Of a stretch of 64,000 nucleotides of DNA, positions 1 to 64,000 are shown piece by piece; position 1 is the first letter of the stretch, and every line of letters starts with the position of its first letter. The notes below the pieces were generated by a model. It saw nothing but the letters and a program-made list of their open reading frames with translations. It was not told the origin of the DNA and ran no database searches. The DNA is from Platanthera guangdongensis. Its lineage: Eukaryota; Streptophyta; Magnoliopsida; Asparagales; Orchidaceae. The stretch lies in contig CM077147.1 in NCBI GenBank assembly GCA_039583875.1, forward strand, positions 109,538,124-109,602,123, read 5' to 3'. Both the position numbers and the translations under genes were made by a program.

Positions 1-234
1 AGATGGAGGAATGACTCAAGACCATACAGGAGAAGCTCGCATGAATTATTTGCCCAGTCGGCAAGGCAGTTTCTTTAACAACTTCGACGCTAGATGCCCA
101 TGCAAAGAGGTTGTGGAAGTCCTTGATGGATTCCACTTATGCAGATAGAGAGCCTTCCGACATTTCAATGGAGGAGTTCAACATAGTTTTCTTGGATCAC
201 TTTATGGCCGTTATGGATAGAGATGAGCTGGAGG

Positions 235-1208
235 CATGGGCGGACCCACCTTAAGACACGGTTGGGCACGTGCCCGACCGTGTTTTTCGCGTATAAGCAT
301 CTAGGTCATTTTTTGCGGCGCGTTTCTCCGCTTCTCCTACAGATTTCTGGCACCAGGCGGCTGGCGGTGTCAACGGCGAGTCGACGAGACTGAGGAAGGC
401 GACGCTTGGGCGATTCCTAACTCTCCTTCCGATTCCTGAATCTCATTTCTCCTTCTGATTTCTGGCGGTGTTTGGGCGATTCTGAACTCCTGCTCTTCTT
501 TCTGATTTTTGGCAGCTTGCCTATGGTATATTGGTATGAATTTGTTTTTTTGTGTTTTTTTTTACTTTTCAGCGATTCAGGTAGGTTAGTAATTTAGAAA
601 TTCATTAGGTGATTAGCTTAAATCTCGTGGATTTGTGCCCTTTAACCTTAGGGATCAGGAATGGCTTTATAGTTTATAAAAAGCAGGGGAGCAGGCGAGC
701 AGCCAAGCAAAGAGGCGACGAGGGTAAGTCGGATCCCATATTTCTTCAGTTCTTCTGCCCGGCTGCTCCCATAGACTCATAGTTGATACTTGATAGTACC
801 ATGAAACTGATGAGCAGTATATAACAAACGATAAGACATTTGTGCTGATCCTTCTCGGTTTCTGCTTGCTCCCATAGACTCATAGTCCCGTGTAATTCTT
901 TAGTACTCTTGGTCATTGCTTTGGCCTTTATCAACACTTTGTCATTGCTTTGGTCTTTAGCAAGATCTTTGATTTCCATCTTATCATTTTTTCCTTCATC
1001 AATTTCTAACACTCAGTAATTTACTTTTTTGCAGTATATAACATTTTGTTTGCTCAATAAAGATCTTTAGAGAATCAAATATTCAGGTCAATCTCTTTTT
1101 ATTGTTTGACTTTTTTCATTGCTTTTGACATTTGGATTTGGTTATGTGAAAATAAAATTGATAATTTGATTTTGCCCAGGCTTAGCGAAAATCCAAGTTT
1201 CGCCCCTG
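235..1208. mobile_element. hAT-N1 : non-autonomous hAT transposon (974 bp)
   Basis: Left end CATGGGCGGACCCACC, right end (reverse complement) CAGGGGCGAAACTTGG. The first 12 bases agree at 9 positions and fit the plant hAT terminal consensus (CARNGGCGGA-like). It has an 8-bp target duplication and no transposase; small ORFs inside have no recognisable domain. A near-perfect 26-bp palindrome centred on GGGCACGTGCCC lies just inside the left end. A short motif containing CCCATAGACTCATAG occurs twice (near 769 and 870). It would need a transposase supplied in trans. Confidence 0.82.
257..282. repeat. 26-bp subterminal palindrome with G-box core
   Basis: The arms pair at nearly every position around CACGTG. 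It lies 22 bp inside the left end of hAT-N1. Subterminal repeats of this kind are usually transposase-binding sites in hAT elements; the CACGTG core is also the G-box word. Confidence 0.6.
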
Positions 1209-1867
1209 GCTGGAGGAGAGGTTCTTGAACATCCGACAGGGGAGCAGGTCTGTGAAAGAGTACCAGAGGGAGTTCTCCCATTTGGCCAGATTTGCGGGGA
1301 GACATAATTTGGACGATAGGTGGTATGCGAAGAGGTTCTACTAGGGGCTTAGATACCCAATGAGGCAGACACAACTATTTATATCTCATGGCACCTTGTC
1401 CCAAATTATAGGGATGGCAAAGAAATTGGAGGTAAATCAATTGATAGTGCAGAACAGAGGGAAGAGAGTGCTTGATGAGCCACCCTTTTGGGAGAGCAGT
1501 AGGGGCTCACAGCAGGGCAGAATTATGAGCCACAGAAGAGGTGGAGGGCATCATTATCCTAACTTCTGATAGTAGCAGAGGCCTCTTATGGTATTAGCTC
1601 CACCATTACAGATCCTTGAGCTGAGGAGGAAAGATGATTGAGGTCACCGATAGGTGATTTACTTTTGGTGCCAATAGCTAGGACACATTAGAGCTGATTG
1701 CCCTCATCAGTTTCATCCACCTTCTCCTCCACCTCCAACAGTTCCTCCAGCACAGTAGGGTTGAGGATGAGTTTGGGGCCAAGGACCTCACGGTAGAGGC
1801 CTAAGGTTGGAACAAATGTATGCATTGGATCTCACCAAGCCGAGCAACTCTGAGGAATTCATCACTG

Positions 1868-1962
1868 ATACTGAAATTTTATTGTAATTTTAATTTTCAT
1901 TTGTAGTACCTTACAACCTTGGTAGAACAACAAACATGACATAACCAAACCAAAGACCTCGG
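1868..1962 (+). other. Decayed gag-protease intron-like spacer (Tek-H')
   Basis: AT-rich 95-bp segment at the same position as the GT...AG spacer of Tek-H (62623-62723). Here both borders have changed: the donor position reads AT instead of GT and the acceptor position reads GG instead of AG. Confidence 0.5.
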
Positions 1963-2321
1963 GTATAGTGTTTATTAGTAGTATGCTCGTCCATACATTG
2001 TTTGATACGGGTGCTTCGCACTCTTCATATCGGATGACTTCTTGGAGGGACTAGAAGGTGTAGATCACTTCACCGGCACGACCAGGAGGGTGCGTATACC
2101 AGATGGATCAGAGCTTCTATCCTCAGCCAGTGCAACATGGATGCAGAGATTATAGGGAAGATATTCGATGCGCCGGCGATGATTTTGAAGATGTCGGATT
2201 TCGGTCTGATTCTGGGCATGACATGGTTGCTCTGGAAACATGCTCGAATTGATTGCCCTATGAGGTGGATCACCCTACATCATGGATATTCAGAAGTCAT
2301 CATCGAAGGTATTAGACCTGT
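1963..2321 (+). pseudogene. Gypsy aspartic protease pseudogene (Tek-H')
   Basis: Retropepsin that would process Gag-Pol. The active-site motif FDTGASHS is readable near 2005-2030. After a frameshift the frame 2137-2318 continues with a segment matching the Tek-H protease through LILGM.WL and the Ile-rich stretch behind it. The 5' LTR of Tek-A interrupts it at 2322. Stops and shifts make it inactive. Confidence 0.75.
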
Positions 2322-2740
2322 TGTAACGGCCCTGATTTTTCGATAAGTGGTTTAATTCATTATCTGGCGTGTTTGTGATGACAGGGTGTTACATTGACAC
2401 ATTTTCGGCATTTGTCGTAGTTAGAGCGTGGTTTTAGCTCTTAGGTTTTCTGTGTGTGTGGCTGAGTTTAGCCTGTTTATAAGATTTGCTACCTAGTCGT
2501 GTCTGTTTTGGTGACTCGGTGGAGCTTCTTTGGGAATGCTTGTGTTTTGGCATCGGGAGGTGTTTACCCGAGTTTGGTTCATTGAATCTTAATTTCGACT
2601 GCGTCGTTGGGTTCGGAGTATCGGTATTTAGCTACGTTGCAATTTTCATTAAATTTCGGGTAAGTTTGGTTTTCGGGTATTTTGGACGTTTTATTTAATT
2701 AATTATAATATTCTATATTAAAATAATCGGTTAAAGGTAG

Positions 2741-2749
2741 TATAAATAG
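2741..2749 (+). promoter_or_regulatory. TATA box in Tek-A LTR
   Basis: TATAAATAGA follows an AT-rich stretch about 420 bp into the LTR and fits a canonical plant TATA element. Transcription would start about 30 bp downstream, which puts the word array at 3420-4050 in the transcribed leader. Confidence 0.55.
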
Positions 2750-3419
2750 AAACCCATCGCTTCAAACACTATTCACTTGTCTCACTCGTGAAACCGTCGA
2801 CTTGTTATGGAAGAACGAAAGCGGCGGACTTCCCTAAGCCTTCGGCCGCCGATTTCTGGAGTTTTGGTGCTCGATAATTTCTTTGGAGAGTGTATCCGTG
2901 TAGATCTCGCCTAGATATACATTTCTATGGTAAGATTTTCCAGTTTCTTTGATTTTTAGAGTTTTAGGTGTGTGGTTTTGACCACTTTTCATCCTGAAAG
3001 GTTTCAGGAAGTGTTGCTCAGGAAGTTTCAGGAGCGTTTACGTGGCTGGATTTGCGATTTGAAGCAAGTGGTTACTTCATCCCCTTGTCAAGCTTGTCTT
3101 TTCCTGTATATATTCCATACCGTTCTTCCTGTATATATTTCATACTATTCTTCCTGTAAATCATTCAATGTATTAGTTTCTTGGTGTAGTTGTCGGTTTG
3201 GAGTGGCCAGCTTTCGTCGAACTGAAGCTAATTCGTCAAATGGAGTTCGACGAATAGAGAACTTTTGTCAAACGGAGTTCGTCGAGCTGAGACATTTCGT
3301 CGAATAGAGTTTGTCAAGCTGTGCCATTTCGTCGAATGGAGCAAGATTCGTTAAGTATAACCCTTAGGCGTTCAGTATAGCCCTTAGGCATTGAGTGTAG
3401 CCTTAGCACTGAATCCAAT

Positions 3420-4050
3420 TTCAAGCCTAATTCCATAAGCATTGAGCGCGTTGAGTGCACTCAACATGGTGTTGATTGTGATGAATACACTGAACACCTT
3501 GCTGTTAGGTCAGTGATGCTAAGTTAAAAAGCGTTGAGTGCATTGAGTGCACTCACTGTGGCGTTGAGTGTGCTGCTTACACTCAACGCCATCAGTATTT
3601 TGACGCTAATTCAGAAAGCGTTGAGTGCGTTGAGTGCTATCAACAAGGCGATGAGTGTGTTGCTTACACTCAATTCCATCAGTATTTTGATACTAAGTCA
3701 GAAGGTGTTGAGTGTGCTGTATACACTCAACGCGGCATTGAGCGTGTCGTGCCGTATAAACTTGCCGCCATTAGAAATCTTGGAGTCTAAGTGTAAAAGT
3801 GTTGACAGCGTTGAGTGAGCTTAACTCACTCAATGTCGTCACCTTTTTCGGTAAGTTAAGTAAAAATGTTGACAGCGTTGAGTGAGTTGAACTCACTCAA
3901 TGCCATCATGTTGTGTTTAAGCTTTGAGTGAGCTGAACTCACTCAATGCCATCGTTTGTTCTTGATGTTGTGTTTAAGCATTGAGTGTGCTGTGTTTTGG
4001 CGTCGAGTGCGTCGACTGCACTCGACGTGGCGTCGAGTGTACTCGATGAT
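3420..4050 (+). repeat. Array of GTTGAGTGCACTCAAC-type palindromic words (Tek-A LTR)
   Basis: Dozens of imperfect copies of GTTGAGTG and CACTCAAC alternate here, in places forming the perfect 16-bp palindrome GTTGAGTGCACTCAAC. Near 3995-4045 the word changes to a GTCGAGTGC...GCACTCGAC version. Just upstream (3215-3350) a related array uses TTCGTCGAA and GTTCGTCGA words. Confidence 0.8.
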
Positions 4051-5368
4051 TTCTCCTTAGCTTTGTATCCTTTCACCGATTTGACGTGTATCACTAAGTC
4101 TTGATCATGTCAATCTAGAATCGTCAGTTTTCGGCTGAATTTGTTGAGTTTGGGTTTATGGGTATTTGTATATGTGTGGTTGGTTTGGTTTGCTTAGTTT
4201 CGTGAATCATTACACTCGAGAATGTTTGGCTCTCATTTTTGGGTTGTTGGGTTGTGTTGGACCAGATGGCCACCACCGCAGTCCTGTTTTTGAGATGTTT
4301 GGTTCTGTTAGTTCGGGTTTGACCGGTTTGGTCCCGACTCAGATCCGGTTGCGTTATGGTGTTAATGATTCACGTGTTTAATGAGCCTTTCCCCGTTTTT
4401 GTTTCCTATGGATTAAACTTATGCTACTTCTGACTTTTCTCGTAGATTGTTTTCGGAGTATAAATCCATTCGCACATGGTGCAAATTTCTTTACCTCTTA
4501 ACTTTATATGTTAACTCTTTGTTCTAAATCTCTAGATAGCTTGCTGTGTTTTCTTTTGACAGCTATTCAGGTTTGGGAACAGTAATCTTGCTACTCTATA
4601 CTTTTTGACAGTTTTGTTTCCCACTTGTATTTTTCTTGCTGAGGTGTTCTTCTTTGAATGGCTCAGGTTCTGAGCAGTAGGCGGTTGTGCGGCTAGGTTT
4701 GGTGTTTCCTTGAGGACTGTAGTGTTGTAGAGGTTTCCACTACCTTGAGAGGTAGTTCCTTATTATTTTCCTTTTAAGTACAGACACTCATACTAACCAG
4801 TCGGTTCATGTTAGTTTGTTGACACCCACTGGTGGTTTTCTTTTAATTTGCTGAATACTCTGCTAAGCTGCTAGTTTTGCCTTTTGTGGTTATTTTTTAC
4901 TTGTTCTCTGGGAATATTTTATGTTAGGTTGCATGTTAGGTATTTTCACCTATAAAACCATTACTACTTGTACCTCATACATCTCATATTTCCAAAATTA
5001 AAATACAATTTTCTAGCTAACGTAAAGACTATTTCTATTCTTAAAATAAATCTAGGTCTTGCATGCCAAGAGTTATCCTTTGGGATATTTATACTCATGT
5101 AGGATGTTAATCAACATAACCAAAAGTATTTTTCTGCAGCGCATAACTATACTTTTACTTGTTGTCTAGTTGATCCACTGTGCCGAGCGATACGGTCATC
5201 CAATTTTAAATGGTTTTTACTTAATAACTTGTTGATTTCATATAAATTGTATAGTTTTGGGTTTTGCCTGAGCGCCTACAGTTATCCCCTGCATGGTGTG
5301 GCATCACGGCGCGTATTTTCTCTTGCTCCAATATAACTTAGATGTTGAGAAAATGCGGGTTGTGACAG

Positions 5369-5382
5369 TTGGTTTCAGAGGG
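5369..5382 (+). other. Primer-binding site of Tek-A (initiator Met tRNA type)
   Basis: TTGGTTTCAGAGGG, two bases after the LTR end, resembles the plant initiator tRNA-Met complement TTGGTATCAGAGC with a few changes. It would prime minus-strand DNA synthesis. Confidence 0.65.
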
Positions 5383-6051
5383 AGGTTGCTTTGACAATTG
5401 GTTAAGCAACCTTCTTTTGCTAGTGTTAGTTGTCTAGTGTCAATTCAAACACACAATGATGTGTCATCAGTACGTCTTGGCTGAAGCATGAACACTACAC
5501 TCATAGCATGACAAGAAGTATACAGTGCATATTATGTAGTATGGGATGCATAATGTGTGATTGTATATGTATCCACCATAGATGTGAACATATGACGGTT
5601 GTGTAGTATGTGATGCATAACCATCATCATATTGGTGCCCATTAGAACGTTTTACTTTTTCATTACATGAGGTATTATGTAGTATGGGATGCATAATATT
5701 TCATGTGTATGCCACTCATAATATGCATTAAGGCCTTTTTAGAATGCATAGCACATCATTCATAACATAACATAGCATTTGCATACATGCCAAGCTAAAG
5801 ATTTATATAATGACATATGTACACAGATTGTTTTGAGTCAAAAGAATACAAATTCATGCATTCATGGACTTTGCACAAGAATTAATAGGATGATGGTATG
5901 TCATCCTAGGTTTAAGCATTTCATCAATTATAAAATTCCCAGAGCATGTTAGCTGCAAAAGAAAGTATTTATGTATGTTTTGTTTATACTAGGTTCTTTG
6001 TTTCAATAGGTTAAGCTTGGTTTTGACAAGTTACTTGTTGTAATTATTAGA
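5383..6051 (+). other. Tek-A untranslated leader with threefold 20-bp motif
   Basis: Non-coding, AT-rich. The motif GTAGTATGGGATGCATAA (one base differs in the second copy) recurs at about 5535, 5602 and 5678, roughly 70 bp apart. No ORF of interest. Confidence 0.5.
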
Positions 6052-7264
6052 ATGTCAAGACATCCTACGACGAGGTTGACTCCCCAGTCAGAGGGCGAGT
6101 CATCTGCTGCTCAGAACGAGGCCATGATTGAAGGATTGTGACAGAGCAACGAAGCTTGGTCTACGAAAATGTTGGAGATGTAGTCCCAGATCAAAACTTG
6201 TTGACTGTCATTACAGAACAGCCGCTTAGAGTTCAGGACCCGGCCGTGGGTCAAGGTGTTCCAGTTCTTCCTGCTCCTCTGGTTCCCCAGCTGTACTGCC
6301 ACCAGAGATGAACTTCATCTCACACTTTGAGTGATTAGGACCACCTACCTATGATGGTATGGTAGATTTCATGGCATTGGATTACTTGATTATAGCCATT
6401 GAGGAGATGTTCTCTTACTCCGGAGTTTTAGCAGACCAGAGAGTAATGGTCGCTGCCTACCAGCTTAAAGGTTTGGAAAAGAGTTGGTGGCTAAGGGAGA
6501 AGGAAAACTTGAAGGATGGATGTTCTTGGTAAGTCTTCATGGAGCTTTTGCTGAAGAAGTTTCTGCCGTCGGTCGAGCGAGACCGTTTGTTAAATGATTT
6601 CCTGCACTTAAAGCAGAGGCAGCTCACGGTGAGTGAGTATGAGGTGGAGTTTAGCAAGCTGAGCCAGTTCGCCGAGATTTAGTAGTTTTTGAAGACAGCA
6701 TAGTCAAGCATTTTCTGGGTGGTCTGAAGAGTGACATCCAGCAGTGGGCGAGTGCTTATAGATCGGAGAGTTATGTTGAAGCAGTTCTTAAGGTTGAGTC
6801 AATTGACAATGCCAAGAACCGAGGCCAACAAATGAGAAAGGATAAGAGGAAGATTGGTGAGAGTAAGAGTTCCCAGGAATCAAGTGCAGCTTCGAGGAAG
6901 AGGAACAAAGAAATATACAGTTTTTGTGGCCGGACAGGTCACCGGGTTGAGAAATGTTTCAAGAGGATAGGAGCTCAGAAATAGGAGCAGGTCCATGCGA
7001 TCCAGGGTGCTCCTAAAGGAGATTTGGTTTGTACCTCATGCAAACGGAAGGGGAATGATGTTGCCCACTCTTGGAATAAGGTTAGAATTTGCTTTCAGTG
7101 CAGACAGAAAGGTCACGTCAAGTCAAAGTGCCCGCAGTCTCAGCATGCGCTGCAGCCAGTTCCGCTTTGCGTCGTGCCACCGTCGCAGGCTGTAGATAAA
7201 GGGAAGGTAAAGCTGAACGTGTTGTCTCTAGAGGAGGCCCAGACTTCTACTCAAGTGATTTCAG
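6052..7264 (+). pseudogene. Tek-A gag pseudogene
   Basis: Starts at an ATG followed by SRHPTTRLTPQ and has many stops and shifts. From about 6690 the frame is good for 250 codons, and from 7024 to 7264 it is open. It has an unusually cysteine-rich tail with three zinc-knuckle-like units: SFCGRTGHRVEKC (first Cys changed to Tyr), a degenerate CTSCKRKGNDVAHSW, and a complete CFQCRQKGHVKSKC. Gag would coat and package the RNA. The frame meets a stop just inside the intron-like spacer, so unspliced RNA would give Gag alone. Confidence 0.75.
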
Positions 7265-7349
7265 GTTAGTTTCTAACCTAGTTTGATTCTGTTTTAGCTT
7301 GTAGCTGTAGTTTGGATGTAGTTCGATCAATTATGTAACCATTTTATAG
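7265..7349 (+). other. Intron-like GT...AG spacer between gag and protease (Tek-A, 85 bp)
   Basis: Donor TCAG|GTTAG, acceptor TTATAG|GG, and a CTAAC branch-point-like word at about 7273. Retention puts a TAG stop at 7267-7269. Removal joins the gag Gly codon to protease in frame (phase 1) and leads straight to VLFDSSAT. It lies at the same place as the spacers in Tek-C, Tek-G and Tek-H. Confidence 0.6.
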
Positions 7350-8206
7350 GGAAATTTAAAGTAAAGAACTGTTGTGCACGTGTTCTCTTTGATTCTAGTG
7401 CTACCCACTAGTTTGTGGTTAGGGACTTTATTGAGCGTCATCGTTTGACTCTCGATCAAGTCGACGATGTGTTAAAAGTCATGTATCCTTCTGGTTATTC
7501 GGTGGTATCGGACCAGGGTATCTAGAGTTTTCCGATTTTGTTAGGCGATTTCCTAGCAGTTCCTGATTTGAAGGTGATAGACCTGGAAGTTTTGATATGA
7601 TCTTGGGCATGGACTGGTTGTCCAAATATGATGCGGTTATCCAGTGCAAGATTAAGCGCTTGGACTTCAAGATGGATAATGGTCAACCCGGGCGGGTTTA
7701 TGATTTTCTGCACCAAGTTTCTCCGATTATATCTGCGGTACGTGCTCGGAAGTTGGTAAATTCCTGATGTTTTGCTTGTTTTGTTTCAGTTTGGGAAACT
7801 GTTATAAGCTTGCCGCGTATAGAGGAGTTTCCGATGGGGCGTGAGTTTCCGGATGTTTTTCCAGCTAATCTTCCTAGACTTTTGCCTGAGAGGTACGTGG
7901 AGTTTTTCATAGATCTGGAGCTGGGTACCCGTCCTATTGCTAAGCCGTCGTACCAGATGGCCCCGCGTGAGTTGGAGGAGTTTCATACTCAGTTGGATGA
8001 GTTGCTCCTGAATGGTTTTATTAGGCCGAGTTCTTCGCCTTGGGGTGGTCCCGTCTTGTTTGTAAAGAAATAGGATGGATCAATGAGGTTGTGTATTGGC
8101 TATAGAGAGCCGAATAAAGTCACCATTAATAATAGATATCCCTTGCCTAGGATTGATGACCTGTTTGATCAGTTGTGTGGTAGCTCTGTGTATTCAAAGA
8201 TCGATC
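7350..8206 (+). pseudogene. Tek-A protease and N-terminal RT pseudogene
   Basis: The protease motif is altered to FDSSAT from the usual FDTGAS, followed by a stop at the His-Ser position. A frameshifted protease body follows. The frame 7810-8073 is the classic protease-RT linker and RT start: [11 protein letters not shown], then the MAPRELEEF and [13 protein letters not shown] motifs. After a stop at about 8071 the next RT block reads [11 protein letters not shown]. The domain breaks off at about 8206, so the catalytic RT motif is missing. Confidence 0.78.
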
Positions 8207-8401
8207 ACAGGGGTAAAAGTAATTGCTTATGGTTCATGCCAGTTGAAAGTGCATGAGCGAAATTATCCCTTCCACGACCTGGAGTTGGCGGCAGTGATCT
8301 TTGCACTAAAGTTATGGCGGCATTATCTTTACGGGGTAAAAGTGGATATCTTTACGGACCATAAGATCCTAAAGTACTTGTTGCAGTAGAAGGATCTGAA
8401 A
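8207..8401 (+). pseudogene. Tek-B RNase H, N-terminal part
   Basis: Reads [18 protein letters not shown] and on through [18 protein letters not shown], matching the RNase H of Tek-C and Tek-G. An in-frame stop near 8388 (Gln to stop, CAG to TAG) separates it from the long ORF that follows. Confidence 0.8.
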
Positions 8402-10054
8402 ATGCGACAACGAAGGTGGCTGGAGTTCCTTGGGGACTACACCTTTGAGATTCATTATACTCCCGGGAAGGGAAACGTGGTTGCTGATGCCTTGAGTCAT
8501 AAGACTCCATCAAGGGCAAATTGGTTGCAGATGCATGATGAGCGTCTGATCCAGGAGTTTGAAGCGTTAGAGATTTCTTGTGTGGACAAGAATGCCACAG
8601 CCGATGCATGTGTGAACTGGATGGAGGTACAGTATGACCTTGCGGATAGGATTCGACGAGCAACGAAGCTGGATGCAAGTCTCCAACGCTATGCCAAAGA
8701 TGGGCGAGATGGCCAATTCTCCTGGGATGACGGCCTTTTGCGGAAAGAGGGTCGGTTGTGCGTCCCTAGTATGGGTAAGTTGCGAGAAGAGTTGATGTAC
8801 GAAGCTCACTTTTCGAAGTACTCAATTCACCCTGGGAGCACAAAGATGTTCAGGGACATGAAGAAGCTATTCTGGTGGCCAGGACTCAAAACGGATATAG
8901 CTCATTATGTATCTAAATGCCAAACGTGTGCTTTGGTGAAAGCAGAATGTCAGAAGCCTGGCGGTTTCTTGAAGTCGTTGCCGATTCCGGAATGGAAATT
9001 CGATGATATTTCAATGGATTTCGTGCACGGGTTGCTGAGGTCTCAACGCGGGAATGATTCAATCTGGGTGATTGTAGACTGGTTGATGAAAGTGGCGCAC
9101 TTCCTTCCGAACAAGCGGGACGATTCAGTGGAAAGTTTGGCAAAACTTTATGTTGAACAGATTGTACGGCTATATGGTGTTCCTCGTAGCATCATGAGCG
9201 ATTGTGATGGGCGATTTACGTCAAATGATTGGAGGCTAGTCCATCAGCTGTTGGGCACGAAATTGACTTTCAGTACGGCCTTTCATCCCCAAACGGATGG
9301 CCAAACCGAAAGGACCAACAGAACTATGGAAGATATGCTCCGAATGTGCGCTCTGGACTTTGTGAAGAGATGGGAAGATCATCTCTATATGGTGGAGTTT
9401 ACCGACAACAATAGCTACCAAGCGAGCATCGGGGTGGCACCGCTTGAAGCTCTGTTTGATCGGAAGTGCCATACACCGTTAGCGTGGGCCAAAGCAGGCG
9501 AATCCAAACTCTATAGGCGTCAGGAGGTCGATGAAGCTAACTCGACAATGCGCGCTATTCGGGAGCGGCTACTGATAGCCCAGGATCGACAAGCAAAGTA
9601 CTACAATGCCAAGCACCGGAACGTGGAGTTCACAGTGGGCAATTGGGTATATTTGAAGATCAAATCCATCAAAGGCGTGTCCCGGATTCGGAGTCTGAAA
9701 AAGTTGAGTCTGAGATATCTTGGTCTGTTTGAAGTGGTAGAGAGAATTGGAGAAGCTGCATATCGGCTAGCTCTTTCGGCAGACTTGGGTGGATTACATG
9801 ATGTGTTTCACATCTCGGTGCTTCGGAAAGCCATCAAAGATCCAACTCATGTGATCGAGAATGATCATGTGTCGGTGGAGTGTGGGTTAACGATGAAGGT
9901 TATGCCCATTCGGATCGAGGATCGCGCCGATAAAAAGATGCAGAGCAAGACAATCGGAATGGTCAAAGTCCGGTGGGACAATTATGGCCATGAGAAGCTA
10001 ACATGGGAGCGAGAGCAGACCATGCGAGCTGAATTTCCCGAGCTATTTGTGTAA
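8402..10054 (+). CDS. Tek-B RNase H end, integrase and chromodomain-like tail (550 aa)
   Basis: One open frame of 550 codons; the first Met is an internal residue of the original polyprotein. In order: the end of RNase H ([23 protein letters not shown]); the integrase HHCC zinc finger (residues about 140-180, ending KCQTC); the DDE core with DDISMDF, SDCDGRF (normally SDRDGRF) and the catalytic Glu in QTDGQTER; then the GDWVYLKI-like block (here GNWVYLKI) and DVFHISVLRK. The end, MVKVRWDNYGHEKLTWE, resembles the chromodomain-like tail of Tekay/Del chromoviruses, which is thought to direct integration to heterochromatin. It is the longest intact pol piece of this family here, but lacks RT and protease. 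Confidence 0.85.
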   Translation: MRQRRWLEFLGDYTFEIHYTPGKGNVVADALSHKTPSRANWLQMHDERLIQEFEALEISCVDKNATADACVNWMEVQYDLADRIRRATKLDASLQRYAKDGRDGQFSWDDGLLRKEGRLCVPSMGKLREELMYEAHFSKYSIHPGSTKMFRDMKKLFWWPGLKTDIAHYVSKCQTCALVKAECQKPGGFLKSLPIPEWKFDDISMDFVHGLLRSQRGNDSIWVIVDWLMKVAHFLPNKRDDSVESLAKLYVEQIVRLYGVPRSIMSDCDGRFTSNDWRLVHQLLGTKLTFSTAFHPQTDGQTERTNRTMEDMLRMCALDFVKRWEDHLYMVEFTDNNSYQASIGVAPLEALFDRKCHTPLAWAKAGESKLYRRQEVDEANSTMRAIRERLLIAQDRQAKYYNAKHRNVEFTVGNWVYLKIKSIKGVSRIRSLKKLSLRYLGLFEVVERIGEAAYRLALSADLGGLHDVFHISVLRKAIKDPTHVIENDHVSVECGLTMKVMPIRIEDRADKKMQSKTIGMVKVRWDNYGHEKLTWEREQTMRAEFPELFV

Positions 10055-10150
10055 ACTGTTACGTAGTGCGTATCACGGTGTATGATCAAGTTATCACATA
10101 TTGTTTTTGATGTCCTTACTGTGTACAAATTTTGGGACGAAATTTATTGT

Positions 10151-10164
10151 AAGGAGGGGAGGGT
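10151..10164 (+). other. Polypurine tract of Tek-B
   Basis: AAGGAGGGGAGGGT directly before the LTR start TGTAACACCCC. It would prime plus-strand DNA synthesis. The sequence between the pol stop and this tract (10055-10150) holds nothing else. Confidence 0.85.
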
Positions 10165-12126
10165 TGTAACACCCCAAATCCCAGGATTGGGTTCAAGTGG
10201 GGTGATACGGCCTGGGAAACGGGCGTGTCCCAGGGCGTGTCCTGCTCTGTATGGCTGAGCAGTCTGTTGAGTGCTCGACAAACTGCACTCGACAAGTTCT
10301 CGAGAGGGAACATGCCCTGTGACACGGGTGTGTACGAGGGCATGTCCCCCTCTGGTCTTCGCTCGACGAAGAGCACGCTAGAGGCATGTCTGCTGTCGTG
10401 TAAGGGCACACGGCCTGTGACATGGGCGTGTCACAGACAGTGTCTTTTTCTGGATTTGGCCAGGGCAGGGAGGCCTGGTGAGCACGGGCAGGTCACGGGT
10501 GTGTCTTTGGGCACACGGCCTGTGACACAGGCGTGTGACATGGTCGTGTCTTACTCGGGTTGAGATGGTTGTATACCACCTCAGGTACACGGCCACAGAC
10601 ACTGGCATGTCTGAAGGCGTGTCAAGTGACACGGCCTGTGACACGGGCGTGTCACATGGTCATGTACTGTTCTGGATGAGTCGATTGTGTGCTGCTTAAG
10701 GTACACAGCCTGTGACACGGGCGTGTCACAGGCCGTGTCAGCCAAAAATTAGCCTTTGTGGCAAAATTGTGGTCGTCCATTTTCTTCCGCTAGGATCTGA
10801 GGGCCCAACTTCTCCCTGCTATTTTAAGGCCAAGAAAGAGAAGATAGTTCTCATTCTAATCTTGGACACTCTCTTTCTAAGGAAGATAGAGAGAAGAGAG
10901 AGCAAGTAGGAGGAGGAGGAGAGGAGTCGGCCACCGGTGGAGCTGTTGAGTTCCGATTCGAGATCCGAGGCCAGTGTTGTGGAGGAAAGACCGCTGCGGT
11001 GCTTTCCAGCTGGCTAGAATTTCATGGATCCAAAGCGATCGTCAAGGGTAACGATCTTCCTTCTTGGACATGTGAAGTCCTTGCTTTTTGGCATGTGCTT
11101 GTGTTTCCCCCACCAGAGGGTGGATTTCTAAGGGATTCCCTAGGGTTGATTCTTGGAATCCCCAATAGTTTGGCATATAGATCCAGAAATGGAGTATGGA
11201 ATAGGCATGCTGTGTGAAGCCCAACTAGATAGGTTGGTTTGGATGGGTGATGTTGCATTTGCGCACCGTAGAAGACTCCGTGGTTAAACATGTAGTTTAT
11301 GGAGTCGAGGGGTTAGACCTGTGAAGGGTAGTAGCAGGAAGTACAGGCATGGTAGTCCAGGAAAAGACCCTTGTGATGCTTGTGATGCTCGATGGGTTGG
11401 ACCTGTGTAGGGTAGTAGCAGGAAGTACTGGTGCGGAAGTCCAGGAATAAACCCTTTGATGCTTGTAATGCTTATGATGCTTGATGGGTTGTGCCTATGA
11501 GGGGTAGTAGCAGGAAATACTGGCTTGGAAGTCTAGGAAAATACCGTCAAGTGTAGCTATGAATGTACGGTTAAGCCTAGGGATGGAAAATGAGTTATAT
11601 CGCTAATGTGAGGCGTGGCTCCTAGCTAACCTATGAATGTAAAGCTAGTACCTTGACGACGGTTTGGCTACGTGTGAGCTTTATGAGCTCTTATGAAGGC
11701 TTTATGCCAAACAGGAAAGATGAAACCGACCCGCACCTTTTATTTAGCCTCGGGTACGCTGTACTCGACGATGGCAATGGGACTTGAGCAATGGGGGTGG
11801 TTGATCTGACCTGCATTATGTCCGTCCGGCTTGGAGACCTAAAATTGCGGTCTGTTAGAGCGCATAGTGAGAGTCTTAGGCCTGCGCGCTATGATACCAT
11901 GGGGGGCTACGGGCCAATCCCGGGTCATTCTAAGACTTAAGTCTTCGGCTGCACGCCATGGAGCAAAATGCTCAAGTTTGTCATTGGGCTTCGGGCCTTA
12001 AATGGCAGTGGGCGACTGGTTTATCCGGTACACCAAGAATGTGCCCTGAGTGCACAGATTGTCGGGCCGCGTGGCTGACGGTTGTGATGGATTGTTTGTG
12101 CGTGAGAGCACAATGTGTGATATGTA
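10165..12126 (+). repeat. 3' LTR of Tek-B, first part (1962 bp)
   Basis: Starts TGTAACACCCC after the polypurine tract. It aligns, inverted, with the LTRs of Tek-C up to the Tek-C insertion site. Positions 12122-12126 (ATGTA) are the target duplication. Several ORFs here (for example 10225-10563) are by-products of the repeat array and are not genes. Confidence 0.88.
10195..10740 (+). repeat. Array of GACACGGGCGTGTC palindromic words (Tek-B LTR)
   Basis: The words CGGCCTGTGACACGGGCGTG and TCACAGGCCGTGTC recur at irregular spacing. GACACG..CGTGTC is self-complementary. The array starts about 30 bp into the LTR and ends about 80 bp before a TATTTTAAG-like promoter element near 10819, so it fills the U3 region. 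It is very rich in CpG. Confidence 0.85.
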
Positions 12127-14614
12127 TGTAACAACCCCATCCGTTCATATGATATATTCTAGAAGGTCCGGCCGGGGCCCCACAGGATATATCACAAAAT
12201 AGTCGGTGAAGGTACAGGATGATACCAGAGTCGCGCATCGCACCTAACACAAAGCATTCTAGCGGAAGCCTAGACTACAACTTGAACTCCTCATGAATGT
12301 CCAAACATAAAACTCCACATTTTATATCATATAGGAATGTCTTACAACACGTACAAAAGAGTTGGCCTTATGGCCTATACAGGGCTTTCACACAGTGGCC
12401 TAAACAATTGGCGCGCAGGCCGGCCACAAGAAAAGAAAACACACAAAAGAACACAGCTAGCCTTCGAGGGCTAGCAGCAGCAGCAGCACCACCCGCAGGA
12501 ACATCAGCCTCTATGCGATCCGCTCGGCTCTCCAGCACCTGGAAAGGGACAATCCACCCACCGGTGGCAAACAAAAGCAACGGTCAGCGTTCAGCTGACC
12601 AAATTATAACGACCCTACCCCTTCTCTCGGGGCAGCGGTAATCTTCCCTGCAGGCATATTAGATCACAAGTATGACAAGCTATATCATCAAAATGTGCTT
12701 TCACGCACACAAGCCATCACAACCGTTCGCCGCCCGGCCCAACGGTCCGTGCACTCAGGGCACATTCTTGGTGTTCTGGCAACCTCTTGCCCACCAACGT
12801 CTCAGGGTTATCACCCAACGGTAAATCTCTTGAGCATTTACTCCATGGCGTGCAGCCGGAGTTAGTCTTCGGACACCGGGATGGCCCATAGCCCCCCGTT
12901 ATGTCATGGCGCGCAGGCCGAAGACTCTTGATATGCGCTCCAACAGACCGCACTTTTTGGTCTCACGTCGGACGGACATAGCGCAGGTCAGATCCTCCAC
13001 CCCCCGTTGCTCAAATCGCCTTGCCTTCTCCGAGTACAGCATACTCATGGTTATATCAAAGGCGCGGGTCGGTCTCACCAATCCTGTTCTTGGCATTCAA
13101 GCCTGGGTATTTCTCTATACCCATTTCCTCACAGCAACAGAGGGTCTTTCCTGGGCACACCAGTACTTCCTGTGACTCTCTCAACAGGTGGACACCGCAC
13201 AAGCACAAATGTCAGGGGTCTTTCCTAGCTCACATGCCAGTACTTCCTGTTACTCGCTTCACAGGTGGACACCCTACGACATCAAGCATCACCAAAAGGG
13301 CCTTTCCTGGTTCCACCAGTACTTCTTGTGCCTCAATCACAGGTTGGACCCAAAACCATCACATGGCTATTTTCCTGGGCTACCACCCCAGTACTTCCTG
13401 CTACTCCTTTTCGCAGGCATAACCCGTAGACTCCTTACACTACACGTTTATCACGGAGTCTTCTCCGGTTCGTATGCAACATCACCAATCCAGACTAACC
13501 TGTCCAGATGGGCTTCACACAGCATGCCTATTTCGTACTCCATTTCCGGATCTACATGCTAACAAAGGGGATTTCAAGCATCCACCCAAAGATTTCCAAA
13601 ACCAGCCACCTCTTGGTGGGGGAAATCACAAAATATGCTAAAAAGGAAGTCTTCACATGGCTAGAAAGAAAAGTCGTTACCCTTGACGACCGCTTCGGTG
13701 TCATGGCCTCAAAGCTAGCTTGCAAGACTCGCAAGATCATCTCTTCCGCAACGCTGGCTTCGGATCTCTCGTTGGTAAACCGCAGCACCACCAGCAGCAG
13801 CCCCCTTTCCTTCTTCCTCCTCCTTTCTCTCTCTCTTTCTCTCTTCACTTGAAGAAAGTTCAAGGCCAAAGAAATGAGAAGTCTTTCTCTGATTTCGGCC
13901 CTTAAGGAAAAAGAAGAAGAAGCTTCAGCCCTTGGATCTAGACTGAAGGAATGGACGGCCACGATTCTGCCAAAAACACATATTTTGACCCGACACGGCC
14001 TCGAACACGGCCGTGTGCCAGGCCGTGTGCCTCAAGCGGTGGTCAACCGACTTATCCAAACCAGTGACACGCCCATGGGACATGCCCGTGTCATGGGCCG
14101 TGTCACCAACACGCCTTCAGACACGCCCATGTCTGTGGCCGTGTACCTGGGTGAAAAAAATCCCAAATCATCCCGAGACTTCACACGACCTGTGACACGC
14201 CCGTGTCCCAGGCCGTGTGCCCAGACACGGCACAAAGACACGCCCTGTCGAAATCCTTCGGCGGGCTGAGTTCGTCGCCTAATTTGACACGCCCTGTGAC
14301 ACGCCCGTGTCACAGGCCGTGTTCAATCTCTCGACACTCGACACTCGCGTCTCGACACTCGACGATCGTCGAATAAAACTCGTCGAGCATGCGACACGGC
14401 CTTGGACACGCCCGTGTCCTGGGCCGTGTGCCTCCTCTCGGCGCATCGCCGAGAGCAAAAATCGTCGAGACAAAGCCCAATCGATGACACAACCTCGACA
14501 CGCCCTGCGACACGCCCGTGTCGCAGGCCGTGTCAACTGACATGCCCTGGGACACGCCCGTGTCACAGGCCGTGTCACTCAAAATTTCCTGTTTCTGCAC
14601 TTTGAGCTGTTATA
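12127..14614 (-). repeat. 3' LTR of Tek-C (2488 bp)
   Basis: On the minus strand it begins TATAACAGCTC (the 5' LTR has TGTAACAGCTC) and ends GGGGTTGTTACA. The ORFs inside are shadows repeated in the other LTR. Confidence 0.93.
13985..14580 (-). repeat. GACACG/CGTGTC word array in Tek-C 3' LTR
   Basis: Same word family as Tek-B: GGCCGTGTC, GACACGCCCGTGTC and TCGACACTCGACACTCG. It occupies the first ~600 bp of the LTR on its own strand. Confidence 0.85.
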
Positions 14615-14629
14615 ATCCTCCCCTCCTAC
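14615..14629 (-). other. Polypurine tract of Tek-C
   Basis: Minus-strand GTAGGAGGGGAGGAT, immediately next to the 3' LTR and similar to that of Tek-B. Confidence 0.85.
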
Positions 14630-14733
14630 AAGAAATTTCGTCCTCGAAATTTAGAGACAGGAAAGCAACAGAAACCAGCAAGAAAAATGTTACAACATAA
14701 AAAAATTTGATATTACAACATTCTCGCTACAGA

Positions 14734-17700
14734 TTACAAAAACAGCTCAGGGAACTCTTCTCGCATGGTCTGCTCGCGCTCCCATGTCAGTTCTTCACGG
14801 CCGCAGTTGTCCCACCGGACTTTTACCATACCGACCGTCTTGTTCCGCAACTGTTTTTCGGCTCGATCTTCGATCTGAATGGGTTTAACGCTCGTTGTTA
14901 GCCCAGACTCCACCGGCACACGATCATCCGTGATCACTTGAGCTGGATCTTTCACGGCCTTCCGAAGCACCGAGATGTGAAAGACATCATGTAACCCACC
15001 CAAGTCCGCCGACAGAGCTAGCCGATAAGTCGCTTCGCCAACTCGCTCAACCACTTCAAACGGACCCAAATATCTGGGACTCAACTTTTTCAATCGTCGA
15101 ATCCTGGAGACACCTTTGAATGGCTTGATCTTCAAGTAGACCCAATCGCCAACCACAAATTCTACGTTCCGGTGCTTGGCGTTGTAGTACTTCGCTTGTC
15201 GATCTTGAGCAATAAGAAATCTCTCTCAAATCGTCCGTATGGTTGAGTTTGCTTCCTCAACCTCATTTGGTTTAACAACCCGAGCTTCGCCGCTTCTACC
15301 CAATCCAAGGGAGTACGACACTTCCTTCCATATAGGGCTTCATATGGTGCCATCCCAATGCTTGCCTGGTAGCTGTTATTATATGCAAACTCGACCATAT
15401 AGAGATGATCTTCCCATCTCTTTCCGAAGTCAAGGGCGCACATTCGGAGCATGTCCTCCATTGTTCTGTTGGTACGTTCAGTTTGGCCATCCGTTTGGGG
15501 ATGAAAGGCCGTACTGAAAGTCAACTTCATGCCCAACAGTCGGTGAACTAGCCTCCAATCATTTGACGTGAATCGCCCATCTCGATCACTTACGATGCTC
15601 CGAGGAACACCGTGAAGACGCACAATCTGGTCAATATATAACTTTGCCAAACTTTCAACTGAATCATCGTGCCTGTTCGGGAGAAAATGTGCTACTTTCG
15701 TTAGCCGGTCAACAATCACCCTAATGGAATCATTTCCTCGCTGCGATCTTGGCAACCCATGCACAAAATCCATGGAAATATCATCAAATTTCCACTCTGG
15801 GATCGGCAGTGACTTCAAATAACCGCCCGGCTTTTGGCATTCCGCCTTCACCATCGCACATGTTTGGCATTTGGATACATAAAGGGCAACATCTTTCTTG
15901 AGCCCTGGCCACCAGAAAAGCTTCTTCATATCATTGAACATCTTTGTGCTCCCGGGGTGAATGGAACACTTGGTATAATGCGCTTCATACATCAGTTCTT
16001 TCCTCAATTTCCCCACATTTGGGACGCACAAACGACCCTCTTTTCGCAAAAGACCGTCATTCCAGGTGAATTTGCCTTCTGGCCCTTCATTCACATAGCG
16101 CAAGAGATCGTTATCCAACTCCGTTGCCCGTCGAACTCGGTCCGCAAGGTCACATTGTACCTCGGTCCAGTACAAACATGCAATGGCAGTGGAATTCTTG
16201 ACAACACAATAGGTCTCCAATGCCTCCAACTCCTGGATAAGACGTTCATCATGCCTTTGTAACCAATTTGCTCTAACCGGAACTCGCCGACTCAAGGCAT
16301 CCGCGACAACATTCCCCTTCCCGGGTGTATAGTGAATCTCGAAAGTGTAGTCCCCAAGGAACTCCAACCACCTTCGTTGTCGCATATTCAAGTCTTTCTG
16401 CTCTAACAGATACTTTAGGCTCTTATGATCGGTATAGATCTCCACCTTCACGCCATAAAGGTAGTGTCGCCACAGCTTGAGTGCAAAAATCACCGCCGCT
16501 AATTCCAAATCATGGACGGGATAGTTTCGCTCGTGCACCTTCAGCTGGCGTGAGCCATAAGCAATCACTTTTCCATTCTACAAAAGAACGCAGCCTAAGC
16601 CGCTCCCTGAGGCATCACTATAAATCACAAATCCATCGGTTCCACATGGCGAAGACAACACCGGTGCCGTGGTCAACCGAACCTTCAGCTCTTCAAAAGC
16701 TCGTGCGCACTCTGGCGTCCAAACGAACTTCTGATCTTTTCGCGTCAGTGTGGTTAGCGGCAAAGCAATCCGCGAGAAGTTCTCCACAAATCTTCTATAG
16801 TAGCCCGCAAGTCCAAGGAAACTCCTGACCTCGGCCACGGAAGACAACATTGGCCATTCTTGTATGGCTTTTATCTTCGCTGGATCCACTGTAATGCCCA
16901 CTCCACTCACCACATGGCCCAAAAATGCCACTGACGATAGCCAAAACTCACACTTCGAGAACTTGGCATATAGCTGATTTTGCCTCAACGTATTCAACAC
17001 CAACCGCAAGTGACTCTCATGCTCAGCTTTGGACTTCGAGTATACCAGGATATCATCAATGAACACTATCACAAACAGATCCAGGTACTCACGAAAAATA
17101 CGGTGCATCAGATCCAAAAACACCGAGGGCGCATTACACAATCCAAAGGGCATGACTGTGAACTCATAGTGCCCATAACGCGTTCCAAATGCGGTTTTGG
17201 GAATGTCACCTTCCCGAATTCTTAACTGGTAATAACCAGACTTCAGGTCCAACTTCGAATAGACCGTAGATCCCACCAGCTAATCAAATAATTCATCAAT
17301 CCGGGGTATAGGATACTTATTCTTCTCGGTCAGCTTATTCAATTCACGGTAATCGATACACAACCGTAACCCACCATCTTTCTTCTTTACAAAAAGCACA
17401 GGCGCGCTCCAAGGTGACATACTTGGGCAGATATAACCTTGCTCTAGCATTTCTTGTAGTTGAACCTTCAACTCAGCCATCTCTTTAGGCGCAACGCGAT
17501 ATGGCGAGCGGGCCACAGGTTTCGCACCTGGCACCAACTCGATCGTGAAGTCAATCTCCCGCTGGGGTGGTAGCCCAGGGAGATCCGCGGGAAACACATC
17601 TGTAAAGTCTGCCACAATCGGAACCTCGCACAAAGTGGCCTTAGGCTCAACAGTCTGAATTAGTGCAAAGTAACACTCCGCACCCTTCCGAACAGCTTTG

Positions 17701-18097
17701 ACTACCTGGAGTGCAGATATCAACGTCCCGCCCACTCCTCGCATACCCGCGAACTTGGTCTTCTGTTCGGTATTTTGGCCCAACGTGATTTCTTTGGACT
17801 GGCAATCAATCATAGCATGCTGCTCCGCAAGCCAATCCATCCCAAAAATCACATCGAATTCCGATATTGGCAAAACAAATGCGGTTAAACGAAAATCCCG
17901 ACTTCCTAACTGAACCGCCACATCGCAAGCTTGATCCGCAAGCATCCAACAACCATTCGGCAACACCACTCTGACGCTATCTGCCTTTGCACGACTGGGT
18001 ATCCCAAGCCGCGTAAGAAACTCACGAGACAGAAAAGAATGCGATGCACCTGTATCAAACAGTGCTCGCGCCAGCGTGTCCCGAATCATCACAAAGC
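14734..18097 (-). pseudogene. Tek-C pol: protease, RT, RNase H, integrase, chromodomain-like tail
   Basis: A nearly continuous frame. Protease [13 protein letters not shown] (about 18050); RT with [24 protein letters not shown] and the catalytic FIDDILVYS (about 17040), all intact; RNase [12 protein letters not shown] and [10 protein letters not shown]; integrase with HHCC finger ending [14 protein letters not shown] and QTDGQTER; then DWVYLKIKPFKG and MVKVRWDNCGREELTWE. The damage is small: in-frame TAG at 17280-17282 (after ELFD) and TAG at 16575-16577 (after CVLL), both where relatives have CAG (Gln), plus a frameshifted patch at about 15160-15290 in the integrase C-terminal part. Confidence 0.9.
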
Positions 18098-18181
18098 CTA
18101 TGACAAACATGTCACACACACAAACCACAAACATAGGAGTACTAAGTAAAACATACAAACAATAGCAAACTAAACTCATAC
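18098..18181 (-). other. Intron-like GT...AG spacer between gag and protease (Tek-C, 84 bp)
   Basis: On the minus strand: donor TCACAG|GTATGAG, acceptor TGTCATAG|GC. The length is a multiple of three and there is no stop, so it can be translated as 28 extra, mostly hydrophobic residues. Removal joins the gag VTG to FVMIRD and the protease motif, as in the other families. Confidence 0.62.
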
Positions 18182-19238
18182 CTGTGACCACGTCACTCTG
18201 CTTGATGGCCTCTTGCAGGCCAAGATTGTAGACCCGGGGTTGCGCCTGCAAGGCAGAAGAATCCACCACCGCCTTTCCTTTTTCCGCATAAGATGCTCCC
18301 GCCTTCTTTTCACTCTTTGGCGGCATCCGACAGTCTCGCGCATTATGTCCCATCCGGCCACAATTGAAACAGGTACGAGTGTCTGGCTTGGAGGTTGCCC
18401 CTGATGTTGCTCCCATTGCAACTGATGAAGGAGCTTGTCCACTAGGCTTGGACTTCTTACCCCATCTCTTCTTATAAAATGATTTTCCCGATCGGGGCGC
18501 CTTCCACTCCGGTTGCGACACAGCCAAAGCTCTCTTCCCTTGCACCCTTTTCATGTCCTTTTCCAACGCGGTTGCGGTGTCAACCAACGCTTGGAAACCT
18601 TGGTTCACAGAACTGGACACAAGGAATCTCAGCTCGTCCCTCAGTCCTTCATAGAACCGATTCGTCTTCCTCTGCTCATCAGCAAAAATTGAACCCGCAT
18701 ACCGCCCCAAGCGAGTAAATTCATGCAGGTACGCGTCAACACTGCCATCACCTTGAGTCAACCGTTGGAATTCATTTTCCATGGCTATCCGTTAGGCCAC
18801 AGGAAGGTGCTTCGCTAGGAAGAGCCGGGAGAATTCTTCCATCGATACTTGGGTTAACGGACGACCCGCCAAATGATGCAACTCCATCTCATCCCACCAT
18901 AAACGAGCTTCTCCTTCAAGCAAGAAGGTGGCTAAGGTAACTTTCTGATGCTCTGCCGTTCCTATCGCCGTCATCACTCGCTTGACGCGCGATAACCAAT
19001 CCTCAGCCTGCGTCGGGGTTCCCGCTCCCGAGAACGTAGGTGGATGGAAGCTCATAAACTGCGTTAGCTGCTTCTCAGCCGCTCGAGGAGCCACATCCAC
19101 AACAGGTTCAGGCCTTGACGCCACCTGTTCTGGCCTCACAGCCGCTTGTTCCTGCCTAAGTGGCTGACCGTGGATCATGGTAAATAAGGCCTCCGCAACT
19201 AAACGCACATGTTCCTCAGACGGTGGAGGTGTAGGCAC
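18182..19238 (-). pseudogene. Tek-C gag
   Basis: Capsid and nucleocapsid protein. The frame runs from about 19238 or slightly upstream (no clean ATG; a stop lies in frame near 19290). It has the retrotransposon gag motifs FHPPTFSG, AEDWLSRV, LLEGEARLWW and [12 protein letters not shown], then a complete zinc knuckle [14 protein letters not shown] at about 18360-18320. One in-frame TAA at 18789-18791 sits where relatives have Gln (CAA). It shares a frame with pol, so Gag-Pol would be one polyprotein. Confidence 0.85.
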
Positions 19239-19510
19239 CGCGGCTGGTGCCGTACTTTCATCAGAACGCTGGGACTCAGACGGCCCAGCTCCACTTCATG
19301 TCACCTAAAGGTGGAGAAGACACACACATTAGCGGTCGTACCCAAGCAATCAACACAAAAGAAGAACACACAGGTTCCTCAAACACACAAATATGCATTC
19401 CTATCATGGACATTCAGGAGTTCATTCGTAGACTTTGGTGTGCACAAACACGTGCTCGCCACACCACAAAAGAAGTCGACCATGACTTCGAGAGGGAACG
19501 ACCAAGACGA

Positions 19511-19523
19511 CTGATACCAAAAA
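19511..19523 (-). other. Primer-binding site of Tek-C (initiator Met tRNA)
   Basis: Minus-strand TTTTTGGTATCAG directly after the 5' LTR. TGGTATCAG is the start of the plant initiator tRNA-Met complement. Confidence 0.85.
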
Positions 19524-22002
19524 TGTAACAACCCCATCAGTTCATATGATATATTCTAGAAGGTCCGGCCGGGGCCCCACAGGATATATCACAAAACAGT
19601 CGGTGAAGGTACAGGATGATACCAGAGTCGCGCATCGCACCTAACACAAAGCATTCTAGCGGAAGCCTAGACTACAACTTGAACTCCTCATGAATGTCCA
19701 AACATAAAACTCCACATTTTATATCATATAGGAATGTCTTACAACACGTACAAAAGAGTTGGCCTTATGGCCTATACAGGGCTTTCACACAGTGGCCTAA
19801 ACAATTGGCGCGCAGGCCGGCCACAAAAAAAGAAAACACACAAAAGAACACAGCTAGCCTTCGAGGGCTAGCAGCAGCAGCAGCACCACCCGCAGGAACT
19901 ATGCGATCCGCTCGGCTCTCCAGCACCTGGAAAGGGACAATCCACCCACCGGTGGCAAACAAAAGCAACGGTCAACGTTCAGCTGACCAAATTATAACGA
20001 CCCTACCCCTTCTCTCGGGGCAGCGGTAATCTTCCCTGCAGGCATATTAGATCACAAGTATGGCAAGCTATATCATCAAAATGTGCTTTCACGCACACAA
20101 GCCATCACAACCGTTCGCCGCCCGGCCCAACGGTCCGTGCACTCAGGGCACATTCTTGGTGTTCTGGCAACCTCTTGCCCACCACCGTCTCAGGGTTATC
20201 ACCCAACGGTAAATCTCTTGAGCATTTACTCCATGGCGTGCAGCCGGAGTTAGTCTTCGGACACCGAGATGGCCCGTAGCCCCCCGTTGTGTCATGGCGC
20301 ACAGGCCGAAGACTCTTGCTATGCGCTCCAACAGACCGCACTTTTTGGTCTCACGTCGGACGGACATAGCGCAGGTCGGATCCTCCACCCCCCGTTGCTC
20401 AAATCACCTTGCCTTCTCCGAGTACAGCGTACTCATGGCTATATCAAAGGCGCGGGTCGGTCTCACCAATCCTGTTCTTGGCATTCAAGCCTGGGTATTT
20501 CTCTATACCCATTTCCTCACAGCAACAGCGGGTCTTTCCTGGGCACACCAGTACTTCCTGTGACTCTCTCCACAGGTGGACACCGCACAAGCACAAATGT
20601 CAGGGGTCTTTCCTAGCTCACATGCCAGTACTTCCTGTTACTCGCTTCACAGGTGGACACCCTACGACATCAAGCATCACCAAAAGGGCCTTTTCTGGTT
20701 CCACCAGTACTTCCTGTGCCTCAATCACAGGTTGGACCCAAAACCATCACATGGCTATTTTCCTGGGCTACCACCCCAGTACTTCCTGCTACTCCTTTTC
20801 GCAGGCATAACCCGTAGACTCCTTACACTACACGTTTATCACGGAGTCTTCTCCGGTTCGTATGCAACATCACCAATCCAGACTAACCTGTCCAGATGGG
20901 CTTCACACAGCATGCCTATTTCGTACTCCATTTCCGGATCTATATGCTAACAAAGGGGATTTCAAGCATCCACCCAAAGATTTCCAAAACCAGCCACCTC
21001 TTGGTGGGGGAAATCACAAAATATGCTAAAAAGGAAGCCTTCACATGGCTAGAAAGAAAAGTCGTTACCCTTGACGACCGCTTCGGTGCCATGGCCTCAA
21101 TGCTAGCTTGCAAGACTCGCAAGATCGTCTCTTCCACAACGCTGGCTTCGGATCTCTCGTTGGTAAACCGCAGTACCACCAGCAGCAGCCCCCATTCCTT
21201 CTTCCTCCTCCTTTCTCTCTCTCTTTCTCTCTTCACTTGAAGAAAGTTCAAGGCCAAAGAAATGAGAAGTCTTTCTCTGATTTCGGCCCTTAAGGAAAAA
21301 GAAGAAGAAGCTTCAGCCCTTGGATCTAGACTGAAGGAATGGACGGCCACGATTCTGCCAAAAACACATATTTTGACCCGACACGGCCTCGAACACTGCA
21401 GTGTGCCAAGCCGTGTGCCTCAAGCGGTGGTCAACCGACTTATCCAAACCAGTGACACGCCCATGGGACACGCCCGTGTCATGGGCCGTGTCACCAACAC
21501 GCCTTCAGACACGCCCATGTCTGTGGTCGTGTACCTGGGTGAAAAAAATCCCAAATCATCCCGAGACTTCACACGGCCTGTGACACGCCCGTGTCCCAGG
21601 CCGTGTGCCCAGACACGGCACAAAGACACGCCCTGTCGAAATCCTTCGGCGGGCTGAGTTCGGCGCCTAATTTGACACGCCCTGTGACACGCCCGTGTCA
21701 CAGGCCGTGTTCAATCTCTCGACACTCGACACTCGCGTCTCGACACTCGACGATCGTCGAATAAAACTTGTCGAGCATGCGACACGGCCTTGGACACGCC
21801 CGTGTCCTGGGTCGTGTGCCTCCTCTCGGCGCATCGCCGAGAGCAAAAATCGTCGAGACAAAGCCCAATCGTCGACACAACCTCGACACGCCCTGCGACA
21901 CGCCCGTGTCGCAGGCCGTGTCAACTGACACGCCCTGGGACACGCCCGTGTCACAGGCCGTGTCACTCAAAATTTCCTGTTTCTGCACTTTGAGCTGTTA
22001 CA
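19524..22002 (-). repeat. 5' LTR of Tek-C (2479 bp)
   Basis: TGTAACAGCTC ... GGGGTTGTTACA on the minus strand, next to the primer site. It differs from the 3' LTR at about 40 positions by hand count. A 9-bp gap near 19899 is the only larger difference noticed. Confidence 0.94.
21370..21970 (-). repeat. GACACG/CGTGTC word array in Tek-C 5' LTR
   Basis: Counterpart of 13985-14580; many of the LTR differences fall in these words and are C/T or G/A changes. Confidence 0.85.
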
Positions 22003-22007
22003 ATGTA

Positions 22008-22557
22008 TATATCTGCATATGAATTGTTATGCCTGCAGTGAAGGAATACCACCACCCCGGGAAAGGGGTAGGGTCGTTATAAATTGGTCAGCTGAATGCT
22101 GATCATTGTCGTATTTGCCACCATTGGGTGGGTTGTCCTTGTGCAGGTGCTGGAGAGCCGAGCGGGACATATAAATGCTGAAGTCCCTATTGTTGCTGCT
22201 GCTGCTACTGCTGCTACTAGCCCTTGAAGGCTAAGCTAAAATGTTATGTTTTGTTCATGTGTGGTCGGCCTGCGCGCCGATGTTTGGAAGCCACTTTTGT
22301 AAAGAGTAACTGTAAAGCCATAAGGCCAAGCGACTTTGTATTCGATGTAAATTCCTATATAAATGTGGGTATTTATATCAGTGGACATTCATGGTTGGAG
22401 TTCTGAATTTATGTTAAAAGCTTCCGCTAGAATATTATGAGTTAGGATGCGCAACTCTGATATCAACCCGTGACTTTGCCACCTGTTTTGTAGCATATGG
22501 TGTGGGGCCCGGCCAGACCTCCTATTATATGCTATATGAACGGATGGAGTCGTTACA
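22008..22557 (+). repeat. 3' LTR of Tek-B, second part (550 bp)
   Basis: Continues the Tek-B LTR after Tek-C and its ATGTA duplication. It matches, inverted, the distal part of the Tek-C LTRs and ends GGAGTCGTTACA. The whole Tek-B LTR is then about 2.51 kb. Confidence 0.88.
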
Positions 22558-22558
22558 T

Positions 22559-22645
22559 TGCTAACGGCTCTTATTAGAGCCATTAGCTGCTAACGGCTCT
22601 AATAAGAGTCGTTAGCTGCTAACGGCTCTAATCAGAGCCGTTATC
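22559..22645. repeat. Three tandem 29-bp palindromic units
   Basis: Units at 22559-22587, 22588-22616 and 22617-22645 each read TGCTAACGGCTCT, a 4-base loop, then the reverse complement with one mismatch. Each can fold into a 12-bp hairpin. AACGGCTCT...AGAGCCGTT words are, to my knowledge, seen as subterminal repeats in plant CACTA elements; no CACTA terminus is visible here. Confidence 0.8.
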
Positions 22646-22667
22646 AGCTTGCCCCACTGGCTACTGC

Positions 22668-22703
22668 TGTACAGCAGTACAGTATCTACTGTACTGCTGT
22701 ACA
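22668..22703. repeat. Perfect inverted repeat, 17-bp arms, 2-base loop
   Basis: Arm TGTACAGCAGTACAGTA (22668-22684) is exactly complementary to 22687-22703. It lies just downstream of the three palindromic units. Confidence 0.85.
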
Positions 22704-23005
22704 TAGTGGCAGAGCCTAGGCCATATGCTCAAAATAAAAATAAATTATTCTTTTTATACCCCACCCCTTGTGCCCCCTCCCCCCTCTCTAACTTTCTCTC
22801 ACTCCTTGTTCTTGTACCTGCCCCCTCTCTCACTCTCTTTCACTCTCACTCTCTCTCTCCTACTCTCTCATTCCCCCCAACCCCAACCCGAGCAGCCCCC
22901 CTCCCCCCTCTCACTCACTATCTCTCTCTCAATCTCCAACTCTCTATCTCTCTCTCTCTCTCACTCCCTACAACTCTCGAAGGCTCCCACTCCCTCAATG
23001 ATAAC
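22704..23005. other. Pyrimidine-rich leader of hAT-L (CT microsatellite)
   Basis: Long runs of CTCTCT and CCCC on the plus strand, most marked at 22840-22980. Predicted ORFs here are low-complexity. The block ends just before the hAT-L start codon and is best read as a pyrimidine-rich 5' leader. Confidence 0.5.
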
Positions 23006-23021
23006 ATGGCATCATCCTTCT
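23006..23021 (+). pseudogene. hAT-L transposase, first codons (before the Copia insertion)
   Basis: ATG GCA TCA TCC TT. Taking out Cop-K and one CTTCT copy joins this in frame to 45537 onward, giving a start MASSFSMSGSS that leads into the BED-type N-terminus. The start codon and the rest of the exon are therefore 22.5 kb apart. Confidence 0.7.
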
Positions 23022-23262
23022 TGAAAGAACCTGCCAACCCAATAGTTCATCTCAAACCCAGACGTTGAGATGAAGGGTGGCCGGGTACATGAACACGGAG
23101 GGGAGAAAGCTGCAGACAATGTGGGATTAATCCCAACCACAGGACCGCGGGAATATTCCACCACAGGGGCCCACCAGGGTCAACACCCAGAACTGGAACG
23201 CGGTGGGGAAGCTATAACACGGTCCCATATACACGTGTCCTGCTAGCAAATCAATCTCAACA
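23022..23262 (-). repeat. 3' LTR of Cop-K (241 bp)
   Basis: Minus strand TGTTGAGATTGATTTGC ... GGTTCTTTCA. Same length and ends as 45291-45531. A purine-rich GCGGGGGTG precedes it on the minus strand. Confidence 0.9.
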
Positions 23263-23505
23263 CACCCCCGCAGCAAGACAACCTCCTCTAATACCATGTG
23301 CAAACAGAAAATGGAAGTCCGGAAAATGGACAAACAGAAATTTTTGTATTCCAAAAAAGGTATCAATTACATGGTATAGACTCCCTTTTTATATAATGGA
23401 GGAGATGAGAGAGATTACAAATAAACAATGTGGGACTAAAAAATATCATGCACAAGCAGTTTAGCATAAAAATAAGTCGTCAAGCCGTGTGGTTTGGTGA
23501 ATGGG
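23263..23505 (-). repeat. LTR-like end plus primer site inside Cop-K
   Basis: On the minus strand an LTR-like stretch ends ...TTTCTGTTTGCACA at 23297 and is followed at once by TGGTATTAGAGGAGG, a Met-type primer site, then GGGGGTG and the true 3' LTR. The start of this second LTR is probably at 31461 (TGTTGCAGATTATAG), on the other side of LARD-D. Confidence 0.5.
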
Positions 23506-25199
23506 TGATGCGTTGAACGGCAAGTGTACCGTTCGCACAAGTAATATAAAATGTGTGGCTTTCCCAATTATCGATCTCTTCAAGGAACATAGTAAGGGGG
23601 AGTTAATATCGAGGAGGACTTGAGATTGAAGTCTTTTGGTCGGAGTTAACTAAGGGGTTTTGATGGCTGCGGAAAAGGAAAATAAAATACTAAGAACTAC
23701 TCTTATGCAACGCCGCTATGTGATGCTTCTCCAGGCGTGATGGAAGACTACACGGGCCGCTATGCACCGAATCGCTGGGCGGATGGACGAGTAGGCAAGC
23801 GTAAGAACCAGGATTTGAGGGTCGTAAACACCTCTTCGCTACGCACGCTTCTTGCAATTGCTAGAACGGCAAGAACGGATGGATGGCGGATGGAAGGATG
23901 GTGCAAATCAAGCAACTTAAGCATAAACAATACAAGTTCACATAGACATGAAACTAATAAAGTTTACAACTAAGAGAACATCATCAACACAAAAGTTCTA
24001 ACAGCACATAAACAACAATAAAGGAAGAACAAGGCAAGAGATCGACCTAATCCGAAGTCTTGTTGAGGGTTCGCGGAAGGAATCGCCGGATTGTCAATCC
24101 GCATCCTAGCTCGGTCCTCAACTGCGTTCGGGTTAGAGAAGGGATGTCACTACCTCCCAATAGACATGTCTTCTTCGTGTCACGATCCAGAAGAAAGTTT
24201 CAAGCTTCCCTTCGCTTGTTAGCTATGGCGTCGAAGCCTGAAATAGAGCTTGGAAGATGAAGGAGAAAGCTGAGAGCAAGCACCGGCAAGGTATAAGCTT
24301 CGCGAGTATGGCCGGAGCTTCTCCCCTTGGTGGAAGATGAAGAACGGAGGTGGAAGGGCAGAACTTTGCCCTAAACGATGGCTGGAATGTCCAGAATACG
24401 GATCTCCCTAAAATGGCTGAAAACCTACGCTTAAATAGAAAAAGATCAGAAAAATCGTCACGCTTGACCCGTCGCACGACCGTGCGTGAACCATACGATA
24501 TTCACCCACAGATAATGATCCAGGAAGAAGAAGTGTTGACCCATGCATTTTACTCGTGCACGGGCGATTCCGCCCGTGCGTGAAGGAAAGCGCACGGGTA
24601 AACACAGAGCGTAGGAAAGCATGGAGAAATGGTGGAACCGTGCATTTTACTCGAGCACGAGCGTTTTTGACCGTGCGTGAAGGAAATGCACGATTAACCA
24701 CAGAATGCAAAAACAAGAAGCTACAGGAAAATCGTATGTTTCCTTCACGTACGGTTCCGAAGAAACCGTGCGTTAACCGTGCGTTAAGTTCATCGAGCTC
24801 AGTTCGTCGAGCTCAGCTCGACGTTTCTCCTGCACAAACAAAATGCACGATCACAAAGGATCGTGTGCTAAGAAAACGCACGACCGTGAGTTTTCCTCAA
24901 ACCGTGCATTCCAGCTTTGGGGAAACGCACAACCTACATACAAACCAATAAAACTAAAGAGATCCCTCTAGTATCACAAAAATGCAAAGAAAAACATCTG
25001 GAAAGAGCCCTTGGGGAGCACCATGTGCTTACCCCCAGAAATAGAATGCGCAATTGCACACCCCTGGGCCAAAACAATGCACTATTACTGAAGTGAAACC
25101 CTAAACAAAAATATAACTTTTACAATTGAAAAAATAGTGCACATGCAAGAAAATAAGCTCAGATGAGTCCTAAAAACCCTATATAAACCGGACTCATCA
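23506..25199 (-). repeat. 3' LTR of LARD-D (1694 bp)
   Basis: Minus strand TGATGAGTCCGG ... CAACGCATCA. Strongly similar to 30045-31217 over the shared part. The small ORFs found in both copies at the same place (for example 23737-23973) are not genes. Confidence 0.85.
24460..24920 (-). repeat. Array of CGCACGG/CCGTGCG words (LARD-D 3' LTR)
   Basis: Words such as CCGTGCGTGAAGGAAA and GCACGGGCG...CGCCCGTGC recur; the latter forms a perfect 9-bp hairpin with a 4-base loop near 24560. GTTCGTCGAGCTCAGCTCGACG is another palindromic cluster near 24790-24820. Confidence 0.75.
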
Positions 25200-25211
25200 C
25201 ACCCCCAGACT
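25200..25211 (-). other. Polypurine tract of LARD-D
   Basis: Minus-strand AGTCTGGGGGTG directly before the 3' LTR. A near copy (TCTGGGGGAGAG) occurs inside the element at 28183-28194. Confidence 0.7.
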
Positions 25212-25962
25212 TACCTATTTGCGTGTCCCGAGCAAAAAAATCTATGCAGAAAAAGAAAAAGAAATAGCTAACACAGAAATTGAGATACGGAGTACCATGT
25301 GAAGTCGCATGCTCGTACGCGTAAAAAGATAATAGAGGAAATTTCTAAGTATGCAAAATAATTTACACTTTTCACAATGCGTATCAACATTTTATTATTA
25401 CTCAAAAATGGGATCACTGTGAATCTTTCGGTCACACGTAGGGAGAAAGTAGACTAATCGCTAGGCGAGCATTGCAAAAGATCGGGGCTCAGAATAACCT
25501 CAAAAGGAATCCACCAATGTCGGTGAACATAAGCTTGCCTGTTTGCACTCTCTCCACGGTACTGGCTTGGTTCACACACGAATCAGTAGGACTTTAGGTG
25601 AAGAGATGGGGCTTGGGTTACGGTTAGGTAAACAAAGATAAACAGGAAAGCTACGCACCTAACCCAAATGAACTATCATAAAAGGAATCTATCTGCTAAC
25701 CAAAATACATGCGGGTACACCACACCCCTAGACTTAATTTTTTTAAATATGGGTGTGTGCACCACCTACTCCATAAACAATCTCATTACAAATAGGATTT
25801 TCAATTATACTTTTTCTTTTTTTTTACTTTTCATTTTCACATATATTTTTTTAAAACAGTTTTAACAAATAGAAGCTTCGGAGCACATCCACATATTCAC
25901 ATCTAATAACACTGCATCAACACCCCAACATGAAAAATGAAAAACATTAAAGCTCTACTTGG
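25212..25962. other. Non-coding internal part of LARD-D
   Basis: AT-rich, no ORF with domain signal. A weak copy of the CCCCTAGACTTA polypurine-like motif occurs near 25723. Confidence 0.5.
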
Positions 25963-25967
25963 GTGTG

Positions 25968-27539
25968 TGATGCGTGGATATCAGCAAGCGCACCGGTCGC
26001 ACAAGTAATAAAGTTTGGGAATAAATCCCCGAGTGTCATTCTCTTGAGGAACACAGTAAGGTAGAGTTAATTTCGAGGAGGAATTGAGATTGAAGTCCTA
26101 AGGTCAGAGTTAACTAAGGGGGGTTTTGATATTTGCGGAAAAAGAAAGTAAAAATCTAACAACTACTTCTATGCAACGCCGCTATGCGATGCTTCACCAG
26201 GCGTGATGGAAGACTAGTCGGGCCACTATGCACCGAATCACTAGGAAGATGGGCGAGTTTGCTTGCAGATATGGTGGTGAGAACGGAGGAATGAGGGTCG
26301 TGAGCACCTCTTTGCAACGAACGCCACTAGCAATTGCTAGTGCGGCAAGTGCGGATGGATGGTGGATGGAATATGGCGCAGCTCAAGCAAATATATGAAA
26401 TTACAAATCACAAAGACATGATTTAATAAAAGTGTTTTACAAATAAGCACACATCATCTATAAATAAAGTTTACAACAACACATAAACAACAATAAAGGA
26501 AGAACAAGGCAAGATATCGACCGAATCTGAAGTCTTGCTAAGGATTCACGGTTGGAATCATCGGGTTGTCAATCCGCATCCAAGCTCGGTCATCAACAGC
26601 GTCCGGGGTAGAGAAGGGCTGTCGCCACCTTCCAATGGCCCGTATTCTTCGTGTCACGATAGAGGACGAAAGTTGCAAGCTTTCCTTTGCTTGATGGATA
26701 TGGCGTTGAAGCTTGAAATGAGCCCAAGAGATGATTGAGGAGGCCGAGAGGAAGCTCCGGCTTGGATTTGGCGGTGAAAGCTTTCCCGGAGCACCTCCCT
26801 ACGATGGAAGATTAAGGGGAACGGCGGAACTCTTCCTCGGAGACGAAAACGGCAGAGAAATGTCGAGTGATCTCCCCGGATACCGAATTAGGGCGAGACC
26901 TGCGATATTTATAGAAAGCAGAATTGAGCAATGCGCACGATCACGGGCGCACGACCAGTGGTCGTGCGCACTATGTCCAGTAATCGTGTGCACTGGCATG
27001 GCAAATTAGGAAGAAGAACTGGGATAACGCGCACGAGCAGTGGCGCACGACCAGTTGACGTGCGCACTAAGTTCAATGGTCGTGCGATTACCCCACACAG
27101 GACTCCAGGAAAAGAGGAATCAATGCACACGATCAGTGGCGCACAATCGGTGGTCGTGCGCACTATGTCCAGTGGTCGTGTGATTACCCCAGGCAGATTT
27201 TGGAAATCAGGGTACATTGCGCACGGTCATCGGCGCACGAGTAGTGGTCGTGTGCACTATATTCGATGATCGTGCGCAGTATTCCTGCTTCTAAACGTCT
27301 TTGGAACACGCACACGACCCCTAAACCCAGCACTGATATGTGCAGACATTCCAGACGAGCACAATAAGGAGTACAAACAATAAAAGTACAAAAATACACA
27401 ATCACGGGCCTAAGTGTGCACTTCCTATGGAAATAAAGATAAGATGAAATATATACGAAAACGAACTAAAATTGAAGTGCAAGTGAAGGAAAACAAGCCC
27501 AGATGAGTCCGAAAATAGGTATAAAAAATGGACTCATCA
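25968..27539 (-). mobile_element. LARD-E : solo LTR (1572 bp)
   Basis: Minus strand TGATGAGTCC ... ATCCACGCATCA with GTGTG duplication and no internal region: a solo LTR formed by recombination between two LTRs. Related to the LARD-D LTR (shared ends, the CACAAGTAATA region and the AGTTAACTAAGG region) but clearly a different family in the middle. Confidence 0.85.
26925..27310 (-). repeat. Array of GTGCGCAC palindromic words (LARD-E)
   Basis: Units combine GTGCGCAC, GGTCGTGCGCACTA and GCGCACGACCA, spaced about 30-45 bp. GCGCACGACCA and TGGTCGTGCGC are complementary, so units fold on each other. Confidence 0.8.
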
Positions 27540-27544
27540 GTGTG

Positions 27545-28533
27545 ATACTAGGATCGGCTTTGAGGCTTTGGTGAAATAATGATGGAGCTAAATCAAAAGA
27601 ATGGGTAGGCACAACGGGGCTAGCGAGGATAAGACGGTAGGAATGATACAAAGCTCAACCGGGCCAAAATGATGGGCTACATCACACTCATGCATGACTA
27701 ACCTACAGATATGCTTCAAGAATAGCTTGGGGCAAGTTCTTAGCCAACGAGAAAGACTATCCGTCCTCCCGACTCGAGCATACGAAACTAACGGCCGTGT
27801 ACACACATCCCTATGCTACCGTCAAATTCACACCGGATTCACCAATTTTTGAGTAGAATAAAAATTCTTTACGTAAATAGAAAAATATAAAACTATAAGC
27901 ATACAGAAAAATTAAATATGCGCTAATTTCTACACGAAATGAAAGCACTTGACTAGGAGCACAGCAAGGTCAACATTTTACTCTGTCTCACAATCCTATG
28001 TCAGCACAATAATTTTTTCAAATCATACAAAAGAAACGAGTTTAACTCTTTGCACGCTAACAGCTAAGCACGCGCTCATGTGGGTGCAGTGGTGTGCAAT
28101 GCAATAAACTAATTAAAATAAAAATATAGAAGCTTCTAGTATGCACATGAAATGTACGCGTACAAAAGGTAACTAATAATGACTCTCCCCCAGACTTAGA
28201 CTAAGCTGCACAGCATATGATATAGAAATTTAAATCAGATAGAGATAAGAGAAGAGGTTACCCAATGCTCAGCTGGCGAGCATACCAGAAGACGCTTGAA
28301 AAATAGAAGCAGCTCCGTCATACAAAGAATCACAACCCCGCCAAAACGAATTTACCATGAATACTTGCAGGGGTGAGCTCCGCAAAAACAAAAAAAAAAT
28401 TACAAAATACAAAGAAATACTAAACTAAGTTAGATATGAGAAATAAAAATACAGTAAATAAAAGATAAGTACTGGGGTTACTGTCATCCCAGCACGACTT
28501 ATTCGGCTAAGGAAAAGGTTCTAGCTAATGGGT
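27545..28533. other. Non-coding internal part of LARD-D (3' of the ORF)
   Basis: About 1 kb, AT-rich, no domain-bearing ORF in any frame. A polypurine-like TCTGGGGGAGAG lies at 28183-28194 on the minus strand. Confidence 0.5.
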
Positions 28534-29790
28534 CTATGAAATAAAAAGTGCACAGGTAACTGTTCCAATAGGAAATAAGAAATGGAAATACCTGCCCAAC
28601 ATAGGTAGAGGAAATAGGAAATAAGAAAAGGAGGAGCATTGGTCCTCGCTAGTCTTATCATAAAAAATATCCTTGTCCAGCAAGGTATTGTCCACTATAG
28701 GGAGACGGCAGGAAGAGAGACTAATAAATGGAGCTTCCTCAACAGAGAAGGAATCAACCTCCTCACGAAAGAGGATGCTCTCATCCACGACTTGAGCTGA
28801 AAGCTCCCAGTCTTCCTGAAGCACCTGCAAAGACTCAACCCGCCAAGGCTCAAATAAAGAAGGGGGAGCAAGAAATAAAGGAGAAGAAGAACTAAAATAA
28901 TCAGAAATAGGGGGAGTGGTCCCGGTCTCACTCGCAGTAGGATCCAAACATAGATCACCGTCGGTGTCATATGAGTCATAGCGAGGGGAATCCAAGAGAT
29001 CGAGGTCCTCAGTGGTGGTTTGGACCTCCTCATCCAACAAGGAAGTGAAAACTTCCTCATCAGAAAGGATCTCCTCATCAACACACCTCGGTTCGTCCAC
29101 ATGTTCCAAGACATAATACTTTCCATTTATGAAAATAATATCCTCGTCACACATGGGCACATCCTCAGGCTCAGAATCACAATCCGGCCTAACATCATCA
29201 ACCGACTCACTAAAAATAGGGATAGATAATTCTTGCAAAGAAGGCAGATGGACAACAGTATCAGATAAAATATGTGTGGGTTCCTCCGGGGGTGAATCAA
29301 CAAGAGGGGAAGAGTGCATGGGGAGAGACGGCGTCACAATGTTGTCACACCGATCAGTAGAAAGTCTGATGGGTATATTCGCAGCAGTCCCCCATAAACA
29401 AGGTGTTACTGCGAATATATCATCATAATCAGAAGGGGAAGCCGATTGAGAGGTGGGTGGAACGAATCGGATAGCCGGTTCATCATCATCCTCCAACTGG
29501 CGCTGTCATTCTGCGCAATCTTTCAACACGTGATCTGTGCTATGACAACACAAACACGGTTTTCCATTAATCCTCGGTCCAGGTGGGAGCAGAGAGGAAT
29601 AAGAAAAAGGTGAAGGTGTAGAAGAGAAGTGACCATAAGTATTGGGTATAGTGTATGAAGTACCATAAGAAGACGGTGCTCCATACAATGAACCACGAGA
29701 AATATGCTCACTATCTTCAATGGGGCACTCATCACTACTATGACTATAATCCCCGCACCATCTACAACGGATATTCATATAAGAATACAT
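28534..29790 (-). pseudogene. LARD-D ORF: two zinc knuckles followed by a long acidic tail
   Basis: The ATG at 29790 starts a frame of 94 codons with two CCHC knuckles: CRWCGDYSHSSDEC (residues 9-22) and CLCCHSTDHVLKDC (residues 79-92). They are separated by a Ser/Tyr/Pro-rich linker. A TGA follows at 29506-29508; the same frame stays open for about 320 more codons. That tail is very acidic (DDDE, EPEDVPMCDED, DEEVQTTTEDLD) and ends with a hydrophobic stretch. TGA CAG could be a decayed CGA (Arg) or a leaky UGA-C stop. There is no capsid part: the protein begins at the zinc finger. A nucleocapsid-like RNA-binding role is an inference. Confidence 0.65.
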
Positions 29791-30020
29791 GGTGCAACAA
29801 GAAAGAATTCACTAATAGAAATATTTTAGGCAAAAAATTAACTACACACCAGCAGAAAAAAGAAAAGGACAGCCTGCTGTAGAAAAACTAAAACTAGAAA
29901 AAGAACAAAGAAAAATAAGCAATAAATTCTAAAAACTAAAGCAAAAAAGAAACATGAAATGTACAAAAGGAAAAGGGCTTCTATCTCCTACTCCCTCTCC
30001 AAAAACTCACACGACTGTGT

Positions 30021-30038
30021 TTCCCGGCAACGACGCCA
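30021..30038 (-). other. Primer-binding site of LARD-D (Asp tRNA type)
   Basis: Minus-strand TGGCGTCGTTGCCGGGAA, six bases from the LTR end. It differs at two positions from TGGCGCCGTTGCCGGGGA, the plant tRNA-Asp complement used by Athila/Tat-type Gypsy elements. Confidence 0.82.
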
Positions 30039-30044
30039 AAACCT

Positions 30045-31217
30045 TGATGTGTTGAATGACAAGTGTACCGATCGCACAAGTAATATAAAATGGGTGGCTT
30101 TCCCAAGTATCGATCTCTTCAAGGAACACAGTAAGGGGGGAGTTAATATTGAGGAGGACTTGAGATTGAAGTCCTTTGGTCGAAGTTAACTAAGGGGGTT
30201 TTGATGGCTGCGGAAAAGGAAAATATAATACTAAGAACTACTCATATGCAACGCCGCTATGCGATGCTTTGCCAGGCGGGATGGAAGACTACACGGGCCG
30301 CTATGCACCGAATCGCTGGGCGGATGGACGAGTAGGCAAGCTTAAGAACCAGGATTTGAGGGTCGTAAACACCTCTTCACTACGCACGCTTCTAGCAATT
30401 GCTAGAACGGCAAGAACGGGTGGATGGCGGATGGAAGGATGGCGCAACTCAAGCAACTTAAGCATAAACAATACAAGTTCACATAGACATGAAACTAATA
30501 AAGTTTACAACTAGGAGCACATCATCAACCCAAAAGTTCTAACAGCACATAAACAACAATAAAGGAAGAACAGGGCAAGAGATCGACCGAATCCGAAGTC
30601 TAGTTGAGGGTTCGCGGAAGGAATCGCCGAGTTGTCAATCTGCGTCCTAGCTCGGTCCTCAACTGCATCCAGGGTAGAGAAGGGCTGTCACTACCTCCCA
30701 ATGGACCCGTCTTCTTCATGTCACGATCCGGAAGAAAGTTGCAAGCTTCCCTTCGCTTGTTAGCTATGGCGTCGAAGCTTCAAATAGAGCTTAGAAGATG
30801 AAGGAGAAAGCCGAGAACAAGCACCGACAAGGTATAAGCTTCACAAGCATGGCTGGAGCTTCTCCCCTTGGTGGAAGATGAAGAGCGGAGGTGGAAGGGC
30901 AGAACTTTGCCCTAAAAGATGGCTGGAATGTCCAGAATATGGATCTCCCTAAAGCGGCTGAAAACCTGCGCTTAAATAGAAAAAGATCAGAAAATTGGTC
31001 ACGCACAGTACGTCGTACGATCGTGCATGAACCGTGCGATATTCGCGCGCTGATAGTGATCCAGTAAGAAGAAGCGTTGACCCGTGCGTTTTACTCGCGC
31101 ATGGGCGATTCCACCCGTGCGTGAAGGAAATCGCATGGGTAAACACAGAGCGCAGGAAAGAAGGGAGAAATGGTAGAACCGTGTGTTTTACTCACGCAGG
31201 GCGTTGTTGCCCGTGCG
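30045..31217 (-). repeat. 5' LTR of LARD-D, truncated
   Basis: Minus-strand end ...TTCAACACATCA at 30045. Similar to 23506-24677 and lost beyond about 31217, so the U3 end is missing. The word array at 30995-31217 is the counterpart of 24460 onward. Confidence 0.82.
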
Positions 31218-31311
31218 GTCTAGTGTGGCGGCTTGGTATCTTTCTATTGTGGTTATCGGGCGATTTGCCTATTAATGAGTCCGGTTTATATAGGGTTTTT
31301 AGGACTCATCT
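31218..31311 (+). repeat. Filler plus inverted LARD-D LTR terminus
   Basis: 31218-31272 matches nothing else in the window. 31273-31311 is the 39-bp terminus of the LARD-D LTR (TGATGAGTCCGG..., here TAATGAGTCCGG) in the opposite orientation to the element. Confidence 0.65.
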
Positions 31312-31461
31312 GGCCTCCAAGTTGCCAGGGACAGAATGAAAAACCGCTAGAGCACCAACAGCAACAGGACAACAACAAACCAAAGGAGAGAACCCGGCAG
31401 ACCGCCGGGACTGCAACCCGCCAGAGTCAGACCGCCAGACCCCCGGTCTATAATCTGCAAC
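31312..31461 (-). repeat. Start of a second LTR-like block after the Cop-K RNase H
   Basis: On the minus strand the RNase H frame ends, then comes GAGGGGGAG (polypurine tract), then TGTTGCAGATTATAGACC. This differs from the outer LTR start TGTTGAGATTG. With 23297-23505 it forms a TG...CA block split by LARD-D. Confidence 0.5.
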
Positions 31462-31469
31462 ACTCCCCC

Positions 31470-33937
31470 TCAAGCTAGAGCATATATATCGATCATGCCC
31501 AGCTTGTCGCAAATGTGATGAAAAGAGGCGGATACTGGCTTGGTGAAAATATCAGCCAGCTCTTTATTGGAGGTGACGAACGAAGTACAAATTTGTTCCT
31601 TCAGAATCTCCTCTCGAATGAAATGGTTGTCAACTTTTATGTGCTTGGTTCTCTCATGGAAGACCAGATATTTAGAGATGTATATGGCAGCTTTGTTGTC
31701 ACAAAACATAGGTAGAGGATGGTCGTAGACCTCTCCTAAGTCAAGCATAAGAGCCCGTAACCACTTCAGCTCACACGTGATCGATGCCATACTTCGGTAT
31801 TCTGCTTCGCACTGGACCTGGAGACTACCGACTGTTTCTTGCTTTTCCAGCTCACAAGGTCCCCCCCCCCACAATGGTGCAAAAACCTGAAGTAGACTTG
31901 CAATCTCCTTGGTCATCGGCATAGCTTGAATCAGAGTACGCCTCAACCCTTAAATGGCCATTCTTCTGAAAGAGAAGTCCTTTCCAGGGAGCTGATTTAA
32001 TATACTCCAATATCTTCAGGGCCGACTGTAAATGGCACTCCCTAGGAGCTTGCATGAATTGGCTAACCTTGCCAACAGCATAGGCAATGTCCGGTCTGGT
32101 CACTATGAGATATATGAGTTTACCAACCAGACGTCTGTACCTCGTAACATCGGAAAGAAGATGAGAGTCATCTGTCCATGTTTTATCTTCTCCAGTCGTC
32201 ATGGGACATCAGGCAGGTTTAGCCCTAGTCATCCCTGCCTCTTTTAACAAGTCAAGAGCATACTTTCGTTGGGATAGGACAAGAGAAGCGGGCTTCCAAG
32301 AAATTTCTATCCCCAGAAAGTATTTTGGAGAGCCCATATCGTTTGTAAGCAGGTGTTGCCGAAGATGCTTCTTGGTCAAGATTTTCTCAGCTTGGTCATC
32401 TCCAGTGAGAAGAATACCATCCACATATATTGCAAGCACCACTAGGCCCGGAGATATTTTACGAGTAAATAGGGAGTGATCAGCAGAACTCCTCGTAAAA
32501 CCAACAGCCACCACAATCCCGCTAAACTTGTCAAACCAAGCGCGAGGACTTTGTTTTAGACCATAGATATCCTTCTTGAGCCGAAAAACTTGTGTCTCTC
32601 CCTGAGCAACATACCTCGGAGGTTGTTCCATGTAGACATCCTCTTGAAGATCCCCATAAAGAAAGGCATTCTTCACATCCAGTTTTGAAATGGGCCAATC
32701 TCTGTTGACATCCATAGAGAGAAGGACCTGAATATTGCTGAGACGAGCAATTTGAGAGAAGGTGTCAAAGTAATCAACGCTATAAGTTTGGGTAAACCCC
32801 TTGGCAACAAGCTGAGCCTTGTAACGATCCACACTGCCATCGGGGAGGAATTTCACCACAAAAACCCAGCGACTGCCAACAAAATCGGTGCCAACAGGAG
32901 GAGGAACTAGGGTCCAAATACCTCGTTTAGTGAGAGTAGCAATCTCATCATTCATGGCAGCCTTCCAATGCGGAATGGCAAGGTCCTCCTGATAGGAACG
33001 GGGGTGGAAGTGGAAGAGATAGACAGTGCGAAGTCCCTGTGAGCAGGCGTCAGACGATCATATGAAACAATTGCAGCAAGCGAATGCTGGGTACAAGCCT
33101 GAACCCCTTTGTGAAGGGCAATGGGGAGGTCCAGGTCAGCAGGCACCTCAGTATTAGAAGCATCCGTGGTGGAGAGAGCTGGCCTGAGAGGAGAGAGCGA
33201 CGGCAGTGAAGAAGAGCGAGATGGAGGAGGTGGAGAGGGAGGAGTAGAGGATGGAGATGGAGGAGGAAAGATCTCAGTAGGAGGGGATGGGATGGAGGGA
33301 AGAGGAGGAGGAAGACTAGAGCCCACATGAAGAGGAGAGGAGTCATCAAATAAATAGGAAGCATTTTCGAAGAAGGTAACGTCTGCGGAGATGAATTGTT
33401 TGTGAAGGATGGGATCAAAACAACAATAGTCTTTCTGAGTGATAGAGTAGCCCAGAAAGACACATTTGGTGGAGCGAGGGGAGAGTTTGTCGCGGGTGGC
33501 GGAGGGAGCATGCACAAATGTCGTGCAGCCAAAGATACGTAGAGGAAGAGGAAAGGGATCCTTTCCTGGATAGAGAATGGAGAAGGACGTTTTACCGCGG
33601 AGAACAGTGGAGGGAATGCGATTGATTAGGTAGCAATAAATGAGAACAGCATAGCCCCAGTAGGAGCAGGGGACATGCATTTGCGCAAGTATGGTGCGAG
33701 CAACATCAAGGAGGTGATGGTTTTTGCGTTCCGCCACCCCATGTTTTTGGGAGGTGTAAACACAACTTGTTTGATGAAGAATTCCATGTTGCGTACAAAA
33801 TGAGGAAAAGCTTGACTAATGTATTCTTTGGCATTATCAGAGCGTAATACTTTAATAGAAACATCAAACTGATTTTTGATTAAATGATAAAAAGATTGTC
33901 GTACATCAAATAGTTCAGAGCGTTCTCATAAGAGATA
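31470..33937 (-). pseudogene. Cop-K integrase (second part), RT and RNase H
   Basis: Integrase catalytic positions VLRSDNAKEY and, after a frameshift at about 33740, MAERKNHHLLDVARTIL. Then a Pro/Ser-rich linker. RT: GIWTLVPPP, WVFVVKFLPDGSVDRYKAQLVAKGFTQ, KLDVKNAFLYGDLQEDVYMEQPP, and at about 32425 AIYVDGILLTGDD, where the catalytic YVDD has become YVDG. RNase H: SGFCTIV, EAEYRSMASI, FCDNKAAIYIS, HIKVDNHFIRE and ADIFTKP. Frames are joined by shifts at about 33740, 32950, 32205 and 31900. The lost second Asp alone would abolish RT activity. Confidence 0.88.
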
Positions 33938-33942
33938 CACCC

Positions 33943-35831
33943 TATAACGCCCCAAAATTTGAAAGTGTGACAGCCAGCATTGGGAGCCCCATCTGGTGTC
34001 GACACAAAGGTTGCGGTGTCGACACAACGCCAGGGTGTCGACACAACGCCAGGGTGTCGACACAGGGTGTCGACACAGGGTGTCGACACAGGGTGTCGAC
34101 ACAGGGTGTCGACACAGGGTCTCGACACAGGGTCTCGACACAGGGTCTCGACACAGGGTCTCGACACAAGGTCTCGACAGGGTCTCAACAAAGTGTCTCG
34201 ACACAAGCTGTGTTCGAGTTTGACGCGGACGGATCATGAACCGTGCGGTGTTCGGCCCAGTTTTTCCACTTCAGGCTCGGATCATAGTCGTTCATTTCTT
34301 TATTTTGGGATCCGACAGTTGGGGGTTATTCCTACTGGGATATACCCGGGATTAGGGTTTCAAATCCCTCATTTTTCTCTTCACTGGTTCTCGATCTAAG
34401 ATCTAGAGAGAGGGGAGATCAAAGAGGAAGAAGAAGGCTATATCTGGTCACCAGTGGAATTTTGGAGCTTAAAATCGCGAGCCGACTTCGGATCTACGGA
34501 GGCAAGGAGGGTGTGGTGCTTTTCATCCGCATACTTTTCCATGGCGCCAAGGAAGAACGCTAGGGTAACGATTCTCTACTTGAGCATGTGAAGCTCTACT
34601 TCTTTTGCATAGGGAAGCCCGCTCTCGCGAGTTTGCAGTGGGTTTGAGGCGTTCCTTCGGGTAGACATAAATAGTCCCCGTTGTGTACATGTAGATTCTG
34701 TATTCGAGAACGGACATAGGCATGATGTGTGAAGCCTACCAGGACAAGTTGCTCTGGATCGGTGATGTTGCATTGCATAAGGGCCAGAGAAGACTCCGTG
34801 CGAATGGTTGTTTTTTTCGGGTTTTCTATGTGGTAGATTACAACAGGGAGCCTTGGGGATTAACTCTTAGGTGCACCCGAAAAATAGGGCAGATGCGTGA
34901 TTCTACCAACATGGTGGCCTGGGAGCCAACTTGAACATAACCGGGTTATTTGAAGTGTGTAACGGAAGCGGGACTTGGAGAAGTTTGACCCGCGCATATG
35001 CCTTAAATTGTCGTTGCGATGTGAGTACGGGTTAGGCGGAACCGTATCCGTTCTATGTCGCTCGGTTGGAGTTGTTGGCATAGATGAGGGTCTTAGGCAG
35101 TCTATGGCTTAAAATGACGTGACCAATGCCTGAAAGACAAATGCTCATAGTTTGGTCGTCAAAGTGGCGGTGGTGGGACCGAGATGTCTATGGATTTAAT
35201 TGACGTGACATTGAGCGGGTCACTGAGAATGTGTCCTGAGTGCACGGGGCGTGTGGCCGTGTGTGCCAACGCCTGTGATGAAATGTATATATATACTGCT
35301 TGGTTATGTTAATAAAGTGCAGGGAAGGAGCATCGCCGCCCCGAGTTGGGGGCGGGATCGTTACAATTTGGTCAGCATTGCTGACCATTGCTTTGGTTTG
35401 CCACTGTTGCGGTGGATTGTGCTTGCAGGTGTTGCGGAGCCGAGCGTTAAATAGCGGGCTAAAGCCCAAGTTGCTGTGCTGGCCCTCGAAGGCCTAATAC
35501 TTAGTGTTTTCTTTTATTCACGTATGGCCGGCCTGCGTGCCGAGATTTGGAAAACACTTCTATTTGAGTAAGCAATTGTAAAGTCTTAAGGCCATTGTAC
35601 TTGTGTATTTGTACGTTCATTCTGTGGCTTGTTAGCGGACATTCATGCTAGTGTTGGGTTCTTTATTCTTGCAACTATTAATAATTACTTCCGCTAGAAT
35701 GCTCTGTGTAGGACGTTGATATGAGTTGGATGGTTTCCATTGAGTAACCGCCCGGTCTATCTGTGGTATATGGCTTCGGGCCCCGGCCGGACGTACTGCT
35801 ATATGTTATGCGACGGATTGGGGGTGTTACA
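33943..35831 (+). repeat. 5' LTR of Tek-G (1889 bp)
   Basis: Starts TATAACGCCCC (the 3' LTR has TGTAACGGCCC) and ends GGGGGTGTTACA. Many colinear small ORFs recur in the 3' LTR and are not genes. Confidence 0.92.
33995..34205 (+). repeat. 13-bp tandem array of GGTGTCGACACAG (Tek-G 5' LTR)
   Basis: About 13-14 units; five successive units are identical, and later units change to GGTCTCGACACAG. The core GTGTCGACAC is a perfect 10-bp palindrome. It sits about 50 bp into the LTR. The array produces repeat-peptide ORFs on both strands that are not genes. Confidence 0.9.
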
Positions 35832-35846
35832 ATTTGGTATCAGCCT
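35832..35846 (+). other. Primer-binding site of Tek-G (initiator Met tRNA)
   Basis: ATTTGGTATCAGCC directly after the 5' LTR. The leader 35847-36084 holds nothing else. Confidence 0.85.
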
Positions 35847-36084
35847 ACTGGTTTCGATCATGCTTACATGAATTCGTGGGCGAATTCTTTTAAGGGGTGG
35901 TGAGCACATGTGTGTGCGTCATCGTTATAACAACAAAAGAACCCATGAATGTCCACTTAGGAATGAAAATACATGTGTTTGAGGAACCTGCGCGTTCATA
36001 TAATTGCGTTTTGCAATTTTGTTTGGTCGCTTAATGGTGTTTTGTACAACTATAGGTGACCAGAAGCGGTGCTGGGCTGTCATA

Positions 36085-37202
36085 ATGCCGAGTTTCTGAG
36101 GCTAGTAGTGCACCAAACAATGCTCATGCAACACCTCCATCGGCTGAGACCATATGATTGGTGGCCAAAGCAGTGTTTGCCATGATCAATGTGCAGCCTG
36201 CAAGGCAAATGCAGTAGCCCTCTCCTGCGATGGAGCAGGTACCTCTTCTAGAGGATGAGCCGAAAAGAGTGGAGCAAGTAGTAGTGGAGTCTTTGGTGCC
36301 GAGACGAGCAACTGAAAGGCGGCTCAAGCACGTTATGAGCTTTAATCCTCCAGTGTTCTTGAGGTTTTGAATCCCATCTCAAGCTAAAGATTGGCTCTCC
36401 TGGATAAAGAGAGTCTTGACAGCAACTGAGACAGAGGAGTGGCAGATGACCACTATAGCTACGTTCCTGTTGGATGGAGACGCTAGGCTGTGGTGGGAGG
36501 GTTTGGAGCTGCATCTATTGAGAGGAAGGCAACTTATAGACATCTCGATGGAAGAGTTCTTGAGACTGTTCTTGTCTAGGTACCTCCCTTCGACGCAGAG
36601 GATAGCTTTGGAGAATGAGTTCTAGAGATTGGTACAAGGAGAGAGTAGCGTGGATGAGTATCTCCACGAGTTTATTCGGTTGGGTCGTTATGCTAGCTCT
36701 ATGTTCGGGGATGAGGAGCATAAGACCAACCGTTTCTACGAAGGTCTGAGAGATGACTTGAGGCTACTACTCTCGGGGTCGATGACGCAGGGCTTCTTGA
36801 CCCTGGTCAACACGGCCCGCTCTTTGGAAAAGGATATGAAGAATGTACAAGCAAAGAAAGGCTTTGGTGATAAGAAGTCTGAGTTCAAGATGCCGACTAC
36901 CTCAAAGTCTGGGTACCGTAAGTTGTTTAAGAAGGCTAGGACTTCGGGTCCAGCTCCTTTTTCCGGTGCTTCTGGGGCGACTACGGGTCGGACCCAGGAT
37001 GCATGTTTTACTTGTGGGAAGCCTGAGAACTTTTCCCGTGACTGCTGGAGTGGACGTCCCAAGTCCTAAAGGAAGCCGGGAGCAACTTATGAAGAGAAGG
37101 GCAAGGCAGTGGAGTCAACCGCGTCCCATTATGCTCCAGCTCAACCAAGGGTTTATAATCTTTGCCAACATGAGGCCATTAAGCAAGCGGATATGGTGTC
37201 AG
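36085..37202 (+). pseudogene. Tek-G gag pseudogene
   Basis: ATG 36085 is followed by a stop after four codons. The downstream frame is recognisable as gag: RRLKHVMSFNPP, FLLDGDARLWWEGLEL, LSRYLPSTQRIALENEF, a stop, YLHEFIRLGRYASSMF, then the knuckle [14 protein letters not shown] in which the zinc-binding His is Asn. A stop at 37067-37069 precedes a tail that still reads in frame up to the intron-like donor. Broken. Confidence 0.8.
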
Positions 37203-37278
37203 GTATGGATTAACTTCATAGAGAGTCAAATTATTTTATACTTGGTATGTGCGTGTTACCTTACCACTGCTTGTTTAG
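37203..37278 (+). other. Intron-like GT...AG spacer between gag and protease (Tek-G, 76 bp)
   Basis: Donor TGTCAG|GTATGG, acceptor TTGTTTAG|GA. Removal joins the gag VSG codon to [16 protein letters not shown] in frame, phase 1, exactly as in Tek-A, Tek-C and Tek-H. Confidence 0.65.
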
Positions 37279-40200
37279 GATTTGTTTTGAATTGCGAGTA
37301 TCCGGTGAGAGCACTCTTTGATACGGGAGCTTCACACTCATTTTTGTCCGAAGGGTTCATATCACGCATCGAAGTACCTTCTTCGGTGGCAAAGGACAAA
37401 CTGGATGTGTTGTTGCCCAATGGGTGTTCAATGCGCGCGGAGAGAATATATGGTGTACATATTCGTATTGGGAGTCAGGAGTTCTATTTGCTGGCGTCGT
37501 TACTGCTGCTGGTGGAGTTCGACGTAATATTGTGCATGGACTGGCTCTCGGAGCAGCAAGCTTTTATTGATTGTGGTCGAAAGGAAGTCAAGTTGAGAAC
37601 AGGTCGTGAGATGACTTTTACAGGCTTGAAAGGGTCGAGCAAGTCTTTGATGTCTGCTCTTCAGGTGGTGAAGGCGGTTAGTGCTGGTGCAGAGCTGTTC
37701 TTTACGCTAGTGGAGGTTGCAAAGCCTAAGCCTTCATTGGATAGTATTTCAGTGGTAGCTGAGTACCCTGATGTGTTCCCTGGTGATCTTCCTGGAGACC
37801 CGCCTCAACGGGAGATATATTTCACGATCGAGCTAGTGTCAGGTGCGAAACCTGTGTCACGCTCTCCATATCAGCTAGCGCCTAGGGAGATGGCAGAGCT
37901 AAAGGTGCAACTTCAAGAGTTGTTGGAGCAAGGTTACGTGCATCCAAGTTCTTCGCCTTGGAGCGCACCGGTCCTCTTTGCTATGAAGAAGGATGGAAGT
38001 TTGAGACTATGTATAGATTATCGGGAGCTAAACAAGCTAACGGAAAAGAACAAGTACCTGATCCCAAGGATTGATGATCTCTTTGATCAGTTAGTCGGGT
38101 CGATGGTGTACTCAAAGTTGGACCTCAAGTCCGGTTACTATCAACTGAGAATAAGGGAAAGTGATATCCCTAAGACAGCGTTCAGTACGAGATACGGGCA
38201 TTATGAGTTTATGGTCATGCCGTTTGGGCTGACCAATGCGCCGTCGGTGTTCATGGATTTGATGAACAAGACTTTTCGGGAGTACTTGGACCATTTTGTG
38301 ATCATCTTCATCGACGATATTTTGGTGTACTCGCAGAGTGAGGAGGATCCCTTCAGGCATCTACATTTGGTTTTGGAGATGTTGAGGAGGAATCAGTTGT
38401 ATGCCAAGTTCTCTAAATGTGAGTTTTGGTTGTCCTCAGTGGCATTCCTCGGTCATATAGTGAGTGGAGAGGGCATTGCGGTGGATCTGGCGAAGATTAT
38501 TGCGATACGAGAGTGGCCTGTGCTTGCTATGGTAGCGGAAGTCCGGAGTTTTCTAGGGCTTGCCGGCTATTACAGGCGCTTCATGGAGAACTTCTCACGG
38601 GTAGCGTTACCTCTCACTACTTTGACGAGGAGGAGCAGAAGTTCGTTTAGATGTCGGAGTGCGCACGAGCTTTTGAGGAGTTGAAGTGTCGGTTGACCAC
38701 GGCGCCTGTGTTGAGTTCGTCGAGTGGGACCAAAGGTTTGGAGATTTATAGCGATGCGTCGGGCAGTGGTTTGGGTTGCATGCTACTGCAACATGGACGC
38801 GTTATAGCATATGACTCGAGACAGCTGAAAGTGCATGAGAGGAATTATCTGGTCCACGACTTGGATTTACCGGCCTTGATTTTTGCCTTGAAGCTGTGGA
38901 GACATTATTTGTACGGTGTGAAGATTGATATCTATACCGATCACAAGAGCCTGAAATATTTGCTGGATCAGAAAGATTTGAACATGTGGTAGCGTAGATG
39001 GATGGAGTTCCTGGGGGACTATACATTCAAGATCCACTACATGCCTGGTAAAGGTAATGCGGTTGCGGACGCATTGAGTCGTCGGGACCCAGCTCAAGCC
39101 AATTGGCTGTCTCTCCATGACGAGCGGTTGGTTCGGGAGTTGGAGGCATTAGAGATATTTTGCGTGGATAAGCAGTCAAGTGCAGAAGCACTACTGAATT
39201 GGACTGAAGTCCAGTATGACCTGGCTGATCGGATTCGGCAGGCTTTGGATTTGGATGGCCACATGAAGCATATCATGGTTGAAGCTCTGGATGGGTCAAA
39301 TTCCCAATTCGTCGTTGAGGATGGATTGCTTTAGAAGGACGGTCGTCTGTGCGTCTCAAACGTGGTCAATTTGCGGGTGGAATTATTGTACGAGGCACAT
39401 CATAACAAGTACTCAATTAACCCGGGGAGCACGAAGATGTACCGCGATGTTAAGAAATTGTTCTGGTGGAGAGGACTGAAAAAGGATGCGGCGCTCTACG
39501 TCGTGAAGTGTCAAACTTGTGCCTTGGTGAAAGTGGAGTGCCAAAAGCCGGGAGGATTCTTGAAGTCCTTGCTTATTCCGGAGTGGAAGTACGACGACAT
39601 TACTATGGACTTTGTCAACGGGTTGCCAAGGTCGCAAAAGGGGAACAACACCATTTGGGTGGTCGTAGATCGTCTAACGAAGGTGTCGCACTTCATTCCG
39701 CATAGGAAGGATGACCGGTTGAGAAATTGGCAACGTTGTATGTGGATAACATAGTATGGCTTCACGGTGTGCCCCGCAACATCATGAGTGACCGGGATGG
39801 GCGGTTCATGTCCAACGATTGGAGGTTGGTGTAGCAGATGTTGGGAACGAAGCTGAGTTTTAGCACAGCCTTCCATCCCCAGACGGATGGGAAGACCGAG
39901 AGGGTCAATAGGACAATGAAAGACATGCTTCGCATGTGTGTCCTGGACTTTGGAAAGCAGTGGGAAGATCATCTATACTTGGTGGAGTTCGCGTACAACA
40001 ATAGCTACCAGGCGAGCATACAAATGTCGCCCTTCAAGGCCCTTTATGGTAGAAGATGTCGCACGCCGTTGCCTTGGTTGGAAACGGGTGAGTCAAAGTT
40101 GTACAAGTGCCAAGAGGTGGAAGATGCTATGTCTTTGGTTCGAATGATTCGAGAGAGAGGTTGCTTATCGCTCATGACCGGCAAGCGTAGTACTATAATG

Positions 40201-40658
40201 TCAAGCACAGGAACGTGGAGTTCGCTGTCGGCGATTGGGTGTACTTGAAAATCAAGTTGTTCAATGGTGTCTCGCGGGTGAGGTGCTTGAAGAAGCTAAG
40301 CCCGAGGTACCTTGGACCATTTGAGGTTCTGGAGCGGATGGGTGAAGCAGCATACCAGTTGAAGCTGTTAGTGGAGCTTAATGGTCTACATGATGTATTC
40401 CATATATTGGTGCTAAGGATGGCGGTACAAGAGCCTACGCAAGTGATCGCGATCGATCAAGTGTCGGTCGATAGTGGGTTGACGACGAAGGTCAAGCCCG
40501 TATGTATTGAAGACTCGGAAGTCAGGCGGCTACGTAATAAAGAGATCAGGATGGTCAAGGTCCGTTGGGACAGTTGTGGTTGCGAGGATCTCTCTTGGGA
40601 GCGAGAACAAACCATGCTGGAGGACTACCCAGAGTTATTCCTTTCAGGTATTGTTTAA
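37279..40658 (+). pseudogene. Tek-G pol: protease, RT, RNase H, integrase, chromodomain-like tail
   Basis: Open to about 38630: protease [13 protein letters not shown], linker [13 protein letters not shown] with [18 protein letters not shown] and intact FIDDILVYS. Then a frameshift; RNase H 38651-38992 ([22 protein letters not shown]); a stop after MW; 39002-39334 (ADALSRR); a stop after EDGLL; integrase HHCC finger ending KCQTC, DDITMDF, frameshift at about 39720, SDRDGRFMS out of frame, QTDGKTERVNRT in the next frame; frameshift at about 40165; tail 40215-40658 with DWVYLKIKLFNG and MVKVRWDSCGCEDLSWE. At least five breaks, so inactive. Confidence 0.9.
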
Positions 40659-40705
40659 GTTTTATGTTTCTTTCCTTTATGTAATTTCGAGGATGAATTT
40701 CTTTT

Positions 40706-40719
40706 AAGATGGAGAGAGT
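40706..40719 (+). other. Polypurine tract of Tek-G
   Basis: AAGATGGAGAGAGT, immediately before the 3' LTR. Confidence 0.8.
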
Positions 40720-42459
40720 TGTAACGGCCCAAAATTTGAAAGTGTGACAGCCAGCATTGGGAGCCCCATCTGGTGTCGACACAAAGTCTGCAGTGTAGAC
40801 ACACCGACAGGGTGTCGACACAGGGTGTCGACACAGGGTCTCGATACAGGGTGTCGACATATGGTCTCGGCACAGGGTCTCGACACAGGGTCTTGACACA
40901 AGGTATCGACAGTGTCGACACAGGGTCTCGATAGTGTCGACACAGGGTCTCAGCAGGGTGTCGACAAAATATCTCGACACAATCTGTGTTCGAGTTTGAC
41001 GCGGACGGATCGTGAACCGTGCGGTGTTCGACCCAGTTTTTCCACTTCAGGCCCGGATCATAGTCGTTCGTTTCTTTTTTTTGGGATCCAAATACTGGGG
41101 GTTATTCCTACTGGGATATTCCCGGGATTAGGGTTTCAAATCCCTCATTTTCTATTCGCTGGTTCTCGGTCTAAGATCTAGAGAGAGGGGAGAGCAAAGA
41201 GGAAGAAGAAGGCTAGATCCGGTCACCGGTGGAGTTTCAGAGCTCCAAATCGCGAGCCGACTTCGGATCTACGGAGGCAAGGAGGGTGTGGTGCTTTTCA
41301 TCCGTATATATTTCCATGGCGCTAAGGAAGAACGCTAGGGTAACGATTATCTACTTGAGCATGTGAAGCTCTACTTCTTTTGCATAGGGAAGCCCGCTCT
41401 CGCGAGTTTGCGGTGAGTTTAAGGTGTTCCTTCGGGTAGACATGAATAGTCCCCGTTGTGTACATGTAGAGTCTGTATTCGAGAACGGACATAGGCATGA
41501 TGTGTGAAGTCTACCCGGACAAGTTGGTCTGGATCGGTGATGTTGCATTGCATAAGGCCCGGAGAATACTCCGTGCGAATGGTTGTTTTCTTCGGGTTTT
41601 CTACGTGGTAGATTGCAACAGGGAGCCTTGGGTATTAACTCCTAGGTGCACCCGGAAAACTGGGCAGATGCATGATTCTGCCAACCTGGTGGTCTGGGAG
41701 CCAACTTGAACATAACCGGGTTATGTGAAGTGTGTAACGGAAGCGGGACTCGGAGAAGTTTGACCCGCGCATATGGCTTAAATTGTCGTTGCAATGTGAG
41801 CACGGGTTAGGAGGAACCGTACACGTTCTTTGTTGTTCGGTTCGAGTCGTTGGCATAGATGAGGGTCTTAGGCGGTTTATGGCTTAAAATGACGTGACCA
41901 ATGCCTGAAAGACAAATGCATATAGTTTGGCCGTCAAAGTGGCGGTGGTGGGACCGAAATGTCTATGGCTTTAATTGACGTGGCATTGAGCGGGTCACTG
42001 AGAATGTGCCCTGAGTGCACGGGGCGTGTGGTCGTGCGTGCCAACGCCTGTGATGAAATGTATATATATACTGCATGGTTATGCTAATAAAGTGCAGGGA
42101 AGGAGCATCGCCGCCCCGAGTTGGGGGCGGGATCGTTATAATTTGGTCAGCTTTGCTGACCGTTGCTTTGGTTTGCCACCGTTGCGGTGGATTGTTCTTG
42201 TAGGTGCTGCGGAGCCGAGCGGTAAGTAGAGGGCAAAAGCCCAAGTTGCTTTGCTGGCCCTCGAAGGCCTAATGCTTAGTGTTTTCTTTTATTCATGTAT
42301 GGCCGGCCTGCGTGCCGAGGTTTGGAAAACACTTCTATTTGAGTAAGCAATTATAAGGCCTTAAGGCCATTATACTTGTGTATTTGTACGTTCATTCCGT
42401 GGCTTGTTAGTGGATATTCATGATAGTGTTGGGTCCTTTATTCTTGCAACTATTAATAA

Positions 42460-43214
42460 GAGAATTGATATTAGCAGTCCTTCAATGGATATTCGCAGTC
42501 CAAAATGAAATGAAAAGTCCTCCTTTATGAAACCCCTTATTATTTAACTCACACCCCATGGTTTACTGTTTCTCACCCCCGAATGCGGTCTCCTTCGTGA
42601 TCCCAACCTCGCCGACCCCTGTTCGCCCCGGACGCCGCCTCCTTCTCGATCCCAACCTCTCCGGCCCCTGTTACCCGTGTCGGCGGGATCTACGACCCCT
42701 GTGCAGGAGACTTCTTCACTGTGGACGTTCCCGACAGCACCGGGCACAAACTCGTTGCAGCCGGCGCCCTTGCAGTTTATGTCGAGGATCAACATCCCGA
42801 GGATGGAGTTTCAGAGCGGCCGAGGGGGGAGTGGGATGCCAATGGGGTCGATGTTTCCGGCGGCGCAACATCTAGGGCTAGGGATTGCTGATTCGAACCT
42901 TGAAATGTTGGGTGCCATTAATGCCTATAACCGTAGTGGAGGCGGCGGGGTGTTGATGAACTCCGATCATGGTCCGGCAATGGATCGGCGCCGACAGCAG
43001 CAGTAGCAGCAAGGTTCGGAAAGTGGAGGCGAAGATCGGCATAGCAACTCTCAGTAGAGGGAGATCAAATCGTAAGTGGGGAGATTAATTCTCACTTCTA
43101 CCTAAGAACTTTGTTTGAACTGCGAGTTTTATTTTGGACTACGATTATAATCTATAGACTGCGACTAGAAGTGGACTGTGAATAGCCATTTATGGACTGC
43201 TAATATCAATTCTC
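42460..43214. mobile_element. MULE-T : TIR transposon (755 bp) with captured gene fragment
   Basis: Perfect 21-bp terminal inverted repeats beginning GAGAATTGATATTAGCAG, at 42460-42480 and 43194-43214. The similarity continues inward another 21 bp with about four mismatches. Subterminal AGTCC/GGACT words recur. Long TIRs with an 8-9 bp duplication suggest a Mutator-like (Pack-MULE type) element; hAT is the alternative. No transposase. GC-rich coding-like sequence inside contrasts with AT-rich ends. Confidence 0.82.
42677..43066 (+). pseudogene. TCP transcription factor C-terminal fragment (class I, TCP7/TCP21-like)
   Basis: The frame reads SSLWTFPTAPGT, then APLQFMSRINIPRMEFQ, GRGGSGMPMGSMFP, QHLGLGIADSNLEMLGAINA, YNRSG, MNSDH, a Gln-rich stretch and SGGEDRHSNSQ. 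This is the conserved C-terminal part of plant class I TCP proteins of the TCP7/TCP21 group. The DNA-binding bHLH-like TCP domain is absent. A stop (TAG in a Gln run, near 43004) interrupts the end. Lying within the terminal repeats of MULE-T, it is best read as a captured host gene piece. Family assignment is from memory of conserved motifs. Confidence 0.72.
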
Positions 43215-43374
43215 ATTAATAATTTCTTCTGCTAGAATGCTCTATGTAGGACGTTAATATGAGTTGGATGTTTTCTATTGAGTAACCTCCCGGTCTGTCT
43301 GTGGTATATGGCGTCAGGCCCCGGCCAGACCTACTGCTATATGCTATGCGACGGATAGGGGGTGTTACACACCC

Positions 43375-44938
43375 AAGTACAACGAGAGAAATCATCAATA
43401 AAAGTTACAAAATAAGAGCTACCCCGACCAACGGTGATGGTAGGAGCAGGCCCCCAGATGTCGGAGTGAACAAGATCAAATGGACGGGTAGAACCACGAC
43501 CTTGCTTTGGCAGGAAGGATGAACGGTGATGCTTGCCAAGCTGACAGGCATCGCAGTTGAGAGGAGAACTGTCCGAAGGGAGGTGATGTAGCAGCTGATG
43601 AAGAAGCCGTGGGGGAGGAAGCCCAAGGCGGAGATGCCATTGTAGGAGATCTGTAGAAGAGGAGGAGAAGGCGGAGAGAGCAGAAACGTTGTCGAGGAAG
43701 TAGATGCCGCTGCTCTCAGTCGCAGTAGCAATCGTCCATTGGGAGATCGGATCCTGAAAAGAGCAAGAAGTGGGAGTGAATGTGATGGAGCATTGAAGCT
43801 TCTTGCATAAAGATGTAACTGACAACAAATTGCAGGGAAACTTGGGCACATAGAGAGTGTCGGCTAAGTGAAGAGATGGAGTGACATGAACCACTCCCGT
43901 GCCATGAACCGGGGAGGGAGAGCCATCTACAACAAGGACCGGAGGCAACCAATCATGCGTTTCAAGGAGAGAAAAGCATTGTGGATTGCCCGTCATGTGA
44001 TTAGTTGCACAAGAGTCGATGAGTCATTTATCTTGAGTAACCACGTGAGCACTACCTGAGGAAGTGACCACCGAAGAGGATCGCTTGGAAGAGGAGGTGG
44101 AAGCGTCACCAGAAGGGCGAAGATGGGGATGCTTCATCCAGCATCAATCCACAAGATGCCCGGTGCGGCCACAGTGAGAGCAGAGGAAGCGGAAAGAACT
44201 CTAACCACCAGAATGATGGTTGCGACTACCAGAGCTGCTACGTTGAGTTTGGTGAGCATATTGTTCTAGAGGAGGAGAAGACAGAAGCGGACGCTGAAGA
44301 AGAGATGTAACCGCTACAATGCGTGTGGCCGTTGTATCCAAGTTGGGAGAGTCAGCTTCACCCAAAATTTGTTAGTGAATCATGTTGTAGGAAGCAGGAA
44401 GTCAGAGGAGATAGCACATAACAAGCCGTTCTTGAAAGTGCTTGTGTTGTTCGGCAAGATCCATAGAGAAGGGGCGATGTTGAAGGATCTCAGCCCCAAG
44501 AGCTTGAACTTGTTGATAAGCGGCAGTAGGAGACATAGACGGACGGGCAAAGCGGTCCGCATACAAGGTATAAATACGGGACGTCTGAGCCCCCTTTGAG
44601 TACAGAGCAGCAATATGAAGCCATGCTTTCTTGACCATCTCATCATGACGGATAACAGGAAGATATTCATCAGAAAGACTGTTAGCGAGCCAAGTGCGGA
44701 CAAGCGCATTGCTAGTATCCCAGTCATCAAATTCAGCAGAAGAGGTGGTAGGAGGATCATCAGTAAGGTGGTGGCATTTGCGTTGTGAGAGGAGGAGGAA
44801 GGTGAAGGAGACGCTCCAATCCGGGTAGTTGGAACCAACCATCTTGGATACGGTGCCAAGATTCCCGGAGGGAACGGGAGGAGGAGGTGGAGTTGTGATG
44901 GGAGTAGCGGTGGTGGTAGAAGAGCTGGAAAGGGCCAT
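43375..44938 (-). pseudogene. Cop-K gag, protease and first part of integrase
   Basis: The ATG at 44938 gives MALSSSSTTTATP. Gag of the UBN2 type follows: KMVGSNYPDWSVSF, DWDTSNALVRTWL, AWLHIAALYSK. A zinc knuckle near 44165 reads CSHCGRTGHLVD, then a stop, then Cys. Protease: LIDSCATNHMTG, with the active-site DSG changed to DSC. Pre-integrase: QWHLRLGLP (second His of the HHCC finger replaced), CDACQLGKHH. Integrase: DLVHSDIWGP (first catalytic Asp), then TFIDDFSR. Tek-G interrupts it at 43370, between the first and second catalytic Asp. Confidence 0.85.
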
Positions 44939-45277
44939 GGAAGAAGCCGCGTGGGTAGAGGGAAGAGAGAAAGGCCGCGCGAAAAGAAAGAGGTCGGGGC
45001 GGAAACAAAAGATCGCAGCGGACAGAAGAAGAATCTGTAATAGAGAAAAGGAAGAAGCAGCACGAGAAGAGAGCAGGCCGCGCGGACAGAAGACCGAGAA
45101 GCCGTGAAAACAGGACGTTGAGAAGAAGAAAGTCGCACAAACAAAGAAGGAGGGTAGATTGCGCTGCGCGAACAAAGAGTGGCGACAAAAGGAGGAGAGG
45201 TCGTGCTAATAAGAGGAAAGAAGGAGATCAGGTCGCGCTGGTAGAGAAATGCACTGAATCAGGCGGCCAAGATTGCT

Positions 45278-45290
45278 GGCTTTGATACCA
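45278..45290 (-). other. Primer-binding site of Cop-K (initiator Met tRNA)
   Basis: Minus-strand TGGTATCAAAGCC directly after the 5' LTR, a common Copia variant of the Met-tRNA site. Confidence 0.85.
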
Positions 45291-45531
45291 TGAAAGAACC
45301 CGCCAACCCAACAGTTCATCTCAAAACCCAGCTGTTGAGAGGAAGGTGGTGGGGTACATGAACACGGAGGGGAGAAACCTGCAGGCGATGTGGGATTAAT
45401 CCCAACCACAGGACCGTAGGAATATTCCGCCACAGGGGCCCACCGGGGTCAACACCCAGACCTGGAACGCGGTGGGGAAGCTATGATACGGTCCCATATA
45501 CACGTGTCCTGCTGGCAAATCAATCTCAACA
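45291..45531 (-). repeat. 5' LTR of Cop-K (241 bp)
   Basis: Minus strand TGTTGAGATTG ... GGGTTCTTTCA; partner of 23022-23262. Confidence 0.92.
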
Positions 45532-45536
45532 CTTCT

Positions 45537-45690
45537 CAATGTCAGGGTCGTCTACTCAAAGTACATCTGTAGTGTTGGAGCACAATCGTAAGGCGGCAGT
45601 TTGGGATCACTTTGATAAGGTTCAAGTTGGCGCCGAATTCAAGGCGCGATGTTATCAAGACACCTTAAGTCTTGCGGGGTGAAACAAGCT
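45537..45690 (+). pseudogene. hAT-L transposase N-terminus (BED-type)
   Basis: Reads MSGSSTQSTSVV, then KAAVWDHFDKV and FKARCYQ: the start of a BED zinc finger as in plant hAT transposases, with the Trp-Asp-His-Phe block and one Cys. A TGA at about 45680 ends it and the second Cys and His ligands are degraded. It belongs to the start codon at 23006. Between here and 46165 no frame is clearly readable. Confidence 0.7.
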
Positions 45691-46164
45691 CCCGAGTCAA
45701 GTCAGGCCCAAATTTCAAGAGCAGGACAAATTTGGACATACGATCAACTTTGCCAATGGGACCTGGAGATAAAACATGTCATCAAACGTGGGTTGTCATT
45801 CAGCCATTATGACAACGAGGATGCAACAGAATACATACATTAAGGCCTTTGGCCCAAATATGAACGGGTAAGTAGAGCTTCTCTTAGGCGCGACGCCATT
45901 AAAGCATATTTAGAATCAAAACATTTGTTAATATTTTTTTTTGAAAATTTTGAGAGTCGTGTTAGTTTAACGAGTGGCGTTTAGAGCAGTAGCATTAAAG
46001 TAGGATTATCGTATATATATATCACATGTCATTGGATCGATCTCGTTTCATGAGAGTTAAATAAGCACGTAATTTGTTTTGAAGGTTTCAAATATTCTCA
46101 CACTAGTAAGCTATATAATATAATTATGAAATGTGTGCGAGAATATAAATTTAAAGATAAAATA

Positions 46165-46410
46165 ATGAGTATTTCTTTTGACAACGCCTCTAACAATAAC
46201 GTAGCTATTGATTGATTAAAACGTGATTTAAAACTAATGTTAAACGGTGCGTTTTTTCAGACTCGCTGTGTTTGTCACGTTTTAAATCTAGTGATACACG
46301 ATAGTTTAGCCACTATGGAGCCCTATATTGAAAAAATTCGTCTAATGCTTAGAGTCATTTATAGTTTTATGCATCGATCTCAGGATTTTAAACATTCTGT
46401 AAATGCATAA
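46165..46410 (+). pseudogene. hAT-L transposase core fragment
   Basis: Reads MSISFDNASNNN, then (after a stop) LNGAFFQTRCVCHVLNLVI and MEPYIEKIRLMLR. These are the catalytic Asp block and the C..C/H block typical of hAT transposase cores. Ends in a stop near 46408. Stops and shifts continue to 46730. Confidence 0.75.
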
Positions 46411-46729
46411 AGAAAAAAAATATTTGAAACATCAATTTGATATGTTTATGAGGTGGAACTCAATATATAAAATGTTAAAAAGAGTGTTTCAACAAAAATC
46501 ACTTCTTATGAAATATTATAATATGGTAAATAGTTATAATTTAACCGATGTCGATTGAGACGTATTAACAAATTCCATTGATTTATTAAAATATTTTTAT
46601 AGGGCGATATTTTTTTTATCCGACGTGCAATATCCGACAAGCTAATTAGTAACTGAAAATTTTGTAAACATCGCACAAAAAATTAATTATTATAAGCAAC
46701 ATGATGGATGACTTCCATTAATTGAAACA

Positions 46730-47416
46730 ATGGAAGAAAATATTTTAAACTATTATAGAGAAATGTCTACAATGTTTTTGTGTGCCGGCGCTTTAAATTC
46801 ATTATTCGGCATAGACGACGTAAAAAAATTGATAGAAAAAATCAATAGAAACTTAAATTTAAATTTTGATGATTGTTATGGCTTTAATATTATAAAATTT
46901 ATTTCTCTTTTTACTGAGTGTTACAATTATTATGATAACTTATGCGGCTCCCGGGCTTGGGAAGAAATATCGCAACCAAAAACAAATAATACTTTTAGAA
47001 ATAAAATTTTAAAATTAGCAGCTAGGAAAAAGGCGCGCACATCTAGTAGTTTAAATGAATTGAGATTGTACACTAGATCACAATTCCGTGATTTTATGAG
47101 CATGAAGGAGATTGAAAACTTCGATCTCTTAAAATGGTGGAAAGATAAAGTTAATATGTATCTTATTTTCGCCTATATGACCAGTGATTTACTAACAATT
47201 CAAGATAGTACGGTAGCTTCGGAGTCCGTTTTTTCTCTTAGTGGCTGGGTTTTGAACGAGCGGAGGAGCCGGCTTATCGAAGAATCTCTGGAAATATTCA
47301 TCTGCTATAAGGACTTCTTGGATGCTACGAATAGGAAACAACACATTACAAAATTAGAGTATAGCTCAGAGAAGATAGAAGATGAGATAGACGCAATGAA
47401 TTTACAAGACGATTGA
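46730..47416 (+). pseudogene. hAT-L transposase C-terminal part with dimerisation domain (228 aa)
   Basis: Open frame with an N-terminal helical stretch (NYYREMSTMFL, FGIDDVKKLIEKI) and, near residues 130-205, the hAT dimerisation domain: NFDLLKWWKDKVN, STVASESVFSLSGWVLNERRSRL and ESLEIFICYKDFL. This domain forms transposase dimers; it resembles plant Ac/RICESLEEPER-type proteins. ATG at 46730 is an internal Met. Nothing upstream is intact, so the protein is non-functional. Confidence 0.85.
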
Positions 47417-47727
47417 AGGGCAAGCGCACATCTAGTAGCTGGCTAGGCTAGCTAGTTGTCCCAAAAATGTGTTTTTGTGTTTTATTAAATTAATAAATAT
47501 TATAGTTTTTTATCTAAAATTAAAAATGATAATAAATTTCATTTTTTTCCAATTAATATAAATTGTAAATGTTATTTAATATTAATTAAATTAAATTTTT
47601 CTTATCTATGTGAGCGTTTTTTTTTATTATCATAATAAAAAGATAATTATAAATTTTTAATGTATTAATTTTTTTTAAAATAATTTAATAATTATTAATT
47701 TTTAAAATATTTTTTTTGAAAAAATAG

Positions 47728-47880
47728 CCCGGCCCAGCCCGAAGGACCGGATCAGGCCCCTTCCCAGGGCAGGGGCCCGAGCCCGGTTTAAGAAAAGTCT
47801 GGGCCATGCCCGGTTGACTAAAGCCCGGGACCTTTGGGCCCGGTACCAGGTCGGCCCGTTCGGCCTTATGCCCATGTCTA
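47728..47880. repeat. Right end of hAT-L with GCCCGG-rich subterminal block
   Basis: Alternating GCCCGG, GGGCC and CCGGGC words run to the terminus, whose minus-strand reading TAGACATGGGCATAAGG is typical of plant hAT ends. The next eight bases GTTGACAT would be the target duplication; the left copy was not found. Confidence 0.65.
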
Positions 47881-48529
47881 GTTGACATGTTTCATTTAAT
47901 GACATATAATTACTCCCTAACTAAATGAATTTTTGGGTCCTAGCTGGGGAGCCCTAGTTACAGAACTCAGTCAAGAACTCAGATGATTTTGACAAGCGGT
48001 GCTCTGCTTTTAATTCTAACTAGCATCTTTGCACGGCCTGCCGGCCGTGCTCGATGCTCCCGGTTGCCTTGGGTGCTCACGGGCTTCGCTCGTTCGCACC
48101 CAAGGAGGATTTGTCGGTTTGTATTTAATGTACTTGGGCGGCCTTCAACCAACTCCACCCACTCGAGGCTCTGGGCGGAGGAGATTCCGAGCAAAAAAAA
48201 GTGTGACAAAACAGAATCTCATGTAAAATCATCTCAGAAAGCATAGCAAGGGAAAGGCGGAAAGAATTGGAAGCAGAAATTCCAATACCTGGGCAAGTGA
48301 AGAGGTCATGCAACGGATGATGGAGAGGCATACAGTACAGGCCGCAGCAACGGGTTAAAATGAAGGCGGCTGAAAATGCAACATCATCACGCTTAAATCT
48401 TTATTTCTAGCAAACAACACCGGTAAGGAATGAAAGGAAACCATGATGCCGGCGGAGGTATGTCCGGATTAAAAAAAGAAATATCGGAGCAAACCTTTGA
48501 TGTCGACGTTGGTGAGGGGAGTGGCGAAG

Positions 48530-48725
48530 AATTCCGACGGGGGTGCTGCTCTCGGCGCAGGAGATGCTCGCAGACAAAGGTGGGAGGAGAGACTGGTAGG
48601 AGGCGATGCTCTGGGTGGAGGAGATTCGTGCAGACACCGGCTGGAGGAGAGTCTTGGCGGAGGACATGCTCTGGGTGGAGGAGAGCTTGGGCGGAGGAGA
48701 GCCTGGGAGGAGGAGAAGCTCTGGT
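48530..48725. repeat. Imperfect minisatellite of GCTCTGGGTGGAGGAGA units
   Basis: Variants of GCTCTGGG(T/C)GGAGGAGA recur at about 48608, 48668 and 48710, and once upstream at about 48168. ORFs over this block are low complexity. Confidence 0.6.
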
Positions 48726-49423
48726 TGGGCGGTTAGCGTTGGGGGAGCGTGGGGGTAGGGGTATTTAGGAATGGATTTTCAAATTTTTATTTTTAGTATA
48801 TGATGATGATGAAAATGATATTGTATGAAGCCAAACCTGGAGACTAACTGCTTGAAGGCGTTTCCTTCTTCTTCTTCCAAAAGCCAGGAAACTCTCCTAT
48901 TCTCTGTTTTTTGGCTCTAAGAGAAGATCTAGGAAACTCTCCTCCTGATGAGGAGAATAAGAAAGTACGAAGAAAGAGGAATATGCAGGCCGCCGCACCG
49001 GAGGAGAGGGGTGCCTCAAAAGTTTGCAGGGTATGGCTTGGAGAAAGCAAAGAAGATAGGTCATGCGGTTAGGGTTCGGGGAGCAAGGAGGAATCGCGGG
49101 AGAACCGCGGGAGAACAGCTGACAATTTATTTTGTATTTTGAGGAAGAAAAACTAGAATAGTAAATGAGGGAGATTTCAAAATTGGGCCTTTCCGTGACT
49201 TATGGGCATTCAACGTGGATGCCACGATATTTTTTTTGGCGTGGCTTAATTTGTTTTGGGAGGACAGGTGTTCATTGAAGGAGTTTTTTTAAGTAATGTA
49301 CATGTATGAGAACCAAACTTTGACATCAGATAGCTCACATGATTTTGACAAATGGTGCTCGGCTTTTAATTCTAATGAGATCCACACTGACATCACAGAT
49401 ATTTTATAGATATCTCAGCTACG

Positions 49424-49448
49424 AATATGATATCTCAGATATCATATT
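49424..49448. repeat. Perfect palindrome, 12-bp arms
   Basis: AATATGATATCT, one C, then the exact reverse complement. Confidence 0.85.
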
Positions 49449-49759
49449 TTCAAAAACCTCAATAAATATAGGATACTGTAAGCGGAGCCCAACTACTTTT
49501 CAACGGTCGGATTAATAGTTTCCCCAAACTAACATGGCTACGCTCTTCCCTATTTTCCAATATTCTTGATCTCCACGAAGATCATCGGACCAAGTTTCTC
49601 GCGTTTTCCTCTTCGTCAAGCATGAGAGTCGAATGAAAGTTCAGTAGTTCAATAAATTGAAGTTTCAGTACTAAAATCCTATACAAGAGAAAATTTTCAG
49701 AAAATAAAGAACAATCTCTATGTGAAGCAACTCATATGGAGCAAAAACTGCATGTTCAT

Positions 49760-50053
49760 TTACAAGTAAGAGGAGGCGATATTCCGGACATCAGAAGGCA
49801 TAAAAGCAAGGATTACAAGAAAAAGTAGTATGACTACAGGAAGCACCAGCAACATTAATGGCGGGGGAGGCAACGGAGGCAGTATTAGAGGCAGAATCAG
49901 AAGCGATACTGCAAGGCAGAGAAGTATCATCACAGATTGCGCGCTGAAATAGTCCGAAGACACCACGTTCTCGCTGTCCTCATTTGCTCGATCCCTTCTG
50001 TTCTCAGAAATTTGACCGTTCCACATTGTTCTTCGTAATAATCTCTTCTCCAT
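49760..50053 (-). CDS. ARGOS/OSR-family organ-size protein (97 aa)
   Basis: Small membrane protein of the plant organ-size-related family (ARGOS, ARL, OSR1/2), which promotes organ growth and dampens ethylene response, mainly at the ER. The hallmark LPPLPPPP lies at residues 58-65 between two hydrophobic segments (about 41-57 and 66-84), followed by LAFMPSDVR, the conserved family end. The N-terminus is basic then acidic, with the SSDYFS block before the first segment. Length (97) fits the family. I chose the ATG at 50053 (context AAAATGGAG, strong for plants) over one 21 bp upstream. Single exon, no breaks. A TATA-like ATATATATTA lies about 120 bp upstream, and a Copia LTR starts 217 bp upstream. 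This is the only probable host gene in the window. Confidence 0.85.
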   Translation of the reverse strand: MEKRLLRRTMWNGQISENRRDRANEDSENVVSSDYFSAQSVMILLCLAVSLLILPLILPPLPPPPLMLLVLPVVILLFLVILAFMPSDVRNIASSYL

Positions 50054-50170
50054 TTTATGACACAGCAAAAACATAGTATAGAAATGCCATTGCAGATGCT
50101 CTTCTTTTATGAATCAAGTCGCCTCCTTAGTTGATTTTCCTCGCTTTACCAAGCTAATGGAATGACCTGT

Positions 50171-50180
50171 TAATATATAT
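50171..50180 (-). promoter_or_regulatory. TATA-like element of the ARGOS-like gene
   Basis: Minus-strand ATATATATTA, about 120 bp before the chosen ATG, a plausible distance for a plant core promoter with a short leader. Confidence 0.45.
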
Positions 50181-50270
50181 GAAAAAAATCACGAAAGTTG
50201 AGAATCAACCCAATAGTAAACTGGATTAAAATATAAGTTCTGTAAATTTGTAAACTGGGCACTAATCCTG

Positions 50271-50956
50271 TGTTGGTGATATTTTAGTGTTGACCGGCTC
50301 AACAGTTTTATATATAATTTTATGTATTTGTTTAATATTTTTTGCCGAAGAGAGAGATGGAGTTTGTAATTGACATTTAATGTAGGGTCACGTGTCATTT
50401 TTTTTATTGGTTGTACTTGCCTAAATAAAGGCATATATGTAGTTCATTTTAAGCTGGCTAAGAAATAGTGAATTTGTTTCCCTTCTTCAATTTCCCGGGT
50501 GAAGCGCAGTAGCGCTGGAGTGTGTTTTGGGCGTTTAATCACTTGTCTTGGAACCGCCCGCTGGTGCACCCGCCTGTGACTCTTCGTCGGAGCAGCTCGC
50601 AGTAGCTTCCACTCGCGGCTGCTGCCCGCGGTTAGCTCGTAGGGTGGTCTCGCCGGACTAGGAGGTCTCGCCTGCACAGAGCCGTCTTGGTTGTTGCTCT
50701 CGCCCGCACCAACTCGCGGTGGTAATCTCGCCCTCACCCCTCTCGCCTCGCCCGGGAAGCCATCTCGCACGGAAGCTCTCACTGGGAAGTCCTCTCGCGG
50801 TGGTGATCTCTCCCTCACCCCTCTCGCCGAGTGTCTCGCTGGGGTAGATCTCGCCGAAAATGGCATGCGGTGGTGTTGAGTTGTTGTAGAAGTTGTGTAT
50901 GGGGTGTTGTTTGGTTATATTTTCATTAGTGTGTGTGCATATCCACGTTTTCAACA
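50271..50956 (+). repeat. 5' LTR of Cop-L (686 bp)
   Basis: TGTTGGTGATATTTTAG ... CCACGTTTTCAACA. Contains a TAAATAAAGGCATATATG promoter-like stretch (about 50422-50438) and, in the transcribed part, repeats of CTCGCC and TCTCGC words. Placed from ends and the primer site; no partner LTR. Confidence 0.75.
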
Positions 50957-50958
50957 AG

Positions 50959-50973
50959 TGGTATTAGAGGCCG
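50959..50973 (+). other. Primer-binding site of Cop-L
   Basis: TGGTATTAGAGGCC, two bases after the LTR; Met-tRNA type with one change. Confidence 0.75.
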
Positions 50974-51018
50974 GTTCGACCCCTGGAAGTCGCTCGGAAG
51001 TGTTAGTGACTAGTGGTG

Positions 51019-51529
51019 ATGGAGATGGGAAGTGTCATGTCGGGGCAAGTCCTCAAGTTGACGAAGACAAATTATGGTAACTGAAGTATCCAGATGAGGG
51101 TGTTACTCGCCTCGAAGGAGTTATAGGAGATAGTCGAGGATGGCTATGAGGAGCTTACTGCAGAAGGAAAGGCGGCGTTGACTAACACACAAAGGACTAC
51201 ATTGAGAGAGTCAAAGAAGAGAGACAAGAAGACTCTGTTCTTGCTATACCATGGTGTAGATAAGGCGACGTTTGAGAAAATCTCAGACGCGAGAAGTTCG
51301 AAGGAGTCATGGGAGGTATTGCAACGCTGCAAGGAGTTGATAAGGCCAAGAAGGTGAAGCTGCAGTCCCTTCGAGCTGAGTATGAAGTGTTGAAGATGCA
51401 GAGTTCTGAGAAGGTTGGGTATTATGTGACTCGTCTGCGGATGCTCACAATGAGATGAAACGCAACGTAGAGACGATAGATGATGTGAGCCTTATGGAGA
51501 AGCTCTTGCGGTGTATGTCAAAGACGTTC
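51019..51529 (+). pseudogene. Cop-L gag fragment (UBN2 type)
   Basis: ATG 51019: MEMGSVMSGQVLKLTKTNYGN, a stop where Trp is expected, then SIQMRVLLASKEL, EIVEDGYEE, LRESKKRDKKTLFLLYHGVD and SSKESWEVLQ. A frameshift follows near 51330. It reads as a typical Copia capsid. Cut off by the Cop-F1 LTR. Confidence 0.8.
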
Positions 51530-53110
51530 TGTTGAAATTTGTGAAGTGGAAGTGGGTGATGGGCAGGCCGAGCGGACTGTGCGGCCTGAGCGGTCTGCTG
51601 TGCGGCCTGGTTGGCCTATGACCAAGGATGGTGGGCTTCTTGTGAAGCGTCCTGAGCGGACTGTAGTTCGCGGGCTGTAGGAAGTGCTTGATTTGATCTG
51701 AGGCCTTATAGATTTGCAAGCTTGTGTTAACTGGGGGATTGGGTGGTCTATCCGCGGGAGGCTTTGCGAACTGATGAGTGTGCGATGTTCGCTGTTGCGG
51801 ACTGGCCTTGGAGTTTGGTTGTGGCCTTTGCCGAGCTCTGGTGGTGCAGCAGGTGTTAGCTGCTGTGGAGGACTACGCGGATTGGTGTTGAAGTCCGACA
51901 GGTGCCCGATGTCTTGGCAGTTGTGCGAGTAGGGCTTGCGAGATCTCCCTTCTGATGGTGTGGTTGGCGGTCTGCTTTGGGGCAGTTTCTCTTGGTGGTT
52001 CTGGACTTGGTCACATTCAGTGACAAGTTCAGTGTGTTCGCGGTATCCGCAGAGTCCACTGTTGACCGGGCGGACAGCCTGTTGGTCGTGGACTTGTGGA
52101 GGATGGAGGCTTGGCTTTCGAGCTGTGCGGACTGCCTCCTTGTCCGCACATATAGTGTGCAGAATTTCGCAGTGGTGGTTGTCCTTTTGAGGTGTTTGCG
52201 GGCTATGCGGGCTATGCGGACTGGTGCATTGTCCGCATAGTATGGGCAGACCGATGCGAGTTTGTCTGTTGGTAAACATCTTCATTATTGCTCCTGACGG
52301 GTTTTCTTGGAATCCGGCTAAGTCCACGCGGGCTCAGCGGATGGGTCTTTGCTAGTGCGCGAGCTGGGGTGTTGACTATATTCACTAGGGTGGTGACCAT
52401 ACTACTCACCTCGCCTATAAATAGACCAACCGGCACGTCTACAGTAACTGAGAGAACAGTATGTGGGACTTGGTCTATTGCTGCGGTCTAATTTTTTCTG
52501 TCTACGCGGGTTGAGTAGAGTTGACGGTCTGCTATGTGCAGGTCGCGCGACTAGTTTCAAGGAGCCAGGAGTTTGGCTGTGACTTCGGTCAAGTTCTGTG
52601 AAATGTGCGGTCTCTGCGGTCTCAGCAGGTCGCTTCTACGGCTTGTCAGTTCTCTGCTTCAGCTTTCCATGTTCCGATAACCTATCCGCCGGTCTCAGGC
52701 GGGTAGGCGGTCTGTTCTTCAGTTCATCAGCAATCAGCGAATAACGGTATGTCCGCGCGACCTCACGGTCTCGGCGGACTCCGTGCTTTATTCGGCGTGT
52801 AGCAGCTTTAGCTCGGGCGGCTTCGGCGACCTTGGCCGACTGGGCGGTCTCGGCGGTCTCCAGTGTTGTCCGCCCGGTTTATTTTGTGCTTTCTGGTTTT
52901 AGCTTGTGTACTAGCGAAATCATGTCTCACTATGTATACCGCGCCCTGTAAAGAAGTGTTGATGAATATAAGATCTGCTTGTTTTTCCATGTACATTTAG
53001 TGTTAAGCTTGCTCTTTGGGTGAAGCATGATCTAGGTGTTAACTGGATAGTTCTGAGAATATTAATTTGGCTTTAGGCTATCTTGCTGACCACCTTGAGA
53101 AAATTTAACA
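51530..53110 (+). repeat. 5' LTR of Cop-F1 (1581 bp)
   Basis: TGTTGAAATTTGTG ... GAGAAAATTTAACA. Aligns, inverted, with 54245-55924. Rich in GCGGACTG, CGGTCT and GCGGCCTG words. The 269-residue minus ORF at 51518-52327 is a by-product of these words. Confidence 0.88.
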
Positions 53111-53123
53111 TGCTATCAGAGCC
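53111..53123 (+). other. Primer-binding site of Cop-F1
   Basis: TGCTATCAGAGCC: the Met-tRNA site TGGTATCAGAGCC with one change. Confidence 0.85.
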
Positions 53124-53199
53124 AGGTTCAGTTGCCTGAGCGGTGATCAACGGTTGTTGTTGCTCTGTGCTTCTGGAAGCTTAACCACAGGTTGTTGCA

Positions 53200-54244
53200 A
53201 TGGAAGTAAGCTACGCATGAGGTCTTGGTATCGAACTCTTAGCGCCGACTAACTTTAAGAAGTGGAAGTCGTGCATGAAGAGTTACCTGCTAGGCGAGTA
53301 GCTATGGGAGGTCGTCGGTGGTGACGACAGACAGGAAGTAACTGCTGCTTTTGGTACTGCTGAGCAGGTGAGGCTCTGGAGAAAACAAATGCAAAGGCGG
53401 AGTTTGTCCTCAAAAGGGCTGTTTCACCATAACTGTTTGATCACGTCATTGGATGTGAGTCTGTTGCTGATATTTGGACAACTATTGATGAGTTGTTCAA
53501 TCGGAAGAATTTAGCAAGACTTCAGTTTCTGGAGAATGAGTTGGCTAGGACAACTCAAGGAGACCTGACCATCTCAAAATTCTTTCTGAGGATGAAGAGC
53601 TTGTGTGCTGAGCTATCAATACTTGATCCTTATGATCCTATCTCTGAGGCTAAGATGAAAAGGCACATAATCCGCGTCTTGCGGAAGGAGTATGTTGCCT
53701 TTGTGACAACTATTCAAGGCTGGGCTACTCAGCCATCTCTGCTGGAGCTTGAGAACCTGCTTGTTTCGCAGGAGAGTTTGGCAAGGCAGATGGTTGGGGT
53801 TACTGCCACAGAGGAAGGCAGTGAGGCTCTCTTCTCAGGAAAGAAGAAGAAGGAATGGGAAGGGAAGAAGAAGAAGACTGGTGCTGAAAATGAGCCTTCA
53901 ACTTCTTATCAACCAGAAAGGAGTGATGCTCTTAAGACGGATTGGAAGAAGAACTTGAAGTGCTACAGGTTTCATCAGCGGGGACACTTCAAGCGTGACT
54001 GCAAGGTCAAACTGCAGCCTGGGCATGCTGCAGGCAAGGAGGAAGCTTGCTCTAAGAGTGAGGAAGCTGGATGGGGCGAAGCCTTCATGACGAGCACTTG
54101 TGTCCGTGCTTTGTCCGTTGTCGACTTCAATGACGATTGGATCGTGTACTCCGGGTGTGGTCATCACCTCACCGGAGACAAGTCGAAGTTCTCTTCCTTG
54201 CAAGCTTACTCAGGTAATGAAGCTATCATAACCGGTGATAATAC
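53200..54244 (+). pseudogene. Cop-F1 gag and protease start
   Basis: ATG 53200 (MEVSYA, then a stop). APTNFKKWKSCMKSYLLGE and a frameshift near 53380 precede the long open part from 53493: RLQFLENELARTTQGDLTISKFF, HIIRVLRKEYVAFVTTIQGW and LLELENLLVSQESLARQM, then a Lys-rich segment. The zinc knuckle CYRFHQRGHFKRDC has Phe for the second Cys. The protease site reads WIVYSGCGHHLTGD, with the active-site Asp replaced by Tyr. Residues after about 54245 come from the inverted LTR. Confidence 0.85.
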
Positions 54245-55924
54245 TGTTAAATTTTCTCAAAGTGGTCAGCAAGATAGCCCAAACGCTAAATTAATATCTT
54301 CGGAACTACCCAGTTCACACTTTGATCTAGCGGAAGAACAGGGAGCAAGCTCAACACACCAAGCACATGGAAGAACAAGCAGATCTTATATTCATTACAC
54401 TTCTTTACAAGGCGAGGTATACGTAGCGAGACATGATTTCGCTAGTATAAACAGCTGTAAACTGAAAGCACCAAAAACCAAGCCGGGCGGACAGCACCGG
54501 AATCCGCCGAGACCGCCGAGGTCGCCGAGTCCGCTGAGATCGCCCGAACTTAAGCTGCAATCCACCGAATAGACACGGAGTCCGCCGAAGCCGCGAGGCC
54601 GCTCGGACACACCGTTATTCACCTCCTGCTGATGAACTGAGGAACAAACCGCCTACCCTCCTGAGACCGGCGGACAGGTTATTGAAGCTGGCAAAGATGA
54701 AACAGAGAACTGACAAGCCGCAGAGCGACCTGCTGAATCCGCAGAGACCGCACACTTCCAAGTACTTGACCGAAGTCAAAGACAAACTCCTGGCTCCTTG
54801 AAGCTACCTGCGCGACCTGCACACATCAAACCGTCAGCTCTGAATCAATCCGCGTGGACAGAAAAACAGAGACCGCAGCACCTCGCCGAACCCAACTTAC
54901 TGTTCACTCAGTTACTGTAGACCTGCCAGGGGGGTCCTATTTATAGGCGAGGTGAGTAGTGTGGTCACCGCCCAAGAGATAGCGACACCGCCCCAGCCCG
55001 CGCGATAGCTAAACCACCTTTCGCTGAGTCCGCAAGGACTTAGCCGGTACCAAGCATCAACCCGCCAGGAGCAAAGCCACTATGGCAAACCCTCATCAGT
55101 CCGCCTAAGCTATGCGGACAAGGAATCAGCCCGCAAAGCCTACAACCACTGCAGGACAGCAACCCCCTTCAATGGTTGTCCGTACAAACCCGAGGCAATA
55201 CGCATAGGACAAGACAGGCCTCCAACCGCCACAAGTCCACGACCCAAGGCAGAGAGAGCAACAGTACGCCCGGTCAACAGCGGACTTGACAGATACTGCG
55301 GACACCCTGGTCTTGGCACAGAGTGTGACCAAGTCCAGAACCATCAAAGGCCTAATGCGAGCATGGCGGACATAAAATCCCGTCTGCAAACAATCAAGCA
55401 GTCTGCCACACTCCTCCTGAGTAAAGGCTGAGTCCGCAAGAACTTCGCAACCTGTCCAACGCAATGGCCACCTACCGGACTCCACACATCAGTCCGCCAA
55501 AGTCTTCCTCAGCAGGGCACATGCTGTACCACCAAAGCTCGACAAGGCCTCAGCCAAGCTCTAAGCCCAGTCCGCAACAGCCCACAACGCGGACACGTCA
55601 GTCCGCAAGCTTTCCGCGGACATGAGCCAAACCGCCGGTAAGCACAAGCTTGCACCACGACCACTGAGCAATGCACTAGTCCGCAAGCCTCTATCCGTGC
55701 AGGCCGCTCCTTGGATAAACCAACAGCCACCGCCTTATCCGCAGATAGTAGGACTCCTAGGCCGTAGACAGAAACCGCACAAACCGCTCAGCACAGCCAG
55801 CTTCCACTAGACCTTCCACCAGGCCGCATACAACAGTCCGCCCATTCCGCCTAGTCCGTCGACGCTGTCCGCCCAGGCCGCCCGGCCTGTCCCGTCAACC
55901 ACTTCTACCTCACAAATTTCAACA
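54245..55924 (-). repeat. 3' LTR of Cop-F2 (1680 bp)
   Basis: Minus strand TGTTGAAATTTGTGAGG ... GAGAAAATTTAACA. Inverted copy of the Cop-F1 LTR. Confidence 0.88.
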
Positions 55925-56591
55925 CTCCCCCTTGAAGTGGGAAGTGGTGACCAAGCCCAACAAGCTGCGCAACCGCTCAAAGGGCCCCTTCGATAGTGGC
56001 TTCGTGAAGATGTAAGCAAGATTATCTTCACTCCGAACATGCCCGACCAGCAGAGATCCTTCCAACACCTTCTCCCTGATGAAATGGTGATCAATCTCTA
56101 TATGTTTGGTTCTGGCGTGACACACTGGATTGTTTACCAGCTTGAGAGCACTCTCATTGTCACCCCGGAGTAAAGTTGGCCCTTGCACTTCTTCATGAAC
56201 ATCCTCTATAAGCCTCCTCAACCAGATGGCTTCCCGAGCAGCCAAGGCTGAAGCCTTATAATCTGCCTCCGTAGTTGAGACGGATACCGAGTCCTGCTTC
56301 TTGATACACCACGAGATGCTAGCTGAACCGCAAGTGAACACATAACCTGAAGTAGACCTCTGATCATCTGAATCACCGCCATAGTCAGCATCCATGTACC
56401 CAAGCAAAGCAAACTCCGAGTCCCTTCCATAGAGGAGTCCCATGTCAGAAGTCGCCTTGACATACTTCAGAATACTCTTCACCGCCACTAGATGAGATTT
56501 CCTTGGTTCAGCCATGAACCGACTTACTGGGCCAACAGCATAAGCAATGTCCGGCCTTGTAATCGTCAGGTAAATCAAGCTCCCAACAAGA
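55919..56591 (-). pseudogene. Cop-F2 RT end and RNase H
   Basis: Starts inside RT at LVGSLIYLTITRPDIAYAVGPVSRFM. Then RNase H: YMDADYGGD, STSGYVFTCGSASISW, STTEADYKASALAAREAIW (usually AEY), RGDNESALKLVNNP, HIEIDHHFIRE and AYIFTKPLS (usually ADIFTKPL). The frame runs through the polypurine tract (AAGGGGGAG, about 55925-55935), and its TGA stop uses bases of the LTR start, so coding and LTR overlap by six bases. It is open over 220 codons but has no intact partner. Confidence 0.85.
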
Positions 56592-56721
56592 TGTAACATC
56601 ACATGTTACTCTTGGACCCCTCAACTTAGATTTGGTTAGGCATGGGTGAGATTTAAGGAATACCAACTATGTTTGGCCATAGGTAGTGGGTGGTGGCCAT
56701 GTGGGGCCCACTATAAGACCA

Positions 56722-57043
56722 TAGTCAAACTAGGTCAAACTAGCCTAAGTGGGGACCCTAGCCACACCATGACCCCACCACATTGCCCTAACCCTAAAGA
56801 CAATCTAAGTGGACCCTAGGGTATGTCACTGGGTCAACATTTTGACCCCAATTGACCAAAGTCAACCTTGGGCTTAATTTGGTCAAACCCACACTCATAG
56901 GCCTAATTAACCTAAGTGGAGCACCCCCTTGACCCAAACCAAGTTGGGTGGTGCCACTAGACCCATTTCCACCAAGTAGGGTCAGTCCACCCACCATGGT
57001 TGACCAAGTTAACTCCCCAAGTCAACAAGTCAACAAATTGACC
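56722..57043 (+). promoter_or_regulatory. Cluster of 12 W-box hexamers (TTGACY) in Tek-H LTR
   Basis: TTGACC or TTGACT on either strand at about 56723, 56733, 56832, 56841, 56851, 56860, 56881, 56929, 57000, 57020, 57027 and 57038. W-boxes are the binding sites of WRKY transcription factors, which act in defence and stress. They lie near the LTR start, in the expected U3 region. Confidence 0.7.
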
Positions 57044-59808
57044 TAAAGGAGTGAAATGAAGGCCAAGCCATTTCCCCTTGGACCAAGCCCACCAAAATTG
57101 GCCCATAGTCGGCCCAAGTGAACAAGAGCAGTCCTACCCCTCTAAATCAGGAGAGAGAATACATGCAAGGGGGTAAAATTGGGATTTTTAGGAGAAGAGG
57201 AGAGAGAAAGGGAAATGAAGGAAATGGTGGCCACATGGCCACCCCATCAGTTAGTTTTGGCTGCCCAAAACGAGGTGGCCTACCTCCCCTCTCCATTTCC
57301 AGCAGAAAACCAGGGCTGTGAGCCACTTGGCAGCTGGGCGGAGCAAACAAAGCTCAAACCGAGCTCTCATAGGAAATACCTCCCCATATACTCCACCTCA
57401 GTCCAAATAGACCTCACCAACAGCTTCAGGAGACAGAAAGGAGTGGAATTCGACTGCTTAATCATGGAGAATGGTGGAGAATTGAGTTTTCGGGGTGGAG
57501 CTCGCCGGCGCACCACCACCACGGCAAACCGCCGCCTGACCCGCAACCAAGCCTCAATTCAGGTTCGTTTCGCCTCGCCTCTTCCTGTACTAGGGTTCTA
57601 GATCGATCTAGGGAGATATCGGGCTCAATCGAGCCCGATGCCATGAGAGGAAATGGAGAAAACTGAGCCTTTTTCTTCTTGCTCGGGTTCGCCGGAGGAG
57701 CCAACTCCGGCGGCCCCACCGCCGGGAAACGCTCGCCCCCACCTTAACGAAGGTGGTGGCGATATCCGCCGGCGGTGGTGGTGGCTCAGCTGGCCGGAAA
57801 ATGCCAGCCAACATCGTCCAGTAAGAAGCAATCGTGGCCGTCAAACCATCGGGGACTATGAACCGATTCCGTCGGTTTAGCTTTAAGATTCGTGCAATAG
57901 ATTAAATGTTTTAATTTAATATTTGATGAATAGTGAAATATCTATCACACTTTTTCAGCCACCTTGCATGTTAACGTTAGGCCTCTTAGAGGCATTTCCA
58001 GAACTTAGTCTCTTAATGAAAACTGTAGCCAAGGGTCTTATCTTTAAGGTGCCACCCTAAACATGTAATTTGGTGTAGTGTACAGTCCTGTAGGACATTT
58101 CTCCTAGGACTGGTCCTAGAGTAGGGCAGAAATTAAATTGGATGCCCAGGTCAAACTATTAATCACCATGGCCCCAATTTTTGGGCACATGCATGATTAG
58201 GGCATACTTAACTCCTGCCAAAATGTAGGAATTTTTAGAGAACATTTTCCTATAGTTTTTGCCAAAATATCAAAGTACAAATAAATGAAATATAAGGAGT
58301 TCTACACCTCCCCATGGTCCCAAATTTTGGTGGTAGGTCAGTGGGGACATCCTTGGTGCATGATAAAATTTTCAGCACCTTGGGTTCACTGCATGTTGGA
58401 GAATCCACTTGCATGTGTTAGCTTATGTTATGCCTTGGTGTGCAATTAGCAAAAATGCAAATATGGTGTATTTAGCCCAATGGTGACATTCAAAGGTCTT
58501 GGAATTATTTTCAGTGGTTCATTAGGGTAAACTTCACCCCTCAAATTAATCATGGAATTTGTGGACTCAAAATTCCATTTATTGGAATTTATTTTAAATG
58601 TAGCTATTTTGGGAAATAAAATTGGAAAATAGGTTTTCCTCAAGTACAAATCCTATAATTTTGCCAAGGCATAGATAATGTCACCTTTGACTTAGGAAAA
58701 ATATGATTCCCATGTTTTGAAGAACTCTTGGAGTAGATATCTTAAATTGCCCATTTTACCCTTATTTTATTAATTCTTGAAATAGTGGATATATACCTCT
58801 GAAAAATTTGGAATTTATTCTACTGCTCTAAAATGGTATTATTAGTTTTGTATGAATTTCGCAGAATGAATGGATGCATTGTTGTATGTTAAAGTAATAC
58901 AATGGCATTTTGGTAAATATGTTATAATGGAATTCTTATAGGCCATTTCACAATAAATGTTGATGATACTTTGCCAATAGTCATAAATTAGTGTCTAAAA
59001 GTTCTGTAATTTTCCTGGAATTTTTGAGTACATAATGCCTATACTTCATTTGGAAAATGGAATTTGTGTGGAATTGATATTAAATAGGAAATGAGAATAA
59101 ATAATTAGAGGAAAATTATGAAACTCTGTAGGCAGCAATATGTTATCAATATACATCTCAGGAAAAATTTCCTAGGTCAGTGGATACCTAATCATACTAC
59201 TTCATGTGTAAAATGACCTAGGGTTTAAATTAAAAAGATTTAATTAAAGGACTAATTGACCGAGAAAAATTATGAGAATTTATAGGGTAGTTCCCCTAGT
59301 CTATACCACCCTAGGATAAATATTTAGAGGCAAGATGCCTTAAGGATTGGAAGATCACATTTTAGGGTAACCATAGGACATGGTCTGCACATAACACAAA
59401 TAGGTCTTGCCTTAGGGGTTACCAGGGGATTGATTATCGGCAGAAGTAAGAGAGTTCAACATGAGTAACCCTGGTGGGTAGAGTTGTCTTAGTGAGGGAT
59501 CAAAAGTGCAAGTCTTAGTTAGCAACTGGAGTGGGAGTCGGCGGAAGACCGTCGGCTTCCCGGTAACGCCTTAAGTCACTAGCGTTGTACTAAAGCAATA
59601 AGGAGAGCTGGGGAGATACTTGGGTAGCCATCAACTAAAATAAATATCCTTGCGAAAGGTAATGCTGGGCGTAATCCCAACACAGTTCCTAGTGCCCCTT
59701 GAGAGCCCTTCACAGGGAATACCGGGGGCAGTCCTGGGATTAACCTTAAATCGCTAAGTATAATAAACCATAGAGAAGAGTAGTTTAATAGGTTAGGACA
59801 TTGTTGTA

Positions 59809-59965
59809 CCTTCTCGCCCGTGTGGGGTTGGAGAGATTCATGATATATGCTCACCAATTTAGGGTTGGAGGGAGTTGGTATAAAGGCACTGATGTGCGAT
59901 CTCACCCGTTTGGGGTTTGAGGGAGTTGGCATAAAGGCACTAATGTGCGTTCTCACCCGGGGTTG
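59809..59965 (+). repeat. Tandem repeat of about 60 bp in Tek-H LTR
   Basis: Two clear units plus a degenerate one, each containing GGGTT(T/G)GAGGGAGTTGG, TATAAAGGCACTGATGTGCG and CTCACCCG. Confidence 0.75.
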
Positions 59966-61333
59966 GTTTTGAGGGATTCAGGACGGGTTTTGGTCCTGCG
60001 AGCGGGAGGCTCGGTATGAATTACTTGCATGTGCATAAATATCGTGGCGGGGCATGCGGTACTGGCCGTTCGTCACACCGATAGCAGTACGGTGCACCAG
60101 GCGGTTGTGAGAGTTAGAGGGGCCAGTGGGTTGTTTTACACTGCGGTCTGGAGGACGATCCCCGATAACGCACATCCGACCTAACAAGACTGACGGGTTT
60201 GTCAGCAAAGTACGTACGCGAGACTCTAGAGTGCACCTTGGACATGTACAGAGGCGTATGAGAGGGGTCTAAGGCTTGGTAGTGTGCATACCGGTCTAGA
60301 AGCGGAGATGCCCGCTCCGCTGCTGCCGTAGCCACAGCGGTGGTACCCGAGAGTGATGCTAGCTCTCTAAAAGTGGGAACTAAAGGTCTGTGATCACAGA
60401 GTCGTTGTGTGTGAGTTGCACTTGCCTGCGCATAAAATTGCATCATATCATTCATTCATATTAGGTCATACGCTTCATAGATCCTTATCATATAAATTAG
60501 TATGGGCTCTTTTATATGATAAGTTAAATTTCCTGGAAATCCTAACTTATATATTTGTATGAGCATTTATATAAGTTAGAGTACGTTTGTGATGATAGCA
60601 TAGTGGTAGCTTAGCTTATTTACTTGTTCATACTACTGTTTCTTTACTTCCTTTACTGCACTGCTCTTACTTATTACTTGTACCGTACTTAGAATTGCTA
60701 GAGTAGGATTACATTACTTATTACAACTCTAGTTAGATATTGTCACCTGCTTCCACCTTTCTACCCTTTTATTGTCCTCCGCTTCGTCCTCCCGCTCGGT
60801 GCCTAGGAGCTGCGGGGCGAGGCGCGGAGGAAACGACTTAGTCTTTTTGACTAATGGTCGGTGACCAACTATTTTTAGGAGCCCGTGGAGATGGAGCACC
60901 AGCACGTCGAGGAGGCAGGACATGAGGAGCAGATACCGCTTCAGCAAGCTACTACCACTACTGTGCGCCCTCAGGTGGGACGAGATCTGATGTTCTAGAT
61001 TAGCTTCCGCATTTACTATTTTGAGAGAGAGTGATTTGATGTACTGGGCATAAGCCCTTCTTACTCTTTCATTTGTACTCTATTGTGGACTATTGTGATG
61101 TACTTTTCATTTCATTTACATGATTGTACTATGCGGCTTGTGGACTGATGGTTATATATATAGTTTTACTTCTTTCTTCTCATATTGGCCTATAGGTTAA
61201 ATGATCGTACTAGCCTGCAGAATCGGCGTGTTGCGGTGTCGACTAACCCGTGAGTTAGTGCCACCGTAAGACGGCGATTCTGGGCATAAGATCCGGTAGC
61301 CCTCCTTGGTAAGGGGGAGGGGGGTCTTACAAA

Positions 61334-61345
61334 CTGGTATCACTT
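61334..61345 (+). other. Primer-binding site of Tek-H
   Basis: CTGGTATCACTT, two bases after the LTR; matches the Met-tRNA site in TGGTATCA. Confidence 0.7.
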
Positions 61346-61358
61346 GAACAACGATCAT

Positions 61359-62628
61359 ATGAGAAAGAAGTCCACAACATGGGACCACCCCCGCCCGAGC
61401 ATTAGTTTGCGGACAAACTATGCAGCGGAAGCAGTGGTGTGCCCATGTGTAAAGTCACATAAATGGTTCACAAAGTACAATATGTTAGGCCAATTTTTCT
61501 TTAACCTTACCTTTATGCAACCTCCACAGGTCGCAGCGCCGCAAAATGTGGCTCCTCCCCCTCCAGCTGCCACTCCATTCCTACAGACGGAGTTGGGGCA
61601 GACCTTGACGGCGATTCTGGATGCCTTCAGAGCCCAGCAAGTCCCGACTCCACAGCCAAATCCGGGGTCGAGCTGCCTGAGTGCATTCAAGAGCCTGTCC
61701 CCACCGACATACCGTGGGACAGAGGATGCGGTGAAGACGGAAGAATGGCTGGAGGCCATACACGAGATCTTAGCGGGCATCAGCTGCCCAGTCGGCCAGG
61801 CAGTACCTCTAGCCACCTCTATGCTAGAGGCCCATGCGAAGAGATGGTGGAAATCAGTCCGGGAGTCTACTTATGCGGACTTTGAGCTGTCAGAGATATC
61901 ATGGGAGGAGTTTGGCGATGTGTTTCTGGAGCACTTCGTCTCTACTACGGGCAGAGATGCTTTGGAGGAGAGGTTTTTGAACCTCAAGCAGGGGACTAGA
62001 TCGGTGATAGAGTACCAGAGAGAGTTCTCCCACTTGGCCAGGTTCGCGGGGATTCAGGACATCGACGATAGGAGGTATGCGAAGAGGTTCTACCGGGGCC
62101 TCAGGGACGATTTGAGGCAGGCCTTGCTATTCATTTCTCATGGCACATCTAGGCAGATCATCGAGATGGCGAAGAAGCTGGAGGCTGACCAGCTGATGGT
62201 GCGAGCCGGAGGGAAGAGACCATTTGATGGGTCGACATCAGGTGAGAGCAGTAGGGGCTCTCAGAGAGGCAGGACCATCGGATACAGGAAGGGTAGGGGA
62301 CGTCGTCGTCCCAACTTCAGGCAGGAGCAGGGGCCTCCTCCAGCATTGGCTCCCCCACCTCTACAGATGCATGATCCGAGGAGACAGGATGACCGAGGCC
62401 ACCGACAAGTGGTTTGTTACGGATGCCGCCAGCCCGGGCACATCAGGTCGGAGTGCCCGCACCAATTCCATCCCCCTCCTCCTCCTCCACCTCCAGTGGC
62501 CCCAGTACAGCAGGGCCGAGGTCGAGGCCGAGGTCGGGGATATCACGGCAGGAGACGGGAGCAGGAGCAGATATACGCCTTGGTCCTCACAGAGCCGAGG
62601 AATCCCGAGAAGGTTATCACAGGTACTT
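61359..62628 (+). CDS. Tek-H gag (capsid and nucleocapsid), intact frame
   Basis: Open from the ATG at 61359 to TGA at 62626-62628. A second ATG at 61515 (MQPPQVAAPQ) may be the true start, because the first 50 codons have no gag signal. Capsid motifs: LSPPTYRGTEDAVKTEEWLE, MLEAHAKRWWKS, VIEYQREFSHLARFAG and FYRGLRDDLRQALL. A Gly/Arg/Ser-rich linker follows, then the complete zinc knuckle CYGCRQPGHIRSEC, a proline run and a GRGRGRG tail. The last three codons (GT, stop) lie in the intron-like spacer, so unspliced RNA encodes Gag alone. Confidence 0.88.
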
Positions 62629-62723
62629 GAAGTTAATTATGAATTTTCTTGGATTTTCAATGATATATATATAGTATCTGGAACTATAGGATAACAATTA
62701 ACTTTCACATAAACAAACCTCAG
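62623..62723 (+). other. Intron-like GT...AG spacer between gag and protease (Tek-H, 101 bp)
   Basis: Donor TCACAG|GTACTT, acceptor ACCTCAG|GC, AT-rich interior with a TTAACTTTCAC branch-point-like word near 62700. Retention ends Gag at TGA. Removal joins ITG to IVMISDKP and the protease in frame (phase 1). Confidence 0.68.
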
Positions 62724-64000
62724 GCATAGTTATGATCAGCGACAAGCCCGCTCATACTCTTTTTGACACGGGTGCTTCACACTCGTTCGTATCCGAGGAC
62801 TTCATCGACGGACTCGAAGGCGTGGAGAGGTTCCCTGGACTAGATATGAGGGTACGTCTACCCGATGGGTCGGAGCTGCGGACCACTGCACATTGTGATA
62901 TGAAGGCCGAGATTGGCGGCAAGGCATTTGAGGCGCCGGCAACTATTCTGAAGCTGCAGGACTTTGACTTGATCTTGGGCATGGCCTGGTTGCATCGGAA
63001 CCATGCCGAGATAGATTGTCCGTCCAGGAGGATCACGCTAAGACATGGAGACTCTCATGTTATCGTTGAAGGTATCCAGCCTATTTGCCACCTACTGTTA
63101 TCTTCTGTACAGGTTGTGAAGGCCCATGAGCAGGGTGAAGAAGTTTATCTTGTCTGCTTCGAGATGGTGGGAACAGGGGCGACTATCTCAGATATTCCAG
63201 TGGTCCGGGATTTCTCCGACGTATTCCCGGAGAAATTGCCCGGGCTACCAGCTGCTAGAGACTTGGATTTCAGGATTCAGCTAGTACCGGGAGCGAGGCC
63301 GGTGTCCCGGGCACCCTACAGGATGGCTCCCAGGGAGTTAGCAGAGTTCAGGACTCAACTACAGGAGCTAGTCGAGTCAGGATTTGTGCGACCTAGTTCA
63401 TCGCCATGGGGAGCGCCAGTTCTCTTTGTGAAGAAGAAGGACGGATCACTGCGATTATGTATAGATTACCGGGAGCTGAACCGGTTGACGGTCCGCAACA
63501 CCTATCCTCTGCCTCGGATAGATGAGTTATTTGACCAGCTACAGGGAGCCTTCTGGTTCTCCAAGTTAGATTTGCGATCCGGCTACTATCAGCTTCGTAT
63601 CAGGGAAGAGGACATACCGAAGACGGCATTCAGTTCGCGCTATGGATTATACGAGTTCACGGTGATGCCTTTTGGGCTCACGAATGCTCCTGCTGCATTC
63701 ATGAGTCTAATGAACCGTGTTTTCGAGCCTTTCTTAGACCGCTTCGTGATTGTATTCATCGATGACATCCTTATATATTCTCGGACTCAGGAGGAGCATA
63801 CGGAGCACTTGGCACAGGTCTTGCAGAGGCTGAGGGAGACCCAGATGTACGCAAAATTTTCAAAGTGACAGTTCTGGTTACAGGAGGTGGCTTTCCTGGG
63901 GCACACGATCAGTGGGGCTGGGTTAGCAGTGGACCCGGCCAAGATAGAGACAGTGAGGGATTGGCCACGACCGAAGACCGCATCTGACATCCGTAGTTTC
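62724..64000 (+). pseudogene. Tek-H pol: protease and RT (partial, one stop in view)
   Basis: Protease [17 protein letters not shown] with LILGMAWL; then [16 protein letters not shown] with [67 protein letters not shown] and intact catalytic FIDDILIYS (about 63755). A TGA at 63866-63868 interrupts FSK.QFWL, where relatives have Cys (TGC or TGT to TGA). The frame then continues with EVAFLGHTISGAGLAVDP to the window edge. No start codon is needed if it is made by splicing; ATG 62732 is the first Met. Confidence 0.88.

Follow-up and report, generated by a model that had tools for sequence, protein, structure and literature searches.

A short intron-like segment between gag and protease in Tekay-like retrotransposons of the orchid Platanthera guangdongensis

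The window, by which we mean the whole stretch of 64,000 nucleotides that was analysed (Platanthera guangdongensis, contig CM077147.1), holds near its end the gypsy element Tek-H on the plus strand. The 5′ LTR of Tek-H occupies 56592-61331, its start being approximate and placed by blastn against the stretches around L033, a copy discussed below that lacks the segment under study. Just after the LTR end, at 61335-61343 (plus strand), stands the primer-binding-like sequence TGGTATCAC, which we take to resemble an initiator-tRNA primer-binding site. The gag open frame (61290-62630, plus strand) matches Pfam Retrotrans_gag (E 8.7e-19) and a CCHC zinc knuckle, and it ends one codon beyond a split glycine, at a stop inside a segment of 101 bp (62623-62723, plus strand) with the borders ACAG/GTAC...CTCAG/GC. 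The protease and the start of the reverse transcriptase (RT) follow in one open frame (62702-63868, plus strand; RVP_2, E 3.9e-21; RVT_1, E 8.6e-32), the first residues of which are encoded by the 3′ end of the segment. Pfam places gag upstream of the segment and protease-RT downstream of it, and in Tek-C and Tek-G, as in Tek-H, a single open frame covers protease and RT, with the segment upstream of the protease. The complete order gag-protease-RT-RNaseH-integrase was found by Pfam in the window pieces taken together with relatives from P. zijinensis. Signals for a Chromo domain are weak: the match of Tek-A (E 0.0015, 18.9 bits) lies under the cut-off of 25.1, the proteins P0194 and P0196 reach 13 bits, and P0200 and P0206 have no match. 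Scans of viral contigs for relatives found none.

Segments at the corresponding place occur in Tek-A (7265-7349, plus strand, 85 bp), Tek-C (18098-18181, minus strand, 84 bp) and Tek-G (37203-37278, plus strand, 76 bp), all bordered by GT and AG, and in the decayed Tek-H′ (1868-1962, plus strand, 95 bp), both borders of which are mutated. Re-reading the window gave the same coordinates, borders and phase for Tek-A, C, G and H, and the same mutated spacer in Tek-H′, as an earlier note on this DNA. In each of the four former elements the segment splits a Gly codon in phase 1, the distance from this Gly to the LFD motif is 11 residues, and excision leaves a single reading frame. The AT content of these segments is 66-74%, against 37-61% in their flanks. 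Upon retention, the first stop after Gly falls at codon 1 in Tek-A, codon 2 in Tek-H and codon 3 in Tek-G, so the early stop that had been described for Tek-A and Tek-H is present but is not limited to those two; the 84-bp segment of the Tek-C window copy can be read straight through (28 open codons). The Tek-A window copy is decayed, since its protease frame contains a stop. The interiors, earlier called unrelated, are so for the most part, except that the interior of Tek-H′ aligns with that of Tek-H (z 5.0 against shuffles; the gag-protease stretches of the two are about 68% identical) and that some of the cluster pairs described below also align. The wording "every Gypsy family here" is accurate for the five named regions, and a motif scan of the 64-kb window turned up no other protease motif of the kind.

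The genome searched comprises 4,245,561,818 bases in 274 contigs. LTR elements constitute 73.24% of it according to the genome paper (PMC9023349), and the word Tekay is absent from that paper's main text. A degenerate pattern for the 10-residue protease motif has 31,826 exact sites genome-wide and none in a reversed control. The sample consisted of the first 80 of these sites in contig order, all within the first 20 Mb of contig C1, with 270 bases upstream of each; it was chosen blind to the segment and represents a single protease motif in a single chromosomal region. The donor was placed by the gag reading frame only, the bases beyond it being ignored, and this succeeded in 75 of the 80 copies. 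The dinucleotide after the frame-placed exon end is GT in 73 of the 75, which exceeds chance, and AT in the other two; AG stands at the fixed acceptor place in 69 (74 of all 80), and CAG closes exon 1 in 65. The segments measure between 71 and 100 bases, a length that is not a multiple of three in 66 of the 75 copies. Retention introduces an in-frame stop in 74 copies and leaves one open, and where there is a stop it lies at most five codons past Gly in 51 and at most three in 37. The five copies excluded from the border counts were read by eye: L117, L123, L154 and L173 have a GT donor and a segment, and in L101 the AG end was found and the donor was not. Copies resembling Tek-G, for example L153, have a 76-bp segment. 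The 75 copies are related and do not stand for 75 independent events; they form 11 clusters at 80% exon identity, and the interiors of cluster pairs, compared with shuffles, give z below 2 in 45 of 55 pairs, at least 2 in 10 and at least 3 in 4. The pattern that the earlier note had proposed to look for among many plants, conserved GT/AG borders and phase 1 around a freely varying interior, is the one seen across the 11 exon clusters of this genome. None of the 80 sampled sites is free of the segment, the protease frame never being continuous with a gag end of the VVTG type.

If the segment is an intron and spliced RNA is sometimes reverse-transcribed, precise intron-free copies are expected. 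A search with the 30-base Tek-H exon junction, allowing up to three mismatches, returned 15 sites in the genome and none in the control; the Tek-H exon-intron border has 1,538 sites, likewise with none in the control. When aligned, all 15 junction loci lack exactly the segment, and in 14 the junction lies between gag and pol, the exception L044 being without gag. The reading frame is continuous across the junction in the intron-free loci, and each of the 15 has between 3 and 32 stops in the joined frame over the inspected stretch, which includes some leader. L033 is flanked by LTR stretches that are 98.5% identical over 4,417 bp. The segment, with its GT and AG, is kept in the best 30 loci of the Tek-H protein search, window copy included. 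Counting 14 clean copies against the 1,538 intron-bearing sites, the intron-free rate in Tek-H is about 0.9%.

Each of the 51 sites that match the Tek-C pattern was read: 36 are without the segment, 14 have it and one is a chimera. In the 14 segment-bearing sites the end of the intron is similar to that of the exon, and in L056, L067 and L068 intron and exon 1 end in the same 15 bases, GTGACGTGGTCACAG. Such a direct repeat flanking the intron may point to an origin by duplication, or to conversion, these three copies having come from a pattern that favours likeness between exon end and intron end. The corresponding Tek-C region of the window is 18098-18200. At six of the 36 intron-free sites (L063, L069, L070, L089, L090 and L092) exon 1 ends in CACAT for CACAG, which turns the junction Gly into Cys; some intron-bearing copies have the change too.

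The losses in Tek-H have more than one origin. A tree was built of 44 copies, with L001 (identical with the window copy) and L044 (no gag) excluded; its 30 intron-bearing rows are the closest matches, which is a sampling bias. Intron status changes at least six times on this tree, and well-supported branches force five of the changes. Five young intron-free copies sit among intron-bearing ones, and grouping them together is rejected (AU test, p 2.9e-39, a value that takes no account of the five having been chosen after the first tree). Outside the young clade there are nine older intron-free copies, with 71-94% identity to the intron-bearing copy nearest to each; they may represent either losses or an old intron-free line. 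Tek-H′, at 64-68% identity, has the segment, and the intron is therefore probably older than these nine copies.

Annotated proteins of related plants bear on the same site. In the sister species P. zijinensis, DVVTG or NVVTG is joined to F...LFDTG in all five rows of this species among the 120 matches listed of 7,979; P0007 and P0010 do not cover the site. The annotation of P. zijinensis P0237 joins VIAG to IVFISGKPARTLFDTG, while P0238 of the same species is annotated as gag only and ends in VITGTCKIY, five residues beyond Gly. P0009 of P. guangdongensis is also annotated as joined. Joined proteins of this kind may be gene-model output or products of intron-free copies, and in other orchids, too, spliced gene models may underlie the annotated proteins. 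The site is read through without interruption in five of six jgi-labelled plant relatives, the sixth, P0075, not matching the motif; in the jgi-labelled P0163 and P0228 the site is not covered or not matched. Two distant gag proteins with the label lgn, P0241 and P0242 (about 40% identity), end 7-10 residues past VVIG; these ends are possibly those of gag stopped in an unspliced intron of other plants, or contig ends.

We consider it highly probable that this segment represents a short GT-AG intron of the spliceosomal type, whose retention would give Gag and whose splicing would give Gag-Pol, with occasional loss through reverse transcription of spliced RNA. Its identification as an intron, as the earlier note had it, is well supported by the recurrent and precise segment-free copies, by borders, phase and position kept over 11 clusters, and by the joined and gag-only annotations of P. 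zijinensis. Counterpoints are the AT donors in two of the 75 copies, the six of 75 acceptors that are not AG, and the Tek-C window copy, which stays open on retention. The place of the segment is fixed in the Tekay-like elements sampled: it splits, in phase 1, a Gly codon from which the protease motif is 11 residues away. In the proposed mechanism, unspliced RNA would be translatable as Gag alone, the segment containing a stop, and splicing would make the Gag-Pol message because removal of the segment joins the frames, fusing Gag to protease-RT-RNaseH-integrase. Reverse transcription would mostly use unspliced RNA, given that almost every copy retains the intron; an occasional spliced RNA would be reverse-transcribed as well and leave a precisely intron-free copy, and a leakage of about 0.9% of spliced RNA fits the Tek-H counts. 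The splicing switch claimed earlier is partly supported, in that it can be derived from the frames, with a stop on retention in 74 of 75 copies; we infer from sequence that RNA splicing is the cause, would be partial or regulated, and would serve the ratio of Gag to Gag-Pol. Intron-free copies arose repeatedly without displacing the others, and the intron may for this reason be of use to the element, the absence of intron-free copies from the 80 sampled sites being a weak limit. A life cycle built on intron retention in a chromovirus lineage with tens of thousands of protease sites in one genome, in which unspliced RNA would be both Gag message and packaged genome, spliced RNA would be the Gag-Pol message and leakage would be about 1%, is a model towards which we lean only slightly; in this model, at least five intron-free origins in Tek-H without a takeover suggest that the intron is needed for success.

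A genuine intron need not be a switch. It could be removed constitutively from all translated messages, with unspliced RNA as the packaged genome and the Gag excess produced by another device. A stop on retention, seen in 74 of 75 copies, can be expected of any AT-rich sequence of 70-100 bases that is free of constraint, and packaging of unspliced RNA would suffice for the intron to be kept in nearly all copies. We nevertheless regard constitutive removal as unlikely: the crowding of stops within five codons of Gly (51 of 74), and often within three (37 of 74), fits a clean end to Gag, an argument weakened by the stops that related copies have in common, and the gag-only P0238 is annotated with an end five residues beyond Gly. 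A different question is that of origin rather than function, namely whether an intron arose repeatedly at one and the same proto-splice site. The low z values in 45 of 55 cluster pairs are in favour of repeated gain, as are the uninterrupted sites of other plant relatives, the five of six jgi-labelled rows included, and the 15-base direct repeat around the segment in some Tek-C copies, which is expected from tandem or target duplication. However, the long-match Tek-C copies were selected by a pattern that favours the match, and site and phase are common to every sampled copy with a placed donor; one old gain is simpler, and repeated gain appears doubtful.

Other readings would dispense with splicing altogether. 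Were the intron-free copies deletions of DNA between short direct repeats, the segment would possibly be no intron at all. The motif CAGG is indeed common to both Tek-H borders, and deletion would be easier in Tek-C, where some copies have an intron end that is in part similar to the exon end (in 10 of them, selected by a pattern that favours this likeness, exon 1 and the intron agree at 12-15 of their final 15 positions). Yet a mock deletion in Tek-H pol, between 8-base direct repeats 99 bases apart, has no site in the genome (a single control, its repeat longer than CAGG and its intact targets uncounted). Among 45 loci aligned with the window, the only other shared deletion of at least 12 bases is one of 32 bases, found in L037 and its neighbour L038; length also varies by 12 bases at 62513, a position at which the window copy is short. 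Deletion also does not explain border dinucleotides kept across 11 clusters, and we hold it to be very improbable. A spacer bridged in translation, by frameshift, hopping or reinitiation, would agree with the Tek-C window copy that is readable straight through and with the occurrence of plant LTR elements that have one or more frames, consecutive or overlapping (PMC6317226). Such bridging gives no precise genomic losses, and it is at odds with lengths of 71 to 100 that are no multiple of three in 66 of 75 copies and with the conserved GT and AG, so that hardly any weight falls to it. A fixed recoding signal was rejected, as segment lengths and frames vary.

The short GT-AG intron, our preferred reading, can be set beside known systems. 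Ogre is a non-chromovirus Ty3/gypsy element of the Tat group, and an intron between protease and RT, which characterizes Ogre, was not found in Tek-H, Tek-C or Tek-G. Bianca is a Ty1/copia element. According to PMC6317226, the intron of Ogre, likewise a plant LTR retrotransposon, is partially spliced and its removal connects two portions of gag-pol, as would be the case here, but it separates gag-protease from RT-RNaseH-integrase and has a mean length of 274 bp, whereas the segments described here separate gag from protease and measure 71-101 bp; Bianca, in the same source, has two frames and a spacer, as here, of 172 bp on average, no intron being shown where it is described. Plant LTR elements are generally without introns, Ogre and EVADE being among the exceptions, according to a 2025 review (PMC12786077), which also describes how splicing separates the Gag from the Gag-Pol output in the Ty1/copia elements EVADE (EVD) and BARE1. 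There the spliced RNA gives Gag and the full-length RNA Gag-Pol, a polarity that would be reversed in the elements studied here. The chromoviruses of other plants have the same domain order, and many relatives the same Gly-...-LFD junction region; those of beet differ in that gag and pol form one continuous, uninterrupted frame, as reported in PMC3605345. For orchid gypsy elements, PMC9289625 describes an Ogre-like one with a single frame. In the literature searched, which includes few subscription papers, no description of a gag/protease intron in Tekay-like elements was found; this agrees with what the earlier note said of Tekay/Del-like chromoviruses and does not prove priority.

To our knowledge, the mechanism by which plant gypsy elements make Gag in excess over Pol is not well understood. 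An intron at the Gag/Pol border of an abundant chromovirus-like group would be a second solution beside that of Ogre and a mirror image of the short-Gag splicing of copia elements. The frequency with which spliced RNA is reverse-transcribed, about 0.9% in Tek-H, would then be naturally recorded in the intron-free copies, and annotation pipelines may score elements of this type as broken or two-frame.

Some Tek-H border sites are spaced about 9.58 kb apart (G000 C2:110116532-110135729 and C1:95502076-95511684), which suggests tandem arrays of elements with common LTRs. Upstream of the intron-free L033 (L097, 1-1294), the end of one LTR adjoins a 5′ LTR apparently shortened by about 270 bp, as LTR recombination would leave it.
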